Shown here piece after piece: positions 1 to 64,000 of a stretch of DNA of 64,000 bases (positions are counted from its first letter, which is position 1; every line of letters begins with the position of its first letter). A model generated the notes under the pieces. The model saw only the letters and a list, made by a program, of their open reading frames with translations, was not told the DNA's origin and ran no database searches. Source of the stretch: Arthrobacter sp. FW306-07-I (GTDB lineage Bacteria > Actinomycetota > Actinomycetes > Actinomycetales > Micrococcaceae); NCBI RefSeq assembly GCF_021800405.1, contig NZ_CP084550.1, positions 3,224,001-3,288,000 of the forward strand, read 5' to 3'. The position numbers were made by a program, and so were the translations under genes.

Positions 1-453
1 CCGCCGGTAGCGGTAGCAGCGCCTGCACCGGCACCGGCTGCCGCACCTGAGCCCGCCGCTGCCCCGGCTCCAGCAGCCGCACCCGCTCCTGCTCCCGCGC
101 CCGTAGCTGTCCCGGCAGCACCTGCCGTCCGCACCATCTACGTTGCGGGCTCCGGGGGTCAGTCGATGGTGGACGCCTGCATAGGGCCCATCCACTTCAC
201 CCCGAATGACGGCTACTCGCTGTTCATCACCGAGCACGATTTCTGCGGCGGGTGGGCGCGCTTCTCCGTAATCGGCGTGGGTGAGACGGTGAGCATTCCG
301 GGCTACGGCACGTACACGGTGACGGGGCGCGGCACGGTCCCCAACCCGGGAACCACCAATGACGTCATCGCGGTCTTCGGCGGCTTCCCCCGGGCCATCC
401 TGCAGACTTGCATCCCGGGAACCAGCACGATGCTCCTGATCGCGCTGAACTGA
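1..453 (+). CDS. C-terminal part of a secreted, Ala/Pro-linker protein with a sortase-like C-terminal domain (partial)
   Basis: The reading frame is open from base 1, so the 5' end lies outside the window. The first roughly 43 residues are an alternating Ala/Pro linker, typical of wall-spanning segments in secreted actinobacterial proteins. The remaining ~105 residues look like a small beta-rich domain. A histidine in the segment FITEHDF, followed by a strand GETVSIPGYGTYTV and a late LQTCIPG, recalls the His and TC-motif order of sortases. The arginine expected about eight residues after that Cys is absent (Met and Leu there), so it may be an inactive sortase-like fold or something else. The domain call is an inference from motif order only. 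No function is claimed. Confidence 0.55.
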   Translation, partial: PPVAVAAPAPAPAAAPEPAAAPAPAAAPAPAPAPVAVPAAPAVRTIYVAGSGGQSMVDACIGPIHFTPNDGYSLFITEHDFCGGWARFSVIGVGETVSIPGYGTYTVTGRGTVPNPGTTNDVIAVFGGFPRAILQTCIPGTSTMLLIALN

Positions 454-494
454 ACCTGGTTGTACTAGGCCTGTTGAACCGCGAAGTTCTTAAG

Positions 495-539
495 CTTGTC
501 CGCGGGTCCGAACCTTCAAGGGCTGGATCCGCGGACAAG
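495..539. repeat. Intergenic palindrome, family PAL4, between convergent genes
   Basis: Arms CTTGTCCGCGG (495-505) and CCGCGGACAAG (529-539) form an 11-bp perfect stem in the gap between the surface-protein gene and the convergent CBS-domain gene. AGCTTGTC followed by GAACC is shared with the palindrome at 15159-15191. No T-run follows on either side, so it is not a standard intrinsic terminator, although its position fits a bidirectional 3' element. Confidence 0.6.
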
Positions 540-555
540 GCCATGGTTGCCTGCG

Positions 556-981
556 CTAGACCCCGTGGCGTTCTGAGATGTGTTCCACCAGTTCACCCAC
601 GCGCTGTTCGTTGTAGTTGCGCGCAATGTCGCCCTGGCTGATGATGCCCACCAGCTTGTGGTCCGAGATCACCGGGAGCCTGCGGACCTGGTGCTCCTCC
701 ATCATGTGGATGGCTTCGTCAACGTTGGCGTCGGCGTCGACGCAGTACGGCTTGCCGGAGGCCAGCTCGCGGGCCATGGTCTGGCCCGGGTCACGGCCGG
801 CGGCGACGCACTTGAGCACGATGTCACGGTCGGTGATCATGCCCTTCAGCTTGCCGTCGTCACCGCAGATGGGAAGAGCTCCGCAATCGAGGTCCCGCAT
901 CATACGGGCCGCGTTTAGAAGGGACTCGCTTTCCCCGACACATCGGGCATCAGTGGTCATGAATTCGCGTACGGCACTCAT
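556..981 (-). CDS. CBS-domain-pair protein
   Basis: A 141-residue protein made almost only of two CBS motifs (about residues 4-63 and 72-130). Visible hallmarks are GALPICGDDGKLKGMITDRD in the first and RRLPVISDHKLVGIISQGD in the second. CBS pairs bind adenine nucleotides and act as energy or redox sensors. Stand-alone cytoplasmic proteins of this type are common in soil actinobacteria and mycobacteria, often in stress or dormancy regulons. The start at 981 is chosen because GGAGGATT sits just upstream. Longer upstream starts would add an Arg-rich, non-conserved extension. The partner is unknown. Confidence 0.88.
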   Translation of the reverse strand: MSAVREFMTTDARCVGESESLLNAARMMRDLDCGALPICGDDGKLKGMITDRDIVLKCVAAGRDPGQTMARELASGKPYCVDADANVDEAIHMMEEHQVRRLPVISDHKLVGIISQGDIARNYNEQRVGELVEHISERHGV

Positions 982-1125
982 TGAATCCTCCTTCATCGAT
1001 GTGGGATATCGACGCAGGGCATCGGAGCACATGCGCCGATACTTCCAGATTATGCCCGCCCCAACATCGTGTCGACGGCGGCAGGAGCCTTGCCTGGGCG
1101 CTCTGGAGCAGGACACCGGACAACG

Positions 1126-1162
1126 AAAAAGCCCCCGGAACCTGTTGGTTCCGGAGGCTTTC
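1126..1162 (-). terminator. Intrinsic terminator after tRNA-Tyr
   Basis: On the minus strand, a stem of 12 bp (AGCCTCCGGAACC pairing with GGTTCCGGGGGCT, one mismatch) with loop AACA is followed by TTTTTCG. It lies a few bases past the tRNA 3' end and should stop tRNA transcription before the CBS gene. Confidence 0.85.
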
Positions 1163-1168
1163 CTTGGG

Positions 1169-1250
1169 TGGCAGATGAGGGATTCGAACCCCCGTAGGCG
1201 TTGCCAGCTGATTTACAGTCAGCCCCCTTTGGCCGCTCGGGTAATCTGCC
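1169..1250 (-). tRNA. tRNA-Tyr (anticodon GTA)
   Basis: Read on the minus strand, the acceptor arms GGCAGAT and ATCTGCC pair. The anticodon arm is GCTGA-CTGTAAA-TCAGC, which places GTA in the loop. A long variable arm, as expected for bacterial tRNA-Tyr, precedes the T arm with its TTCGAAT loop. The discriminator base is A, followed by CCC rather than an encoded CCA, so CCA must be added after transcription. Length is 82 nt. Confidence 0.95.
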
Positions 1251-1382
1251 GAACTTCAAAAGAAGTACCCGTTGATGCAGTGTCCGGAAGGATCCGTTTC
1301 CGGTCCTTTCCGCTTCAGTAACCGCGGGCAAGACAACTTTACAGAACTTCCGCCGAAGAATCGAATCGGGGCCTGCAGCACC

Positions 1383-1670
1383 TCAAAAGCCCTGGAACCA
1401 CGCGAAAAACCCGGACTTATGCCTGGCCCAGAATGCGCCCCCCAGCTTGGCCTCAAAGCTGAGCGCCTGTTCTTCAGTGATCTGGTTCAGCTGCACGGCC
1501 CGCTGAAGGTCGGCCCGCACGCCGTCCATCCGGGATGAAGCATCCGCCACCGGGCTGAGGACGATGGACGCCGCCACCGCTGCCGCGGCCACTGACGTTG
1601 CGGCCGTGGCCACTGCCCCGGCTGCCGCCGTAGTGGTGCGGGTGACGTAACGGGCGGCTTTGCGGCGCAT
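1383..1670 (-). CDS. Small hypothetical protein with N-terminal Ala-rich membrane segment
   Basis: A 95-residue protein. After a basic start (MRRKAARYVTR) comes an Ala/Val-rich hydrophobic stretch at about residues 13-42 that can be a signal peptide or a single membrane anchor. A short amphipathic region with LNQITEEQA follows, and the end is aromatic. A plausible ribosome site (GAAGGG) lies nine bases upstream of the ATG. I do not recognise the family. It is transcribed away from yajQ and toward tRNA-Tyr. Confidence 0.6.
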   Translation of the reverse strand: MRRKAARYVTRTTTAAAGAVATAATSVAAAAVAASIVLSPVADASSRMDGVRADLQRAVQLNQITEEQALSFEAKLGGAFWARHKSGFFAWFQGF

Positions 1671-1858
1671 GACGATGATCCCTTCAACTGCTGTACCTCT
1701 GGTCCAACTCTGGCCACCGCTCCTTCATTCCGCCGGTGCTTCCGCTGAGAGGGAACTGTGAAATGCGCATCCCACCGGCCGCGGCATCCGTATTAGGCTG
1801 GAACGCAGGAATCCAGGCCCTGTCCCCCCGCAGGGCTCCCATCAGCAAAAGGAGAGTC

Positions 1859-2350
1859 ATGGCAGGCGAGTCAACGTTCGACGTCGTAAGCAAGGTGGAC
1901 AAGCAGGAAGTGGCCAACGCACTCAACCAGTCCCAGAAGGAAATTGCCCAGCGCTATGACTTCAAGGGTGTTGGCGCCGAGATCGACTTCAGCGGCGAAA
2001 AAATCCTCATGAAGGCCAACTCGGAGGAACGCGTCAAGGCTGTCCTGGATGTCTTCCAGTCCAAGCTGATCAAGCGCGGCATCTCGCTCAAGTCGCTGGA
2101 CAGCGGCGAGCCCTATGCTTCCGGCAAGGAATACCGGCTCGAGGCCTCCATTAAGGAAGGCATCGCCCAGGACCTGGCCAAGAAAATCAACAAGCTGATC
2201 CGCGACGAAGGCCCCAAGTCCGTCAAGTCCCAGATCCAGGGCGACGAACTCCGCGTTTCCTCCAAGTCCCGTGACGACCTGCAGGCCACCATGGCCCTGC
2301 TGAAGGACTTCGACGAAGCCGACCTGCAGTTCGTGAACTTCCGCAGCTAG
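1859..2350 (+). CDS. yajQ: YajQ-family nucleotide-binding protein
   Basis: 163 residues, the usual family length. It starts STFDVVSKVDKQEV, has SQKEIAQRYDFKGV and ends FVNFRS, all strong YajQ signatures. The fold is two RRM-like halves. Family members bind c-di-GMP (shown in Xanthomonas) and have been linked to nucleic-acid binding and virulence control, but the role in actinobacteria is unclear. The start at 1859 has AAAAGGAGA upstream, and earlier in-frame starts would add an unconserved extension. It is monocistronic, with its own terminator. Confidence 0.93.
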   Translation: MAGESTFDVVSKVDKQEVANALNQSQKEIAQRYDFKGVGAEIDFSGEKILMKANSEERVKAVLDVFQSKLIKRGISLKSLDSGEPYASGKEYRLEASIKEGIAQDLAKKINKLIRDEGPKSVKSQIQGDELRVSSKSRDDLQATMALLKDFDEADLQFVNFRS

Positions 2351-2402
2351 CAGCCGTCCTGCCGCGGCGTCGTAATCGACGCCATAGTTCCCGGCGCTGC
2401 AG

Positions 2403-2446
2403 GAAAAGGCCGGCGCACCCGATATACGGGGTGCGCCGGCCTTTTT
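2403..2446 (+). terminator. Intrinsic terminator after yajQ
   Basis: GGCCGGCGCACCC (2408-2420) pairs with GGGTGCGCCGGCC (2429-2441) and is followed by a run of T. The loop is GATATAC-like. It closes yajQ before the iron operon promoter. Confidence 0.9.
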
Positions 2447-2582
2447 GCGTGCCGGGGGTTGTCGAGTCGCAGCAACCCAGACGGTAGCCCAGGGCAACAG
2501 ACCCGGGCGTAATCCAGCGCCAATTACGCCACGTTTGGTTTGCGTAATACCGCCTGCCGGGTAATCTCTTTCTTAGGCCTTC

Positions 2583-2601
2583 CTAAGTAAGGCTTACCTG
2601 A
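2583..2601. promoter_or_regulatory. DtxR/IdeR-type iron box upstream of efeU
   Basis: Positions 2583-2601 match 14 of 19 bases of the DtxR/IdeR consensus as I recall it and contain the short palindrome GTAAGGCTTAC. The centre is about 24 bases before the efeU start codon, so an iron-loaded DtxR-type repressor bound here would block the promoter. This fits a ferrous-iron uptake operon. The base match is seen directly; regulation is inferred. Confidence 0.7.
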
Positions 2602-2615
2602 GTGAAAGAACTTCC

Positions 2616-3473
2616 ATGACTGCCAACTTCCTGATCGGCCTGCGCGAAGGACTCGAAGCCACCCTGGTGGTAGTCCTCCTGATGGCCTACTTGGCCAAGA
2701 CGGACCGGCGCCACCTCATCCCCTGCATCTGGGCAGGTGTTGCGGCGGCGCTGGCTGTGTCAGCCGGCTTCGGCGCGCTCCTCACCTTCGGTCCCAGGGG
2801 ACTCACCTTTGAGGCACAGGAGGCGATCGGCGGCGGCCTCTCCATTCTCGCCGTAGGCCTGGTCACGTGGATGGTCTTTTGGATGGCCCGCACCGCGCGG
2901 ACGCTCGGAAGCCACTTGAAGTCCCACGTCGATAAGTCGGCCGATGGAACCGGGTGGGGCCTGGCCGTGGTTGCCGCCATCGCGGTGGGACGTGAGGGCC
3001 TGGAAACGGCGCTGTTCCTTTGGGCGGCGGCCAAGGCCACGGGCGAATCCACGCAGCCGCTTGCCGGCGCCGTCCTCGGCCTGCTTGCCGCGGCCGGCGT
3101 CGGTTACCTGCTGCACCGCGGCGTCCTGAGAGTGAACCTCTCCCGCTTCTTCACGTGGACCGGTGCCGCCCTCGTCATCATCGCCGGCGGCGTCCTGTCC
3201 TACGGAATCCACGACCTCCAGGAAGCCGGCCTGCTTCCGGGGCTGCACTCCCTGGCCTTCGACATCAGCGTCGCCGTCCCGCCGTCGTCGTGGTACGGGA
3301 CACTGCTGAAGGGAACCTTGAACTTCTCCCCCGCCACAACTTGGCTCGAGGCGGGCGCCTGGCTCCTCTACGTCCTGCCGGTGCTGTTCCTGTACCTGCA
3401 TACGAACCGCAAGACGCCCAAGCCCACTACTGCTGGCACAAACCCCGCCGGCAAGGCCGTCGCAGCCGCTTAA
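2616..3473 (+). CDS. efeU: EfeU/FTR1-type ferrous/ferric iron permease
   Basis: A 285-residue membrane protein with seven or so hydrophobic segments. It shows both REGLE motifs that mark the FTR1 family (residues 10-14 and 126-130), whose glutamates line the iron path. In the EfeUOB system, EfeU carries iron across the membrane while EfeO and EfeB bind and oxidise it outside. It is the first gene of a three-gene operon behind a DtxR-like box. A weak ribosome site (GAAAG) precedes the ATG. The gap to efeO is 32 bases. Confidence 0.95.
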   Translation: MTANFLIGLREGLEATLVVVLLMAYLAKTDRRHLIPCIWAGVAAALAVSAGFGALLTFGPRGLTFEAQEAIGGGLSILAVGLVTWMVFWMARTARTLGSHLKSHVDKSADGTGWGLAVVAAIAVGREGLETALFLWAAAKATGESTQPLAGAVLGLLAAAGVGYLLHRGVLRVNLSRFFTWTGAALVIIAGGVLSYGIHDLQEAGLLPGLHSLAFDISVAVPPSSWYGTLLKGTLNFSPATTWLEAGAWLLYVLPVLFLYLHTNRKTPKPTTAGTNPAGKAVAAA

Positions 3474-3505
3474 CTCCCGCGCCACCCGCACCCAAAGGAA
3501 TCCCC

Positions 3506-4714
3506 ATGCCTGGCTTTAATCTGCCCGAAAACAACCTGCCCAAAAATGCCGCCACCCGCGATATCAAGCTCGCTTTGCTGGCTGCCGCCGTGGTGTCCGT
3601 CCCCCTGCTGCTCACCGGCTGCACCGACAACACCAAGGCTGCGGACTCCAACGGGGGCGCCATCAACGTGGTCAGCTCGAACACCGACTGCAGGGTCTCG
3701 GCAACCAGCGTCACAAGCGGCAACCTTACGTTCTCCGTCAAGAATGAAGGCACAGAAGTCACGGAGTTCTACCTGCTGGCAGCGGACGGGCTCCGCATTC
3801 TGGGCGAAGTGGAAAACATCGGGCCCGGGCTCAGCCGCAACCTGGTGGTCACCGCCCCCGCCGGCACGTACACCACTGCCTGCAAGCCCGGCATGGAAGG
3901 CGACGGGATCCGGGGTGCCTTGGAGGTGACGCAGTCCGGCAACCAGCCGTCCGCGGACGCAGATTTCCAGCACCTGCTGGACACCGCAACCACGCAGTAT
4001 GCGTCCTACGTGAAAGACCAAAGCGAACAGCTGCTCACTGGCACTGAGCAGTTCGCTGCAGCCTTCGCGGGCGGCAATGCCGGTGAGGCGAGGCGGCTGT
4101 ACGCCGCCACCCGGCAGCACTGGGAACGGATTGAGCCCGTTGCCGAGTCATTCGGGGACCTGGACCCGCAGCTCGATGCACGCGAGGCCGACCTCGAGCC
4201 GGGCCAGGAGTGGACCGGCTGGCACCGCGCGGAAAAGGATCTCTTCCCGCCCGCCGGCTACACCGCCATGACGCCGGCCGAACGCTCAGCCATCGCCGAT
4301 CGCATGGTGGCCGACACCAAGGACCTGGTGGAACGCACCCGGACGCTTGAAATCTCCGCGGACATGCTGGGCAACGGCGCCAAGGAACTCCTCGACGAAG
4401 TGGCCACGGGCAAGGTGACCGGCGAAGAGGAAATCTGGTCGCACACCGACCTCTGGGACTTCCAGGCGAACGTTGACGGTGCACGCATTGCGTTTGAAGG
4501 CCTGAAGCCCGCGCTGCTGCAAAAGGACTCCGCCCTGGCCGCCTCGCTGGACGAAAAGTTCGCAGCGTTGCAGGCAGAACTTGCCACCCATGCCCAAGGT
4601 GCGGATTTCATCTCCTACGACAAACTGACGCCGGAACAGGTCCAACGGCTCGCGTCGCTGGTTGACGCCCTGGGCGAACCACTGTCCCGGCTGACCGCGG
4701 CGGTGGTCCTGTGA
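3506..4714 (+). CDS. efeO: EfeO iron-binding lipoprotein (cupredoxin plus M75 domain)
   Basis: 402 residues. An N-terminal signal peptide ends in the lipobox LLTGC with Cys39, so the mature protein should be lipid-anchored outside the membrane. Residues ~55-140 form a cupredoxin-like domain and residues ~150-400 the imelysin/M75 helical domain with the characteristic HWERIEP segment (His205). In EfeUOB this protein collects iron for EfeU. The start at 3506 follows AAAGGAA and lies just before the signal peptide; the frame is open far upstream, but that part is antisense-like Arg/Pro-rich sequence within efeU. It overlaps efeB by four bases (GTGA). Confidence 0.94.
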   Translation: MPGFNLPENNLPKNAATRDIKLALLAAAVVSVPLLLTGCTDNTKAADSNGGAINVVSSNTDCRVSATSVTSGNLTFSVKNEGTEVTEFYLLAADGLRILGEVENIGPGLSRNLVVTAPAGTYTTACKPGMEGDGIRGALEVTQSGNQPSADADFQHLLDTATTQYASYVKDQSEQLLTGTEQFAAAFAGGNAGEARRLYAATRQHWERIEPVAESFGDLDPQLDAREADLEPGQEWTGWHRAEKDLFPPAGYTAMTPAERSAIADRMVADTKDLVERTRTLEISADMLGNGAKELLDEVATGKVTGEEEIWSHTDLWDFQANVDGARIAFEGLKPALLQKDSALAASLDEKFAALQAELATHAQGADFISYDKLTPEQVQRLASLVDALGEPLSRLTAAVVL

Positions 4715-6090
4715 CCGGGTGCCCCTTTAGCGGCCGGCCGCCGGAAGCTTCCGGACCGGCGCCGGCAGTCGCAACCGATAAGGTATCTGCGGATACCACG
4801 CAGGGGGAAGGCCCGACGGCCGGATCCCGACTGAGCAGGCGCGGACTGTTTGGCATCGCAGGACTGGGCGGCGCCGCCGCCGGGCTTGCCGCCGGCTTCC
4901 TGGGGCACGACGCCGTGGCGGCCACTGCGGCGCCCGCGCCTTCTGCCGACAGTCCGGTGGTCCCCTTCCACGGCGACCACCAGGCCGGCATCACCACCCC
5001 GGCCCAGGACCGCCTGCACATGGCGGCGTTCGATGTCACCACCACCAAGCGTGAAGAACTCATCCAGCTCCTCAAGGACTGGACCGAGGCAGCGGAGGCG
5101 CTGACCGAAGGGCGCCCCGCCGGGACAACGGGCGCTGTGGACGGGCCCTACGGCGCACCCCCTGAAGACACCGGCGAGGCCCTGGACCTCAATGCGGGCA
5201 AATTGACCCTGACCTTCGGTTTCGGCGCCAGCCTGTTCGAAAAGGACGGGGTGGCCCGCTTCGGCCTGGACGGCCGGCGGCCCGAGGCCCTAATCGAGCT
5301 GCCGCATTTCCCCGGCGACGACCTGGACCCTGCCCGCAGCGGCGGTGACCTGGTGGTCCAGGCCTGTGCCAACGACCCCCAGGTGGCAGTCCACGCCATC
5401 CGGAACCTGGCAAGGATTGGGTTTGGGAAAGTGCGGGTCCGGTGGTCGCAGCTGGGCTTTGGCCGGACCTCCTCCACCTCCCGCGCCCAGCAAACTCCGC
5501 GGAACCTGTTCGGTTTCAAGGACGGGACCAACAACCTCAAGGTCGAGGATGACCAACTGCTGGACCAGCATGTGTGGGCCCACGCTCCCCGGCCGCAGGA
5601 TGCCTGGCTGGAGGGCGGCAGCTACCTGGTGGCGCGCCGGATCCGCATGCATATCGAGATCTGGGACCGGACCTCGCTGGGCGAACAGGAAGGCCTGATC
5701 GGCAGGACCAAGGGGACCGGCGCGCCCCTGTCCGGCGGCGAAGAGTTCACCGAACCGGATTTCGCGCGCCGAGGCAAAGGCGGCAAGCCCCTGATTCCAC
5801 TCGATTCACACATGCGGATGGCCCACCCCAGCCAGAACAGCGGGGTGCGGATGCTGCGCAGGGGCTACAACTATACGGACGGGTCCGACGGCGTGGGCCA
5901 CCTCGACGCCGGCCTGTTCTTCATTGCCTTCGTCACCGACCCGCGCACCCACTACGTGCCCATGCAGATGGCCATGGCCAAGGGCGACACGCTGGCCGTG
6001 GAATACCTGAAGCACACGGGTTCCGGCCTGTTCGCCGTCCCGGGCGGTGTGAAGCCTGGCGGTTTCATCGGCGAAGGACTCTTCGCCTGA
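4711..6090 (+). CDS. efeB: EfeB, Tat-exported DyP-type heme peroxidase
   Basis: 459 residues starting with GTG inside the efeO stop region. A twin-arginine signal is visible as SRRGLFG (residues 42-48) followed by a Gly/Ala hydrophobic stretch, so it is exported folded with heme. The DyP signature GFKDG lies at 268-272, its Asp being the catalytic residue. A proximal heme His in AHPSQNSG (about 373) and Arg in MLRRGY follow. In the Efe system it oxidises ferrous iron or porphyrins outside the cell. It is the last gene of efeUOB; a long palindrome (PAL1) follows. Confidence 0.95.
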   Translation: MTGCPFSGRPPEASGPAPAVATDKVSADTTQGEGPTAGSRLSRRGLFGIAGLGGAAAGLAAGFLGHDAVAATAAPAPSADSPVVPFHGDHQAGITTPAQDRLHMAAFDVTTTKREELIQLLKDWTEAAEALTEGRPAGTTGAVDGPYGAPPEDTGEALDLNAGKLTLTFGFGASLFEKDGVARFGLDGRRPEALIELPHFPGDDLDPARSGGDLVVQACANDPQVAVHAIRNLARIGFGKVRVRWSQLGFGRTSSTSRAQQTPRNLFGFKDGTNNLKVEDDQLLDQHVWAHAPRPQDAWLEGGSYLVARRIRMHIEIWDRTSLGEQEGLIGRTKGTGAPLSGGEEFTEPDFARRGKGGKPLIPLDSHMRMAHPSQNSGVRMLRRGYNYTDGSDGVGHLDAGLFFIAFVTDPRTHYVPMQMAMAKGDTLAVEYLKHTGSGLFAVPGGVKPGGFIGEGLFA

Positions 6091-6129
6091 CCGCCGCGGC
6101 TGCCTTGCACGGCCCGCGCCGCCGTCGTC

Positions 6130-6231
6130 TTCGACGCGCAAACTCGAAACCGTCGCGCATGTTCGCTGGCGCACCCGTTTCTTGGGGGGCGCCAGTGAAT
6201 ATGCGCGTCGAAAAATAGGTTGCGCATCGAA
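6130..6231. repeat. Intergenic palindrome, family PAL1, between efeB and htpX
   Basis: An outer pair TTCGACGCGCA (6130-6140) / TGCGCATCGAA (6221-6231) encloses inner 22-base arms (6151-6172 and 6189-6210) that match at 19 of 22 positions. GCGCATGTTC, TGGCGC and GAATATGCGC recur in the copy at 28671-28750. It lies between convergent genes and has no T-tract. A bidirectional 3' structure or a small dispersed repeat are both possible. Confidence 0.75.
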
Positions 6232-6264
6232 AATGTCCAGCAAGCGGCGACGGCGGGATGCCGG

Positions 6265-7131
6265 CTACAGCTGCCGGCCAGCCATCCGCTCCAAGCGGGT
6301 GATGCGGTCGCGCATGGGCGGGTGCGTTGCGAACAGCTTGTTCATGGCCCCGCCGCGGAACGGGTTGGCGATCATCAGGTGCGATGCGTTGACCAGCCGC
6401 TGGTCCTGCGGCAGCGGCGCAAGGCTGACGCCGCGCTCAATCTTGGCCAGGGCTGAGGCGAGCGCCAGCGGATCGCCGGTGAGCTGCGAGCCGTCCTCGT
6501 CGGCGTCGTACTCCCTGGTGCGTGAGATGGCCATCTGGATCAGCGACGCCGCGAAGGGCGCCAGCAGCGCCATGGCGATCATCGCCAGCGGGTTGGCGTT
6601 GCGGCGGTCGCCGCCGCCAAAGAACAGCAGCATCTGCCCCACCGAGGTGATGACGCCCGCGACGGCGGCCGCCACGGACGAGGTGAGAATGTCCCGGTTG
6701 TAGACGTGCATCAGCTCGTGGCCAAGGACACCGCGCAGTTCGCGGGCGTCCAAGAGCTGCAGGATGCCTTCGGTGCAGCAGACGGCGGCGTTTTGCGGGT
6801 TGCGTCCGGTGGCGAACGCGTTCGGGTTCATGGTGGGCGAGACATAGATGCGCGGCATGGGCTGGTTGGCCCGCATCGAAAGCTCACGGACGATCTGGTA
6901 GAGCTGCGGCGCCTGGGCTTCGGTCACCGGGATGGCCTGCATGGACCGGATGGCGATCTTGTCACTGTTCCAGTACCCGTAGAAGGTGGTGCCGACCCCG
7001 ATCAGGGCCATGATCCAAATGGGGGTGGAACTGCGGGTCCCCACCCCGATCAGCCCGCCAAGGCCCAGCAGTACCGCCCACAGCACCCCGAACAGTGCCG
7101 CGGTCTTCAGGCCGTTGTGATGTTTGTGCAC
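6265..7131 (-). CDS. htpX: HtpX-type M48 membrane zinc metalloprotease
   Basis: 288 residues with two N-terminal membrane segments (about 11-32 and 37-52) and two more near 150-195. The zinc motif HELMH sits at 138-142, with the third ligand Glu in REYDADEDG further on. HtpX proteases degrade damaged membrane proteins, with the active site facing the cytoplasm. The start is GTG, chosen for the strong AAGGAGGAAAC immediately before it. The MFS gene 28 bases upstream runs the same way and could be co-transcribed. Confidence 0.93.
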
Positions 7132-7159
7132 GTTTCCTCCTTACTAAAGGAACGGCTTG

Positions 7160-8431
7160 CTAGGGAACCGGGTTCCGCGCATCGTACTTCCGGAAGCCCG
7201 GCTGCAGCTTCGCCGCCAGCCACGCCCCCGCGATGCACAGCCCGCCTCCCAGCAGCAGGACCCAGCCCTCACTCAAAATCTTAGTCGCGCCACCTGCCAG
7301 CAGATCGCCGATCCGCGGACCGCCGGCGACCACCACGATGAACACGCCCTGGAGCCGACCCCGCAGATGGTCGGGGGCTGCGGCCTGGAGGATGGTGTTG
7401 CGGAAGACGCTGCTGATAGAGTCCGCGATGCCGGCCAGGGCGCAGCAGACGGCGGCGGGCAGCAGCCACACGGTCACAGCACCGTCGGGCGCGGGCCCGG
7501 CGAGCAGCACCACCGCGCCGAACGCTCCAATGGAGGCGCCCCAACCCATGACGGAAACGACGACGGCGGTCCCCTGGCTGCGCACGCTGCCCAGCGGCCC
7601 GGAGAACAGACCGGCCAGGAAGGCCCCGACGGCGGTGCACGCCAGCAGGATGCCCACGGTCGCCTCCCCGCCTCCGATCATCAGCGCCGCGACAGCCGGA
7701 AGCAGCGCCCGCGGCTGGGCGAGGATCATGGCCACGAGGTCGATGATGAAGGTCATGCGGAGGTTGGGGCGGGTGCCCAGGAACCGGAAACCCTCGATGA
7801 CGGAGCGGATTCCCGGCCTGCCGCCGGCTCCGGCGGGCGCCATGGGCGGAAGCCGGTACACCGCCCAGAGGACGAAGGCGAAGCTGGCGAAGTCGATGGT
7901 GTAGGTCCAGCCGAATCCCAGCCAGGCCACCAGCACGCCGGCCAGCAGGGGTCCGGCGGTCATGGCCAGGCCCATGGACAGCATGCTCAGGGCGTTGGCC
8001 GCGGGCAGGAGTTCCTTGCGGATGAGCATGGGGATGATGGCGCTGCGGGCCGGCTGGTTGATCGCCTGGGCCCCGCTTTGCAGTGCCACCAGCAGGTACA
8101 GTACCCAGACGTTTCCCAGGTGCAGCCAGGCTTGAAGCGCGATCAGGCCGGTGGTCAGCCACAGCACGGCGGAGGCCAGCAGGGCGATCCGGCGGCGGTC
8201 GTGGGCGTCGGCGATGGAGCCGCCCATCAGGCCGCCTATCACCAGGGGAACCAGTGCAAAGATGCCCAGCAGGCCCACGTAAAAGCTGTCCTGGGTCAGC
8301 CGGTACACCTCCAGGCTCACGGCCACCAAGGTCAGCTGGCTGCCGACGGCGGACACCGCGGATCCCAGCCAGAGCCGGCGGAATGCGGGGCTTTCCTTGA
8401 GCGGCGTGACATCGACAAGTAGTTTCCCCAC
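7160..8431 (-). CDS. MFS transporter, EntS-like (MFS_3) group
   Basis: 423 residues with about twelve hydrophobic segments. The N-terminal pattern FRRLWLGSAVSAVGSQ, a conserved DRRR loop between helices 2 and 3, and the closing IGDLLAG segment are typical of the enterobactin-exporter-like MFS group. The substrate cannot be predicted. It starts with GTG and has only a weak GGA ribosome site. It diverges from the Fur-type regulator gene, and the operator at 8472-8496 lies between them, so it may share the metal- or peroxide-responsive control. Confidence 0.85.
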   Translation of the reverse strand: MGKLLVDVTPLKESPAFRRLWLGSAVSAVGSQLTLVAVSLEVYRLTQDSFYVGLLGIFALVPLVIGGLMGGSIADAHDRRRIALLASAVLWLTTGLIALQAWLHLGNVWVLYLLVALQSGAQAINQPARSAIIPMLIRKELLPAANALSMLSMGLAMTAGPLLAGVLVAWLGFGWTYTIDFASFAFVLWAVYRLPPMAPAGAGGRPGIRSVIEGFRFLGTRPNLRMTFIIDLVAMILAQPRALLPAVAALMIGGGEATVGILLACTAVGAFLAGLFSGPLGSVRSQGTAVVVSVMGWGASIGAFGAVVLLAGPAPDGAVTVWLLPAAVCCALAGIADSISSVFRNTILQAAAPDHLRGRLQGVFIVVVAGGPRIGDLLAGGATKILSEGWVLLLGGGLCIAGAWLAAKLQPGFRKYDARNPVP

Positions 8432-8471
8432 TCCGTAACACTAGCGGGACACGGGGAGAGGTTAGCCGAGC

Positions 8472-8496
8472 CTTATTGTGAGTTGCTCAAAATAAG
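8472..8496. promoter_or_regulatory. Fur-family operator upstream of the fur-katA pair
   Basis: CTTATTGTGAG (8472-8482), spacer TTG, then CTCAAAATAAG (8486-8496) make an inverted repeat with 10 of 11 pairs. Size and A/T-rich arms fit Fur/PerR-family operators. The site lies 16 bases before the regulator start codon, so autorepression together with katA is the likely role. It also faces the divergent MFS gene. Confidence 0.8.
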
Positions 8497-8511
8497 TGCT
8501 TCAATGGAGCC

Positions 8512-8997
8512 ATGACGGAGCACTTTGATGGCCAGGAAGCATGGGCTGCAGCCCTGCGCGCCCATGGCCGCAGGGTGACCAAGCAGCGGCTCGCTGTACT
8601 CGCCGCCGTCGAACGCCACCCGCATTCCCCTGCCGAAAGCATCCTTGCCGCCGCCCGCGCCGAGCTCCCCGAACTGACGGCCCAGTCCGTCTATGTGGTC
8701 CTCGGCGACCTGACGGACCTGCACATGCTGCGCCGTTTTGAGCCGCCGCACTCCCCCGCCCTGTACGAAACGCGTGTGGGCGACAACCACCACCACGCCA
8801 TCTGCATCAGCTGCGGGCGCGTGGAGGACGTGGACTGCGCCGTCGGCCACGCCCCGTGCCTCACCCCGCACTGGAACCCGGACGCCAAGCCGATGACCAT
8901 CCAGATCGCCGACGTCATGTACCAGGGCATCTGCCAGGAGTGCCAGCAGGCCCAGCAACTTCCTCCCCACAGTCCCTCGCAAGAAAAAGAGAAATAG
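8512..8997 (+). CDS. Fur-family repressor (CatR/FurA-like)
   Basis: 161 residues: an N-terminal winged helix ([20 protein letters not shown]) and a C-terminal metal-binding dimer domain with [10 protein letters not shown] and a second CQEC pair, the structural zinc site of the family. Its stop codon is seven bases before katA, and both lie behind a palindromic operator. By analogy with Streptomyces CatR and mycobacterial FurA, it probably represses katA and itself until peroxide or metal loss releases it. The ribosome site is GGAG. Confidence 0.92.
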
Positions 8998-9004
8998 GAG
9001 AACA

Positions 9005-10501
9005 ATGACTGCCGTTTCCACAACCCAGTCAGGCGCGCCGGTTACGTCCGACGCACACTCGAAGTCAGTTGGTGCCGATGGTGCCATCATCCTGACTGAC
9101 CACTACCTGGTGGAGAAGCTTGCCCAGTTCAACCGTGAGCGGGTTCCGGAGCGCGTAGTGCACGCCAAGGGCGGCGGTGCATTCGGCACGTTCAAGACCA
9201 CCGAGGACATCTCCAAGTACACCAAGGCTGCATTCCTGCAGCCGGGCGTCGAGACCGAGATGCTGATCCGCTTCTCCTCCGTTGCCGGCGAGAACGGCTC
9301 CCCGGACACCTGGCGCGACCCCCGCGGCTTCGCCGTGAAGTTCTACACCAGCGAGGGCAACTACGACCTCGTGGGCAACAACACCCCCGTCTTCTTCATC
9401 CGCGACGGCATCAAGTTCCCGGACTTCATCCACTCGCAGAAGCGCCTCCCGGGCACCCACCTGCGCGACGCCGACATGCAGTGGGATTTCTGGACCCTGT
9501 CGCCCGAGTCCGCACACCAGGTCACCTGGCTGATGGGTGACCGCGGCCTGCCCGCTTCCTGGCGTGAAATGCAGGGCTACGGCTCGCACACCTACCAGTG
9601 GATCAACGCGGAGGGCGAGCGTTTCTGGGTCAAGTACCACTTCAAGTCCAACCAGGGCGTGAACTCCATGAGCTCCGAGCAGGCCGAACAGCTTGCCGGC
9701 TCCGACGCGGACTTCTACATCCGCGACCTGTCCGAGAACATCGAAGCCGGCAACTTCCCCTCCTGGGACCTGCACGTCCAGGTCATGCCCTACGAGGACG
9801 CCAAGAGCTACCGCTTCAACCCGTTCGACCTGACCAAGGTGTGGCCGCACGCGGACTACCCGCTGATCAAGGTGGGCACCATGGAGCTGAACCGGAACCC
9901 GGAGAACTACTTCGCGCAGATCGAACAGGCCACCTTCGCGCCGTCGAACTTCGTGCCGGGCATCGCCGCTTCCCCGGACAAGATGCTGCAGGCCCGCATC
10001 TTCTCCTACGCGGACGCACACCGCTACCGCGTGGGCACCAACCACGCGCAGATCCCGGTGAACCAGCCCAAGAACCAGGTCAACAACTACAGCCAGGACG
10101 GCCAGGGACGCTTCCTGTTCAACGCTCCCTCCGTTCCGGTCTACGCGCCCAACACCTTCGGTGGTCCGGCTGCAGTTGAGCCGCAGAACACCGCCGGCGG
10201 CTGGGAGAACGACGGCGAGCTGACCCTGGCCGCGCACTCCCTCCACGCAGAGGACGGCGACTTCGTCCAGGCCGGCGCGCTGTACCGCGAGGTCTACAAC
10301 GAAGCCGAAAAGGCCCGCTTCCTGGAGACGATCACCGGCGCAGTAGGCGGCGTCAAGCGTTCCGACATCAAGGAACGCGCCATCCAGTACTGGACCAACG
10401 TCGACGCCGAACTGGGCGCCAAGCTGCGCGCCAACCTCGGCGCCGGGGCTGCCCCGTCGGCTCCGGCCTCGGATGCAGAGTCCGCCAACAAGATCGGCTG
10501 A
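9005..10501 (+). CDS. katA: Monofunctional heme catalase
   Basis: 498 residues, a small-subunit clade catalase. Key segments are [13 protein letters not shown] with the distal His, [11 protein letters not shown] with the distal Asn, and [12 protein letters not shown] with the proximal heme Tyr. It breaks down hydrogen peroxide in the cytoplasm. AGGAGAACA precedes the ATG, and the gene follows its regulator by seven bases, so the two are likely one transcript ended by the terminator at 10528. Confidence 0.97.
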
Positions 10502-10527
10502 CCAGGCTTCCTGCAGGCTTAACCGAA

Positions 10528-10568
10528 AGACCACCCCGCCACGGGTTCCGTGGCGGGGTGGTCTTTTT
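10528..10568 (+). terminator. Intrinsic terminator after katA
   Basis: Perfect 17-bp arms at 10528-10544 and 10548-10564 with a GTT loop, followed by TTTTT. Confidence 0.95.
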
Positions 10569-10612
10569 GCACATACGGTCCTGGTCCCCTGGCCTGCCCC
10601 GGGCGGCCCTCC

Positions 10613-10618
10613 TAGGCT
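10613..10618 (+). promoter_or_regulatory. -10 box placing the next gene on a leaderless mRNA (candidate)
   Basis: TAGGCT ends six bases before the ATG at 10625 and there is no Shine-Dalgarno sequence. Transcription starting about seven bases after the box would begin at the start codon. No good -35 box is seen. Confidence 0.45.
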
Positions 10619-10624
10619 CCGTTC

Positions 10625-11260
10625 ATGAACACAATTGCAGGCATTCCTACGGAAGCCTTCCGTTTCTATGCGGAGCTGGAAGAGAACAATAACCGCGATT
10701 GGTGGCTTGGCCACAAGGACGTGTACGACGCCGCGGTCAAGGAGCCACTGGAAGCACTTTTGGCGGTCCTGGAGCCGGAGTTTGGTCCGGCCAGGCTGTT
10801 CCGCCCGTACCGGGACGTCCGCTTTTCCCAGGACAAGTCACCCTACAAGACTGCCCAGGGCGCCTTCGCCACCCGGCAGGAAGGGGTGGGTTACTACCTG
10901 CAGGTCAGCGCCGACGGGCTGCTGGTAGGAGGGGGCTATCGCTCCCACACCCCCGCCCAGCTGGCCAGGTTCCGGGCGGCAGCGGACGCCCCGGGGAGTG
11001 GCGCCGCCCTGGAGGAGATCGTGGATGCGGTGGCGGCCGCCGGCTTTCTCATTGAAGGCGAGAAGCTCAAGACGGTGCCCCGCGGTTTCGGCCGGGACCA
11101 CCCACGGGCGGAGCTTCTCAAGCACAAGACCTTGTATACGGGAGTGGACCTGGGCCAGCCGGAGTGGCTTTCCACGGAAGGTGCCACGGACGAGATTGCC
11201 GCCAGGTGGCGGCAGCTGCGGCCGCTGGTCGAGTGGGTGGGGAAGTACGCGGCGCCCTGA
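10625..11260 (+). CDS. DUF2461 (TIGR02453) family protein
   Basis: 211 residues. The opening EAFRFYAELEENNNRDWW, then RLFRPYRDVRFSQDKSPYKT and a central GGGYR, match the DUF2461 family of unknown function, here at its usual length. No membrane segment or signal peptide is present. It stands alone between two strong terminators. The start lacks a ribosome site but has a -10-like hexamer at the leaderless distance. Confidence 0.88.
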   Translation: MNTIAGIPTEAFRFYAELEENNNRDWWLGHKDVYDAAVKEPLEALLAVLEPEFGPARLFRPYRDVRFSQDKSPYKTAQGAFATRQEGVGYYLQVSADGLLVGGGYRSHTPAQLARFRAAADAPGSGAALEEIVDAVAAAGFLIEGEKLKTVPRGFGRDHPRAELLKHKTLYTGVDLGQPEWLSTEGATDEIAARWRQLRPLVEWVGKYAAP

Positions 11261-11287
11261 ATTTGCAAAGTTGCAGGCTGGAAAAGC

Positions 11288-11321
11288 AACTGCCCGCCCG
11301 GCACAGGCCGGGCGGGCAGTT
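11288..11321. terminator. Bidirectional intrinsic terminator
   Basis: AACTGCCCGCCCGGC (11288-11302) pairs perfectly with 11307-11321 around an ACAG loop. It separates the DUF2461 gene from the convergent permease gene. AA/TT at the stem base gives only short T-runs. Confidence 0.8.
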
Positions 11322-11365
11322 GGACAGCTGGTGATGCGCCGGCCGTCGGGCGGATTCGAGGGCCG

Positions 11366-12928
11366 TCAGGTGCGGCTCAGCTCGTCCTCGTCATCAGCTT
11401 CAGCGGCCGCGAGGGCAGCGGTGCTGGAAATGCCATTGACCGTCGCGTTGGCTTCGGCGAAGCGCTCGTTGAGCCGCGAGTGGCGCTGGCCGTAGGCGAA
11501 GTAGATCGCCAGGCCCAGGACCAGCCAGAACGCGAAGAAGATCCAGGTCTCCACGGCCAGGTTGGTCATCAGGTACAGGCAGAGCAGGGCTGAGACCACC
11601 GGGAGCACCTTGCCGAACGGGACGCGGAAGGCGGGCTTCAGGTCCGGGCGCTTCTTGCGCAGCACCAGGATGCCCAGGCTGACCACCACGAACGCGGACA
11701 GCGTGCCGATGTTGATCATTTCCTCGAGCAGGTCCACGTTGGTGAGGCCTGCCACCAGGGCAACCGCGGTGCCGCAGATGATCTGGAGGCGGACCGGCGT
11801 GGCGCGCTTGTCGCTGGTCTTGGAGAGTGCCCGCGGCAGGAGGCCGTCGCGGCTCATGGCCAGCACCACGCGTGACAGGCCCATGAGGAGCACCATGATC
11901 ACGGTGGTCAGGCCCACCAGGGAACCGAAGGCGATGACCTTGGCGGCGGAGGTGTCGCCCACCGCTTCGAACGCGGTGGTGAGGGTGGGGCTTTTGGCTT
12001 CGGCCAGCTGCGTGTAGGACACCATGCCGGTCAGGGCCAGGGAGACCAGGATGTAGAGCAGCGTCACCAGGGCCAGGCCGCCGAAGATGCCGCGGGGCAG
12101 GGTCTTCTGCGGGTTCTTCACTTCCTCGGCGGAGGTGGCCACCACATCGAAGCCGATGAAGGCGAAGAACACCAGGGCGGCGCCGGCAAAGATGCCCGCG
12201 GTGCCGTACTGGGCAGGGGCAGCGCCCGTCAGGAAGCCGAAGAACGACTGCTTCAGGACGTCCGCCGCACCGGTGCCCGCAGTGGGCTCGGCAGCGGGAA
12301 CGAACGGGGCGTAGTTTTCGAACTTCACGTAGGTGAAGCCCACCACGATCACGAACAGCACCACGGCGATCTTGATCAGCGTGAAGATGTTGCCCACCCG
12401 AGCGGAGAGCTTAGTGCCCAGCACCAGCAGCACGGTGAAGATGGCAACGATCAGGAAAGCGCCCCAGTAGAGGTCCACGCCGCCCAGCGAAATGGCCGGG
12501 GGAATGTCCAGGCCGGTGAGGGCAAACACCTTGCTGAGGTAGATGCCCCAGTATTTGGCGATCACGGCCGCGGCCGTGAACAGCTCCAGGATCAGATTCC
12601 AACCGATGATCCAGGCAAGAAGTTCGCCCATGGTGGCGTAGGTGAAGACATAGGCCGAACCCGCCACGGGGATGGCGGTGGCGAACTCGGCGTAGCACAT
12701 GATGGCCAGCGCGCAGGTGACGGCCGCGATGGCGAAGGAGAGCGTCACGGCGGGACCGGCAAAGTTTGCGGCGGCCTTGGCGCCGACCGAGAAGATACCG
12801 GCGCCAACAGCAACGGCGACGCCCATGATCATGAGGTCCCAGGTGCTGAGGGAACGCTTAAGCTTGCGTCCGGGCTCATCGGCGTCGGCGATCGACTGCT
12901 CGATGGATTTTGTCCGCAGAAGGTTCAT
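11366..12928 (-). CDS. APC-superfamily cationic amino-acid permease
   Basis: 520 residues with about twelve membrane segments, resembling the CAT/YfnA-type group. LMIMGVAVAVGAGIFSVGA near residue 33-50 is the substrate-site helix of APC carriers, and FFAFIGFDVVATSAEEVKNP is the helix-6 region. It should import an amino acid with protons; the substrate is not visible from sequence. The C-terminal tail is hydrophilic (EADDEDELSRT). It is a single-gene unit. Confidence 0.9.
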   Translation of the reverse strand: MNLLRTKSIEQSIADADEPGRKLKRSLSTWDLMIMGVAVAVGAGIFSVGAKAAANFAGPAVTLSFAIAAVTCALAIMCYAEFATAIPVAGSAYVFTYATMGELLAWIIGWNLILELFTAAAVIAKYWGIYLSKVFALTGLDIPPAISLGGVDLYWGAFLIVAIFTVLLVLGTKLSARVGNIFTLIKIAVVLFVIVVGFTYVKFENYAPFVPAAEPTAGTGAADVLKQSFFGFLTGAAPAQYGTAGIFAGAALVFFAFIGFDVVATSAEEVKNPQKTLPRGIFGGLALVTLLYILVSLALTGMVSYTQLAEAKSPTLTTAFEAVGDTSAAKVIAFGSLVGLTTVIMVLLMGLSRVVLAMSRDGLLPRALSKTSDKRATPVRLQIICGTAVALVAGLTNVDLLEEMINIGTLSAFVVVSLGILVLRKKRPDLKPAFRVPFGKVLPVVSALLCLYLMTNLAVETWIFFAFWLVLGLAIYFAYGQRHSRLNERFAEANATVNGISSTAALAAAEADDEDELSRT

Positions 12929-13051
12929 AAGGGGTCACAATCCTGGTTTGTGATGGAAACAGACCTATCAACGATAGTGTCCATCCACTGGACGGTCCCA
13001 ATCGTCCCGAATAGTGAGACGCCCTAATGACCGAATAATGTTCTGCCAACG

Positions 13052-13085
13052 CACTGGGGGCCCTCCCAAAGGAGAGCCCCCAGTG
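13052..13085 (-). terminator. Terminator of the aldehyde dehydrogenase-DUF779 operon
   Basis: In the minus-strand transcript the two 15-base arms pair fully, with one G-U wobble. In the plus direction the same position is a C-A mismatch, so the hairpin is oriented for the operon ending at 13102. Confidence 0.75.
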
Positions 13086-13101
13086 GCGGCGGATCGAACT
13101 T

Positions 13102-13509
13102 CTAGGCGGGCCAGTCCATCAGCGTGGACCGGATCAGGAAACGTTTACCCTCAGGGGCTTCAACGGAAAAGCCGCTCCCCCTGCCTGGCACAACATCGAC
13201 GCTAAGGTGGGTGTGGCTCCAGTAGTTGAACTGTTCGCGCGACATCCAGAACTCAAGCGGTTGGGGCTGCAGCCCGTCGGACAGGTCGAACAGTCCCAGG
13301 AGGATGTCGGACTCCCCTGTGATGAAGTCACCTGCCGGGTAGCACATGGGAGCGGACCCGTCGCAGCAGCCGCCGGACTGATGGAACATGAGCGGGCCAT
13401 GCCGGTCCCACAGCATGCGCAGCAGGTCCACGGCCGCGGGCGTGAGCGCCACCCGGGAAAAGTCTTCCCCGGGCAGCGTCACGGCGGCATCGAGCCTGGT
13501 CGAAGCCAT
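13102..13509 (-). CDS. DUF779 protein, partner of aldehyde dehydrogenase
   Basis: 135 residues. FHQSGGCCDGSAPMC near residues 42-57 has a CC pair plus a third Cys, the DUF779 hallmark, and HLSVDVVPGRGSGFS closes the domain. DUF779 genes are regularly found next to acetaldehyde-type dehydrogenases, as here with a three-base gap. The cysteine cluster suggests metal or redox chemistry but no activity is established. Confidence 0.9.
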   Translation of the reverse strand: MASTRLDAAVTLPGEDFSRVALTPAAVDLLRMLWDRHGPLMFHQSGGCCDGSAPMCYPAGDFITGESDILLGLFDLSDGLQPQPLEFWMSREQFNYWSHTHLSVDVVPGRGSGFSVEAPEGKRFLIRSTLMDWPA

Positions 13510-13512
13510 GGC

Positions 13513-15036
<1,524 letters not shown>

Positions 15037-15158
15037 GTGCTTAGCTCCTTTGCTGTGCAGAAGGCTGGCCCACCAGGGCGCCCGCCGATGGACCCAGCGT
15101 AGGAGGGGAAAGGTTGCAGCAAGGTTGCACGGGTGGGTTGCGGATCACAACCGCGGGC

Positions 15159-15191
15159 TGAGCTTGTCGGAACCTGGTGTCCACAAGCTCA
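15159..15191. repeat. Intergenic palindrome, family PAL4, downstream of the GAF regulator
   Basis: TGAGCTTGT (15159-15167) pairs with ACAAGCTCA (15183-15191). AGCTTGTC...GAACC is shared with the copy at 495-539. It follows the regulator gene and lies upstream of the aldehyde dehydrogenase. No T-tract. Confidence 0.55.
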
Positions 15192-15206
15192 ACCACCTAC
15201 TGGCTG

Positions 15207-16568
15207 TCAGGCACGGAGCTCGGCTTCCAGCCGTTCCAGGTCGGCGACGACGGCGGCGCGCTTGGGTGAGCGCGGCGGCAGGAGGCGAAGCGCAGCCCGG
15301 CGGATACCGACGTCGTCCCTTGCTTCGGGCAGCGCGGCGAACTTGAGCAGGGACTCGGCGCTGCCGTCCGTGAGGACAGCTTCCCGGAGCAGGGACGAGA
15401 CCCTGTTCCTCAAGTCCACAATGCCGGGCGCTTCTGAGCGCGGAAGCACCTCGCCACGGTAGATCTCCAGGGCAATCCGGTGCGCACCGCGCTGCAGGCA
15501 GCTGAGCACCTGGCCCGTGTCCGGCACCAGGTCCAGCGGGAGCCGGTACGGGCGTGAGCCGGGAACGGCCTCCGGGCTCAGCTCCTGGAGGATCTTCCGG
15601 AGGCGGACCATCTCGGCCCTGAGCGTAATGGTGGAACCCTCCCCTGGATACAGCAGCGAGCCGAGTTCCTCGGCGCTGAGCCCTTCCGGGTGTGTGCTGA
15701 GCAGGGCAAGGATCTCGCTGTGCCGGGCGGACAGGGAAACCGTCCGGCCGGCCAGGCTGAGCAGCGCCTGGTCGCGGCCCAGCAGTTGGAGGCTGTTGCG
15801 GTAGAGGCTGCCTTCCTTGGCACCTGGGGCCTGCCTGCTTCCGGAAGCCGTGGGCCGCCGTCGTACAGCTTTCCTGGCCAGCTCCGCGGCATGCTGCAGG
15901 CGCTCCACGCGCAGCTGCGCCTGGGCGGCGGCCACCGTGGCCTCCACCAGCGAGAGCGTGTGCGGGGCCACCGCGGTGTCCGTGCCGGTGATGTCCACGA
16001 CGCCGAGCAGGGCGCCGGAGTCGGGGTCATGGAAGGGGACGGCTGTGCAGCTCCAGGGATGCACGGCGCGCTGGTAGTGCTCCGCTCCGGCGATCTGGAT
16101 CCCCCTGCCCAGGGCAAGGGCGGTGCCGGGCGCGCTGGTGCCGACGCTTGCCTCGGACCAGTCCGCGCCGGGAACGAACATCATGCCTTCGGCGCGGCGC
16201 TGGAGGGTGGGGTCGCCGTCCACCCACAGCAGCCTGCCCACCTCGTCGCCCACAGCCACCAGGAGGCCGCTGTCATGGCTCGGCTGGACCAGGAGTTTGT
16301 TGATGACCGGCATGATGGCGGCCAAGGGGTGCTGCCGGCGGTAGTCGTCCAGCTCGTCCCAATCGAAGGCCAAGCGGGCGGCCACGTTGTCAGGATTGGC
16401 CTTGAAGCGTGCAGACCGCTGCCAGGACTCGCGGATGAGTTTGCGCAGGCCCGGAATTTCGGGCGTGGCGTCGCCCCGGCCCGGATGCTGTGGAGCCAGG
16501 TCAGCCAGGCGCTCATGTCCCGCCAGCGCGGCGCGCTGGAGCGGTTCAGGGTGGAGCAGGTTCGTCAT
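15207..16568 (-). CDS. GAF-domain transcriptional regulator of the adjacent dehydrogenase (AcoR-like N-terminus, wHTH C-terminus)
   Basis: 453 residues. The N-terminal half (about 60-210) is the GAF-type sensor seen in AcoR-like activators, including the GTSAPGTALALG segment. The typical sigma54 AAA+ domain is missing. Residues ~265-345 instead form a winged helix (LSARHSEILALLSTHPEGLS...LRAEMVRLRKIL), a layout common in actinobacterial homologues. The start at 16568 has GGGAG upstream; an in-frame start 51 bases earlier lacks one. It probably senses an aldehyde, acetoin or alcohol signal and activates the downstream operon. Confidence 0.82.
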   Translation of the reverse strand: MTNLLHPEPLQRAALAGHERLADLAPQHPGRGDATPEIPGLRKLIRESWQRSARFKANPDNVAARLAFDWDELDDYRRQHPLAAIMPVINKLLVQPSHDSGLLVAVGDEVGRLLWVDGDPTLQRRAEGMMFVPGADWSEASVGTSAPGTALALGRGIQIAGAEHYQRAVHPWSCTAVPFHDPDSGALLGVVDITGTDTAVAPHTLSLVEATVAAAQAQLRVERLQHAAELARKAVRRRPTASGSRQAPGAKEGSLYRNSLQLLGRDQALLSLAGRTVSLSARHSEILALLSTHPEGLSAEELGSLLYPGEGSTITLRAEMVRLRKILQELSPEAVPGSRPYRLPLDLVPDTGQVLSCLQRGAHRIALEIYRGEVLPRSEAPGIVDLRNRVSSLLREAVLTDGSAESLLKFAALPEARDDVGIRRAALRLLPPRSPKRAAVVADLERLEAELRA

Positions 16569-16722
16569 CGAACTCCCGGTCCAGAGTTTTGCCCAGCGCT
16601 TGAGGCTGGAGGTGGCCAAGCCAGCATAGCCGCACCAGAACTGCGTGTCATGGGTGCCGGTGTACTGGGTGTATCCGGACCAGATCCCTCAGCGCCTCCG
16701 CTCCCGCCGCCGCGACCCCCGG

Positions 16723-18153
16723 TCAGCTGCGGGAGATGCGGATCATGTCCTCACGCGGCACAACCTTGATGCGTTCGCGCACCACGTGGTTCAGTTCCTC
16801 CGGGCCGGTCCAGGCTGCGCCCAGGCCTGCCTCGTGCGCATCGAGCTTGTTCCACCCTTCCCAGGTGGTGTATTCGATGCCGCGTTCCTCAAGAAGATCG
16901 ATGATGGCCTGTGGATCGGGATTTTTCGCCGCGGGCAGGTTCAGACGGTCCTCCAGGAGGAAGCCGATGGTCTCCAGCGCGTCACCCTTGGTGTGCCCGA
17001 TCAGCCCCACGGGACCGCGCTTGATCCAGCCCGTGGTGTAAACGCCGGGAACGGGGTTGCCGTCGGCGTCCAGGACGCGCCCGCCCTCGTTGGGGATGAC
17101 GCCGCGCTTGGCGTCATACTCCAGTTCGTCCAGGGCCGAGCCGTGGTAGCCGATGGCACGGTAGACGGCCTGGACGGGGTACTCGACGTACTCCCCCGTC
17201 CCCTTGGCGTTCCCTGTCCCGTCCAGCTGCATGCGCTCAAACTTGATGCCGCCCACCTTGCCCGTGCCGTCGTCGAGCACTTCAACGGGGTTGTGCAGGA
17301 AGTGCAGGTGCAGCCGGCGGGAGGAGGGGTTCTCGGACTCCGCATGCTCCTCCACCAGCCAGTTGGTGAGGGTGTTCACCATGGTCTTCACCTGGTTGTT
17401 GGTGCGGATGGCCTCGTCCGAGGCCTCGTCGAACTCGAAGTCCTCCGGGTACAGGACGATGTCGACGTCGTTCATGTGGCTGAGCTCGCGCAGCTCCAGC
17501 GGGGTGAACTTGACCTGCGCGGGGCCGCGCCGGCCGAAGACGTGGACGTCGGTGACGGGCGAGGCCTTCAAACCGGCATAGACGTTGTCCGGGATCTCGG
17601 TGCTGAGCAGCTCCTCGGGGTGCTTGACCAGCATGCGGGCAACGTCCAAGGCCACGTTCCCGTTGCCGATAACGGCGATTTCCCTGGCCTCCAGCGGCCA
17701 CTCGCGGGGGACGTCGGGGTGGCCGTCGTACCAGGAAACAAAGTCCGCACCGCCGAAGGAACCCTGCAGATTAACGCCCGGAATGTCCAGGTCCGCATCC
17801 TTGACGGCACCCGTGGAGAAGATGACGGCGTCGTAGAAGGCGCGGAAATCGTGCAGCGTGAGGTCCCGGCCGTAGGTGACGTTCCCAAGGAAGCGGATGT
17901 CGCCACGGTCCAGGACCTTGTGCAGCGCGTTCACGATGCCCTTGATGCGGGGGTGGTCCGGGGCCACACCGTACCTGATCAGGCCGTAAGGCGCCGGGTA
18001 GGCCTCAAAAAGGTCGATGCTGACCTGGAAGTCGCCGTCCTTCACGCCGCTGGACTTCGTGAGGATGTCCGCAGCGTAGACTCCTGCCGGTCCCGCGCCG
18101 ATGATGGCAACGCGGAGGGGACGGTTGGACGGGGTTTCGCTGTGGTTGGACAC
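16723..18153 (-). CDS. fprA: Ferredoxin-NADP+ reductase, FprA type (copy 1)
   Basis: 476 residues from the GTG at 18153, which follows AGAAGGG at a good distance and lines up with the start of the second copy at 33490. VAIIGAGPAGVYAADIL is the FAD-binding Rossmann motif, IAVIGNGNVALDVAR the NADP motif, and GWIKRGPVGLIGHTKGDA the conserved C-terminal segment. The enzyme moves electrons between NADPH and ferredoxin. It is a close paralogue of the protein at 32024-33490. Its own neighbours give no pathway hint. Confidence 0.92.
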   Translation of the reverse strand: MSNHSETPSNRPLRVAIIGAGPAGVYAADILTKSSGVKDGDFQVSIDLFEAYPAPYGLIRYGVAPDHPRIKGIVNALHKVLDRGDIRFLGNVTYGRDLTLHDFRAFYDAVIFSTGAVKDADLDIPGVNLQGSFGGADFVSWYDGHPDVPREWPLEAREIAVIGNGNVALDVARMLVKHPEELLSTEIPDNVYAGLKASPVTDVHVFGRRGPAQVKFTPLELRELSHMNDVDIVLYPEDFEFDEASDEAIRTNNQVKTMVNTLTNWLVEEHAESENPSSRRLHLHFLHNPVEVLDDGTGKVGGIKFERMQLDGTGNAKGTGEYVEYPVQAVYRAIGYHGSALDELEYDAKRGVIPNEGGRVLDADGNPVPGVYTTGWIKRGPVGLIGHTKGDALETIGFLLEDRLNLPAAKNPDPQAIIDLLEERGIEYTTWEGWNKLDAHEAGLGAAWTGPEELNHVVRERIKVVPREDMIRISRS

Positions 18154-18227
18154 CGGGAGCCCTTCTGACTGGTCCTGCTCATGATCCATGAGGGTGCGCA
18201 GCACGGTGCAGCGCACAGTCCCCCATT

Positions 18228-19250
18228 CTAGTTGGCGGCCAGCGGCACAACCTTGCCTTCGCGGTACAGCAGCGCGCGCAGTTCGGCTTCCGCGGAATCC
18301 AGCCGTTTCGGGTCGATGGTTTCACCGTCGTGGTAGTGGTCCACCACCCGGGGATCCACGTAGCTCTTCCGCGCGATGGACGGGGTGTTGCCCAGCGTCT
18401 GCGCGGCGTCATACATGGCCCGGCTGATGGCCCGCTTCCGCTTGGCGGCAGTGCGCTGGACACCGGTGCGGGCCAGGCTTTCCGCTGCTGCCACCGTTCC
18501 GCGCAGGGTCCGGAAGTCCTTGGCCGTAAAGTCGGAGCCGGTGCGCTCCTTTACGTAGGCGTTGATGTCGGCGCTTGTGACCGGGCGCCACACCCTGCCC
18601 TCCTTGTAGGCCAGGAGCCGGGCGTTGGGACCGCGCCGCTTGAGCAGGCGCAGCAGGACGGCGAGGTCCGGATCGCGGATTTCCGACTCCCAGTCCTTGC
18701 CGCTTTTGGCCGGGAAGCGCAGTATGATCCGGTCTTTTCGCACCTGGACATGGGCGCACAGCAGGGTGGCAAGGCCGCGGCTGCCGTTCTCGTTCGTGTA
18801 CCGCTCAGACCCCACCCGCAGTGACCCGCTGTCCAGCATCCGGAAGGCGCCGGCCAGGACGCGTTCGCGGGTGAAGCCGTCGCTGCGCAGGTCTATGGTG
18901 ACGCGCCGCCGGGCTGCGGGAAGCGATTCGGCCAACTGGAGCGACCGGTCGAACTTCACCCTGTCCTTACGCTCGCGCCACTCCGGATGGTAGATGTACT
19001 GGCGGCGGCCCACCCCGTCCACCCCGGTGGCCTGGATGTGGCCGTTCTCAAACGGGGCGATCCAGACGTCGGTCCATGCCGGCGGGATGCCGATGCTTTC
19101 CAGCCGGTCGCGGATCGGGCCGGGTGGAAGCGTGGAGCCGTCCAGGTCACGGTAACTGAACCCCTTGCCGGCGGCCACCCTGCGGTAGCCACGGCCCGAG
19201 GCATTGCTGCGCCGGAGCCTCATGGGGCGGGCTTCGGCAAAGGCGCACAT
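18228..19250 (-). CDS. DNA topoisomerase IB
   Basis: 340 residues of the poxvirus/bacterial type. The catalytic region carries KDFRTLRGT with an active-site Arg and ARKSYVDP with the Tyr that links to the DNA 3' phosphate. The N-terminal beta domain has GRRQYIYHPEWRERKD. These enzymes relax supercoils without ATP and are accessory in bacteria. A second possible start is at 19223 (MRLRRSN); neither has a clear ribosome site. It diverges from rarD. Confidence 0.93.
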   Translation of the reverse strand: MCAFAEARPMRLRRSNASGRGYRRVAAGKGFSYRDLDGSTLPPGPIRDRLESIGIPPAWTDVWIAPFENGHIQATGVDGVGRRQYIYHPEWRERKDRVKFDRSLQLAESLPAARRRVTIDLRSDGFTRERVLAGAFRMLDSGSLRVGSERYTNENGSRGLATLLCAHVQVRKDRIILRFPAKSGKDWESEIRDPDLAVLLRLLKRRGPNARLLAYKEGRVWRPVTSADINAYVKERTGSDFTAKDFRTLRGTVAAAESLARTGVQRTAAKRKRAISRAMYDAAQTLGNTPSIARKSYVDPRVVDHYHDGETIDPKRLDSAEAELRALLYREGKVVPLAAN

Positions 19251-19341
19251 GTCATGAAAGCAAGCCTACTGACTATTTTCCGGATTGCCGCCTGCCTGCT
19301 GGAATACCCGCCCGCCGGATGCTGTTATTGAGAGCGTGCCC

Positions 19342-20370
19342 ATGCCAGAAGGAACCTCGCCAGCCACGCCCGTCGCCGCCCCGGAAGCCGCCGCTCCGCC
19401 CGCCGCAAAATCCCCAGCAGGTGCCCCGGCACCTGCGGGCCCCGTGCCCGTTGGCAAGGACACGACGGCGGGGATGCTGTTCGGCATCGGCGCGTACGTT
19501 TTGTGGGGGCTGCTCCCCCTGTACTTCTTCATCCTTATGCCGGCGGGGGCCGTCGAAATCGTCGCCAACCGCGTGGTCTGGTCGCTGCTGTTCTGCGCGC
19601 TCCTGATCACGGTCACCAGGACGTGGCGGGTGCTTGCCGCGGCCCTGAAGGACCGGGTGGTCTTTGGCTCCCTGGCGCTGGCGGCGTTCCTGATCGCCAT
19701 CAACTGGCTGACCTATACGTACGGGGTGACTACGGGGCAGGCCGTGGAAACATCCCTGGGGTACTTCATCAACCCGCTCGTCTCGGTGCTGCTGGGCGTG
19801 CTGGTCCTGAAGGAAAAGCTGCGGCCGCTCCAGTGGACCGCGGTGGCCGTCGGCTTCGTGGCCGTGGGCGTCCTGACCTACTCCTACGGAAAGCTGCCGT
19901 GGATCGCCCTCACGCTGGCGTTCAGCTTTGGCCTGTACGGCTTCGTGAAGAACCGGGTGGGCTCGAAAGTGGACGCCATCACCAGCCTCAGCGTGGAGAC
20001 CATGATGCTCGCCCCTCTCGCTGCCGTGGCCATGGTGGTCCTTGCTGCCAGCGGAAGCTCGACGCTGACCACCCAAGGCGCGGGGCACTTCTGGCTGCTG
20101 CTGGCGTCCGGCGTGATCACTGCCGTTCCGCTGCTGTTCTTCGGCGCCTCCGCACGCCGGCTGCCCATGACCACCATCGGGCTGCTCCAGTACTTCGCCC
20201 CCGTCCTGCAGTTCCTGGTGGCCTTGCTCGTGTTCCGTGAAACCATGACCGTTGAGCGCTGGATCGGGTTCGGGGTGGTGTGGCTGGCCCTGGTGCTGCT
20301 GACCCTGGACATGCTTCGGGCGGCGCGCCGCAACTCGCTGGCCCGCAGGGCGCTTCGCCAGGCCTCCTGA
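19342..20370 (+). CDS. rarD: RarD/EamA-family drug-metabolite transporter
   Basis: 342 residues from the start at 19342, with an Ala/Pro-rich cytoplasmic leader of about 45 residues. Ten hydrophobic segments follow in two EamA repeats. GIGAYVLWGLLPLYFF and NWLTYTYGVTTGQAVETSLGYFINPL are RarD signatures. RarD proteins are chloramphenicol-sensitivity family permeases with uncertain substrates. An upstream in-frame start at 19285 is less likely as it lacks conservation. A strong terminator follows. Confidence 0.9.
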   Translation: MPEGTSPATPVAAPEAAAPPAAKSPAGAPAPAGPVPVGKDTTAGMLFGIGAYVLWGLLPLYFFILMPAGAVEIVANRVVWSLLFCALLITVTRTWRVLAAALKDRVVFGSLALAAFLIAINWLTYTYGVTTGQAVETSLGYFINPLVSVLLGVLVLKEKLRPLQWTAVAVGFVAVGVLTYSYGKLPWIALTLAFSFGLYGFVKNRVGSKVDAITSLSVETMMLAPLAAVAMVVLAASGSSTLTTQGAGHFWLLLASGVITAVPLLFFGASARRLPMTTIGLLQYFAPVLQFLVALLVFRETMTVERWIGFGVVWLALVLLTLDMLRAARRNSLARRALRQAS

Positions 20371-20388
20371 TCCTGAATTAACCAAAGA

Positions 20389-20424
20389 GAAGGTGGGCCC
20401 GCGACTGCGGGCCCACCTTCCTTG
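20389..20424. terminator. Bidirectional terminator between rarD and gabT
   Basis: Fourteen-base perfect arms at 20389-20402 and 20407-20420 with a GACT loop separate the two convergent genes. Only a short T-run (TTCCTT) follows. Confidence 0.8.
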
Positions 20425-20448
20425 CGTTGCCGGAGGGAGTCGTTCCGG

Positions 20449-21819
20449 CTATGCGTTGGCCTTGATGGCGGCGGCGAGGACTTCCAGGCCGTCTGCCAGC
20501 AGGTCATCGGTGATGACGAGCGGCGGCAGCAGGCGGATGACGTTGCCGTAGGTGCCGCACGTGAGGATGATGACGCCTTCCTTGAGGCAGGCGGCTGCAA
20601 CAGCCTTGGTCAGTTCCGGGTTCGGCTCCTTGGAGCCGGCCTGGACCAGTTCGACGGCGAGCATGGCGCCGCGGCCACGGATGTCACCGATCACGTCGGT
20701 TCCGGCACCGGCCAGTTCAGCCTGCAGGTCGCGAAGCCGGCTGAGGGCCAGTTCCTCGATGTGGCGGGCACGGCCGTTCAGGTTGTATTCCTCCATGGAG
20801 CCGATGGCGGCCAGCGCAGCGGCGCACGCCACCGGGTTGCCGCCGTAGGTGCCGCCCAGGCCGCCCGGGTGGACGGCATCCAGCAGGTCGGCGCGGCCGG
20901 TGATGGCGGACAAGGGCATGCCGCCGGCGATTCCCTTGGCCATGGTCAGGATGTCCGGGACAACGCCCTCGTGGTTGACGGCGAACCATTCGCCGGTGCG
21001 GCAGAAGCCGGACTGGACTTCGTCGGCGATGAAGACGATGCCCTTCTCCTTGGCCCAGGCGGCCAGCGCCGGGAGGAAGCCTTCGGCCGGGACGATGAAG
21101 CCGCCCTCGCCCTGGATGGGTTCGATGATGATGGCGGCAACCTGGTCGCCGCCGATCTGCTTCTCGATCATGGTGATGGCGCGCTTGGCGGCCTCGGCAC
21201 CGGTGATGGCTGGGTTTTCCTCGCGGTACGGGTAGCTCATCGGCATCCGGTAGACCTCGGGGGCGAACGGGCCGAAGTTGGTCTTGTACGGCATGGCCTT
21301 GGCGGTCAGCGCCATGGTCAGGTTGGTGCGGCCGTGGTAGGCATGGTCAAAGGCGACGACGGCGTCCCGGCCGGTTGCCAGGCGGGCCACCTTAACGGCG
21401 TTTTCCACGGCCTCGGCGCCGGAGTTGAACAGGACGGTGCGCTTCTCGTGGTCGCCCGGCGTGAGGCGGTTCAGCTGCTCGGCGACGGCCACGTAGCCTT
21501 CGTACGGGGTGACCATGAAGCAGGTGTGGGTGAAGTGCTCCACGGCTTCCTTGACCGCGCCGACCACGGCGGGGTCGGAGGCGCCCACGCTGGTCACGGC
21601 GATGCCTGAGCCGAGGTCGATGAACGAGTTGCCGTCGACGTCCTGGATGATGCCGCCGTCGGCGTCGGCCACGTAGACCGGAACGCTGGAAGCGACGCCG
21701 GCGGCAACCACGGACTTGCGCCGTTCGGTCAGTGCCACGGACTTGGGGCCGGGAAAGTCGGCCTGGACGCGGCGCTTCTGCTCCAGGCGGTAAGTGATGT
21801 CTGCTGCGGTGGTGGTCAT
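20449..21819 (-). CDS. gabT: 4-aminobutyrate aminotransferase
   Basis: 456 residues, class-III PLP aminotransferase. GIVFIADEVQSGFCRTGEWF holds the PLP-contacting Asp, and DILTMAKGIAGGMPL the Schiff-base Lys. It converts GABA plus 2-oxoglutarate to succinate semialdehyde plus glutamate. It lies 30 bases downstream of the aminobutyraldehyde dehydrogenase gene, so the pair would take putrescine-derived aminobutyraldehyde to GABA and on to succinate semialdehyde. The PucR regulator diverges upstream of the pair. Confidence 0.94.
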   Translation of the reverse strand: MTTTAADITYRLEQKRRVQADFPGPKSVALTERRKSVVAAGVASSVPVYVADADGGIIQDVDGNSFIDLGSGIAVTSVGASDPAVVGAVKEAVEHFTHTCFMVTPYEGYVAVAEQLNRLTPGDHEKRTVLFNSGAEAVENAVKVARLATGRDAVVAFDHAYHGRTNLTMALTAKAMPYKTNFGPFAPEVYRMPMSYPYREENPAITGAEAAKRAITMIEKQIGGDQVAAIIIEPIQGEGGFIVPAEGFLPALAAWAKEKGIVFIADEVQSGFCRTGEWFAVNHEGVVPDILTMAKGIAGGMPLSAITGRADLLDAVHPGGLGGTYGGNPVACAAALAAIGSMEEYNLNGRARHIEELALSRLRDLQAELAGAGTDVIGDIRGRGAMLAVELVQAGSKEPNPELTKAVAAACLKEGVIILTCGTYGNVIRLLPPLVITDDLLADGLEVLAAAIKANA

Positions 21820-21849
21820 GGGGTTACTTTCAGTGCTGGTGGTGGGAAA

Positions 21850-23280
21850 TCAGGCGTCGAGGGCGGACATGACGTGCTTGATGCGCGTGTAGTCCTCCAC
21901 GCCGTACATGGAGAGGTCCTTGCCGTAGCCGGACTGCTTGAAGCCGCCGTGCGGCATTTCGGCGGTGAGCAGGATGTGGGTGTTGATCCAGACGGCGCCG
22001 AAGTCCAGGTCGCGGCTGAGCCTCATGGCGGTGCCGTGGTTGGTGGTCCAGACACTGGAGGCCAGGGCGTAGTCGACGTCGTTGGCCATGGCCACGGCTT
22101 CTTCCTCAGTGCTGAACTTCTGGACGGTGATAACGGGGCCGAATGTTTCCTTCTGCACCACATCGTCGGTCTGCTTGGCGCCGGTGATGATGGTGGGCTC
22201 GAAGAAGAAGCCCTTCTCCCCCGCACGGTGCCCGCCGGTCTCGATCCTGCAGTTGGCGGGCAGGTTCTCCACCACGGAGGTGACGGCGTTGAAGTGGTTG
22301 ACGTTGTTCAGCGGCCCGAAGTAGTTGTCTTCGTCGTTTTGCGAGCCAGTGTGCAGGGTCCTGGTGTGTTCCACCATGGCTGACACAACGTCGTCGTGCA
22401 CGGATTCCTCCACCAGCACGCGGGTAATGGCGGTGCAGTCCTGTCCGGCATTGAAAAAGGCGAACTCGGCGATGGCCGCTGCGCTCTTCTTGATGTCGGC
22501 GTCCTTGAAGACAATGGCCGGCGCCTTGCCGCCCAGTTCCAGGTGGGCGCGCTTGAGGCCCTTCGCGGCGCCGGACGCGACAGCGATGCCGGCCCGGACC
22601 GAGCCGGTGATGGACACCAGGCCGGGGACCTTGTGTTCCACCATCATGGCCCCGGTTTCGCCGGTGCCGAGCACCACGTTCAGCACGCCGGCGGGCAGGA
22701 TCTCCGCGGCGAGCCGGGCCAGCACCAGGGTGGATTCGGGGGTGGTGTCGGAAGGTTTGAGGACCACCGTGTTACCGGCCGCGAGCGCGGGACCGATCTT
22801 CCAGATGGCCATCAGGAACGGGTAGTTCCACGGGGCGACCTGGGCCACCACGCCGATGGGTTCGCGCCGGACGTAGGAGGTGTGGCCCTCGAAGTACTCG
22901 CCGGCGGACTTGCCCTCCAGGATGCGGGCGGCCCCGGCGAAGAAGCGCAGCTGGTCGGCGCCGGCAGCCACTTCCTCGGAGGCAATGAGCGAGCGGACCT
23001 GGCCGGTGTTGCGGTGTTGGGCCTCGACCAGTTCGTCGCTGTTGGCCTCGATGGCGTCCGCGAGCTTGAGCAGCATCAGCTGGCGCTGGCCCGGGGTGAC
23101 GTGCTTCCAGGTCCTGAAGGCGTCCTTGGCGGCCGCCATGGCGGCGTCCACATCCGACTGCACCGACACGGGAGCCTGCGCCACCACTTCGCCGTTGGCG
23201 GGGTTGACCACGTCCAGCAGGGTGGTGCCGGCGGGGGTGACGAACTTCCCGTTAATGAAGTTCTGCAAGGTTTGAACCAC
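21850..23280 (-). CDS. Gamma-aminobutyraldehyde dehydrogenase (PatD-like)
   Basis: About 476 residues. AHLELGGKAPAIVF bears the catalytic Glu and FNAGQDCTAITR the Cys; QVAPWNYPFLMA is the cofactor segment. The GQDCTA variant and the neighbouring gabT point to aminobutyraldehyde rather than succinate semialdehyde. The start is placed at the GTG at 23280, since AAAGAGG lies nine bases before it; a TTG nine bases further upstream would sit against that site. It is first in an operon with gabT. Confidence 0.88.
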   Translation of the reverse strand: MVQTLQNFINGKFVTPAGTTLLDVVNPANGEVVAQAPVSVQSDVDAAMAAAKDAFRTWKHVTPGQRQLMLLKLADAIEANSDELVEAQHRNTGQVRSLIASEEVAAGADQLRFFAGAARILEGKSAGEYFEGHTSYVRREPIGVVAQVAPWNYPFLMAIWKIGPALAAGNTVVLKPSDTTPESTLVLARLAAEILPAGVLNVVLGTGETGAMMVEHKVPGLVSITGSVRAGIAVASGAAKGLKRAHLELGGKAPAIVFKDADIKKSAAAIAEFAFFNAGQDCTAITRVLVEESVHDDVVSAMVEHTRTLHTGSQNDEDNYFGPLNNVNHFNAVTSVVENLPANCRIETGGHRAGEKGFFFEPTIITGAKQTDDVVQKETFGPVITVQKFSTEEEAVAMANDVDYALASSVWTTNHGTAMRLSRDLDFGAVWINTHILLTAEMPHGGFKQSGYGKDLSMYGVEDYTRIKHVMSALDA

Positions 23281-23448
23281 GGTGTGCAACCTCTTTCGTA
23301 AGGGCCATCCGCGGCCGGGCGGAGACCAGGACGGATGGATGGAACTGCATTGAGCCTATGCCAGCGCCCAAGCCGGGTGAATAGCCACCTGCACACCCTT
23401 GCCAAAGGTGTTTAGTGCGGTTGCCCAGCTCACGTTTATCCTTGCTTC

Positions 23449-24885
23449 ATGGCCATTTCCCTTGCTGCCCTGGTGGGCGTAACCTCCTTGAAGCTGTCCA
23501 AGGCGGGCGTGGCGGAGACTACGTGGAACCAGGACATCAACTGGGTTGCGGTGACCGAACTGGAGGATCCTCAGCGGTTCCTCAACGGCGGGGAGCTGGT
23601 CCTCACCACGGGCCTGCGGCTTCGCTCGGCGCCCGAGCAGCGCCGCTTTGTCCGCCAGGTGCAGCGCGCCGGAGCGGTGGGCATCGGCTTCGGTGTGGGG
23701 CTGTCGCACGAGGCTGTGCCGCCGGCCCTCCTGGCGGAGGCCAACCGGTGGGGGTTGCCCGTGGTGGAGGTGCCATACGAGACGCCCTTCATCGCCATCA
23801 CCAAGCTGGTGGCCGATGCCCAGTCCGCCGACCACTACGCCAAGCTGGAACGGCTGATCGCCGGGCACCAGGTTCTGGCCCGCGCGCTGCTGACAGGCGG
23901 CGGGCTCGCGGAGCTGCTGAAGAACCTGGGCGGCATGCTGCGCACTGACATCGCGCTCACCCAGTTCACGGCCCAGCTCTACAACAGCAGCAGCACCCAC
24001 CCGTCGGCGGACACCTGGTCCAGCTACCCCGTGCCCACGGGCCGGCGCGACGCCTGCACCCTGTGGGTGCGCCAGCCCTTCGATGACACCGGCATCATCG
24101 GCTACGCGCAGAACCTGATCAGCGTGGAGCTGAACAACATGGTCAAGCAGCGGCAGGCACAGCGTGCCCTGTGCGGCCAGGTGCTCGAGGACGTGATCCA
24201 CGGGGCGCTGGAGACCAGCGAGGCGCAGCGCAGGCTGGCAGGCGTGGGCGTGAACAGCACCCGCAAGAACGTGGTGCTGCTGGCCGTTTCGGCCGCCCAC
24301 GGCAAGGCTCTGGGGAGCACCTCGGTGCCGCAGGAGCTGGAGAAGGCTGTTGCCGCCGTCGTGGGCAAGGACCTCGTGCTGGTAATCAATGACGACGGCG
24401 GGACGGCACCTGCGCTGGCCCGGAAACTCAGCGACCACCTCGCCGAGGCCGGAATCCACGCCACGATCGGCATCGGTGGGGCGTACACCAAGCCAAACGG
24501 ACTCCGCTGGAGCTACTTCGAGGCGCGCGACGCCGCCAGCCACGGCCTGCCGGTCAACGAGCCCGAGCGGCTGAGCCTGACGTCCCTGCTGCTGGCCAGC
24601 GAGGACGTGCCACTGGCGGACATGGCACACGAGTCATTGAACCCCTTGCGTGCCTTCGATGCGGCGCACGGCTCGGAGCTGGTGGCCACGTTGGAGAGCT
24701 ACCTGAACAACAACGGGTCCGTAGCCGCAGTCGCGGAAGAGCTCACGCTGCACCGCAACACCGTCCGGTACCGGCTGGCCCAGATCACCGAGCTCACCGG
24801 CTACGACCCGGCCATCACCGCGGACCGGGTGCAGTTGTGGCTCGCCCTGGCCGTGGCCCGGTTGTCGGCGCGGCAGGGCAAGTAG
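23449..24885 (+). CDS. PucR-family transcriptional regulator
   Basis: 478 residues. An N-terminal PucR sensor domain (WVAVTELEDPQRFLNGGELV), a central GGDEF-like region around 270-370, and a C-terminal helix-turn-helix with LTLHRNTVRYRLAQI. PucR-type regulators activate purine, amino-acid or polyamine catabolism. Its divergence from the patD-gabT operon makes that operon the probable target. A -10-like TATCCT ends six bases before the ATG and no ribosome site is seen, so the mRNA may be leaderless. Confidence 0.92.
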   Translation: MAISLAALVGVTSLKLSKAGVAETTWNQDINWVAVTELEDPQRFLNGGELVLTTGLRLRSAPEQRRFVRQVQRAGAVGIGFGVGLSHEAVPPALLAEANRWGLPVVEVPYETPFIAITKLVADAQSADHYAKLERLIAGHQVLARALLTGGGLAELLKNLGGMLRTDIALTQFTAQLYNSSSTHPSADTWSSYPVPTGRRDACTLWVRQPFDDTGIIGYAQNLISVELNNMVKQRQAQRALCGQVLEDVIHGALETSEAQRRLAGVGVNSTRKNVVLLAVSAAHGKALGSTSVPQELEKAVAAVVGKDLVLVINDDGGTAPALARKLSDHLAEAGIHATIGIGGAYTKPNGLRWSYFEARDAASHGLPVNEPERLSLTSLLLASEDVPLADMAHESLNPLRAFDAAHGSELVATLESYLNNNGSVAAVAEELTLHRNTVRYRLAQITELTGYDPAITADRVQLWLALAVARLSARQGK

Positions 24886-24900
24886 CCGCCGCTTACAGCC

Positions 24901-26502
24901 TCAGATGACGCCGTGGCCCAGCAGGTCGCGCGACTTCTTCCACGCCTTCCGGGACCCGGCCTTTGCCGCCCCCATCCGTTCTTCCTGCTGGTTGAGCAGC
25001 TCGGCGTAGATGCCCGCCGTTGCCGGATCGCTGTACTCCGCGGCGATGGCGGCGAGCAGGTCGCGGGCCACCACGGCGTCCTGGAATTGGCCCAGGATCT
25101 TCTGCTGCCGGTGTGCGGCCTTGGCCACCTTGCCGGCGCGCTTTCCGTGCACCAGGGCCGCCGATTCGGCCACGTGGCGCAGCCGCTTTGCGTCCTTGCG
25201 GACGCGGTGGAGGGCAAGCTCTTCCTCCCTGCCGCGCCGGGCCCGCTTGACCGCCTTGTGTGAACGGCGCAGGCGTTTGGCGGCTTTATCCACCGCCTTC
25301 CCGGCGGCACGGCGTCCGGGAGTCACGGCTTCGGCGCGCACGGGCGGGTTGTCCCGGAAATCCTCCAGCTTGTCCAGGAGGCGGAAGTAGCGGGTCGATC
25401 CCAAGGCTTCCCGCAGGAGCCGGTAGGCGGCGTCGTAATCACTGCCGGTGCGCTGTTCCACGGTTGCGGCGGCGCCGGCGATGCCCTCCCCCGGCGGCAG
25501 GGCGCCCAGTTGTTCGCGGAGCTGTTTCCCCAGCACCTCGGCGTCGCGTGGCTGGCCCAGCAGCTGGCCCAGCCATTTCAGCTCGCTCCGCAGCTTGCGC
25601 ACCGGCGATGCCCGGTAGAGCCGGCTGTAGGCAGCCAGGACGGAGCGGATGCGGCGCGTCGCCGAACGCATGGCGTGCACGGCGTCCGGTTCCTCGTTCC
25701 GGACGTCGGCGTCGCTTGCGAGGATCTGGTCGATCTGCGCAGCTACATAGACGGTGACGACGGCGGCGGCCGGGGCGCGCTTTCCAGCCAAGAGGGCGGG
25801 GGCACTTCCAGGGCCGGCAGCACCGGCGGCAGGAACCTCACCGGCGGCAGCGGCCCGCTTTCCTGCCTTGGTGTCACTTCCCAGGGCGCGGGCCAGCTTG
25901 GAGGCGTGGCCGGCCGGCTGGGCGCCGGCGGCGGTGAGCAGGTCCTCCACGGGGCCGAAGAGGTCAGGATCCCCATGGACCAGTTCCAGCTCCCATTCGC
26001 GCCATTCCTGCCGTGTAGCCTCGTCAGGATGTCCGTCCTCCAGTCGCACGGCGGTGACCTGGTCGTCGGCGAAGTCGGCGAGGTGCACGCCGTCCGGCCC
26101 GTAGAGGGGGTACGTGGTGCGTCGGGTTTCCAGGCGGACCACGGGCGCCGGGACAGTCCCCCGGAGGTAGGCGTGCAGGTGCGTGAGGAGGCTGTCCGGG
26201 ACGACGTCGGGCCGGCCGAGCGGCGCGTGCAGTTCCGTCCGGTGCTGGGGGCCTTCCCCGGCGGCAGCCTGCGGCGGCAGCTTCAGGTGCCACCCCGCGT
26301 CTTTGCCCCCGGTACGGCGGCGGAGCGTGATGCGGCGGCCAGCCAGGCCATGTTTGGGAGTGTCGAAATACACCGCTTCCAGCAAGTCCGTGTGCGGCTT
26401 ACCCGTGCGGGCCACCCCGGGAGCCTGCTCCAGTGCCGGCACCTCGGCGGCGGTGTCGACGTCGTACTTCTTCTCGATCTCAAGTTCCCGGGAAGCCTCC
26501 AC
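24901..26502 (-). CDS. CYTH-CHAD domain protein
   Basis: 533 residues. The CYTH domain (about 5-205) opens with ELEIEKKY, the ExExK motif that binds triphosphate and metal. The CHAD domain (about 245-530) is helical with many conserved His and Arg/Lys, including DAVHAMRSATRRIRSVL and LHRVRKDAKRLRHVAE. CHAD domains bind polyphosphate; CYTH domains hydrolyse inorganic triphosphate or related compounds. The pairing suggests polyphosphate metabolism. The start is GTG with GGAAGGA upstream. Confidence 0.92.
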   Translation of the reverse strand: MEASRELEIEKKYDVDTAAEVPALEQAPGVARTGKPHTDLLEAVYFDTPKHGLAGRRITLRRRTGGKDAGWHLKLPPQAAAGEGPQHRTELHAPLGRPDVVPDSLLTHLHAYLRGTVPAPVVRLETRRTTYPLYGPDGVHLADFADDQVTAVRLEDGHPDEATRQEWREWELELVHGDPDLFGPVEDLLTAAGAQPAGHASKLARALGSDTKAGKRAAAAGEVPAAGAAGPGSAPALLAGKRAPAAAVVTVYVAAQIDQILASDADVRNEEPDAVHAMRSATRRIRSVLAAYSRLYRASPVRKLRSELKWLGQLLGQPRDAEVLGKQLREQLGALPPGEGIAGAAATVEQRTGSDYDAAYRLLREALGSTRYFRLLDKLEDFRDNPPVRAEAVTPGRRAAGKAVDKAAKRLRRSHKAVKRARRGREEELALHRVRKDAKRLRHVAESAALVHGKRAGKVAKAAHRQQKILGQFQDAVVARDLLAAIAAEYSDPATAGIYAELLNQQEERMGAAKAGSRKAWKKSRDLLGHGVI

Positions 26503-26638
26503 AGCCGTCCTTCCGCGCCGCCTGGTCCATGCCAGGCCCTCCGACAGTCCGTTGGCAGTCTATTGCAGGCGTCCGCTCCGGCGAGAGGTTGGCCACAAAA
26601 GCGAAAACATCAAACGTCTAACCTTTACCGTTGAGGGT

Positions 26639-27964
26639 ATGCCCGCCACTCCCCCTGCCTCCGCGCCCGCGGACGCCCCCGCCGTCACTCAGGCGACTCC
26701 CACCGCCAGGCCCGCCAAGACAGCCGGGACGGCACCTGCGAGGCCGCGCTCCGCCGTCGTGTTCGGGGTCATTGCGCTGGTACTGATCGGGCTGAACCTG
26801 CGCGCCGGCATCACGGGAGCGTCCGCTCTGCTGCACGACCTCCAGGCGGTGCTGGGCTACGGGGCGCTGGTGGCGGCGATCATCCCCTCCATCCCCACCC
26901 TGTGTTTCGCTGTGGCCGGCGCTGCCACCTCGTGGCTCAGCGGCAAGCTCGGCGTGGAGAAGGCCATCCTGCTGTCCCTGGCCCTGCTGGCGGGCGGGCT
27001 GCTGCTGCGCGGCATCCCCGCCACCGGCATGCTGGTGGCCGGCAGTGTAGTGGGCATGTCCGGGCTGGCCATCTGCAATGTGGCCATGCCGTCCTTCATC
27101 CGCGAGCACTTCGCCTCCCGGACCTCCCTCATGACTGCCGTCTACACGGTGACCATGACCACCGGCGGTACCCTGACCTCCGTCCTGGTGGTTCCGCTGG
27201 CACAGGCCCTGGGATCCCCGTCCGCCGCTGTGGGTGCCGTGGGCATCGCCGCTGTGGCAGCCTTCCTGGGGTTCGTGCCCGTGGCCATGCATGCCCACCG
27301 CCACGCCGTTCGGACCACCGCCCGGCACGTCTCGCCGTGGCCCCTCCTGCGGACACGCAAGGGCCAGCTCCTCACCGCCATCTTCACCCTGCAGGCCCTG
27401 CTGGCGTATGCCCTGCTGAGCTGGTTCCCCTACATGCTCACCACTATGGGCCTTGGCGCGTCGGAGAGCGGACTGATGTTCGGGCTGATGCAGCTGGTCT
27501 CCGTCCCGGCCGGGATGGTCCTGATTGCCATTGGCTCCCGGCCGGGCATGCTGCGCCCCGCGTTCTATTTGGTAAGCATCACCATGATGGTGGGGATCGC
27601 GGCGCTCCTGGTCCTCCCCGTGGGTCTGGCAGCCGTCCCCGCCGTCCTGCTGGGTTTTGGCCTGGGCATCTTCCCGCTGGTGATGGTGATGATCAGCCGC
27701 AGCGGAACCAGCACCGCCGAAACCACGGCCTTGTCCACCCTTGCCCAGTCCTCGGGTTACCTGCTGGCCACCGTGGGCCCGTTCGGCATGGGGCTGCTGC
27801 ACAGCGCCACCGGTAGCTGGTCCCTGCCCCTCGTGCTGCTGCTGGGCCTGGCCCTGGTGCAGATCGTGGTGTCCCACCTGCTCACCGGGAAGGCGATGTC
27901 CGCAAAGCCAGCGGGCGCTCCCGGCACGGTTGCCCCGGATGGCGCCCGCGCGGAAGGAAAATAA
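26639..27964 (+). CDS. CynX/NimT-type MFS transporter
   Basis: 441 residues, with an Ala/Pro/Thr-rich leader of about 38 residues and twelve hydrophobic segments. IGLNLRAGITGASALLHDL is the typical first helix of the CynX/NimT group (cyanate, nitroimidazole or related transport); the substrate is unknown. TACCGT seven bases before the ATG suggests a leaderless transcript. The open frame extends further upstream only as an antisense shadow of the CYTH-CHAD gene. The gntR-type gene begins four bases after its stop, so the two form an operon. Confidence 0.9.
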   Translation: MPATPPASAPADAPAVTQATPTARPAKTAGTAPARPRSAVVFGVIALVLIGLNLRAGITGASALLHDLQAVLGYGALVAAIIPSIPTLCFAVAGAATSWLSGKLGVEKAILLSLALLAGGLLLRGIPATGMLVAGSVVGMSGLAICNVAMPSFIREHFASRTSLMTAVYTVTMTTGGTLTSVLVVPLAQALGSPSAAVGAVGIAAVAAFLGFVPVAMHAHRHAVRTTARHVSPWPLLRTRKGQLLTAIFTLQALLAYALLSWFPYMLTTMGLGASESGLMFGLMQLVSVPAGMVLIAIGSRPGMLRPAFYLVSITMMVGIAALLVLPVGLAAVPAVLLGFGLGIFPLVMVMISRSGTSTAETTALSTLAQSSGYLLATVGPFGMGLLHSATGSWSLPLVLLLGLALVQIVVSHLLTGKAMSAKPAGAPGTVAPDGARAEGK

Positions 27965-27968
27965 CGCC

Positions 27969-28649
27969 ATGTCCTTGAGTCCTTCGGTCCGTCCGCCGCT
28001 CGCCGCCGAAGTCACGGCCAAGCTGCGGGAAATGGTGCACTCCGGCGAGTGGCCGCTAAACCAGCGGATCCCACCCGAACCCGAGCTCATGGCCAGGCTG
28101 GGTGTTTCCCGCGGCACCCTCCGCGAGGCGGTCAAGGCTCTGGCCCACGGCGGCATGTTGGAGGTGCGCCGCGGGGACGGCACCTACGTGCGTGCCACCA
28201 GCGAAATGTCCGGCGCGGCCCGCCGGATGTACCAGGACCACAGCGAACAGCACATCCTCGAGGTCAGGCTGGGCCTGGACACACAGGCTGCCCGACTGGC
28301 CGCGCGCAATGCCACGGACGACGACGTCACGGCCCTGCGTGCGCTCCTCGCCACCCGGGACCGGGCCTGGAGGAACGGGGACTTCGAGGCCTGGGCCGAC
28401 GCCGACTGGCACTTCCATGAAGGCATTGCGCGCGCGTCCGGCAACCCCCTGCTGCACGAGCTCTACGCGAGCTTTGGCACCGTGTTCCATCAGGACCTGC
28501 TGACGCAGCAGCGCCGGCCGGGCTTCAACGGGCTTCCCCGGGACGGCCACGAGACCCTGCTCGATGCCATCGAACAGCGGGACGAGGATGCCGCCGTGGC
28601 CAGCGTGAACCGGAACCTGAACTCCTGCGCGGAGTGGCTGGCGGAGTAG
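27969..28649 (+). CDS. GntR/FadR-family transcriptional regulator
   Basis: 226 residues. The winged helix occupies about 10-75 (PEPELMARLGVSRGTLREAVKAL), and the helical FCD ligand-binding domain 90-220, with the metal-type residues D..H in WADADWHFHEGIA. It most likely controls the transporter gene with which it is co-transcribed. The ligand is unknown. The true start at 27969 follows AAGGAAAATAA; upstream in-frame codons overlap the transporter gene. Confidence 0.92.
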   Translation: MSLSPSVRPPLAAEVTAKLREMVHSGEWPLNQRIPPEPELMARLGVSRGTLREAVKALAHGGMLEVRRGDGTYVRATSEMSGAARRMYQDHSEQHILEVRLGLDTQAARLAARNATDDDVTALRALLATRDRAWRNGDFEAWADADWHFHEGIARASGNPLLHELYASFGTVFHQDLLTQQRRPGFNGLPRDGHETLLDAIEQRDEDAAVASVNRNLNSCAEWLAE

Positions 28650-28670
28650 TTGCTCCGGCTTCCCCGGTTA

Positions 28671-28750
28671 TCGACGCGCATGTTCCTTGGCGCGCGGGAT
28701 AAATCCGGTGCGCTTTCGAATATGCGCAGCGAAAGTAAACCTGCGCGTCG
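28671..28750. repeat. Intergenic palindrome, family PAL1, between convergent genes
   Basis: Perfect outer arms CGACGCGCA (28672-28680) and TGCGCGTCG (28742-28750) with imperfect inner arms (28676-28693 and 28710-28727, 13 of 18). It shares GCGCATGTTC, TGGCGC and GAATATGCGC with the copy at 6130-6231. Confidence 0.75.
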
Positions 28751-28835
28751 CCGAGGACGGTGCGTCCCGGACACGCCAGCGGCCCGGCACCGTGGTGCCG
28801 GACCGCCGTCGTACGCTTTGTCTTGCTTATCAGCC

Positions 28836-29375
28836 TCAGTCGCCGCGCAGGCCCGCGAACACGTTCTTGGGCCGCTGCATCTCGCCGTGCTTGGCGCCCA
28901 GGATGATCACCAGTGCTGCGAAGCCCGGGATGGCCCACTGCAGGAGCTTGAGCTGCTGCTGGGCGGCCTTGAGTTCGTCCGACGCGGCGCCATGCGGCTC
29001 CGTTGCGCCTTCTGCACCTTCACCGGCCAGCTTGTCCACCTTCTTGCCCAGGATGCCCGAGTACAGGGTCACCGCAGCACCCACGACCGTAACGGCGGTC
29101 TTGATGACGGTGTCGCGGGCCACGCCCTCCTGCTTGGCGATGCGGCCTTTGTTCTCCCAGGCAATGGCAAGGTCCGCCACCAGGTGGGAGGCGAAGGCCG
29201 CGGTCTGGAACGGAGCCCACTTCATCCAACCAGCGCTGGAAAGCCGGGTCCGCTCCGAGGGGTCCTTGGCCTGGGCCGCTGCCCCGTTGAGCCCGATGGC
29301 GCCCATCAGGGATCCACCAAACCATGCTGCTGCCGTGAGGTCGTGAACCGAACGGGCAATGAGATTTCCTGCCAT
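28836..29375 (-). CDS. Hypothetical membrane protein
   Basis: 179 residues from the ATG at 29375, which has AGGA nine bases upstream. Hydrophobic segments lie near 13-30 (AAAWFGGSLMGAIGLNG), 62-75, 90-110 (IKTAVTVVGAAVTLYSGILG) and 145-165 (AIPGFAALVIILGAKH). The start of the protein resembles a family of small actinobacterial membrane proteins beginning ARSVHDLTAAAWFGG. No function is known to me. Divergent from the gene at 29536. Confidence 0.65.
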   Translation of the reverse strand: MAGNLIARSVHDLTAAAWFGGSLMGAIGLNGAAAQAKDPSERTRLSSAGWMKWAPFQTAAFASHLVADLAIAWENKGRIAKQEGVARDTVIKTAVTVVGAAVTLYSGILGKKVDKLAGEGAEGATEPHGAASDELKAAQQQLKLLQWAIPGFAALVIILGAKHGEMQRPKNVFAGLRGD

Positions 29376-29535
29376 GATGTGCATTCCTATCGTCGTGAAC
29401 TGGTTCCGGGGTGCCGCTGCGCGGCAGACTTCACTTGCCGTGTCCCATCGAGGTATGGTGCGCTCATGGTAAGCACACTTACTAATATTACGAAAGCCCG
29501 CCCCCGACTGGTGCGCACCGCGTAATATCGTCGCC

Positions 29536-29826
29536 ATGGGAAACACAGGGACATTGTTCGGTTGGGCCTTCGGAAACCCCGCCCGCGAAAGTGACAGCGG
29601 CTACGTCGACGGACTGGAGCGCGAGGCGCTCCGCAATGCCAAGCAAACGGCAAAAGCCAAGGGCGTGGACGTTGTGGCGGGCTCTGAAGTGTTCACCGTC
29701 CTCAGCGCGGACGAATCCCTGGTGGAGCTGGACAACGCCCCCGGCCAGCTGGTGGTCCGCTGTACCGTGCACGTCGAGGGACCGGGCGCAGAAAAGCTGC
29801 GGGCCGAAGGGCCCATGAACGGCTGA
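29536..29826 (+). CDS. Small hypothetical cytoplasmic protein
   Basis: 96 residues, no signal or membrane segment, with a charged helix (about 22-45) and a beta-like C-terminal half. Unrecognised. TAATAT ends seven bases before the ATG with no ribosome site, suggesting a leaderless mRNA. The DUF1206 gene begins three bases after its stop, so the two are probably translated from one transcript. Confidence 0.6.
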   Translation: MGNTGTLFGWAFGNPARESDSGYVDGLEREALRNAKQTAKAKGVDVVAGSEVFTVLSADESLVELDNAPGQLVVRCTVHVEGPGAEKLRAEGPMNG

Positions 29827-29829
29827 CAG

Positions 29830-30657
29830 ATGTCCAACGGCGAATCCACGCTTAGGCAGGCAGCGGACGTTGTCGAAGAGGCCTCCAACCACAAGGTGCT
29901 GGATGTGCTGGCCCGCGCCGGGTTTGCCGTCATGGCCCTGCTCCACGTCATCCTCGGTGCCATCGCCATCGACATCGCTTTCGGGCATCCGGGAGAGGCC
30001 GAACCCACCGGCGCCATTGCCCAACTGGCAGACAACCCGGGGGGCCCGATCGTCATGTGGGGGTGCGTGGTGGCCTGCCTCGGCCTTGCCTTATGGCAGG
30101 CCAGTGAGGCGACCTTGCGGGCCAGGAGCCTCCCCCGCAAGGAACGGCTGGCCAAGCTGGTCTCCTCAGGGTTCCTGGCCATCGCCTACGGAAGCGTGGG
30201 CCTGACCTTCGCAGGCTTCGCGCTGGGCCAGCGCAGCGACTCGGGCGACAACACGCGCGACTTCAGCGCCAGCCTGATGGACAACCCTGTGGGGCCGTGG
30301 CTCCTGGTGGCTCTTGGCCTGACCATCCTGGGCGTCGGCATCTACTTCATCGTCAAGGGCTTGCGGCGCGGCTTCAAGGAAGAACTGTTCCATTTCGAGG
30401 GCACCCGGCGCGGCAGGCTTATCGACAGCCTGGGCGTCACGGGCCACGTGGCCAAAGGCATCGCGCTGGACCTCACCGGACTGCTGTTCGTCATTGCTGC
30501 AGCCAAGCACCGGCCCGAGGAATCAACCGGGCTGGACGGCAGCCTCAAGGCGCTGCAGGACCACCCCTTCGGGCCCGCCCTGCTGGTGGCGATCGGTGCC
30601 GGGTTCATCGCCTACGGGATTTTCGCCCTGGTCCGGGCCCGGTTCGGGCGCATGTAG
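29830..30657 (+). CDS. DUF1206 membrane protein
   Basis: 275 residues with three repeats, each of two membrane helices, at about 28-95, 115-175 and 200-270. The repeats carry the family pattern ARAGFAVMALLHVILG, ...GFLAIAYGSVGLTF and GVTGHVAKGIALDLTG and end in conserved Gly-rich helices. Function is unknown; the family is widespread in actinobacteria and cyanobacteria. It follows the small gene at 29536 closely. Confidence 0.9.
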   Translation: MSNGESTLRQAADVVEEASNHKVLDVLARAGFAVMALLHVILGAIAIDIAFGHPGEAEPTGAIAQLADNPGGPIVMWGCVVACLGLALWQASEATLRARSLPRKERLAKLVSSGFLAIAYGSVGLTFAGFALGQRSDSGDNTRDFSASLMDNPVGPWLLVALGLTILGVGIYFIVKGLRRGFKEELFHFEGTRRGRLIDSLGVTGHVAKGIALDLTGLLFVIAAAKHRPEESTGLDGSLKALQDHPFGPALLVAIGAGFIAYGIFALVRARFGRM

Positions 30658-30685
30658 TCCCGGGCTTTGTGGGTAGGAAGGAAGT

Positions 30686-31924
30686 ATGACCCAACAGCTG
30701 CGCGTAGTTTCCGCCGTCACCGGAAGTGCCGGGCAGGCCTTTGCTGCCCTTTTCCGGCTCCTCAAACTCGCGCGGCCTGACCGGCCCATCCATCCGGAAG
30801 GCATCGGCCTGGCCGGGGAACTCACCAGGACGGGGAACCCGGCCGGGCCCAGCGGCATCAGCTGGCTGGACTCCCCCGGGACTGACCAGGTGGTGGCCCG
30901 CTTCTCGCGGTCCGTGGGCCTGCCGCAGACGCTGCCGGACATCCTGGGCCTGGCCCTCCGGGTTTCGCCCGCGGGTGTGTCCGCTGGCGGCGATGACGCT
31001 GCCGGCGGTCCGGCTGACGTGCTGTTTGCCTCCACCGGGTGGGGCCTGCCGGGCCGGTTCCTGCTGATGCCACGGCTGGACGTCGCCGGAGCCACCATGA
31101 CCACGCTCATGCCGTACCGGGGCCAACACGGTCCCGTCCTACTGGGGCTGCGGACACGGAGCCTCCCCCCGGGTTCGCTGGCGTCCGGGGAGTGGGTGCT
31201 GGGGCTGCACTGGGCCACCCCGGGCGGACACTGGCGGGAGTGCGGTGAGTTGCGGCTGCATGCCGGAGCCGATCCTGCTGACATCCCGTTGCGGTTCGAT
31301 CCCTTGGAGAACCAGCCGCCGGGGGCCGAGGCCTACGGATGGACCCGGCGCCTGCGGAAGCCGTCCTACCGGGCAGCACGGCGGCCCGCACCTCCCGCCG
31401 TCGTCCATGCCGAGCAACGGGCGCAGCCAACGAACCCTGCCGCAACACTCCAGGAAAGCATTACCGGAACCGGAAGGAACACCATGTCCACCGTCTCGCT
31501 GCTGTTCAACGCATCCGCCGCCGACGTCTGGCGCGTCATCTCTGACGGCTGGCTCTACTCGGGCTGGGTGGTGGGCGCGTCCCGGATCAGGGACGTGGAC
31601 GCCGAATGGCCGCAGCCCGGCGCCCAACTGCACCACTCGGTAGGGACCTGGCCACTGGTCATCGACGACAGCACCCGGGTCACGGCCATGCAGCCCGGCC
31701 GCTCACTGGAACTCGTTGCACGCGGCTGGCCCATGGGCGAGGCCAAGGTGGAGATCTCGCTGGAAGACCGCGGGAACCAGTGCCGGGTGACGATTGCAGA
31801 GGACGCCATCCGCGGGCCCGGCAAGCTGATGCCGAAATTCCTCCGGGACCCGTTGATTTCTGCCCGGAACCGCGAGACCCTCCGGCGGTTGGAGCTCATG
31901 GCGATCGGCGGGGCGGGGAAATAG
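30686..31924 (+). CDS. Fusion of a catalase-like domain and an SRPBCC domain
   Basis: 412 residues. Residues ~1-235 have a catalase-like pattern (RPIHPEGIGLAGE, VVARFSRSVGLP, DILGLALRVS, DVLFASTGWGLPGRFLL) but lack the heme His and Tyr motifs of katA, so catalase activity is unlikely. Residues ~267-412 are an SRPBCC/polyketide-cyclase-like lipid-binding domain (VSLLFNASAADVWRVISDGW). GGAAGGA precedes the first ATG. A second in-frame ATG at 31484 (residue 267) has AAGGA five bases upstream and could also produce the SRPBCC part alone. Confidence 0.72.
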   Translation: MTQQLRVVSAVTGSAGQAFAALFRLLKLARPDRPIHPEGIGLAGELTRTGNPAGPSGISWLDSPGTDQVVARFSRSVGLPQTLPDILGLALRVSPAGVSAGGDDAAGGPADVLFASTGWGLPGRFLLMPRLDVAGATMTTLMPYRGQHGPVLLGLRTRSLPPGSLASGEWVLGLHWATPGGHWRECGELRLHAGADPADIPLRFDPLENQPPGAEAYGWTRRLRKPSYRAARRPAPPAVVHAEQRAQPTNPAATLQESITGTGRNTMSTVSLLFNASAADVWRVISDGWLYSGWVVGASRIRDVDAEWPQPGAQLHHSVGTWPLVIDDSTRVTAMQPGRSLELVARGWPMGEAKVEISLEDRGNQCRVTIAEDAIRGPGKLMPKFLRDPLISARNRETLRRLELMAIGGAGK

Positions 31925-31978
31925 GCGCTCGAGATAGTCGGCGCGGAATGGCGCAGCCCGGTTAATAGGCTTAAACGC

Positions 31979-32015
31979 AGGAGCCGCGGGACCATTGGTC
32001 CCGCGGCTCCTTGCT
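31979..32015. terminator. Bidirectional terminator before fprA copy 2
   Basis: Perfect 15-base arms 31979-31993 and 31997-32011 with an ATT loop, followed by TTGCTTT on the plus strand. It separates the fusion gene from the convergent reductase gene. Confidence 0.85.
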
Positions 32016-32023
32016 TTGACGTC

Positions 32024-33490
32024 CTAGACCTGAGCGGCCACGCCGTCGCGGGAGATGTCAACCATGTCCCCCCGCGGCACCACCTTGATGCGCTCACGCT
32101 TGACCTCAACACCGTGCGAGCCGCCAGCCTCGGTGGCTGCAACGCCGAGGGCGAGTTCGTGGGCATCGAGGGCCAGCCAGCCCTCCCAGCTGGTGAACTT
32201 CACGCCGCGGGCATCGAGGAGTTCGACGACGGCGTCCTCCTGGGGTGCCTGCGCCACCGGCAGGTTTTCGCGGTCTTCGAGCAGGTAGGTGACGGTCTCC
32301 AGGGCGTCGCCCTTGGTGTGGCCGATCAGGCCGACCGGTCCGCGCTTGATCCAGCCCGTGGCGTAGATACCCGGCACGTGCTGGCCGTCGGCGTCCAGGA
32401 CGCGGCCGCCGTCGTTCGTGACCACGCCCTTCTTGTGGTCGAACTCAACGTCCGGCAGGGCCGAACCGAAGTAGCCGATGGCCCGGTACACGGCCTGCAC
32501 CGGGTAGTCCACGTACTCGCCGGTGCCGCGGGCGTTGCCGGTGCCGTCCAGCTCAGTCCGCTCGAACTTGATGCCGGCTACCTTGCCGGGGGTCTCGGCG
32601 TCGTCGTAGATCTCCACCGGGCTGTGCAGGAAGTGCAGGTGCAGGCGGCGGGACGCCTTAAGCTCGGAGAGGTCCTCGGGCTGCTCGGCGATCCAGTTGG
32701 TGAGCGTGCCCACCATGGTCTTGGTCTGGTTGTTGCTCTGGATCTGGCGGTCCGATTCCTCGTCGAACTCGAAGTCCTCCGGGTACAGGATGATGTCCAC
32801 GTCCTTGGAGTGGGACAGCTCGCGCAGCTCCAGCGGGGTGAACTTGACCTGGGCCGGGCCGCGGCGGCCGAAGACGTGCACGTCGGTGACGGGGGACGCC
32901 TTCAGGCCGGCGTAGACGTTGTCCGGGATTTCGGTGACCAGCAGGTCGTCGGCGTGCTTGGACAGGACACGGGCCACGTCCAGGGCCACGTTGCCGTTGC
33001 CGATGACCGCGATCTCCTTGGCCTCCAGCGGCCACTCGCGCGGCACGTCCGGGTGCCCGTCGTACCAGGACACGAAGTCGGCGCCGCCGAAGGAGCCCTC
33101 CAGCTCGACGCCGGGGATGTTCAGGTCCGCGTCCTTGATGGCGCCGGTGGCGAAGATGACGGCGTCGTAGTGCTTGCGGAGGTCCTCGATGGTGAGGTCC
33201 GTGCCGTAGTCCACGTTGCCGAAGAAGCGGATGTCGCCGCGGTCCAGCACCTTGTGCAGGGCATTCACGATGCCCTTGATGCGGGGGTGGTCCGGCGCCA
33301 CGCCATAGCGGATCAGGCCGTAGGGTGCCGGGTAGCGGTCAAAGAGGTCGATGCTGACGGTCAGCTCGCCGCTCTTGACGGCTTCGCTCTTGGTGAGGAT
33401 ATCGGCGGCGTAGACACCGGCCGGGCCGGAGCCCACGACGGCGACGCGCAGCGGACGCTCAGCAGATCCTACGGTGGTGCTGGATGACAC
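32024..33490 (-). CDS. fprA: Ferredoxin-NADP+ reductase, FprA type (copy 2)
   Basis: 488 residues, closely similar to the protein at 16723-18153 along its whole length (same VYAADILTK, GGADFVSWYDGHPDVPREWP and GWIKRGPVGLIGHTKGDA segments). FAD motif VAVVGSGPAGVYAADIL; NADP motif IAVIGNGNVALDVAR. The start is GTG with AAAGGAT upstream. Because it follows cysG on the same strand and lies in the sulfur region, it may supply reduced ferredoxin for the siroheme sulfite reductase. That link is inferred from position. Confidence 0.92.
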   Translation of the reverse strand: MSSSTTVGSAERPLRVAVVGSGPAGVYAADILTKSEAVKSGELTVSIDLFDRYPAPYGLIRYGVAPDHPRIKGIVNALHKVLDRGDIRFFGNVDYGTDLTIEDLRKHYDAVIFATGAIKDADLNIPGVELEGSFGGADFVSWYDGHPDVPREWPLEAKEIAVIGNGNVALDVARVLSKHADDLLVTEIPDNVYAGLKASPVTDVHVFGRRGPAQVKFTPLELRELSHSKDVDIILYPEDFEFDEESDRQIQSNNQTKTMVGTLTNWIAEQPEDLSELKASRRLHLHFLHSPVEIYDDAETPGKVAGIKFERTELDGTGNARGTGEYVDYPVQAVYRAIGYFGSALPDVEFDHKKGVVTNDGGRVLDADGQHVPGIYATGWIKRGPVGLIGHTKGDALETVTYLLEDRENLPVAQAPQEDAVVELLDARGVKFTSWEGWLALDAHELALGVAATEAGGSHGVEVKRERIKVVPRGDMVDISRDGVAAQV

Positions 33491-33515
33491 GGCTGTGATC
33501 CTTTTCTTCGTTCCG

Positions 33516-33583
33516 GCCCAACTGGCTCGCAGTTGTTGTCGTTTTGAGGGCTCATAACGACAACAACTGCCAGTCAGTTGGGC
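33516..33583. repeat. Intergenic palindrome, family PAL2, at the cysG 3' end
   Basis: 28-base arms at 33516-33543 and 33556-33583 match at 26 of 28 positions. CCCAACT, TCGCAGTT and TGTCGTTTT recur in the same order and spacing in the copy at 53891-53956. It starts eight bases after the cysG stop codon and ends 26 bases before the fprA start. Confidence 0.85.
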
Positions 33584-33590
33584 TTGGGGG

Positions 33591-34853
33591 CTAGGTGGTG
33601 AGGGCGGTCTTGCGGGGGCTGTTCGGGGTGGTGGTGCTGTAGTCAGCGGTTTTGAAGTGCGACGGCGCGAAGGGGCTCACGCGCACCACGTCACCGATGA
33701 CAATCACGGCAGGATTTGCGACGCCGGCCGCCTGGGCCTGGTCGGCGATGGAACCGAGCGTGCCGATGGTGACGCGCTGGTCCGGCAAATAGCCGTTTTC
33801 CACGATACCAACTGGCGTCTCCAGCGGCAGTCCGGCTTCGCCCAGCGCGGACGCCGATTCGCGCAGCTGGCCCACGCCCATCAGCAGGACGATGGTGTGG
33901 TCCGGGCGGGCCGGGATCTCGGAGAGTTCCTCGTGACCAGTGACCACGCTGAAGCCTTTGGCCAGGCCGCGGTGCGTGACCGGAATTCCCGCCGCGGCGG
34001 GTACCGAGATGGCGGAGGTCACGCCGGAGACCACTTCAACCTCGACGCCGTGCTGCCGGCAGTATTCGGCTTCTTCGCCGCCGCGGCCCAGCACGTACGG
34101 GTCGCCGCCCTTGAGCCGGACCACGCGGTGGCCCTTCAAGGCTTCTTCCACAAGGATGCGGTTGATCTCCGCCTGCGGCACGGGATGATGGCCGGGGGTC
34201 TTGCCCACCTCGATGACACGGACGTCGGGGGCGAGTTCGTTCAGCAGTTCGCGGGGGCCCAGTCGGTCAGCCACCACGACGTCAGCCTGGCCCAGCAACC
34301 GGCGGCCACGGACAGTGATGAGCCCGGTGTCGCCGGGGCCGCCGCCCACGAGGGCCACGCTTCCCTGGTGCGCGCGGCGGCGGCGCAGCGGCAGGTCACC
34401 GGTTTCGAGGGCGGTGGCAACGGCGTCCCGGACCGCCATGGCACGGCGCGGGTCTCCCCCGGCGTTGACGGCGATTTTGACGTCGTCCACCACGGCGACG
34501 GCGGGGGTCCAGGCGGCAGAAGCTTCATGGTTGGAGGCGTTGACGCACCAAACCCGCTGCGCCTCGGCGTCGGCCGATACTTGGGCGTCCACCTCCGGAT
34601 CGCCGGTGGCGGTCTGGACGAACCACACGCCGTCGACGTCCTGCGAAAGGTAGGGGCGCGCTTCCCAGGTGAGCAGGCCGGCGTCGGCCATCTCCTGGAG
34701 CGCGGGCGAGGCAACCGGGGCCACGACGGTGACAACGGCACCGGCGTCGAGCAGCCCCTTGGCGCGGCGGGCAGCAACGGGGCCGCCGCCCACCACCAGC
34801 ACGGGGCGGCCGAGCAGCCGCAGCGCGGTGGGGTAAATGTCCTGAATTGCCAT
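33591..34853 (-). CDS. cysG: Siroheme synthase: uroporphyrinogen-III methyltransferase with precorrin-2 dehydrogenase domain
   Basis: 420 residues. Residues ~1-150 form the NAD-dependent precorrin-2 dehydrogenase part (VLVVGGGPVAARRAKGLL). Residues ~160-400 form the SAM-dependent methyltransferase (VALVGGGPGDTGLITVRGRRLL, VRLKGGDPYVLGRGGEEAE). Together they make sirohydrochlorin from uroporphyrinogen III; the CbiX-like protein at 45747 could insert iron. The product is the cofactor of CysI. It has a leaderless-type promoter like those of cysI and the ssu-type operon. Confidence 0.95.
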   Translation of the reverse strand: MAIQDIYPTALRLLGRPVLVVGGGPVAARRAKGLLDAGAVVTVVAPVASPALQEMADAGLLTWEARPYLSQDVDGVWFVQTATGDPEVDAQVSADAEAQRVWCVNASNHEASAAWTPAVAVVDDVKIAVNAGGDPRRAMAVRDAVATALETGDLPLRRRRAHQGSVALVGGGPGDTGLITVRGRRLLGQADVVVADRLGPRELLNELAPDVRVIEVGKTPGHHPVPQAEINRILVEEALKGHRVVRLKGGDPYVLGRGGEEAEYCRQHGVEVEVVSGVTSAISVPAAAGIPVTHRGLAKGFSVVTGHEELSEIPARPDHTIVLLMGVGQLRESASALGEAGLPLETPVGIVENGYLPDQRVTIGTLGSIADQAQAAGVANPAVIVIGDVVRVSPFAPSHFKTADYSTTTPNSPRKTALTT

Positions 34854-34859
34854 GAATCA

Positions 34860-34889
34860 ACGGTAGGGCGGCGTCACATACGCCAACAA
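34860..34889 (-). promoter_or_regulatory. Promoter of cysG, leaderless type, with TGTGACGC sites
   Basis: Minus strand: TTGTTG (34884-34889), 18-base spacer, TACCGT (34860-34865), then six bases to the ATG. TGTGACGC lies in the spacer (34871-34878), inside a GGCGT-N5-ACGCC palindrome, and again further upstream (34925-34932). The same word occurs in the cysI and ssu-type promoters. Confidence 0.6.
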
Positions 34890-34940
34890 AGGACGAGCAA
34901 CACCAGTTCACGTAAGGTAACGCTGCGTCACAAAGGATTT

Positions 34941-35387
34941 TTACCTGTGCTGCGCCAGGAACGTGCCCCTGCGGGTAATGAGCCGCTCAAGGTAGCGTCG
35001 CAGGATAAGGTGCTCGACGGCGCGGCCCAGGACACCCAGCGGGGCGGTGAACTGAACGCGGTCCGTCATGATGCTTCCGGCGGCTGTTGGTTGGAACTCA
35101 TGCACATGCTTGAAAGCCTTGAAGGGGCCCTTCACCTGCTCGTCCGTGAAGCTGCGTGGGAAATCGAAGTGGGTGACCCGGCTGGTCATGGTGAGCGGAA
35201 TACCGAAGTGCTTCGCCCGCCAGGTCACCTCCTGGTCCTCCCCGATGAGCCCGTTGGTGACGCCGGCCACCGCACGTTCCCCGGCGTCTTGTTGGGAGTC
35301 CAGATGCAGGTCGATGCTGCGTGCCCGGTCGAAAAGTTGTTCCACGGGCAGCGTGGACTCGGTGCGGCACACGAAGCTGACGGTCAT
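34941..35387 (-). CDS. SRPBCC-family protein
   Basis: 148 residues from the ATG at 35387. The beta-rich start MTVSFVCRTESTLPVEQLF, the central FTDEQVKGPFKAFKHVHEF and the C-terminal long helix are the cyclase/dehydrase-like lipid-binding fold. It is cytoplasmic with no signal. The ligand is unknown. It reads toward cysG and ends 87 bases before that gene starts. In-frame codons upstream of 35387 would enter the palindrome region and are not favoured. Confidence 0.78.
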   Translation of the reverse strand: MTVSFVCRTESTLPVEQLFDRARSIDLHLDSQQDAGERAVAGVTNGLIGEDQEVTWRAKHFGIPLTMTSRVTHFDFPRSFTDEQVKGPFKAFKHVHEFQPTAAGSIMTDRVQFTAPLGVLGRAVEHLILRRYLERLITRRGTFLAQHR

Positions 35388-35429
35388 GCCGTCAGTCTGC
35401 CATTCTTCCGGGCCGCCCCGGGCCCCGTG

Positions 35430-35502
35430 GTGGGGCACTTTGGCGGGCTCCGGCGTCGCAACGGCCTGATGACCCGGCGTGTCCGTGCCAAAGTGCCTCG
35501 TC
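35430..35502. repeat. Intergenic palindrome, family PAL3 (solo copy)
   Basis: Core arms GGCACTTTGGC (35434-35444) and GCCAAAGTGCC (35487-35497). Read on the minus strand it shares GGCAC-n-TTG and GACACGCCG with the copies at 47838 and 48829, and has about the same length (72-77 bp). It lies between the ABC operon end and the SRPBCC gene. Confidence 0.75.
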
Positions 35503-35530
35503 TTGGTTCCGGGCAGCGGCAGGAAACAGC

Positions 35531-35563
35531 AGAGCCCGACGGCGGGACTCGCCGTCGGGCTCT
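35531..35563 (-). terminator. Terminator of the ssu-type ABC operon
   Basis: Perfect 14-base arms 35531-35544 and 35550-35563. On the minus strand the stem is followed by GCTGTTT, a weak T-run, 42 bases after the permease stop. Confidence 0.75.
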
Positions 35564-35604
35564 TGCGGTGCGTTGGGAAGGGGCTGTGTTGGGAAGCGGT
35601 TGGG

Positions 35605-36579
35605 TCAGCGGGTGCTGCCGGCCAGGAGGCCGCGGCGGCGCAGGAGCCGCTTCTCGATGGGGCCGAAGACCAGCAGCTCGATCAGGATGCCGACCGCGAG
35701 GATCAGCAGGATGGCAGCCATGACGATGGTCATGTCGGACAGATCCCGGCCCTGGTCCAGCAGGGAACCCAGGCCGAAGCCGATGGTGCCGCCCACGGCA
35801 ATGATTTCCGCGGCCATGAGGGAGCGCCAGGAGAAGGCCCATCCCTGCTTCAGGCCGCTGAGGTAGCCGGGCAGCGCGGCCGGAAGGATGACCTGCAGGG
35901 CCATCTGGAGCCGGGATGCGCCCAGGACGGTGCCGACCCTGCGGTACTGCGGTGGAATCTGGTCCACGCCCGAGATCAGCCCGTTGATGATGGACGGGAT
36001 GGCGCCCATGAACACCACGAAGTACACGGTGGCGTCAGTAAGTCCGAACCAGATGATCGCGGCCGGAACCCAGGCCACCGAGGGCAGGACCTGCAAACCG
36101 GAAATCAGGGGGCCGAACGCGCGGCGTAGCGGTGCAACCTGGGCCAGCAGCAGGCCCACCGGCGTAGCGATGGCCACCGAAATCAGGAAGCCCACCACAC
36201 CACGCTGCAGGGACGTCCAAATGGATTGCTGGAACTTGCCGTCGCTCCACAGGACGCCCATCTGGGCCACGACGTCCAGGGGGCCGGGAACGAGGTCTCG
36301 CCGCTTCACCCCGAGCGACACATAGAACTGCCAGATGAGCACCAGGACCACCAGCGCGGCCACGGGCAGCAAAATGCGGCTCCAGTCGATGCGGTGCTTG
36401 CGGTCGGCGTCGGACTGCAGGGAATCAAGGCCGGACTCAAGTTCCCGGAGGTCCTCCTTGCCAGTGGACGTCCGGGTCAAAGCGGCATGCACGTGCTCAC
36501 GGGTTTCGGAAGCATCAGCCGTAACACCGGATGCCGCCTCCGTGCGTGCTTCCGCGAGGGGTGTCGGGTTACTTGGCAT
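35605..36579 (-). CDS. Sulfonate/taurine-type ABC transporter permease
   Basis: 324 residues. A hydrophilic leader of about 70 residues precedes six membrane segments. The binding-protein-dependent permease signature is visible around LIAVATPVGLLLA...GLKQGWAFSWRSLMAAE (EAA-like loop). It pairs with the ATPase and binding protein upstream; the ATPase gene overlaps it by 11 bases. The SsuC-like type and position among cysteine-biosynthesis genes suggest alkanesulfonates, taurine or sulfate esters as substrates. Confidence 0.88.
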   Translation of the reverse strand: MPSNPTPLAEARTEAASGVTADASETREHVHAALTRTSTGKEDLRELESGLDSLQSDADRKHRIDWSRILLPVAALVVLVLIWQFYVSLGVKRRDLVPGPLDVVAQMGVLWSDGKFQQSIWTSLQRGVVGFLISVAIATPVGLLLAQVAPLRRAFGPLISGLQVLPSVAWVPAAIIWFGLTDATVYFVVFMGAIPSIINGLISGVDQIPPQYRRVGTVLGASRLQMALQVILPAALPGYLSGLKQGWAFSWRSLMAAEIIAVGGTIGFGLGSLLDQGRDLSDMTIVMAAILLILAVGILIELLVFGPIEKRLLRRRGLLAGSTR

Positions 36580-37294
36580 GGCGGCGAATCTCCTCCCGCA
36601 GCCGGGCGGTGATGACCCCGGTCAGCTGGCCGGCGAGCCCGGCGTCGGTTCGGTGTTCCTCGGTGACGGCCCATTCCTGGACCACGCGGCCGGGGCGGGA
36701 GGACAGCAGCAGGACGCGCTGGCCCAGGCGGACGGCCTCGCGGACGTTGTGGGTGACGAAGACGATGGTGCGCCCGGTTTCCTTCCAGATGCGCTCGAGT
36801 TCGTCGTGCAGCAGGTCCCGGGTAATGGCGTCGAGGGCGGCGAACGGCTCATCCATGAGCAGCAGCTGCCGGTCCTGGGCCAGGGAGCGGGCCAGTGAGA
36901 CGCGCTGCCGCATGCCGCCGGACAGCTCGTGCGGGCGCTTATCCCCGGCGGAGCCCAGGTGCACCAGTTCAAGGAGCTCCTGGGCCTTGGCGCGCCGCTC
37001 GGCCTTGCCCACGCCGCGCAGCTTCAGGGCCAGTTCGATGTTCTCCCGGGCAGTCAGCCACGGGAAGAGGGCGGCGTCCTGGAACATGAAGGCGGCGCCG
37101 TCGCTGGGTACTTCCAGGGCGCCCGACGTCGGCGCTTCGAGTCCCGCGATGATGTTCAGGAGGGTGGATTTGCCGCAGCCGGAGGCACCAAGGAGGGCAA
37201 CGAATTCGCCCTGTTTGATGTTGGCGTTGACGTCGTCCAGTACCAGGGCGCCGTCGCCGAAGCGCTTGCCCAGGTGTTCCAGTACGACTGGCAT
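36569..37294 (-). CDS. Sulfonate/taurine-type ABC transporter ATPase
   Basis: 241 residues. Walker A GASGCGKST (about 36-44), signature LSGGMRQRVSLARSL, Walker B LLLMDEPFAALD and the switch His in VFVTHNVREA are all intact. It is an SsuB/TauB-like nucleotide-binding protein. It overlaps the permease gene by 11 bases and lies 25 bases after the binding-protein gene. Confidence 0.93.
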   Translation of the reverse strand: MPVVLEHLGKRFGDGALVLDDVNANIKQGEFVALLGASGCGKSTLLNIIAGLEAPTSGALEVPSDGAAFMFQDAALFPWLTARENIELALKLRGVGKAERRAKAQELLELVHLGSAGDKRPHELSGGMRQRVSLARSLAQDRQLLLMDEPFAALDAITRDLLHDELERIWKETGRTIVFVTHNVREAVRLGQRVLLLSSRPGRVVQEWAVTEEHRTDAGLAGQLTGVITARLREEIRRHAK

Positions 37295-37319
37295 GGTGGC
37301 GTCCTTAGGTAGTGGTGGG

Positions 37320-38468
37320 TCAGTCCTGGCCGAGGCCAGCAGCTGAGATCTTGTCGCCGCCGGTCACCTGGTTCAGGCCGCGAAGGTCGAAGAGGCCGTT
37401 TATGTCGGCCTTTTTGGTGGTGCCTGCGTCCACGCCGTCCTGCAGCAGCTTGGGGTAGCTGCCGGCCAGCGGGTCGAGGGTGAAAGTGATGTTGGACAAC
37501 GATCGGGCCAGGACGTCAGCGGGCAGCGCTGCCCCGGCGGATTCCTGCAGGGCGGAGTTGATGACGCTGGCCTTCTCATCGGCCGGAGCCGAGTTGAGCC
37601 ATGCCACCGAGTCCGCATTGCCCTTCAGCAGGGCCCTGACGGTGTCCGGGTGGTCAGCAGCGAATCTCTGGTTCACGATCAGGATGGTCGTGGGAAACTC
37701 GCCGGGCTTGCCGGTGCCGGCCCCATCCCACAGGTCTTTTTCATCCACCAGCACCTTGGCGCCGGCCTGGAGCACCAAACGTGAGGCCCAGGGCTCAGGC
37801 AACCAGGCGCCGTCGAGCTTTCCGTCCTGGAACAGCTTCAGCGTCTGAGCGTTGTCCGTGGGGTTGATGGCCACGTCACCGCTGCCGTCCACGTTCGTCT
37901 TGTAGCCCTGCTTGGTGAGCCAGGCCCGGAGTGCCACGTCCTGGGTGCCGCCGAGCTGCGGGGTTGCCAAGGTCCTCCCTTTGAGGTCGGCCGCGGAGTT
38001 GATCCCCGGCCTAACCACCAGCTGCGCACCACCGGCCGCGGCTCCGGCAATCACGCGCACGGACTGGCCCTGGCTCTTGGCGAACGAGTTGATGGCCGGA
38101 TTGGGGCCGATGTAGGCGGCATCGATGGCGCCGGCGTTCAGGGCCTCGATCGCGGCCGGGCCGGCGTTGAAGGTCTCGGTGCTGAGCTTGGTGCTGCCCA
38201 GGGCCTCCGCGAGGAGTCCCTTCTTGACACCCACCAGCGCTGCGGCATGGGTGACGTTCCCGAAGTAACCCAGCTTCAGCTCGGCGGCCGGGGTGGGCTC
38301 AGCGGCCTGTGCCTCGGTGTTGCGGGAGATGTTGGAGGCCACGATGGCCCCGACGGCGATCAGCAGGACCAGCCCGATGGCCAGGGCAGCCTCGACGGCG
38401 CGTTTGCGCGTGGGGACCGCGCTTTCGCCTGCCACGATGCGGGTCATCCCGGGCTTGGAACTAGTCAT
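37320..38468 (-). CDS. Sulfonate/taurine-type ABC transporter substrate-binding protein
   Basis: 382 residues from the ATG at 38468. An N-terminal membrane segment (about 24-46) acts as anchor or uncleaved signal. The NMT1/SsuA-like fold follows, with LKLGYFGNVTHAAALVGVKKG, AYIGPNPAINSF and PGINSAADLKGRTLATP. It is the first gene of the ABC operon and sets its specificity, likely an organosulfur compound. The start is favoured because TATGGT ends six bases before it, as in the cysI and cysG promoters; upstream in-frame codons would remove that promoter. Confidence 0.88.
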   Translation of the reverse strand: MTSSKPGMTRIVAGESAVPTRKRAVEAALAIGLVLLIAVGAIVASNISRNTEAQAAEPTPAAELKLGYFGNVTHAAALVGVKKGLLAEALGSTKLSTETFNAGPAAIEALNAGAIDAAYIGPNPAINSFAKSQGQSVRVIAGAAAGGAQLVVRPGINSAADLKGRTLATPQLGGTQDVALRAWLTKQGYKTNVDGSGDVAINPTDNAQTLKLFQDGKLDGAWLPEPWASRLVLQAGAKVLVDEKDLWDGAGTGKPGEFPTTILIVNQRFAADHPDTVRALLKGNADSVAWLNSAPADEKASVINSALQESAGAALPADVLARSLSNITFTLDPLAGSYPKLLQDGVDAGTTKKADINGLFDLRGLNQVTGGDKISAAGLGQD

Positions 38469-38474
38469 TGTTTC

Positions 38475-38503
38475 ACCATAGGGAGTGGCCCAAACCCGTT
38501 CAA
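38475..38503 (-). promoter_or_regulatory. Promoter of the ssu-type operon, leaderless type
   Basis: Minus strand: TTGAAC (38498-38503), 17-base spacer, TATGGT (38475-38480), six bases, ATG. A TGTGACGC word lies further upstream (38539-38546). Same layout as cysG and cysI. Confidence 0.6.
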
Positions 38504-38578
38504 CGAAGCGGAAACGGGGGGTCACGCACGTTCATCTGGCGTCACATTTTCCCGTGCTGTTGCCCGGGCTGCGCAAAT

Positions 38579-39745
38579 TCAGTTGCCCTTGACGTTGACC
38601 AGCTGCCGCAGTTTGTGCCGCACGGTGACCAGGTCCGCGGCGTCCTGCATGACCTGGTCGATCGGCTTATACGCGGCCGGGATTTCGTCGATGAAGGTCT
38701 CCGACGCGCGGAACTCGATGCCCCGCATGGCGCGTTTCAGTTCCTCCAGGGTGAACGTCTTTCGGGCGGCGTTTCGGGAGTATTCCCGCCCGGCCCCATG
38801 CGGGGACGAGTTCAGCGATGCAGGGTTGCCCCGACCTTCCACAACATACGACGCCGTCCCCATGGATCCAGGGATCAATCCGGGATCGCCGTGGCCGGCT
38901 TTGATGGCTCCCTTGCGGGACACCCAAACCGGTTTGCCGTAGTGCGTCTCCTGCTGGGTGAAGTTGTGGTGGCAGTTGATCCGCTCGCGTTCCTGCACGG
39001 GGCCTCCCACCCAGCGGCTGAACTGGGCAGTCACGCGGTCCATCATTTCCTCCCGGTTCAGGAGGGCGAAGTGCTGGGCCCACCGCAGCTCGGCAATGTA
39101 CCGCTCGAACTGCTGCGTCCCCTCGTCCAGGTAGGCCAGGTCCGGGTGGGGCAGGCGGATCTGATGCTTGCGGCCCACGTGCTGCGCGACGCCGATGTGG
39201 TGCTGCGCGATCCTGTTGCCGATGCCCCGCGAGCCCGAATGCAGGAAGAGCCACACGCCGTCGTCCTCATCCGCTGAGACTTCGATGAAGTGGTTGCCCG
39301 AGCCCAGGGACCCCAGCTGCAGCTCCCATTGGGCCACGTATTGGGCGGGGTTGAACCCTGCCTTGGCGGCCCGCCGCTTCAGTTCGGCGATTCGTGGCTC
39401 AGCAGTGGACAGGACCTTCCGGTTGTTGTGGCCCGCTGACAACGGAATGACCCGCTCGATGTCCTCGCGGAGGCCTTTGCGGTCCTTCGGCAGGTCCTTT
39501 ACCGAGTACTGGGTGCGGACCGCAATCATGCCGCAGCCGATGTCGACTCCCACCGCGGCCGGGATGATGGCGAGGAGTGTGGGGATCACCGAACCCACGG
39601 TGGCGCCCTTGCCCAGGTGCGCGTCCGGCATCAGCGCCAGGTGGGGGTAGATGAACGGCAGGCCCGCCGTCATCACCGCCTGTTCGCGGGTCTTGTCGTC
39701 CAGGATCGACGCCCAGTTCAAGAGTTTCGGACTGATGGTTTCCAT
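38579..39745 (-). CDS. rtcB: RtcB-family RNA ligase
   Basis: 388 residues from the ATG at 39745, which has GAGGAGG upstream. Metal and nucleotide residues appear in LMPDAHLGKGATVGSVIP, VGVDIGCGMIAVRT, LGSGNHFIEV and INCHHNF; HGAGREYSR near the C-terminus is the segment that I take to hold the guanylated His. RtcB joins 2',3'-cyclic phosphate or 3'-phosphate ends to 5'-OH ends, in RNA repair. The protein is of the shorter bacterial form. No archease or RtcR/RtcA gene is adjacent. Confidence 0.94.
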   Translation of the reverse strand: METISPKLLNWASILDDKTREQAVMTAGLPFIYPHLALMPDAHLGKGATVGSVIPTLLAIIPAAVGVDIGCGMIAVRTQYSVKDLPKDRKGLREDIERVIPLSAGHNNRKVLSTAEPRIAELKRRAAKAGFNPAQYVAQWELQLGSLGSGNHFIEVSADEDDGVWLFLHSGSRGIGNRIAQHHIGVAQHVGRKHQIRLPHPDLAYLDEGTQQFERYIAELRWAQHFALLNREEMMDRVTAQFSRWVGGPVQERERINCHHNFTQQETHYGKPVWVSRKGAIKAGHGDPGLIPGSMGTASYVVEGRGNPASLNSSPHGAGREYSRNAARKTFTLEELKRAMRGIEFRASETFIDEIPAAYKPIDQVMQDAADLVTVRHKLRQLVNVKGN

Positions 39746-39779
39746 TGCCGCCTCCTCTGACAACCATACGAGACGGCAG

Positions 39780-39842
39780 AACCGCGGCTCGTTCGCCTGA
39801 TCCGGCCTTGGAAGGTCAGGTTTGGCGAACGGGCCGCGGGTT
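39780..39842 (-). terminator. Long hairpin after the membrane-protein gene (candidate terminator)
   Basis: Arms of about 18-19 bases at 39780-39797 and 39824-39842 pair with one bulge and one mismatch or wobble. It begins 31 bases after the stop of the gene at 39873. No T-run, so terminator status is tentative. Confidence 0.5.
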
Positions 39843-39872
39843 ACGGAAGCGGACGGTGCGGAAACGGGGCAT

Positions 39873-40649
39873 CTACGCCCGGCGGTGGGCGGGCTGTCGC
39901 TGATCCTGGAAAGTCAGGTTCAACCGGGGCCGCCGCATGTTGCGCAGGTTGAACCAGCAGAACATCATCAGCCCAAAGTACAGGGTCAACTCCATGACCT
40001 CGCCGTATTCGGAAATGACGAAGGTGGGGGTCGGCCAGATTACCAGCCGGAAGAGGCGATAAGCCGCAGCCAGCCCGAAGGCGGGCACGAGACAGAGCGG
40101 GGGTACAAGCAGATGGCTGTACGTGGAGTGCTTCAACCGTTTCCGGAACGCCGCCCAAAGCGGAACGCATGTTCCATACAGGCTTGCCAGGAGCATGGCA
40201 TACGGGACCAGCACCTGCACCGCCCGGAGGTTGTGCAGATTTGTCTCACCCTGGCGGTTGACCTCTTGCAGCTCTTCAGGGGTGCCCCATCCGAAGATGC
40301 GCTGGCCCCAGGAAATTTCCTCACCGGCAAGGAACACAACGCCAAGGGCCACCACGCCGTAAAGCAATGCCATGCCCACTTGCCGTCTCCGCAGCAGGCG
40401 GACGCTGAGCAGCGCCAGAATGACGGCGGCGGCCACGAGGCACGCAAACTGGAGCCACTCGATCGGGTGGTCCTCGTCCACAATCCAGAGATAGAACTCC
40501 TTGAAGGGAACAGTTGCCGCCACAGCGACGGACAGGATGATGGGCAGCAGTACCAGCAACCGCGCCCGGCGGGGAGCAATGTTCCATTCGCGCGAGTCGA
40601 TCGTGACGAGCTCGCTCCCCCTTGTGTACCACTCCTGGTTGGTTGGCAT
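39873..40649 (-). CDS. Uncharacterised membrane protein with EEISWGQR motif
   Basis: 258 residues with seven or so hydrophobic segments. A notable polar motif, AGEEISWGQRIFGW, is followed by EVNRQGETNLHN in a loop after the third or fourth helix. Similar conserved Glu/Gln/His motifs occur in a broad family of unnamed bacterial membrane proteins, so an enzymatic or metal role is possible. By eye the base composition is less GC-rich than its neighbours. It stands alone between rtcB and the cys operon. Confidence 0.75.
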   Translation of the reverse strand: MPTNQEWYTRGSELVTIDSREWNIAPRRARLLVLLPIILSVAVAATVPFKEFYLWIVDEDHPIEWLQFACLVAAAVILALLSVRLLRRRQVGMALLYGVVALGVVFLAGEEISWGQRIFGWGTPEELQEVNRQGETNLHNLRAVQVLVPYAMLLASLYGTCVPLWAAFRKRLKHSTYSHLLVPPLCLVPAFGLAAAYRLFRLVIWPTPTFVISEYGEVMELTLYFGLMMFCWFNLRNMRRPRLNLTFQDQRQPAHRRA

Positions 40650-40789
40650 CCTGCCTCCTCAAAGTATCCGGCCATGGCCTGCAGTCGCAGGCATTGATGC
40701 AATGCCTGAGCTTCCCACGGCTCCAAACAGGCAGGGAACATCCCCCGGCAACCTTTGTGGTAAACGTGCGGAATGCCGCAGTCACGTGA

Positions 40790-40852
40790 AATCGCCGGAA
40801 ACGCAGCGGGGCCGCCGTGACGATACGGAGGCCCCGCAGGGTTCAGGCGATT
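40790..40852 (-). terminator. Nested hairpin after cysN (candidate terminator)
   Basis: Inner arms GCGGGGCC (40806-40813) and GGCCCCGC (40830-40837) and outer arms AATCGCC (40790-40796) and GGCGATT (40846-40852). It lies 10 bases past the cysN stop and would end the cys operon. No T-run. Confidence 0.55.
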
Positions 40853-40862
40853 CCGGCGCGAA

Positions 40863-42278
40863 CTAGATGCTGTAGCGCTCGTCCTCGTGGTCGCCCGGGT
40901 GGTCCTTGACCAGGCCCGCGGCCAGCGTGTTGCCGTCCAGTGGATCGATGACCAGGAACACGCCGGTCCGGCGGTGGTGCAGGTAGTTCTCCAGCGGCAG
41001 CGGTGCGGCGAGGCGCAGCTGGGCGTGCCCGATGTCGTTGAGCTCCAGGCCGGAGGCGCCCTCGAGCTTGAAGGTGGACAGGTCCAGCTTGCCGGACACG
41101 CTGCGGACCATCGCCTGGACGGTGCGGGTTCCGTGCTTGACCAGCACCTTCTGCCCTTCGCGCAGCGGCTTCGGGGAGAGCCAGCAGAGGGCGGCGTACA
41201 GGTCGGCGGAGGCTTCGCGGACGGTGCCGGCGGCGGCGATGGTGTCACCGCGCGCGACGTCGAACTCGTCCGCCAAGCGGATGGCCACCGACTGCGGGGC
41301 GGCTGCTTCCTCCAGCGAGGCACCGGCAAAGTCGATGCCCGCCACGGTGGTGGTCCGCGGGGACTGGCCGGGCGTCAGGACGGACACCTGGTCCCCCACC
41401 TTCACCGAACCTTCGGTGATCTGGCCGGCGTACGCGCGGTAGTCGCGGTAGGCCTCCGCGTCCAGCCCGGCGGCCACGGCGTCCGGTGCCAGGGCACCCT
41501 GCGGCCGGATCACCAGCTGCACCGGGAAGCGGAAGCTTTCCAGGTGGCTCTCGAGTTCATCGGCGGCCGGGAGGGTCTCGAGGACCTCCAGCAGCGCGGG
41601 GCCGGTGTACCAGGGGGTGCGCTCCGAGCGCTCCACCACGTTGTCGCCGTCGAGCGCGGAGACAGGGATCACCAGCAGGTCGGAAATACCGTCCGAGCCG
41701 AGGCCCAGCTCGCGGCCCACCTGCTGCACGTCGGCCTCAATCTCGCGGAACACCTGCTCGCTGAAGTCCACCAGGTCGATCTTGTTCACGGCCACGATCA
41801 CGTGCGCCACGCGCAGCAGCTGCAGCACGGACAGGTGGCGGCGGGTTTGCTCCAGCACGCCCTTGCGGGCGTCGATGAGTACGACGACGGCATCCGCAGT
41901 GGACGCGCCCGTCACGGTGTTCTTGGTGTACTGCACGTGCCCGGGGCAGTCGGCCAGGATGAAGCTGCGCTGGTCGGTGGCGAAGTAGCGGTAGGCCACG
42001 TCGATGGTGATGCCCTGTTCCCGCTCGGCGCGCAGGCCGTCGGTCAGCAGGGCCAGGTCGATGCCGCCCTTTTCCCCGCCGAAGCCCCGGTCCGCCGAGG
42101 TGCGGGCGACCGCGTCAAGCTGGTCAGCCAGGATGGCCTTGGAATCGTGGAGAAGGCGGCCCACTAAGGTGGATTTGCCGTCGTCGACCGATCCTGCCGT
42201 GGCAAACCGGAAGAGTGTGGTGGGCAGGGCGGTTTCCAGGCCACCGGCAGCGCCGGACAAAAGAGTTTCCGTGGTCAT
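40863..42278 (-). CDS. cysN: Sulfate adenylyltransferase large (GTPase) subunit
   Basis: 471 residues. G1 GSVDDGKST, G3 DCPGHVQYT and G4 NKIDLVD show an intact EF-Tu-like GTPase, followed by two beta-barrel domains. With CysD it makes APS from ATP and sulfate, driven by GTP. There is no CysC kinase domain at the C-terminus, in line with an APS-reducing pathway. Its ATG shares one base with the cysD stop codon, so they are translationally coupled. Confidence 0.96.
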   Translation of the reverse strand: MTTETLLSGAAGGLETALPTTLFRFATAGSVDDGKSTLVGRLLHDSKAILADQLDAVARTSADRGFGGEKGGIDLALLTDGLRAEREQGITIDVAYRYFATDQRSFILADCPGHVQYTKNTVTGASTADAVVVLIDARKGVLEQTRRHLSVLQLLRVAHVIVAVNKIDLVDFSEQVFREIEADVQQVGRELGLGSDGISDLLVIPVSALDGDNVVERSERTPWYTGPALLEVLETLPAADELESHLESFRFPVQLVIRPQGALAPDAVAAGLDAEAYRDYRAYAGQITEGSVKVGDQVSVLTPGQSPRTTTVAGIDFAGASLEEAAAPQSVAIRLADEFDVARGDTIAAAGTVREASADLYAALCWLSPKPLREGQKVLVKHGTRTVQAMVRSVSGKLDLSTFKLEGASGLELNDIGHAQLRLAAPLPLENYLHHRRTGVFLVIDPLDGNTLAAGLVKDHPGDHEDERYSI

Positions 42279-43222
42279 TAGAAGTACCCGTCCTTCTTGC
42301 GGTCTTCCATGGCGGCCTCGGAGATGCGGTCATCTGCGCGGGTGGCGCCACGTTCGGTCAGGGTGGAGGCAGCGACTTCAACCACCACGTCGGACACGGT
42401 GTACGCATTGGATTCGACGGCGCCGGTGCAGGACATGTCTCCCACGGTGCGGTAGCGGACAGTCTTGGTGATGACTTCCTCATCGAGCCGGGGCTGGGAA
42501 ACCTCACCCACCGCGCGCCACATGCCGTCGCGGGCGAAGACCTCGCGCTCGTGGGCGTAGTACAGGCCGGGCAGTTCGATGTTCTCGCGCTCGATGTAGC
42601 GCCAGATGTCCAGCTCGGTCCAGTTGCTGATGGGGAACGCGCGGACATGCTGGCCCACCGTGTGCCGGCCGTTGTACAGGTTCCACAGCTCGGGGCGCTG
42701 GTTGCGCGGGTCCCACTGGCCGAACTCGTCGCGCAGGCTCAGGATGCGTTCCTTGGCGCGGGCCTTGTCCTCGTCGCGGCGGCCGCCGCCGAACACGGCG
42801 TCGAACTTGTTCTGCTGGATGGCGTCCAGCAGCGGGACGGTCTGCAGCGGGTTGCGGGTGCCGTCGGCACGTTCGGCGAGTTCGCCGCGGTCGATGAACT
42901 CCTGCACGGAGCCGACCACGAGCTTCAGGCCGAGCCGTTCAACGGTGCGGTCGCGGAAGTCGATGACCTCGGGAAAGTTATGGCCGGTGTCCACGTGCAG
43001 CACGGGGAACGGAACCTTGCCTGGCCAGAACGCCTTGGTGGCCAGGTGCAGCATCACCACGGAGTCCTTGCCGCCGGAGAACAGCAGCGCAGGCTTCTCG
43101 AACTCGGCAACAACCTCGCGGATGATGTGGATCGCTTCGGACTCCAGGGTGTCCAGACTGCTGAGGCGGGTTGAGACGGCGGACTCAGTCACCTGGGTCT
43201 CCTCGGTTAGTGAAGTGCTCAT
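42278..43222 (-). CDS. cysD: Sulfate adenylyltransferase small subunit
   Basis: 314 residues. The PP-loop is ALLFSGGKDSVVMLHLA (about 45-61); VFGGGRRDEDKARAKERI and the C-terminal AMEDRKKDGYF are CysD signatures. It binds ATP and sulfate and works with CysN. The start at 43222 overlaps the cysH stop (ATGA). The frame stays open far upstream, but that is an Arg-rich shadow of cysH. Confidence 0.96.
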   Translation of the reverse strand: MSTSLTEETQVTESAVSTRLSSLDTLESEAIHIIREVVAEFEKPALLFSGGKDSVVMLHLATKAFWPGKVPFPVLHVDTGHNFPEVIDFRDRTVERLGLKLVVGSVQEFIDRGELAERADGTRNPLQTVPLLDAIQQNKFDAVFGGGRRDEDKARAKERILSLRDEFGQWDPRNQRPELWNLYNGRHTVGQHVRAFPISNWTELDIWRYIERENIELPGLYYAHEREVFARDGMWRAVGEVSQPRLDEEVITKTVRYRTVGDMSCTGAVESNAYTVSDVVVEVAASTLTERGATRADDRISEAAMEDRKKDGYF

Positions 43223-43947
43223 ACGTGAAGTCCGCATTCTGTCTTGTCGGAGCCTGCCCAGCGGCCGGCGCGGGGGTCTTCGCCGGGCGCCACCTTGCGG
43301 GTGCAGGGCTGGCAGCCAATGGAGGGGTAACCCTGGGAAAGCAGCGGGTTGACGGGCAGGAGGTTGTCGTCCGAGTACTGCACCAGCTGGTCGAACGTCC
43401 ACGCGGCCATCGGGTTGACCTTGACCAGGCCGTTCTTCTCGTCCCAGCTGACCAGCGGCGTGTTGGTGCGGGTGGGTGCTTCGTCGCGGCGGACGCCGGT
43501 AAACCAGAGTTCGTAACCGGCAAGGGTGCGCTGCAGGGGCGCCACTTTGCGGAGGGCGCAGCACTGGGCGGCATCGCGGGCAAACAGGTCCTTGCCCAGG
43601 AGCCGGTCCTGCTGCTCCACAGTGGTCTCCGGAAGCACGTCCACCACGTTGACGCGGAGGTTGGCGGCCACCTCGTCCCGCGTGGCGTAGGTTTCCGGGA
43701 AGTGGTAGCCCGTCTCCAGGAACAGGACGTCGACGCCGGGCATCTGGTCCGCGACCAGGGCCGGCAGGACGGCGTCGGCCATCGAGCAGGCGACGGCGAC
43801 CGCGGGGAGTTCGAAGTTGCGCTCCACCCAGGCGATCACGTCGCGCGCAGGGGCATCCCAGCCGAGTTCGGCGGCGCCGGCCTCGGCCAGTGCGTTGAGC
43901 TCCTCCGTGGGGCGCTTGGCAGGTGCGGGTGCGAGATGCTTTGCCAT
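43219..43947 (-). CDS. cysH: Adenylylsulfate (APS) reductase
   Basis: 242 residues. Two cysteine pairs, CCALRKVAPL and IGCQPCTRKV, are the ligands of the 4Fe-4S cluster that marks APS-specific CysH. The C-terminal ECGLHV carries the catalytic Cys. It reduces APS directly to sulfite with thioredoxin or similar donors, so no APS kinase is needed. It overlaps cysD by four bases and cysI by one. Confidence 0.95.
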   Translation of the reverse strand: MAKHLAPAPAKRPTEELNALAEAGAAELGWDAPARDVIAWVERNFELPAVAVACSMADAVLPALVADQMPGVDVLFLETGYHFPETYATRDEVAANLRVNVVDVLPETTVEQQDRLLGKDLFARDAAQCCALRKVAPLQRTLAGYELWFTGVRRDEAPTRTNTPLVSWDEKNGLVKVNPMAAWTFDQLVQYSDDNLLPVNPLLSQGYPSIGCQPCTRKVAPGEDPRAGRWAGSDKTECGLHV

Positions 43948-45692
43948 TACTGCAGTGCCTCCTCATCTGCTGCGTGGGCCCATTCGGCGAAGGTCTGGCC
44001 TTCGGCGCGGTCGGCAACGAACCGCCGGACCACGCGCTCCACGTAGTCGGGCAGGTCGTCGACGTATACCTTCAGGCCGCGGACGGTGCGGCCCAGGCCT
44101 GCTTCCTCTCGGTCGTTGTTTGCCAGGCCGCCGCCAAGGTGGACCTGGAAGCCCGGGGAGGGGTCGCCGTCGGGCGTTGGCAGCATCATGCCCTTCAGGC
44201 CGATGTCCGCCGTCTGGATGCGGGCGCAGGAGTTGGGGCAGCCGTTGATGTGCAGGGAGAGTGCCGCGGGCAGCTGGCCCGAGCCGGCGAGGTCCGCCAG
44301 CCGGCGTTCGAGTTCGGCGACGGCGGTAGCGGCCGTGTACTTGGTCTCGACGATGGCCAGCTTGCAGTACTCGATGCCGGTGCAGGCGATGGTGCCGCGG
44401 CGGAACACGGACGGGCGGGCGGAGAGGCCCAGGGCGTCGAGCTCGGCCACCAGGGGCTCCACCTGGTCCTTCTCGACGTCCAGGACCACGACCTTCTGGT
44501 GCGGGGTGGTGCGCAGCCGGTAGGAGCCGCGGGCCTCCAGGGTGTCCGCGAGCTTGACCAGGCCGGATCCGGAAAGGCGGCCCGCGATCGGGGTGGCACC
44601 GATGAAGAACTTGCCGTCCTTCTGCTCGTGCACGCCCACGTGGTCGCCGGGGGTTGCAGGCTTGGGCGCGGCGGGGCCGTCGGCCAGCTTGTAGCCCAGG
44701 TATTCGTCCTCCAGGACCTGGCGGAACTTCTCCGTACCCCAGTCGGCCAGCAGGAATTTCAGGCGGGCCTTGGTGCGCATGCGGCGGTAGCCGTAGTCGC
44801 GGAAGATGCTGGTGACGCCCAGCCACACGTCGGCGGCCTGGTCCGGCTGGACGAAGGCGCCGAGGCGCTTGCCCAGCATGGGGTTGGTGGACAGCGCGCC
44901 GCCCACCCAGAGGTCGTAGCCAACGCCGAGTTCCGGGTGTTCAATGCCCACGAATGCGCAGTCGTTGATCTCGTGGACCACATCCTGGCTGGGGTGGCCG
45001 GTGATGGCGGTCTTGTATTTGCGCGGCAGGTTGGACAGCAGCGGGTTGCCAATGAACCGCTCCCCCAGCTCGGCGATGAGCGGGGTGGGGTCGATGATCT
45101 CGTCCTTGGCAATGCCGGCGACGGGCGAACCCAGGATGACGCGGGGCACGTCGCCGCAGGCCTCGGTGGTGGACAGGCCAACACTTTCCAGGCGGTTCCA
45201 GATTTCCGGAATGTCTTCAACCCGGATCCAATGCAGCTGGATGTTCTGGCGGTCGGTGAGGTCGGCAGAGTCGCGGGCAAAGTCCACGGAGATCTGGCCG
45301 ATCACGCGCAGCTGCTCTGTGGTGAGCGCGCCGCCGTCGATCCTCACCCGCAGCATGAAGTACTTGTCCTCGAGCTCGTGCGGTTCAAGCGTGGCGGTCT
45401 TGCCGCCGTCGATTCCCTGCTTGCGCTGGGTGTACAGGCCCCACCAGCGGAACCGGCCGTGCAGGTCCTGGCTGGGGATGGCGTCGAAGCCTTCCTTGGC
45501 GTAAATGGTCTCGATACGCTCGCGGACGTTCAGGCCGTCGTCTTCCTGTTTCCAGGTTTCGTTGGCGTTCAGCGGCGTCTTGCCGTCCACTTTCCACTGG
45601 CCGTGCGGCTTCGCGGCGGGGCGTGACGGGCGTGCGGGGCGCTTGGGGGCAGCCGAATCCGCGGACGCTCCGGCTAGAGCTGTATCAGTCAT
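43947..45692 (-). CDS. cysI: Ferredoxin-type sulfite reductase (siroheme, 4Fe-4S)
   Basis: 581 residues. Cysteines in ACTGIEYCKLA and NGCPNSCARIQTADIG form the siroheme-linked 4Fe-4S site. Tandem nitrite/sulfite reductase repeats flank it. The N-terminal 35 residues are Ala/Pro/Lys-rich and unstructured. The gene leads the cysIHDN operon, so sulfite is the likely substrate rather than nitrite. Electrons probably come from ferredoxin via an FprA reductase. The ATG lies six bases after a -10 box. Confidence 0.93.
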   Translation of the reverse strand: MTDTALAGASADSAAPKRPARPSRPAAKPHGQWKVDGKTPLNANETWKQEDDGLNVRERIETIYAKEGFDAIPSQDLHGRFRWWGLYTQRKQGIDGGKTATLEPHELEDKYFMLRVRIDGGALTTEQLRVIGQISVDFARDSADLTDRQNIQLHWIRVEDIPEIWNRLESVGLSTTEACGDVPRVILGSPVAGIAKDEIIDPTPLIAELGERFIGNPLLSNLPRKYKTAITGHPSQDVVHEINDCAFVGIEHPELGVGYDLWVGGALSTNPMLGKRLGAFVQPDQAADVWLGVTSIFRDYGYRRMRTKARLKFLLADWGTEKFRQVLEDEYLGYKLADGPAAPKPATPGDHVGVHEQKDGKFFIGATPIAGRLSGSGLVKLADTLEARGSYRLRTTPHQKVVVLDVEKDQVEPLVAELDALGLSARPSVFRRGTIACTGIEYCKLAIVETKYTAATAVAELERRLADLAGSGQLPAALSLHINGCPNSCARIQTADIGLKGMMLPTPDGDPSPGFQVHLGGGLANNDREEAGLGRTVRGLKVYVDDLPDYVERVVRRFVADRAEGQTFAEWAHAADEEALQ

Positions 45693-45698
45693 GCATCG

Positions 45699-45728
45699 AC
45701 TGTAGGGCGACGCCGAATAGCGTCACAA
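45699..45728 (-). promoter_or_regulatory. Promoter of the cysIHDN operon, leaderless type
   Basis: Minus strand: TTGTGA (45723-45728), 18-base spacer, TACAGT (45699-45704), six bases, ATG. The -35 box is part of TTTGTGACGC (45720-45729), the word shared with the cysG and ssu-type promoters; CGCCCTAC and GAT before the ATG are also shared with cysG. Confidence 0.65.
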
Positions 45729-45746
45729 AGGCCCGGAAACGCTAAG

Positions 45747-46616
45747 TCACCTAGGGAAATATTTCGTCACGAAACGCCGGACGGCCTTGAACAAGCCACC
45801 CTGCTGTGCATCCTGGGACCCCGCGTCGGGCGCCTCCGCCGGGGCTGGCGCGGGACCTGGCGGAGCAGCTTCCGCGGGGGTTTCGTTCATCTTCGCGACG
45901 GCGGCGTCGTACCTGTCCAGCGCAATCTCGGCGAGTGTCGGAGACGGCAGCAGGGGTTCGGTGACAACGTCGGCCCCCGCCTTGGCCAGCTGGTCGTGGA
46001 AGAAGCCCGGCGCCAGCAGATACGAGGCAATCACGACGCGGCCGCCGACATCGACCGCTCCTGCGGACTCCCCCGCCCCGGCACCTCCGGCGAGCTCCTC
46101 GCGCAGCATGGCGACGGCGTCGGGCACGGAAGGCTGGGCGGAGGCACCATAGGCGGCCACCATCCGGTTGGACCTCAATGCCCGCAGCTGGCCCAGCAGC
46201 TCCTCGACGCTCACTGCGGCGTTGGGGTTGGACGAGCCCGCCGCGGCCAGGACGATGACGTCATTATCGGTGGTGCCGGCCTCGCGGAGGCGCTGGTCCA
46301 GCAGCTGCGCGAGACGGGGATCGGGCCCGAGCGGGGCTGCCGCGGCACTGCCGGGACGGCTCTTCACGGCGCGGGCGATGTCCACTTTCACGTGGTACCC
46401 GACGCTCAGCAACAGCGGCACCACCACGGCGGGCTCCCCCTCCGGCAGGCCCGCCACCACGTCCACGAGGTCGGGCTGCTGGACGTCCACGTACGCTTCG
46501 CGGACATCAAGCCCGGGGCGCAGTTCCGCGATGGCGGCGCGCAGGGCATTGACCTCCGCGGCCCCCTGTGCGTTGGACGTCCCATGGGCGCAGGCGATCA
46601 TGATGGGGCTGTTCAT
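45747..46616 (-). CDS. CbiX-like sirohydrochlorin ferrochelatase
   Basis: 289 residues, two CbiX-type halves. MIACAHGTSNAQG at the start and LLLSVGYHVKVDIA carry the metal-binding His residues of the first half; VIASYLLAPGFFHDQL is the counterpart in the second. It should insert iron into sirohydrochlorin to finish siroheme for CysI. The last 60 residues are an Ala/Pro-rich tail not typical of the family. It reads into the cysI promoter region. Confidence 0.88.
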   Translation of the reverse strand: MNSPIMIACAHGTSNAQGAAEVNALRAAIAELRPGLDVREAYVDVQQPDLVDVVAGLPEGEPAVVVPLLLSVGYHVKVDIARAVKSRPGSAAAAPLGPDPRLAQLLDQRLREAGTTDNDVIVLAAAGSSNPNAAVSVEELLGQLRALRSNRMVAAYGASAQPSVPDAVAMLREELAGGAGAGESAGAVDVGGRVVIASYLLAPGFFHDQLAKAGADVVTEPLLPSPTLAEIALDRYDAAVAKMNETPAEAAPPGPAPAPAEAPDAGSQDAQQGGLFKAVRRFVTKYFPR

Positions 46617-46676
46617 AGGGGCTAGCGTAACGTTGGAGCCGCCCTGTCCGCCCTCTTTGAAATGCCAGGACGCCCC

Positions 46677-47330
46677 ATGACCTTCGCCTTTGACAACTCC
46701 CCGGTGTGGCTGGATCTGCTGGGCGTGTTCTTCTTCGCCGTCTCGGGCTCGCTGCTGGCTGCGCGGAAGCAGATCGACATTGTCGGGTCCCTGCTGCTGG
46801 CCTCTTTGGTGGGGCTCGGGGGCGGCGTGATCCGCGACATCATCCTGGCCATCGTCCCGGCGGCCTTCACCAACCCGGCCTATCTGGCGCCGCCGCTGCT
46901 GGCCACCGTGCTGGTGTTCTTCCTGTTCTCCAGCGTGCAGCGGTACACGTCGCTGCTGATCCTGTTCGACGCCGCCGGCCTGGCCCTGTTCTGCATGACC
47001 GGCACGGTTAAGGCGCTGGCCACTGGGTTGAATCCCGTGGCTTCAGTGCTGTTGGGGGTTACGACGGCGGTGGGCGGCGGTTTGCTCCGGGACATCACGG
47101 CCAATGAGGTGCCGGAGCTCTTCAACCCGAAGGACATCTACGCGCTGCCGGCATTCCTCGGTTCCTCGTTGACGGCGGTGCTGTGGGTCCTTGGCGTATT
47201 CAACGTGCTGACCGCTGCCGGTATCGCGGCGCTGGTGTTCACCTTCCGGGTCCTGGCCTGGCGGCGGTCCTGGCAGGCACCCCTCGCCGTGCGCGGGTGG
47301 CACCGGCGGGCCACAGATTCGGGGCTGTGA
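46677..47330 (+). CDS. TRIC-type (UPF0126) cation channel family protein
   Basis: About 217 residues with seven hydrophobic segments in two repeats. AVSGSLLAARKQIDIVGSLLLASLVGLGGGVIRDI and GVTTAVGGGLLRDI are the paired glycine-rich repeat motifs of the family (YadS/YicG). Bacterial members form trimeric monovalent cation channels. The start at 46677 follows AGGA by six bases; an ATG 15 bases earlier is possible. Confidence 0.9.
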   Translation: MTFAFDNSPVWLDLLGVFFFAVSGSLLAARKQIDIVGSLLLASLVGLGGGVIRDIILAIVPAAFTNPAYLAPPLLATVLVFFLFSSVQRYTSLLILFDAAGLALFCMTGTVKALATGLNPVASVLLGVTTAVGGGLLRDITANEVPELFNPKDIYALPAFLGSSLTAVLWVLGVFNVLTAAGIAALVFTFRVLAWRRSWQAPLAVRGWHRRATDSGL

Positions 47331-47382
47331 GGGCCGTTGCCGCTGGCATTCTGGGGTGCTCTATATTGGCTAGGATATGAGC

Positions 47383-47811
47383 ATGACTGACATGTTCCTC
47401 GAGAAGTTCAAAGCGCTTGTTCCGAAGTATCTCGAGGATGAATGGCAGGAAGAGGACGGCCTGGCTCCCGGGGAACTCGACTCCCAGCTTGCCGAGCACC
47501 AGTTCCAGATTCCCCTGGTCCTGCGCGAGTTCTACCTCGCCCTGGGCGGCTGCGAGGACCTGATGGAGGCGTACCACTACTTCTGGGACCCCGACGAGCT
47601 CGAAGTTGATGACGAGGGCTTCCTGATGTTCCTTGAGGACGAGGACGAGGAGTACACCTGGGGCTTCCGCGTAGGCGACCTCAGCGTGCCGGACCCCATT
47701 GTCTACCGCCGCAACAACGCCCGCGGCCAGTGGAAGTCCGAGGAAGGGACCTTCTCCGAGTTTGTCTTCGACATGTTCGAGTGGGCCTTCGAGGACGAAG
47801 AGGAAGAGTAG
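47383..47811 (+). CDS. SMI1/KNR4 (SUKH)-like acidic protein
   Basis: 142 residues, strongly acidic, ending EDEEEE. FQIPLVLREFYLALGGCEDLMEAYHYF and the following aromatic-rich strands fit the SUKH fold. SUKH proteins often act as immunity proteins against nuclease toxins, but isolated copies of unknown role are common. No toxin gene is adjacent, unless the convergent DUF559 gene is related. TAGGAT ends six bases before the ATG, suggesting a leaderless mRNA; an ATG at 47377 is the alternative. Confidence 0.72.
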   Translation: MTDMFLEKFKALVPKYLEDEWQEEDGLAPGELDSQLAEHQFQIPLVLREFYLALGGCEDLMEAYHYFWDPDELEVDDEGFLMFLEDEDEEYTWGFRVGDLSVPDPIVYRRNNARGQWKSEEGTFSEFVFDMFEWAFEDEEEE

Positions 47812-47837
47812 GCCCCTCCTTCCCGAGCGCCCTTCGC

Positions 47838-47914
47838 TCGTGGGGCACATTGACACAGACACGCCGTAACTTAAGCCCGTAGTCCCAGGTGCGGCGTCCA
47901 AAGTGCCCCACGAC
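47838..47914. repeat. Intergenic palindrome, family PAL3, 3' of the DUF559 gene
   Basis: TCGTGGGGCACATTG and CAAAGTGCCCCACGA pair with one mismatch. GGGGCAC, TTGACAC and CGCCGTA on the left side also occur in the 48829 copy, same orientation and length. It lies between the convergent SUKH and DUF559 genes. Confidence 0.82.
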
Positions 47915-47922
47915 GGCGGCAC

Positions 47923-48762
47923 TCACCTCGCGCTGAAGGCTCCCCGCCTACTTTGCTCAAGTACCGCAAGCACCTGGGCCATCATCTGCTCTGGGTGATG
48001 GACGACGTCGGCATAGCTGAACCTGAGGCAAAGCCGGCCGCCAATCACCGTGGCGTTGTTGCGGGCCCGATCCTTCCTAACTTGCTTCGGCTCCAGATGG
48101 GTCTGGCCGTCCGTCTCCACCACAAGGCAGTCCTCAACCAGGAAGTCCACCTCGCCAACACCATCGAGTTCCACATGCCTGCGGACATTGAGCCCAGCCG
48201 CGTGGAGGTGGTAGCTGGCCAGTACCTCCAGGACTGAGTCCGCACGCGGAATGACGTAGTCCAGGACGGCCCTGGCGCGGGCATTGCGGTTGCCGGGCAG
48301 TTTGCAGCGCAGGAAGTCGACTGTTATGTCCCCTCGCTGCGCAGCACACTGCACCATCACCAGGGCTTCCAACATCGGAAGGCAGCGCAAGGTGTGGATC
48401 AGGACGTCTGCCAGACCAGCCGCTGGAAGCCAGGGGTGCACTGGATGAAGGATCCTGCCGTGGGCGAGCGTTCCCGGCACCGCCCTCTTGTGGCCCGGGC
48501 TGACGTGGACCACGCTGGGCTTCTGCAAAGTCCACAGCTGGTAAAGAGGGGCAGCTGAAAGACATGTCAGGTGTGCATTGTGCTTCAACGCGAAGCCGAG
48601 CGCTCCTCCTTCGTCAGCCAGAGCGTAAACACCCCGCCGAATCCGGACGATGCGCCCCGCCTTCAAAGCCTTGTCCAGAAGGGTTCGGCGAATACCAGCC
48701 TTGCTGATGCTCGCAGTTCTGGCAACGCCTCCCCTGTCACGCAGAAAATCCTCAATCTCCAC
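47923..48762 (-). CDS. AbiEi-like wHTH plus DUF559 (Vsr/PD-(D/E)XK-fold) protein
   Basis: 279 residues. The N-terminal ~75 residues resemble the AbiEi-type winged helix (ISKAGIRRTLLDKALKAGRI, IRRGVYAL). Residues ~195-270 carry the DUF559 endonuclease-like core: GEVDFLVEDCLVVETDG with the acidic D...E-x-D pattern, then HLEPKQVRKDRARNNAT. Family members are abundant in actinobacteria with no settled function; links to toxin-antitoxin or repair nucleases are only by fold. Copies of the PAL3 palindrome lie on both sides. Confidence 0.8.
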   Translation of the reverse strand: MEIEDFLRDRGGVARTASISKAGIRRTLLDKALKAGRIVRIRRGVYALADEGGALGFALKHNAHLTCLSAAPLYQLWTLQKPSVVHVSPGHKRAVPGTLAHGRILHPVHPWLPAAGLADVLIHTLRCLPMLEALVMVQCAAQRGDITVDFLRCKLPGNRNARARAVLDYVIPRADSVLEVLASYHLHAAGLNVRRHVELDGVGEVDFLVEDCLVVETDGQTHLEPKQVRKDRARNNATVIGGRLCLRFSYADVVHHPEQMMAQVLAVLEQSRRGAFSAR

Positions 48763-48828
48763 AGCTCAACGATGGCGCTGGCCGTGAGCAAGCGTCAGCC
48801 CCGGGCTTTGTCATGTGGACAACCCACC

Positions 48829-48906
48829 GTCGAGGGGCACTTCGACACGAACCCGCCGTACCATCTCGCCCCATTCGCGGCTCAGGCCGTCAATGTGCCC
48901 CACGAC
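48829..48906. repeat. Intergenic palindrome, family PAL3, 5' of the DUF559 gene
   Basis: GTCG-n-GGGGCAC-n-T-n-GAC arms at 48829-48846 and 48889-48906 match at 15 of 18 positions. Same orientation and the same length as the copy at 47838. It starts 67 bases upstream of the DUF559 start codon. Confidence 0.8.
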
Positions 48907-48962
48907 CGTCAGAGCAAGCAGGAAAAGGCCGTGACAGATCACGTAAAGAGGGACTTGCGCGT

Positions 48963-49133
48963 TATGACAAAGCTGTCATAAGCTATTCACGGATCCGCTA
49001 AACGCCTCCGGCGGGTCTGATGCGAACGGAGAGATAGCCCCGGTTCACAGCAGCTTCGGCTGCTGAGGGCCGGGGCTGTCCCGTTAAAGCGAAGAAGCCC
49101 GGCCCCTCCAGCGAATCACCAGAGGTTCCGGGC
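48963..49133. other. Four consecutive stem-loops: candidate structured RNA
   Basis: The 387-base gap between the DUF559 gene and ispB holds PAL3 and then four hairpins. P1 is TATGACA/TGTCATA (48963-48980, perfect). P2 is GATCCGC/GCGGGTC (48992-49017). P3 is three-tiered: AACGG/CCGTT, then GATAGCCCCGG/CCGGGGCTGTC, then CAGCAGC-TTCG-GCTGCTG (49025-49085). P4 is AGCCCGG/CCGGGCT with inner CCTC/GAGG (49096-49134). On the minus strand P4 could act as the ispB terminator. No protein-coding frame is convincing and I recognise no Rfam class. Strand is undecided. Confidence 0.5.
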
Positions 49134-49149
49134 TCCTAACGAACGGGAA

Positions 49150-50250
49150 TCAGCTGGCGCGGTCCACCACGGCCAAGGCGAAGTTGGACAAGGACTCCTT
49201 GACCACGCCCTCCGGCAGCGGAGACAGGGCGGCGATGGCTTCGCTGGCCCACTGGCGCGCCACCACCCATGACTCGGCGGTCACGGGGTGTTCGCGCAGC
49301 CCGGCGACAGCGGCAGCCAGGGCCTCGTCGGAGGACAGGTCGCCGTCAATCAGTTTCAAAAGGTCGACGGCGGACTGGTCGCCATCAGCGGCAGCCTTGC
49401 GCAGGAGCAGCACGGGCAGCGTGGGAACCCCTTCGCGCAGATCCGTTCCCGGGGACTTGCCGGACTTCACTTTGACCCCGGTGACGTCAATGACATCGTC
49501 AGCCAGCTGGAAGGCCACGCCCACCTTCTCGCCGTACTCCACCAGGACGTTTTCATAGGCCTCGTCAGCGCCGGAGAAGATCGCGCCGAACTGGCCGGAG
49601 GCGGCGACCAGGGAACCGGTCTTGTCCGCGATCACTGAGAGGTAATGCTCGATGGGGTCCTCGTCCGGCCGCGGACCGACGGTTTCGTGCAGCTGGCCGA
49701 GGCAGAGCCGCTCGAAGGTGCGGGCCTGGATGCCCAGCGCGCGGCCGCCCAGTTCAGACACCAGGATGGATGCCCGGGCAAAGATCAGGTCACCGGTCAG
49801 GACGGCCACGGAGTTGCCCCACACCTCGTGGGCCGTGGGGGCACCACGCCGGAACGGGGCGGAGTCCATGACATCGTCGTGGTACAGGGTTGCCAGGTGC
49901 GTCAGTTCAACCACGACGGCGGACTGCACCACGGCGGGCAGGGATGCGTCCCCGAGGTGGGCACAGAGCAGGGTCAGTAGGGGGCGGATCCGCTTGCCGC
50001 CGGCCTCCACCAGGTGGCGCGACGTTGCGTCAGCAAGGGGGTCCGAGTTGGCGATGGCTTCGCGGAGTTTTTTCTCCACCTTGGCCAGGTTGGTGGTGAT
50101 GGCCGGGCCCAGTTCGGGGTCCCCCGCAATAGCCGCAAAGCCTGCCGGCAGCTGGAGTCCGGTGGCGATCGCGGTGGTGTTGAGGCTGGGTTCGGAGTCC
50201 GGCAGGCCGTGCCCGGCGTGCGTCCAGCTCTGGTCTGCGGATTTGGTCAC
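49150..50250 (-). CDS. Polyprenyl diphosphate synthase for the menaquinone side chain
   Basis: 366 residues. The two Asp-rich motifs LYHDDVMD and QLADDVID bind the Mg-diphosphates, and GGKRIRPLL is the conserved N-terminal segment. It extends allylic diphosphates to the long isoprenoid tail. Its GTG start overlaps the end of menJ by four bases (GTGA), and menG lies upstream in the same operon, so its product most likely feeds menaquinone synthesis. Confidence 0.93.
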   Translation of the reverse strand: MTKSADQSWTHAGHGLPDSEPSLNTTAIATGLQLPAGFAAIAGDPELGPAITTNLAKVEKKLREAIANSDPLADATSRHLVEAGGKRIRPLLTLLCAHLGDASLPAVVQSAVVVELTHLATLYHDDVMDSAPFRRGAPTAHEVWGNSVAVLTGDLIFARASILVSELGGRALGIQARTFERLCLGQLHETVGPRPDEDPIEHYLSVIADKTGSLVAASGQFGAIFSGADEAYENVLVEYGEKVGVAFQLADDVIDVTGVKVKSGKSPGTDLREGVPTLPVLLLRKAAADGDQSAVDLLKLIDGDLSSDEALAAAVAGLREHPVTAESWVVARQWASEAIAALSPLPEGVVKESLSNFALAVVDRAS

Positions 50251-51587
50251 GGGTTAACCCTAACTTTTTGTTGCGGATACCGCTGGTTCGAAGCTGGCGG
50301 GACAGTGGATGTATTACTTGTGGCCGGAACCAGCGATTCCAGGACGCGGATCACCCGGTCCTCGAAGCCCTTCGCGGAGGGGTCCGTGAGGTTGGCAAGA
50401 AGCCGGACCACGAACCGCATCAGCACCGGAATCGGCATGCCGGTGCGCAGCGCAAGCTTCATGACGGCGGGCTTGCCGATGAGCGCGGCGAAGGCCCGCC
50501 CAAGCGTGAAGTGCGAGCCCCACTGGTCCCGCACGTAGTCCGCATACCGCGAAAGGTGCGCATCGGCGTCGTACGTCCCGCCTGAAGCAGCCGAGCGCGA
50601 GGAAGCGTCGATGATGAACTCCGCCGCAAACCGCGCGGACTCCATGGCGTAGGAGATGCCCTCGCCGTTGAACGGGGACACCATGCCGCCGGCGTCACCC
50701 AGAAGCAACAGGCCGGGCGAGTAGTGCGGGGTGCGGTTGAAGCCCATGGGCAGCGCGGCGCCGCGGATCTCGCCCACCTGGTTCTCCCGGGTGAAGCCCC
50801 ACTCCTGCGGCATTCCGGCGGTCCATTCGCGCAGGACCTGCTTGTAGTCCAGCTTGCCGAAATCCTTGGAGGAGTTCAGGATGCCCAGGCCCACGTTGGA
50901 GGTGCCGTCGCCCACGCCAAACACCCAGCCGTAGCCGGGCAGCAGCTTGCCGTCGCGGCCGGGAAGCTCCAGCCAGCCTTCCATCCAGTCGTCGTCGGTG
51001 CGCGGGGAGGTGAAGTAGGTGCGGACGGCGACGCCGAGCGGGCGGTCGTCACGCTTTTGGATCCCCAGGGACACCGATGTGCGGGTGGAGTTTCCGTCGG
51101 CGGCTAGGACGACGTCGGCGCTAAACTCGCGCGTCTCCCCCGTCTTGCGCCCGGCCTCGTCAAGGAGCGCTGCGCGGACTCCGGTGACGCGGCCGGCGTC
51201 GTTCTTAAGGGCATCGGTGACACTGTGCCGCTCAAGGATGGTGGCACCGGCCGACTCAGCGTGGCGGGCCAGTTCCTCGTCGAAGCCCAGCCGGGTGCGG
51301 ATGAGGCCGTACTGCGGGAAGTCGGAGACCTCGGGCCAGGGCAGCTCGATGGTGCGGCCGCCGGCGATCAGGCGCAGGCCCTTGTTGCGCCGCCAGCCCT
51401 CACCTTCCGGGTGGGGCAGGCCGAGCTTCTGGATCTCGCGGACGGCGCGGGGCGTCAGACCGTCACCGCAGACCTTCTCACGCGGAAACGCAGTCTTTTC
51501 CAGGACCGTAACGTCCAGGCCGGCCTTGGCGAGGTAGTACGCGGCAGTGGATCCGGCCGGACCCGCGCCGACAATCAATACCTTCAC
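50247..51587 (-). CDS. menJ: Geranylgeranyl-reductase-type flavoprotein, probable menaquinone reductase
   Basis: 446 residues starting with GTG. FAD motif VLIVGAGPAGSTAAYYLAKAG at the N-terminus, ADVVLAADGNSTRTS in the middle and LLLGDAGGMVSPFNGEGI near residue 290. Homologues such as mycobacterial MenJ saturate one isoprene unit of menaquinone. The position between menG and the polyprenyl synthase gene supports that role. The start is three bases after the menG stop. Confidence 0.9.
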   Translation of the reverse strand: MKVLIVGAGPAGSTAAYYLAKAGLDVTVLEKTAFPREKVCGDGLTPRAVREIQKLGLPHPEGEGWRRNKGLRLIAGGRTIELPWPEVSDFPQYGLIRTRLGFDEELARHAESAGATILERHSVTDALKNDAGRVTGVRAALLDEAGRKTGETREFSADVVLAADGNSTRTSVSLGIQKRDDRPLGVAVRTYFTSPRTDDDWMEGWLELPGRDGKLLPGYGWVFGVGDGTSNVGLGILNSSKDFGKLDYKQVLREWTAGMPQEWGFTRENQVGEIRGAALPMGFNRTPHYSPGLLLLGDAGGMVSPFNGEGISYAMESARFAAEFIIDASSRSAASGGTYDADAHLSRYADYVRDQWGSHFTLGRAFAALIGKPAVMKLALRTGMPIPVLMRFVVRLLANLTDPSAKGFEDRVIRVLESLVPATSNTSTVPPASNQRYPQQKVRVNP

Positions 51588-51590
51588 AGG

Positions 51591-52370
51591 TCAGCGGACG
51601 ATGTTGCGGCGCAGCTTGGCCACCGGGCCCTTGTGCGCGGCGATGGCGGCGGCAGAGCCCTCAGGCGAGGAATCGGCAGGCTTGAATGCCCGGTGGACGG
51701 CAACGATGCCACCCGTGAGGTTGCGGTAGGTGACGTTCTCCCAGCCGCTCTCCTGCAGCCAGGCGGCCAGGTGGTCCTGGTCCGGCCAGGCCCGGATGGA
51801 TTCGGCGAGGTACACGTATGCATCCGGGTTGGAGGCAACCTTGGTGGCGATGGCCGGCAGGGCCCGCATCAGGTATTCGGTGTACATGGTGCGCCACAGC
51901 GGAACCACCGGCTGCGAGAACTCGGCGATCACCAGGCGGCCGCCCGGCTTGGTGACGCGCAGCATCTCCTGCAGCGCCTTCTTGGGCTCGTTCACATTGC
52001 GCAGGCCGAAGGAGATGGTGGTGGCGTCAAAGGTGTTGTCGGCGAACGGCAGGTTGGTGGCGTCACCGGCCACGAAGTCGATATCCGGGCGGCGGCGCTT
52101 GCCCACCTTGAGCATTCCAAGCGAGAAGTCGCAGGCCACCACGTCTATGCCGGCGTCGGCATATGGCTCGCTGGAAGTACCGGTGCCAGCCGCGAGGTCC
52201 AGGACCCGCTGGCCCTTGGAGACTTCCATGGCATCCACCACGATCTTCCGCCAGCGGCGGGTCTGTCCCATGGAGAGGACATCGTTGACGACGTCGTATT
52301 TCGGTGCGACGTCGTCAAACATCGTGGCTACTTCGTCCGGACGCTTATCCAAGGATGCTCGGTTCACCAT
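51591..52370 (-). CDS. menG: Demethylmenaquinone methyltransferase
   Basis: 259 residues. The SAM motif [16 protein letters not shown], then [10 protein letters not shown] and [23 protein letters not shown], and the opening [20 protein letters not shown] are UbiE/MenG signatures. It methylates demethylmenaquinone in the last step of the pathway. It leads the menG-menJ-ispB operon and diverges from menF. Confidence 0.96.
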
Positions 52371-52478
52371 GACATTGTCTCAAATGTTCCCGACGGTCCT
52401 GACCAGCCCTGCTGCACGCCCGGTTCCAGCGGGGCGCCGGGAAGGGGGGACTCTACGCGGGAGTAGTGTTGTCTCATC

Positions 52479-53879
52479 ATGACGAGCACGTTCCGCACCT
52501 TGACAGTCCCCCTGGATGGCAAAGCGTTCCCCGGGGGGCTGCCTTCGTTTTTGGTCCGGGACGACGTCCTGTGCTGGACCCGCCGCGAAGCCGGCCTGGC
52601 GGGCTTCGGCGAGATAGCGCGCTTCACCGCCACGGGCCCCGACCGCTTCCTGGAGGCGGACATCTGGTGGCGGCACCTGGTCCTTGAGGCAGACGTCACG
52701 GATTCCGTGGAGTTGCCGGGAACCGGTCCCGTGGCTTTCGGCTCCTTTGCTTTTTCCAAGACTTCCGCCCACGAGTCCCGGCTGATCGTGCCGGAAATTG
52801 TGGTGGGCGTGCGGGACAACCAGGCCTGGCTCACCCAACTGGCGTTCGACGGCGGCCCGCTCACCGAAGAGACGGCCCTCGCCGCGCTGGACCGTTGGCT
52901 CAGCAGTGGTTCCCTCGGCTCCCCGGTCGAAGAAGGCACGACGGCGGCAGCGGACTCCCCCGGGGACGCTTCAGTTGGTGACATGCCCGGTACGGCGGGC
53001 GGCGCCGTCGTACGCCCCCTCCCCCTGGCCGCCGGCGCAACACTGCACACGGGCTCGCTCAGCGAGGAAGCGTGGATGGATGCCGTGGCCGCCGGGGTTG
53101 AGGAAATCCGAACCGGCGCGCTCGAGAAACTGGTGCTTGCACGGGATGTGGTGGCAACTATTCCGTCCGGCGTACATGCCGCAGACGTGCTGCGCGAGCT
53201 CGCCGCGAGGTACCGCGAATGCTGGACCTACGGCGTGGACGGACTGGTGGGCGCAACGCCGGAGATGCTGATCCAGGTTGAAGGGCGCACCGCCCAGGCC
53301 CGAGTGCTGGCCGGCACCCTTGACCGCCGGGACGCGCACGGCGAGGACGGCTCCCCGATGGACTACGCGACGCGGGTGCTCGCGGGTTCCGACAAGCAAC
53401 GGCACGAGCACGAGATCGCCATCCAGTCCCTCACCAGGCAGCTGGCACCCTTCTCCGAGGCCATGAATGCCCACGACGAGCCGTTCATCCTGGAGCTGCC
53501 CAACGTGTGGCACCTGGCCTCCGACGTCAAGGCGGAACTGACCGAGGTGGAGGGGCACGTCCCCACGTGCCTGGCCCTGATCAACGCCCTGCACCCAACG
53601 GCCGCCGTGTGCGGAACCCCCACCTTGGTTGCGGGTGAACTGATCCGCAAGCTTGAGCACCTGGACCGTGGCCCGTATGCGGGACCGGTGGGCTGGCTTG
53701 ATGCGGCCGGAAACGGCGAATGGGGCATCGCCCTGCGGGGCGCGGTCATCGAGTCCCCTGAGACGGTACGGCTGTATGCCGGCTGCGGCATTGTTGACGG
53801 TTCACAACCAGAGGCCGAACTGGCGGAAACGTGGGCCAAGTTCCGGCCGATGCTGGAGTCGCTGGGCATCAGCAGCTGA
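52479..53879 (+). CDS. menF: Menaquinone-type isochorismate synthase
   Basis: 466 residues. The C-terminal ~270 residues form the chorismate-binding domain: EKLVLARDVVATI, GATPEMLIQVEGRTAQARVLAGT, NVWHLASDVKAEL and HPTAAVCGTP are its conserved stations. It converts chorismate to isochorismate, the entry to menaquinone. Its setting among men genes argues against a siderophore role. It is divergent from menG, and a PAL2 palindrome follows the stop by 11 bases. Confidence 0.92.
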   Translation: MTSTFRTLTVPLDGKAFPGGLPSFLVRDDVLCWTRREAGLAGFGEIARFTATGPDRFLEADIWWRHLVLEADVTDSVELPGTGPVAFGSFAFSKTSAHESRLIVPEIVVGVRDNQAWLTQLAFDGGPLTEETALAALDRWLSSGSLGSPVEEGTTAAADSPGDASVGDMPGTAGGAVVRPLPLAAGATLHTGSLSEEAWMDAVAAGVEEIRTGALEKLVLARDVVATIPSGVHAADVLRELAARYRECWTYGVDGLVGATPEMLIQVEGRTAQARVLAGTLDRRDAHGEDGSPMDYATRVLAGSDKQRHEHEIAIQSLTRQLAPFSEAMNAHDEPFILELPNVWHLASDVKAELTEVEGHVPTCLALINALHPTAAVCGTPTLVAGELIRKLEHLDRGPYAGPVGWLDAAGNGEWGIALRGAVIESPETVRLYAGCGIVDGSQPEAELAETWAKFRPMLESLGISS

Positions 53880-53890
53880 CGTTTCGCGCC

Positions 53891-53956
53891 CCCAACTAGG
53901 TCGCAGTTAATGTCGTTTTCAGCCACCTAAACGACATTAACTGCTACCCAGTTGGG
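53891..53956. repeat. Intergenic palindrome, family PAL2, at the menF 3' end
   Basis: 28-base arms 53891-53918 and 53929-53956 match at 26 of 28 positions; loop TCAGCCACCT. Arm words CCCAACT, TCGCAGTT and TGTCGTTTT are shared with the copy at 33516-33583. Confidence 0.85.
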
Positions 53957-54097
53957 TAAGGAGTCTGGAATGACAGACTGCTCCCGCTCTGGAAGGCTTG
54001 ATTTTGCCCCCGCTACAGTTATCCAATACCTCTCTTGTTGAGCGTTACACTATAAGCCGCGTTAGTACCTCATAGCCCCTGCAACAAAAGGTAAGAA

Positions 54098-55057
54098 ATG
54101 CAGACTCCCCGTACCCTCCTGGGCACCTCCAAGCTGACCGCTGCCACTATGATCGCCATCAGCGCCCTGGCCCTCTCAGCATGCACGAACGCCTCGGAAA
54201 CGGGTCCCTCCAGCGCGGCCACCTCTTCAGGCAACGCCAGCGCCAGCGCCAGCTTTGATCCCACCACGGTCAAGAAGGACGATGCCCTCGCCGCCATGGT
54301 CCCGGACTCCATCAAGTCCAAGGGCACCATCACGGTCGGCTCCGACACCAGCTACGCCCCCGCCGAATTCCTGGGTCCGGACGGTCAGACTCCGGTTGGC
54401 TACGACGTGGACATCGCCAAGGCCATCGGTGCCACCCTGGGCCTCAAGGTCCAGGTGCAGACCGCGGAGTTCACCGGCATCCTCCCGGCCCTCGGCCCCA
54501 AGTACGACCTGGGCATCTCTTCCTTCACCATCAACCCGGAGCGACTGGGCGCAGTGAACATGGTCAGCTACTTCAACGCCGGCACCGCATGGGCCGTGAA
54601 GAAGGGCAACCCGAACAAGTTCTCCCTCGATGATGTCTGCGGCAAGTCCATCGGCGTCCAGACCGGCACCGTCCAGGAAGACCCGGATCTGGCCGACCGC
54701 AACAAGAAGTGCGTGGCCGACGGCAAGAAGCCCATCGACATCGTCACCCTGAAGAACCAGACGGATGTCACCACCCGCCTGGTCAACGGCAGCATCGACG
54801 CCATGGCCGCGGACTCCCCCATCATCGGCTACGCCCTGACCCAGACCAACGGCCAGCTGGAGAAGCTGGGCGACGTCTACGATTCCGCTCCGCAGGGCAT
54901 CGCGGTGGCCAAGTCCGACACCGCCTGGGCCGAGGTCATCCAGAAGACCGTCACCAAGCTGATGGAAGACGGCTCCTACAAGAAGATCCTCGAAGGCTGG
55001 GGCAACGCCGAGGGCGCCATCACCAAGTCCGAGGTCAACCCGGCGGTTAAGTCTTGA
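54098..55057 (+). CDS. Polar amino-acid-type ABC transporter substrate-binding lipoprotein
   Basis: 319 residues. A signal peptide ends in the lipobox SALALSAC (Cys about 28), followed by a Ser/Thr/Ala linker. KGTITVGSDTSYAPAEFL and GYDVDIAKAIGATLGLK are family-3 solute-binding signatures (glutamate, glutamine or a similar amino acid). First gene of a three-gene operon. AAAAGGTAAG precedes the ATG, and an A/T-rich stretch at about 54044-54056 (GTTACACTATAAG) could hold the promoter. Confidence 0.92.
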   Translation: MQTPRTLLGTSKLTAATMIAISALALSACTNASETGPSSAATSSGNASASASFDPTTVKKDDALAAMVPDSIKSKGTITVGSDTSYAPAEFLGPDGQTPVGYDVDIAKAIGATLGLKVQVQTAEFTGILPALGPKYDLGISSFTINPERLGAVNMVSYFNAGTAWAVKKGNPNKFSLDDVCGKSIGVQTGTVQEDPDLADRNKKCVADGKKPIDIVTLKNQTDVTTRLVNGSIDAMAADSPIIGYALTQTNGQLEKLGDVYDSAPQGIAVAKSDTAWAEVIQKTVTKLMEDGSYKKILEGWGNAEGAITKSEVNPAVKS

Positions 55058-56052
55058 GTTTTCGCGTTACCGACGACAAGTCAGGCGTGCACATGGAACA
55101 CCATCAACACCGGGATGAACCGGTACTGAACAAGTCAGTACCGGTTCGCCATCCCGGCCGATGGATCAGCGCGGTCATCATCCTCGCTTTCGTTGCGGTA
55201 TTCCTGCAGAGCCTGTTCACCAACCCCAACTTCCGTTGGGACATTGTGGGCACCTACATCCTTGACGTGAAGGTTGTCCAAGGCGTTGGCTGGACCCTCT
55301 TGCTGACGGTTGCCTCCATGGTGCTCGCGATCGTCCTGGCCATTCTGCTGGCGTTCATGCGGCAGTCCGACAACCCGATCTTCAGGTGGTCCAGCTGGGT
55401 CTGGGTGTGGTTCTTCCGCGGCACACCCGTGTACACCCAACTGGTCTTTTGGGGCCTGATCGCAGTTCTTTATCCAAAGATCAGCGCAGGTGTCCCGTTC
55501 GGACCCGAGCTCTTCAGCCTTGATACGGCGAGTGTGGTCAACGCGACCGTCGCTGCAATCCTCGGCCTAGGCCTCAACGAGTCCGCTTACCTGGCGGAAA
55601 TCTTCCGCGCCGGCCTTAAGTCCGTGGACAAGGGCCAGCAGGAAGCCGCCGAGGCGCTGGGCATGTCCAAGGGCAAGATCATGTGGCGGATCATCCTGCC
55701 GCAGGCCATGCGGATCATCGTTCCTCCCACGGGCAACGAAACCATCGGCATGCTGAAGACCACGTCGCTGGTACTCGCGGTTCCATTCACGCTGGACCTG
55801 ACGTTCGCCACCAATGCCCTGGCGAACCGAACCTATCTGCCGGTTCCGCTGCTGATCGTTGCCGCCATCTGGTACTTGGTGATTACCAGCATCCTGATGG
55901 TGGGCCAGCACTTCATCGAGGCGTACTACGGCAAGGGTGTGGACAACCTGGCCCCGGCAGCGGTCAATCCGGCCGCAGCCAAAGCAGCCGGCGCCGGCGC
56001 TGATGCGCACCACTCAATGAAGACGGACTTCCCCGAGGAGAGTGCACGATGA
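55054..56052 (+). CDS. Polar amino-acid-type ABC transporter permease
   Basis: 332 residues if the TTG at 55054 is used, which overlaps the binding-protein stop (TTGA); an ATG at 55093 is the alternative. Five or six membrane segments. The HisM-type loop [32 protein letters not shown] is intact. The C-terminal tail is Ala-rich and polar. It forms the channel with the ATPase next door. Confidence 0.9.
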
Positions 56053-56825
56053 CGATCACAGCAGAAAAGCCGCTGGTCAAGATCGAAGGCCTGCACAAGT
56101 ACTACGGGCACCACCACGTGCTCCGGGGCATCGACATGACCGTCAACCAGGGCGAAGTGTCAGTGGTGATCGGTCCCTCTGGTTCGGGCAAGTCCACCAT
56201 GCTGCGCTGCGTGAACCTCCTGGAGAGCATCAGTGCCGGGCGGATCTCCGTTGGTGGCCAGCTGATCGGCTACCGCGAGGTCAACGGCAAGCTCCACGAC
56301 CTGAAAACCAAGGAAATCGCCGCCCAGCGCCGCGAAATCGGCATGGTGTTCCAGCGGTTCAACCTGTTCCCGCACAAGACCGCGCTCCATAACGTCATGG
56401 AAGCGCCGGTCCACGTGAAGGGCCAGTCGAAGGCTGAAGCGCAGAAGCGTGCCCTTGAGCTGCTGGACCGGGTGGGGCTAGGCGACCGCGCCGGCCACTA
56501 CCCCTCCCAGCTCTCCGGCGGCCAGCAGCAGCGCGTCGCCATCGCCCGGGCCCTGGCCATGGAGCCGGAGCTCATGCTTTTCGACGAGCCCACCTCGGCG
56601 CTAGACCCGGAGCTGGTGGGCGACGTCCTGAACGTGATGAAGGACCTGGCCAAGTCGGGCATGACCATGATCGTGGTCACCCACGAGATCGGCTTCGCCC
56701 GCGAGGTGGGTGACACGCTGACGTTCATGGACGGAGGCGTGGTGGTGGAATCGGGCGATCCCCGCGAAATCATCGCCAACCCGCAGCATGCCCGCACCAA
56801 GGAGTTCCTCAGCCGCGTGCTCTGA
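56049..56825 (+). CDS. Polar amino-acid-type ABC transporter ATPase
   Basis: 258 residues. Walker [10 protein letters not shown], signature [15 protein letters not shown], Walker [13 protein letters not shown] and switch [10 protein letters not shown] are intact; a GlnQ-like nucleotide-binding protein. The ATG overlaps the permease stop (ATGA), so the operon is tightly coupled. A slightly longer insert around 75-95 ([15 protein letters not shown]) is common in this subgroup. Confidence 0.95.
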
Positions 56826-56838
56826 GTTTCACGCCTCC

Positions 56839-56896
56839 GACGCGCAAATGCCCTGTCGCTACCCGAATTTCGGGAGCGGCAGGGCATTTGCGCGTC
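56839..56896. repeat. Intergenic palindrome, family PAL1, between convergent genes
   Basis: GACGCGCAAATGCCCTG and its complement form a 17-bp perfect stem, extended to about 26 pairs with a bulge and two mismatches. CGACGCGCA and TGCGCGTC link it to the PAL1 copies at 6130 and 28671, though the inner arms differ. GCGTCGAAA follows 15 bases on, as in the 6130 copy. Confidence 0.72.
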
Positions 56897-56921
56897 ATGG
56901 GCGGATTTCCGCGTCGAAACC

Positions 56922-58739
56922 CTACTGCCCGGAGAGCACTCCCTCGACGGCCGCGGCCACGGCTTCCTTGATTCGGGCGTGGAGCTGCCGGAGCGACCGC
57001 CGGTCCGCCCGGACCTCCACAATGCTGCGCCCCTGCACAGGCCGGTCGAGCGCTTCGGCAAGTCCCGCCGTCGTACTTACCATTGAATGTCCGACGCCGT
57101 ACGCTGCGGCGAGTGCCGCGATGTCCACGGAGTGCGGGGTGCCGAAGAGGCGTTCGACGGCGTCACCGTAGCGGCCGCCTTCCTCCACTCCCCCGTGTTC
57201 GAGCAGGCCGAAGATGGCGCCGCCGGAGTCGTTCAGGACCACGATCCGCAGGTCCGGCTGTTCCTCCCCCGCGCCAAGGAGGAGGCCGCCGGCGTCATGC
57301 AGGAAGGTCACGTCCCCCAGCAGGACTGTGGTTTCCTGCCGGCCCCCGATCGCGATGCCAGTGGCCGTTGAGATGGTTCCGTCGATGCCCGCCAGGCCCC
57401 GGTTCGCATACACGGTGGCGGCGGGGTCCGGGGCAGGCAGCCCGGCAAGGTCCACGTCGCGGATGCCGTTGGATGAACCGAGCAGCAGCTCCCCCCGGGC
57501 ATTTTTCCACACCAGCGCGGCGACGGAAGGACCGGTAGCAGCGGCCTCGGCGGAGAGCACCTGGTCCAGCGCGTGCTGCGCGGCCGAGCCGGCCAGCAGC
57601 CACGTGTCCAGCCAGGCGGACGCCCCGCGGCCGGCGAAATCGGCAAGGTCTGCGAGGTTCTCCAAGGGCAGCTCGGTGCGGCGCCCTGGCTCATACCAGG
57701 CGACCGGAACCGGCTGGTACAGGGCTGACTCGACGTCGGGGCGGGCCAGGAGCGCAGCCACCGGGCGGGAAAGAGTGGGCCTGCCGAACAACACCACGCG
57801 CTCAATCGGCTGTGCCGAACCCGGCCCGAAGTGCTCCAGCAGCAGCCGGTAGGGGCCCACCGCATTGGGTCCGAACCGGGAGTTTGAAGACGGCTCGGCC
57901 AGCAGCGGCAGGTTGTGGGCGCGGGCGAACGCTTCAGCCACCGGGCCGGCGTCATGGCCCGCCAGCACCACCGTGCGACGCTCAGGCATGGATTCCGGTG
58001 CCGGCGGAAGGTTCATGACCAGCGGCTCGGTGCCCACCCGGTAGCGCTGCCGCTCCACAGCCTGAGGCAGCCCCTCGCCAGCAGCAGGAACCAGAGGGTC
58101 GCGGAAGGCGAGGTTGAGCTGGACCGGTCCCGGGGGCAGGTCCGGGAAGGCGCCGGTAGCCGCGGACAGCCCGGTTTCTATGGCCCGCTGCGGGCTGCTT
58201 CCTGCGGGGACGTCGGCGGCGAACCGGACCTGCTCCCCGAACAGGTCCGGCTGCACGGTGGTCTGGTTGGCGCCGGTCCCGCGCAACTCTTCGGGACGGT
58301 CGGCGGACAGGACGATCAGCGGGACGGCGGCATGGTTGGCCTCCATCACGGCCGGCATCAGGTTTCCGACGGCGGTTCCGGACGTGGTGAGGACGGCGGC
58401 GGGCGAGCCGGTGGACAGGGCCAAGCCCAGCGCCGTGAATCCGGCGGACCGCTCGTCGATCCGGACCAGCAGCTCCACCCGGCCGGCCGCCGATGCCTCG
58501 GCCAGGGCGTACGCCATGGGTGCCGACCGCGAACCCGGCGACACCACCGCGTGCCGCACCCCGCCGTCGAGCAAAACCTCGACGGCGATCCGCGCCGCAG
58601 ACAGCGCGCTCAACTCCTGTGTGTCCAGCTCAGGCGCGTCACTGGAGCGGACGGCACCTGCCGCGTCGGTGGAAGCAGGGAGGTCGGTGCGGGCCTCTGT
58701 GGAGGCGGAGTCGGGCGCGGGTTCGTTGAACGAAGTCAC
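56922..58739 (-). CDS. menD: SEPHCHC synthase (MenD)
   Basis: 605 residues, a thiamine-diphosphate enzyme. The N-terminal [23 protein letters not shown] and the central [17 protein letters not shown] are MenD signatures; [18 protein letters not shown] marks the cofactor-binding C-terminal domain. It joins isochorismate and 2-oxoglutarate. The start is GTG, with CAGACT six bases upstream as a weak leaderless -10 candidate. The first 40 residues are Ala/Asp/Ser-rich and probably disordered. Confidence 0.95.
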
Positions 58740-58785
58740 CCAACCAGTCTGCCACCCCCAAACGCCCGCCCACTCCTCGGATGCC

Positions 58786-58834
58786 CTATCACTTATGGTC
58801 CCTAAACCGGGGTTTTGGGGACCATAAGTGATAG
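58786..58834. repeat. Intergenic palindrome PAL5, original 3' element of phoX
   Basis: CTATCACTTATGGTCCC (58786-58802) pairs perfectly, 17 bp, with 58818-58834. Only one copy in the window. Removing the IS would place it 14 bases after the phoX stop codon, so it was probably the 3' element of that gene. Confidence 0.75.
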
Positions 58835-58858
58835 AGCAACGAAAGGGCCTAGCTGTAC

Positions 58859-59833
58859 TCAGTCAGTAGGTTGGTTGCACCTGCTGATCGGTGGGTTGCC
58901 TCCGAGGCTGCCGTGGGGCCGGTGGTTGTTGTAGAAGTCTAGCCAAGGCTGCAGAGCGTCTGTGCGGGCCTGGTTTGAGGTGAAGGGTTGACGGTAGGCC
59001 CAGCCTTCCTGGAGGGTGCGGTTGAAGCGTTCTGCTTTGCCGTTCTGCCAGGGATGGCGGGGTTTGATCAGGATGTGTTTGGCGCCCAGCGCAGTCAGTG
59101 CGTCCTGGAAATCTTTCGAGAGCCGGTAGGCGAAGGCATTATCGGTCATGACCCTTTTGACGGGTGCGCCGTGGGCTGCCATGGCTGCCGCGGCCCGGGT
59201 AAGGAATCCTGCGTAGGTCGCGCCTTTCTCATCGGGCAGGACCTCGGCGTAGGCGAAGCGGGAGTGGTCATCCACGACCACGTGGACGTAGTCAAAACCG
59301 ACCCTTGAGTGGCCTGTTGAATGATTGCGGGCAGACTGATTCGGGTCTGCCCGCCAGCCCCCGCCATCCGGGATTCGGCCCAGTTTCTTGACGTCGATGT
59401 GGATCATGTCCCCGGGAGCGTCGCGTTCGTAGCGGCGGTCGGTCGCCCGGGATGCCCGAATCCGTACCCCGGTCACCGGGTCCAGGTCCCACAGTCTGGG
59501 CATGCCCGCGCGGGCCAGGATCCGGGAGACCGTCCGGGCGCTCGTGCCGCAGCGCAAGGCCAGGTCCGCAGGTCCCTCGCGGTGCTCGACGCGCTGGGTC
59601 AGAACATCCGCAACGACTTCCGCTGAGGTTGCGTTCGGGCACGACCTTGGGCGGGAGCTGCGGTCCTCGAGGCCGGCCCAGCCGTGGGCCCGGTACCTGC
59701 TGATCCAACGGTGCGCGCAGGTCCTGGAGATACCCATCTCCTTGGCAACGTGGGCGACGGGACGGCCGGCAAGGATACGCTCGATGATGATCCGTCTACC
59801 GTTCGGAGTCAGCCGGGCATTACGGTGGGACAT
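58859..59833 (-). CDS. IS481-family DDE transposase
   Basis: 324 residues. N-terminal helix-turn-helix domains (about 8-50 and 60-115; GISRTCAHRWISRYR) precede the RNase-H-like core, with D in MIHIDVKKLG, D in VMTDNAFAY and E in GKAERFNRTL as the DDE triad. The insertion RIPDGGGWRAD after the first D is common in this group. AGAGG lies five bases before the ATG but is buried in the fold-back at 59834-59887. Confidence 0.95.
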   Translation of the reverse strand: MSHRNARLTPNGRRIIIERILAGRPVAHVAKEMGISRTCAHRWISRYRAHGWAGLEDRSSRPRSCPNATSAEVVADVLTQRVEHREGPADLALRCGTSARTVSRILARAGMPRLWDLDPVTGVRIRASRATDRRYERDAPGDMIHIDVKKLGRIPDGGGWRADPNQSARNHSTGHSRVGFDYVHVVVDDHSRFAYAEVLPDEKGATYAGFLTRAAAAMAAHGAPVKRVMTDNAFAYRLSKDFQDALTALGAKHILIKPRHPWQNGKAERFNRTLQEGWAYRQPFTSNQARTDALQPWLDFYNNHRPHGSLGGNPPISRCNQPTD

Positions 59834-59887
59834 GAAGACCTCTTAGTCGTTGGCTGTGTGTGGTAACCACCAACCTAAGAGGTCTTC
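59834..59887 (-). promoter_or_regulatory. Fold-back hiding the transposase ribosome binding site
   Basis: GAAGACCTCTTAG (59834-59846) and its exact complement (59875-59887) form a 13-bp stem. In the minus-strand RNA the 3' arm contains AGAGG and ends right at the ATG. Read-through RNA from phoX would include both arms and hide the start, while a promoter inside the loop would not. Confidence 0.7.
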
Positions 59888-59926
59888 ACCTATTCACGAT
59901 GTAACCAACGTCCTGACTCAGTACAC

Positions 59927-61993
59927 CTAGCCGCGGAAAACCTGGACCACCGCGGGACGGGGCGCGCGCACCTGGCCGGGGGCCGGCGTCGTACCTGCCG
60001 GGACGTAGTCCGGGAAGAAGGAGTTGGGCGCCTCGAAGGTGCCGTCCTCACCCGGGTGCTGCACGGAGACGAAGACCATCCGCTCGTCGTCGTGGATGAC
60101 CGGGCCGCAGGTCTCGGCGTCGCGGGGGACGGAGAGGAACTGCTCCACCTTGCCGCGCTCTGCGCCGTCGAGGGTGACCTTGAACAGGCCGTCGTTGTAG
60201 CCGATGCCGGAGGGCGCGCCGTCGGTGGAGATCCAGAGGTTGCCCACGGAGTCGAAGGCCACGTTGTCCGGGCAGGAGATGGGCGAGACCTTGTCCACCG
60301 GGTAGCCGGAGAAGTAGGTGACGTCACCCTGCGCGGGATCGCCGCAGACCATCAGGAGGGTCCAGTTGAACCTGGTGGACCTCTGGTCGCCGGTTTCGGT
60401 GATTTCGACGATATGGCCGTCGCGGTTCTGGGTGCGCGGGTTGACCTCCGTGGCGCCTTCCTTGGTGCCGGTGCCGCGGTCCGAGTTGTTGGTGCAGACC
60501 ACGTAGACCTTGCCGGTGTGCAGGCTGGGCTGGACGTCCTCGCAGCGGTCCATCTTGGTGGGGCCAACCTTGTCCGCGGCCAGGCGGGTATACACCAGGA
60601 CCTCCTCGACGGACATGCCCGGGACGGCGGACTTGCCGCCCACCACCAGGGGCAGCCATTCGCCGGTGCCGTCGAACGCGCCGTCGGAGGGCAGTGCACC
60701 GGTGCCGGTGATCTCCGCGGCGGCTGAGTTGCCGGTGAACTTGGCAACGTACAGGTCGCCTTCGGTCAGCAGGTTCATGTTGTGCCGGCGGTCCCCCTCA
60801 CGGTACTTATCCGCCGAGACGAACTTGTAGAGGTAGTCGAACTTCTCGTCGTCACCCATGTAGGCCACCACGTGGCCGGACTCGGCCACGATCACGTTGG
60901 CGCCCTCGTGCTTGAACCGGCCCATGGCGGAGCGCTTCTTGGGGGTGGAGGTGGGGTCGAAGGGGTCGACTTCCACGATCCAGCCGAAGCGGTTGGACTC
61001 GTTCTCGTAGCCGGGGTTGCGGGTGTCGAAGCGGGGGTCGTCCAGTTCCCACTGGCGCGCGGTCGGCTTGGCGGTGAGGCCGTAGCGCTTGTCGCCGGCG
61101 GAGGTGCCGCCCGCCACGAAGTAGCCGTTGAAGTTTTCCTCGCCGGAAAGGATGGTGCCCCAGGGGGTGGTGCCGCCGGAGCAGTTGCCGAACGTGCCCT
61201 TGATGGCGCGGCCGGAGGGATCTGCCACGGTCTTGACCAGTGCCGAGCCGGCAACGGGGCCGGTCAGTTCGTAGGTGGTGTCGGAGAGGTAGCGGCGGTT
61301 CAGCGGTGCACCCTTGACGTAGCTCCAAGGCTTGGTGGTGTTCTTGCGCTCCAGCTCCACTACGGCCAGGCCATGGGCGGCGCGGCCAATGGCGCGGGTT
61401 TCCTTGGGGTCGTAGCCCGCGGGGACCATGATGCTTTCGTTGGTGTATTCGTGGTTGGTGAACAGCACCGCGCGGCGGCCCTTGCTGCCCGGGATTTCCA
61501 CGATGTCCGTGTAGTCGTTGTTGTAACCGAACTGGCGGGCCTGCGCCGCCGCGGTCTGGTTGTTCAGGTCGAACGCCGGGGAATCGTTGAACAGCGGGTC
61601 ACCCCAGCGGATGATGGGCTGCCATGTGAAACCTTCGGGCACGGTGAACGCGTCGACTGCCTTGTCCACGGGCTTGATGGCGGTGAACTGCAGCTTGGAC
61701 TTGCCAAAGCCTTCCTTGGCGGCCTGGGACAGGCCGGCAGCGGAGGCAGGCTCAGCGGAGCCCACCACGGAGTTAAGGACGACGGCGAGTGCTCCGGCGG
61801 CGCCCATGCCCAGGGCGGCGCGGCGGGACAGGGTGGCGGAAGCGATATCGCGGAAGTAGCTGTTGGAGCTGGTGTTGCAGACGTCCCCGGCGCAGGCGTT
61901 GTCGCACTTGAGTGCGCATGTGACCGGGCTGCGCTTGCCCTTGGTGTGGCCGAGCATGGGCAACAGGGTGAACTTGCGGGCAATTTCAGACAT
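59927..61993 (-). CDS. PhoX-type (DUF839) Tat-exported phosphatase
   Basis: 688 residues. A long N-region ends in SRRAALGMGAAGALAVVLNS, a twin-arginine signal at about residues 57-80. The DUF839 body shows NHEYTNESIMVPAGYD, TPWGTILSGEENFNGYF and CVDNVAFDS-like GHP/CPDNVAF segments. PhoX enzymes are calcium- and iron-dependent alkaline phosphatases that release phosphate from esters outside the cell. The stop codon TAG lies in the IS target duplication, so the protein end is intact. GGAAGG precedes the ATG. Confidence 0.88.
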   Translation of the reverse strand: MSEIARKFTLLPMLGHTKGKRSPVTCALKCDNACAGDVCNTSSNSYFRDIASATLSRRAALGMGAAGALAVVLNSVVGSAEPASAAGLSQAAKEGFGKSKLQFTAIKPVDKAVDAFTVPEGFTWQPIIRWGDPLFNDSPAFDLNNQTAAAQARQFGYNNDYTDIVEIPGSKGRRAVLFTNHEYTNESIMVPAGYDPKETRAIGRAAHGLAVVELERKNTTKPWSYVKGAPLNRRYLSDTTYELTGPVAGSALVKTVADPSGRAIKGTFGNCSGGTTPWGTILSGEENFNGYFVAGGTSAGDKRYGLTAKPTARQWELDDPRFDTRNPGYENESNRFGWIVEVDPFDPTSTPKKRSAMGRFKHEGANVIVAESGHVVAYMGDDEKFDYLYKFVSADKYREGDRRHNMNLLTEGDLYVAKFTGNSAAAEITGTGALPSDGAFDGTGEWLPLVVGGKSAVPGMSVEEVLVYTRLAADKVGPTKMDRCEDVQPSLHTGKVYVVCTNNSDRGTGTKEGATEVNPRTQNRDGHIVEITETGDQRSTRFNWTLLMVCGDPAQGDVTYFSGYPVDKVSPISCPDNVAFDSVGNLWISTDGAPSGIGYNDGLFKVTLDGAERGKVEQFLSVPRDAETCGPVIHDDERMVFVSVQHPGEDGTFEAPNSFFPDYVPAGTTPAPGQVRAPRPAVVQVFRG

Positions 61994-62121
61994 GGGGAAC
62001 CTTCCAAGGAATCTCTCTGGGGTGCCCGATCACCCTTCCAGCCGGTTCCTACCGGAAGCCATCAATTGGATGAACTCATGGTGAACCGCCCGTGACCTGC
62101 AGGAACGTTGCCAATCCCGCC

Positions 62122-62181
62122 ATCGATTGCTGAGTAACTGCCGTTTAGGCCGCTCTAAACGGCAGTTACGGAGCAATCGAT
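62122..62181. repeat. Palindrome overlapping the menC stop codon (PAL2-like)
   Basis: 26-base arms 62122-62147 and 62156-62181 match at 24 positions. The right arm contains the last four codons and the TAA of menC (coding Ser-Ile-Ala-Pro). GTAACTGCCGTTTA resembles, but does not equal, the inner arm of PAL2; family membership is tentative. Confidence 0.75.
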
Positions 62182-63206
62182 GGGGCGAGGAGGGCGTGGA
62201 CCCGGCGGAGCCGATCCAGCCACCAGTCCCGGCGTTCCGCGGAAGCCGCAAACCGCTCAAGCAGCTCCGCGTCGGCGGCCACGTCGCGGAGGCGGATGGC
62301 GCCGTCGTCGGCCACCAAGGGATCCAGGGTGACGTCCGATTCGAACAGGGACACCGTCCCCAGGCCGCAGGCGTAGGGCAGCTCCGGCAGGGCGGCGGCG
62401 AGCGCCAGCCCCGCGCGGATGCCCACGGAGGTGTCCAGAGCGGAGCTGACGACGGCGGGAAGCCCGGCCTGTGCCACGATGTCCAGGGCGCGGCGTACTC
62501 CCCCGAGCGGTGCCACCTTGACCACGATCAGGTCCGCGGCGCCGGCGCGGGCCACGCGGAGGGGGTCGGTTTCCTTCCGCACGCTTTCATCTGCCGCGAT
62601 GAGCACAGGAGTCCCCGCGTCCCCCAGCCGCGACCGGACCTCGGCCAGGCCCTCGATGGACGGCACCGGCTGCTCGGCGTATTCCAGCCCCACGGGCGCC
62701 AGCCGGGTCAGCGCCTCCACGGCGCCGGGCACATCCCACCCTCCGTTGGCGTCCACTCGGACGGCGGCATCCGGCAAGGCGGCGCGGACGGCGTGAAGCC
62801 GGGCGACGTCGTCGTCCAATGTCTGCCCCTGCTCCGCCACCTTGACCTTGACTGCGTCCACCCGGCCGAACCGGGCCAGGACGTCCGGCACCCGGTCCGC
62901 GGAAACGGCGGGCACGGTGGCGTTGACGGGAATGCTATGCCGCAGCGCAGGGGGGAAGCCCTCCCACCCGGCCTCGATCGCGGCGGCCAGCCAGCGGGAC
63001 GCCTCGGCGTCGCCGTACTCAGGGAAGGCGCAGAACTCGCCCCAGCCCACGGGACCCCGGAGCAGGAGCGATTCGCGCTGCATAATGCCACGGAACTTCA
63101 CCCGCATGGGCAGGCTCACCACATGGGCACCCGCCAGCAGTTCTTCCAGCGGAGGAACTTTTTCGGGGAGGGCGGCGGGGGCTGGCGGGAGACCGGGGAG
63201 GGGCAT
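62166..63206 (-). CDS. menC: o-Succinylbenzoate synthase
   Basis: 346 residues of the enolase superfamily. VKVKVAEQG holds the catalytic Lys, VRVDANGGWD the first metal Asp, YAEQPV the Glu and LIAADESV the second Asp; LIVVKVAPLGG carries the other catalytic Lys. It dehydrates SHCHC to o-succinylbenzoate in menaquinone synthesis. TACAGT seven bases before the ATG and no ribosome site suggest a leaderless mRNA. Confidence 0.93.
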   Translation of the reverse strand: MPLPGLPPAPAALPEKVPPLEELLAGAHVVSLPMRVKFRGIMQRESLLLRGPVGWGEFCAFPEYGDAEASRWLAAAIEAGWEGFPPALRHSIPVNATVPAVSADRVPDVLARFGRVDAVKVKVAEQGQTLDDDVARLHAVRAALPDAAVRVDANGGWDVPGAVEALTRLAPVGLEYAEQPVPSIEGLAEVRSRLGDAGTPVLIAADESVRKETDPLRVARAGAADLIVVKVAPLGGVRRALDIVAQAGLPAVVSSALDTSVGIRAGLALAAALPELPYACGLGTVSLFESDVTLDPLVADDGAIRLRDVAADAELLERFAASAERRDWWLDRLRRVHALLAPSIAP

Positions 63207-63241
63207 GCGGTTTACTGTACGCGGGCAGGGGCAACTCCCCG

Positions 63242-64000
63242 TCAGGCTCCGGTAAGGGTGGTCCAGACGCCGATGCCTCCGGCCACGACCATGACGGCGG
63301 CAGTGAACCAGCCGAGCGTGGCGGCGAGCCGGCCGTTGGCGTAGTTGCCCATGATGGCTTTGTCCCGGGAGATGAGCATGGTGACCACCAGGAACGGGGC
63401 GGCCGCAATGCCGTTGACGGTGGCGCTGAAAACCAGGAGCCCGATGGGGTCGGCGGAGAAAAAGCTGATGAGGACGCCGGCAATGATTCCGACCCCCAGC
63501 AGCGTGTAGAACAACGGGGCACGCCGCGGGCTCAGGTCCAGGCCCCAGTCCTTGCCGAGCAGGCCGGTGAGTCCCGCTGCACCGGACGCGGCGAGTACTG
63601 GGACCCCCAGGATGCCGGTGCCGATGAATCCGGCGGCAAACAGGAACGTGGCGGCCGGCCCCACCACGGGCTCCAGGGCCTTGGCAACATCGGCCGCGGT
63701 GTTCACGTCCGTGCCGTCCTTGCCCAGGGTTGCCGCCGTGGCCGCCATGATTGAGAACATCACCAGGACGGAGAAGACCATGCCAATGAACACGTCGGCG
63801 CGGGCCTTCCGGAGGGTGTGGGCGGCGGCAGCCGCGTCCGGACGGTCCTTCAGTCCCACCGCCTCGTCACCGCCGTGCTCCTCGGCGCGCAATTCCTGGA
63901 CCCTGTGCGCACTCTGCCAGAAGAACAGGTAGGGCGAGATGGTGGTGCCCAGCACGGCGACGATCAGGCCGAGGTATTCGGGGGCGAAGCTGAACTTCAT
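63242..64000 (-). CDS. Nramp-family divalent metal transporter (5' end missing)
   Basis: The visible 252 residues are the C-terminal 60 percent of an Nramp protein of about 420 residues; the frame runs off the window. AVLGTTISPYLFFWQSA is the helix-6 region with metal-site residues, and LFAAGFIGTGILGVPVLAASGAAGL a later conserved helix. The N-terminal DPGN motif would lie outside. Likely manganese, iron or magnesium uptake. It ends 36 bases upstream of the menC start. Confidence 0.9.
   Translation of the reverse strand: MKFSFAPEYLGLIVAVLGTTISPYLFFWQSAHRVQELRAEEHGGDEAVGLKDRPDAAAAAHTLRKARADVFIGMVFSVLVMFSIMAATAATLGKDGTDVNTAADVAKALEPVVGPAATFLFAAGFIGTGILGVPVLAASGAAGLTGLLGKDWGLDLSPRRAPLFYTLLGVGIIAGVLISFFSADPIGLLVFSATVNGIAAAPFLVVTMLISRDKAIMGNYANGRLAATLGWFTAAVMVVAGGIGVWTTLTGA

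Follow-up and report, generated by a model that had tools for sequence, protein, structure and literature searches.

Genes for DUF559 nucleases in the Arthrobacter/Pseudarthrobacter group, and in part of its order, are often bracketed by palindromes that are specific to the enzyme encoded between them. The arrangement points to a DNA system of a new type that spreads or recognizes itself. Judged from sequence comparison, these palindromes are most likely the cognate DNA sites of an AbiEi-like/Vsr-type nuclease, by which they would be spread or maintained. We lean toward a joint reading in which the locus is a palindrome-nuclease cassette, composed of a nuclease with its own site on each side and probably spreading by cutting and repair. 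The DNA analyzed, referred to throughout as the window, is a 64-kb stretch of a 4.56-Mb genome of this group and contains the following features.

47923..48762, minus strand: DUF559 nuclease gene, a 279-aa ORF in which an AbiEi-like winged helix and middle domain precede a fused PD-(D/E)XK domain of the Vsr/I-Bth0305I type
47832..47919, minus strand: downstream copy of palindrome PAL3 (47838-47914 in the earlier note), 3' of the nuclease stop codon and in the orientation of the gene
48824..48911, minus strand: upstream copy of PAL3 (48829-48906 in the earlier note), 5' of the nuclease start codon and in the orientation of the gene
48814..48822, minus strand: TTGTCCACA box, ~60 nt ahead of the start codon, between the upstream PAL3 copy and the nuclease gene
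35422..35509, plus strand: solo copy of PAL3 at site C (35430-35502 in the earlier note), 12.5 kb from the nuclease gene
33516..33583, no strand assigned: PAL1 element, of a second palindrome family
53891..53956, no strand assigned: second PAL1 element of the window

The product of the ORF at 47923-48762 had been described in an earlier note on this DNA as a winged helix combined with a Vsr-like fold, and this is borne out by matches to AbiEi_4 at residues 2-49 (E 2.5e-10) and to DUF559 at residues 191-268 (E 1.9e-6), both above the Pfam cut-offs. Residues 52-171 resemble AbiEi, as does the N-terminal winged helix, and the catalytic domain shows kinship with the homing endonuclease I-Bth0305I and with Vsr (PD-(D/E)XK). 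E179, D206 and D218 are invariant across the alignment rows of 26 diverse relatives of the nuclease; we take these residues to be catalytic from Vsr motifs, and on that assignment the putative catalytic residues of the DUF559/Vsr-like PD-(D/E)XK fold are retained in the window protein. Relatives at E ≤0.001 are present in all 121 genomes of the genus. The nuclease has no match in NCBIfam and no relative in phage records, and plasmid records gave three weak matches. No intron is seen at the locus, and a scan for promoters and terminators near the gene found no promoter and a single weak site resembling a terminator. The TTGTCCACA box ahead of the gene, in general form TTRTCCACA, is one that we take to resemble the actinobacterial DnaA box. 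It lies 59-61 nt ahead of the nuclease start in all 57 rows compared, which include some loci twice, with 39 exact and the others carrying one mismatch. TTRTNCACA occurs within 250 nt upstream of the guessed nuclease start in 8 of 67 loci of the order (two of the eight being from this genus) versus 1 of 3000 random stretches.

The N-terminal part of the nuclease also matches PADLOC models of AbiEi, and some of its relatives in the order show weak matches to defence proteins such as Hhe. These matches would suit a defence nuclease for which the palindromes are a mark of self: the enzyme would be retained or kept inactive where its own palindromes lie, and would attack other DNA. We consider this quite unlikely, given that neither immediate neighbor of the gene is a defence gene (one has a weak SUKH-like match and the other is a polyprenyl synthetase) and that the gene maintains its chromosomal position in relatives. 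Neither an AbiEii toxin nor a cytosine methyltransferase is found at either of these two neighbors.

In the earlier note, two copies of PAL3 in the same orientation were reported to bracket the DUF559 gene, with a solo copy approximately 12 kb away. A covariance model built on 90 copies confirms all three, giving exactly three matches in the window with best-strand E-values of 9e-17 to 1.1e-13, followed by a next match at E 0.23. PAL3 is ~88 nt long, with arms around GGGGCACTTTG and CAAAGTGCCCC, a conserved box CGGCGTGTCCGTGT that adjoins just one of them, and an unconserved middle. Because the CGGCGTGTCCGTGT box makes the model asymmetric, the orientation of copies can be read: both flanking copies are oriented like the gene and the copy at site C lies on the opposite strand. 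Although core lengths of 56-111 nt were allowed, all 120 distinct copies fall between 65 and 69 nt, and 105 of them measure exactly 68 nt. A length that stays fixed while the middle varies favors two half-sites that would be recognized on duplex DNA over a hairpin.

The same features bear on whether the palindromes could be transcription terminators or RNA elements that surround the gene by accident, a proposal that we regard as highly improbable. PAL3 is hairpin-capable and mostly intergenic, as this would require, but at least four T's in the 10 nt after the arm are found in only 9 of 90 copies, the middle is not conserved, and one of the flanking copies precedes the start codon. Furthermore, the permease gene at site C already has a G+C-rich inverted repeat that resembles an intrinsic terminator and precedes the palindrome, and the site C palindrome is therefore probably not the permease terminator. 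A search of Rfam at gathering thresholds returned one tRNA and no PAL3 match, a null result that is neutral with regard to the terminator or RNA reading.

A chance arrangement had been thought quite possible given that palindromes were considered common here. This does not hold for PAL3, as the strict pattern finds just five elements in the whole 4.56-Mb genome, of which two flank the nuclease gene, one is at 35430 and two are elsewhere, and a reversed control pattern has no match. The nuclease gene is the only one of 36 window genes tested that has the same palindrome on both sides. The covariance model gives 10 PAL3 matches in this genome; the model counts each strand separately, so that one element can contribute two matches, and the runs across the genus used stricter filters. 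Plain BLAST with PAL3 in the same genome finds only itself. The strict pattern also picked up two chance matches and a different repeat, GGGGCACTTAATGCGTTAGC, that is unrelated to PAL3, has five identical copies (G000 C1 731208, 1021415, 1694871, 4215608 and 4225846) and is perhaps located in rRNA operons.

In members of the genus, the locus beside polyprenyl synthetase carries one of four palindromes depending on the nuclease clade. The closest relatives (59-100% identity) have PAL3. The next clade (53-59% identity) has no PAL3 but an 86-nt palindrome, ATGCGTNACTT...AAGTNACGCAT, at the same two places; a third clade has TGACCCTGTTT-type arms, and a fourth (40-47% identity) has TTCCCCACCTTT-type arms. 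Starting from 100 loci, 84 were kept on the basis that the match had to span residues 12-230, leaving 74 distinct loci. Using class patterns that were derived from part of the loci and then scored, both flanks could be assigned in 59 of the 74, and in all 59 the two flanks are of the same class (32 A, 14 B, 3 C and 10 D); one flank was assigned in 13 loci and none in 2. On the protein tree, three changes of palindrome class are seen, which is the minimum for four classes and compares with a mean of 30.1 for shuffled labels. Each class occupies one side of a branch, with one change each, and each of the three changes touched both flanks. Palindrome and enzyme look like a matched pair. The clustering of classes on the tree is due to descent, and three changes are few; vertical descent of a regulatory site within the locus could yield the same concordance.

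Such a site might be an operator, with the winged helix controlling its own gene from the upstream copy, the scattered copies forming a small regulon or acting as decoys, and the nuclease acting elsewhere. The presence of an AbiEi-like winged helix agrees with this, as do the clade-specific arms, given that repressor and operator likewise co-evolve, and the position of the upstream core, which ends 68-88 nt ahead of the start codon in the class-A loci measured. However, an operator does not explain the downstream copy, which in class-A loci lies 16-82 nt past the last codon (median 19) and which is in the same orientation and, across the genus, of the same class as the upstream copy; both PAL3 copies are direct and oriented like the gene in 27 of 27 class-A loci measured, five of the 32 being unmeasured. 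Nor does it explain copies located between unrelated genes, and at 68-86 nt the palindromes are long for an operator. Overall we judge this explanation unlikely, and the cassette remains our preferred reading.

The association is also evident beyond the genus. Of 79 order genomes searched for DUF559 (PF04480), 57 encode it. Centered on the gene, the same palindrome is found on both sides at a score of at least 18 in 30 of 67 DUF559 genes versus 0 of 72 control genes, the latter drawn from 19 stretches of 19 order genomes (Fisher 4e-12); at a score of at least 20 the count is 28 of 67, and among the window genes only the DUF559 gene has a matching pair (1 of 36). When wider flanks are used, 30 of 67 DUF559 loci, belonging to 12 of 20 families, reach 20 of 24 (13 of 27 in the first set and 17 of 40 in the second), loci from one genus not being independent. 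Control pieces of 3.2 kb from 19 genomes, overlapping by half, pass in 0 of 153 cases at score 20 and in 2 of 153 at score 18, and of 39 pieces of the window the only one to pass is the nuclease locus. A clear palindrome pair is absent, by a score below 20, from 37 of the 67 loci. Two of the 67, L135 and L137, are from this genus, and neither reaches 18; L124 and L149 lie at contig ends and were excluded. In the genome under study, the two DUF559 paralogues score 9 and 14. The link between nuclease and palindrome put forward in the earlier note is therefore upheld in the genus and in the order alike, and the first test that the note set against it, whether PAL3 lies just as far from DUF559 genes as from other genes, did not refute it.

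Palindrome arms in the order mostly differ from nuclease to nuclease. An inner box first met in PAL3, GGCGTGTC, recurs across the order: of 16 long palindromes, 4 contain it, versus a shuffled mean of 0.2 and maximum of 2. This recurrence is suggestive, but the cassette reading does not depend on it. Comparing the middles of the 30 paired copies, they are closer as direct copies in 18, as inverted copies in 11 and tied in 1, although direct and inverted are hard to call in near-perfect palindromes.

These data also address whether a RAYT spread the elements as ordinary REPs, or whether they are MITEs of some other transposase, with chance fixation around the gene in either case. The locus does look like a REP/RAYT unit and its palindromes are dispersed, yet Y1_Tnp (PF01797) is absent from the genome under study and was found in 1 of 41 genomes searched, and the arrangement recurs with different palindromes in the 12 of 20 families noted above. 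We give this explanation very little weight compared with a cassette in which palindrome and nuclease belong together.

A prediction of the cassette is that other palindrome families should be linked to nucleases, and the surroundings of PAL1 were examined as a check after the cassette idea had been formed. PAL1 has five exact-pattern copies in the genome under study. At L211 (positions 1501-2430, same genome), two PAL1 copies 0.85 kb apart, the second diverged, bracket a broken Vsr-like nuclease gene, the downstream frame of which matches MTES_1575 at E 1.4e-6 (below the family cut-off) and DUF559 at E 0.017. Near-perfect palindromes of other sequence are also seen in the window at 62115-62188, 56832-56903 and 58782-58838. 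The first recurs in loci of relatives, and those at 56832 and 58782 have no match in any fetched locus.

Covariance models detect PAL3 in 74 and PAL-B in 39 of the 121 genomes of the genus (the strict PAL-B pattern, which finds 3 of 121, was too narrow). The earlier note had held that genomes rich in PAL3 with no homologue of the nuclease would count against a link, and on this the outcome is divided. All 34 class-A genomes have PAL3, with a median of 11 strand matches and so about 5-6 elements, but it is also present in 14 of 19 class-B genomes and in 26 of 68 others, nine of which have at least five strand matches. PAL-B occurs in 17 of 19 class-B genomes versus 13 of 34 class-A genomes and 9 of 68 others. 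Genomes were grouped as A or B by E-value, so that G043 is counted as B although its flank at L085 is of class A. Both palindromes hence track the resident nuclease clade with many exceptions (rank tests 2e-14 and 2e-11, uncorrected for descent). PAL3 in the absence of its cognate nuclease fits relics that remained after nuclease replacement, which is not proof of it.

For 11 chosen genomes, 40 non-flanking copies are among the matches listed. Twelve of these are no more than 20 kb away from the nuclease, where 0.36 would be expected, and most of the twelve are at one orthologous place, site C. Here the class-A loci and L277-L284 were chosen for a listed palindrome and L285-L296 by position. 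PAL3 is present at site C in six of six class-A loci fetched, all chosen for the palindrome. In class B, PAL-B is found in eleven genomes (eight chosen for the palindrome and three by position), PAL3 in two (G007 and G086) and nothing in three; these empty sites can be deletions as well as the ancestral state. In class C, site C has PAL3 in G002 and nothing in G058. PAL3 is also present at site C in G041, a genome that lacks a nuclease at the cassette locus. In L277, the permease stop is followed by PAL-B and then by what by eye appears to be a decayed PAL3 end, as if one had replaced the other. In L282 and L108, a near-perfect 65-nt palindrome, CCAACGCGGGGTCAG...CTGACCCCGCGTTGG, comes right after the permease stop. 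Site C thus seems to collect palindromes. No target-site duplication was found, and the low copy numbers imply that spread, if any, is slow.

We examined loss of the cassette at 29 loci beside polyprenyl synthetase, fetched from genomes in which the window nuclease has no more than weak matches. Seventeen have a relative of class-D type, two have one of class-C type, one has a truncated class-A gene and one has a relative without class; two have remnants only and six have no recognizable nuclease. By the PAL3 model, none of these six contains a full copy. By eye, one of them (L315, genome G030) has a single class-D palindrome at the former cassette site, three (L307, L310 and L322) have half palindromes there, and the other two have none. 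The solo palindrome in G030 is as recombination between direct copies would leave it.

The mechanism that we propose is as follows. The cassette would encode one protein and carry the DNA site of that protein once per side in the same orientation, with a few more copies scattered. A dimer of the nuclease would bind the two palindrome arms as a long double-stranded site and cut there, and repair of the break from another copy would spread and homogenize the palindrome and perhaps the cassette, which would keep changes in site and enzyme in step. If the two direct copies recombined, the gene would be deleted and a solo palindrome left. A homing-like route of break and copy of this kind would explain the direct flanks, the scars, the nearby copies and the joint change of both flanks. 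More broadly, AbiEi-DUF559 nucleases of Actinomycetes may drive mobile palindromes of a new class. Each enzyme would cut only its own palindrome, repair from other copies would duplicate palindromes and entire cassettes by a homing-like route that originated independently of RAYT/REP, and changes of specificity would rewrite which palindromes a genome carries, orthologous solo sites among them; taken jointly, we put these propositions forward tentatively. DUF559 proteins are widespread and largely unexplained. If many of them own a readable cognate palindrome beside their gene, the targets of dozens of nucleases would be predictable from sequence and open to direct testing. If true, the system would also be a second, unrelated answer to the spread of bacterial palindromes and would explain those palindromes of actinobacteria for which no transposase is known.

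No palindrome-bracketed nuclease system of this kind was found in a literature search that covered mostly open-access papers. In the titles, abstract beginnings and passages available from the DUF559 literature, likewise mostly open access, no tie to palindromes was found, and papers with both DUF559 and palindromic concern, by their titles, other subjects. The RepRanger paper includes an Arthrobacter genome with predicted REPs, and its text contains neither RAYT nor endonuclease as terms (PMC12306157).

Among known systems, REP/RAYT units, or REPtrons, consist of a nuclease gene bracketed by palindromes that are also dispersed in the genome, where the palindrome sequence follows the nuclease clade and copies can lie close to the gene (PMC2817692, PMC3733652). 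The cassette is similar in that its nuclease is bracketed by clade-specific palindromes that also occur dispersed and can lie close to the gene, three further PAL3 elements being present in the genome. The likeness to REP/RAYT drawn in the earlier note thus survives as logic and fails in its components: the enzyme is unrelated, being PD-(D/E)XK/Vsr-like with a winged helix rather than a Y1 HUH transposase, no Y1_Tnp is encoded in the genome, the flanking copies are direct rather than inverted, with both window copies on the same model strand, and copy number is low, at five elements by pattern or 10 strand matches by model. The cassette palindromes are 45-100 nt long with conserved arms and a variable middle. 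AbiEi antitoxins resemble the window nuclease in its winged helix and residues 52-171, but the latter has a C-terminal nuclease and no AbiEii toxin as an immediate neighbor. The same nuclease fold is found in Vsr mismatch endonucleases and in VsrA, a DUF559 protein from Caulobacter (PMC12907096), whereas the cassette gene differs in its clade-specific palindromes and in having no cytosine methyltransferase as an immediate neighbor. The EDxHD homing endonuclease I-Bth0305I acts as a dimer on nearly 60 base pairs (PMC3943268). The cassette resembles it in its related Vsr-type catalytic domain and putative long bipartite target, and differs in its flanking and dispersed palindromes, its AbiEi-like N-terminus and the lack of an intron at the locus. 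We find that the logic of the cassette is that of a REP/RAYT unit or of a free-standing homing endonuclease and that it is a member of neither; we regard it as a category of its own because its enzyme class and architecture set it apart from RAYTs and because its sites, both flanking and dispersed, are unlike those of known homing endonucleases.
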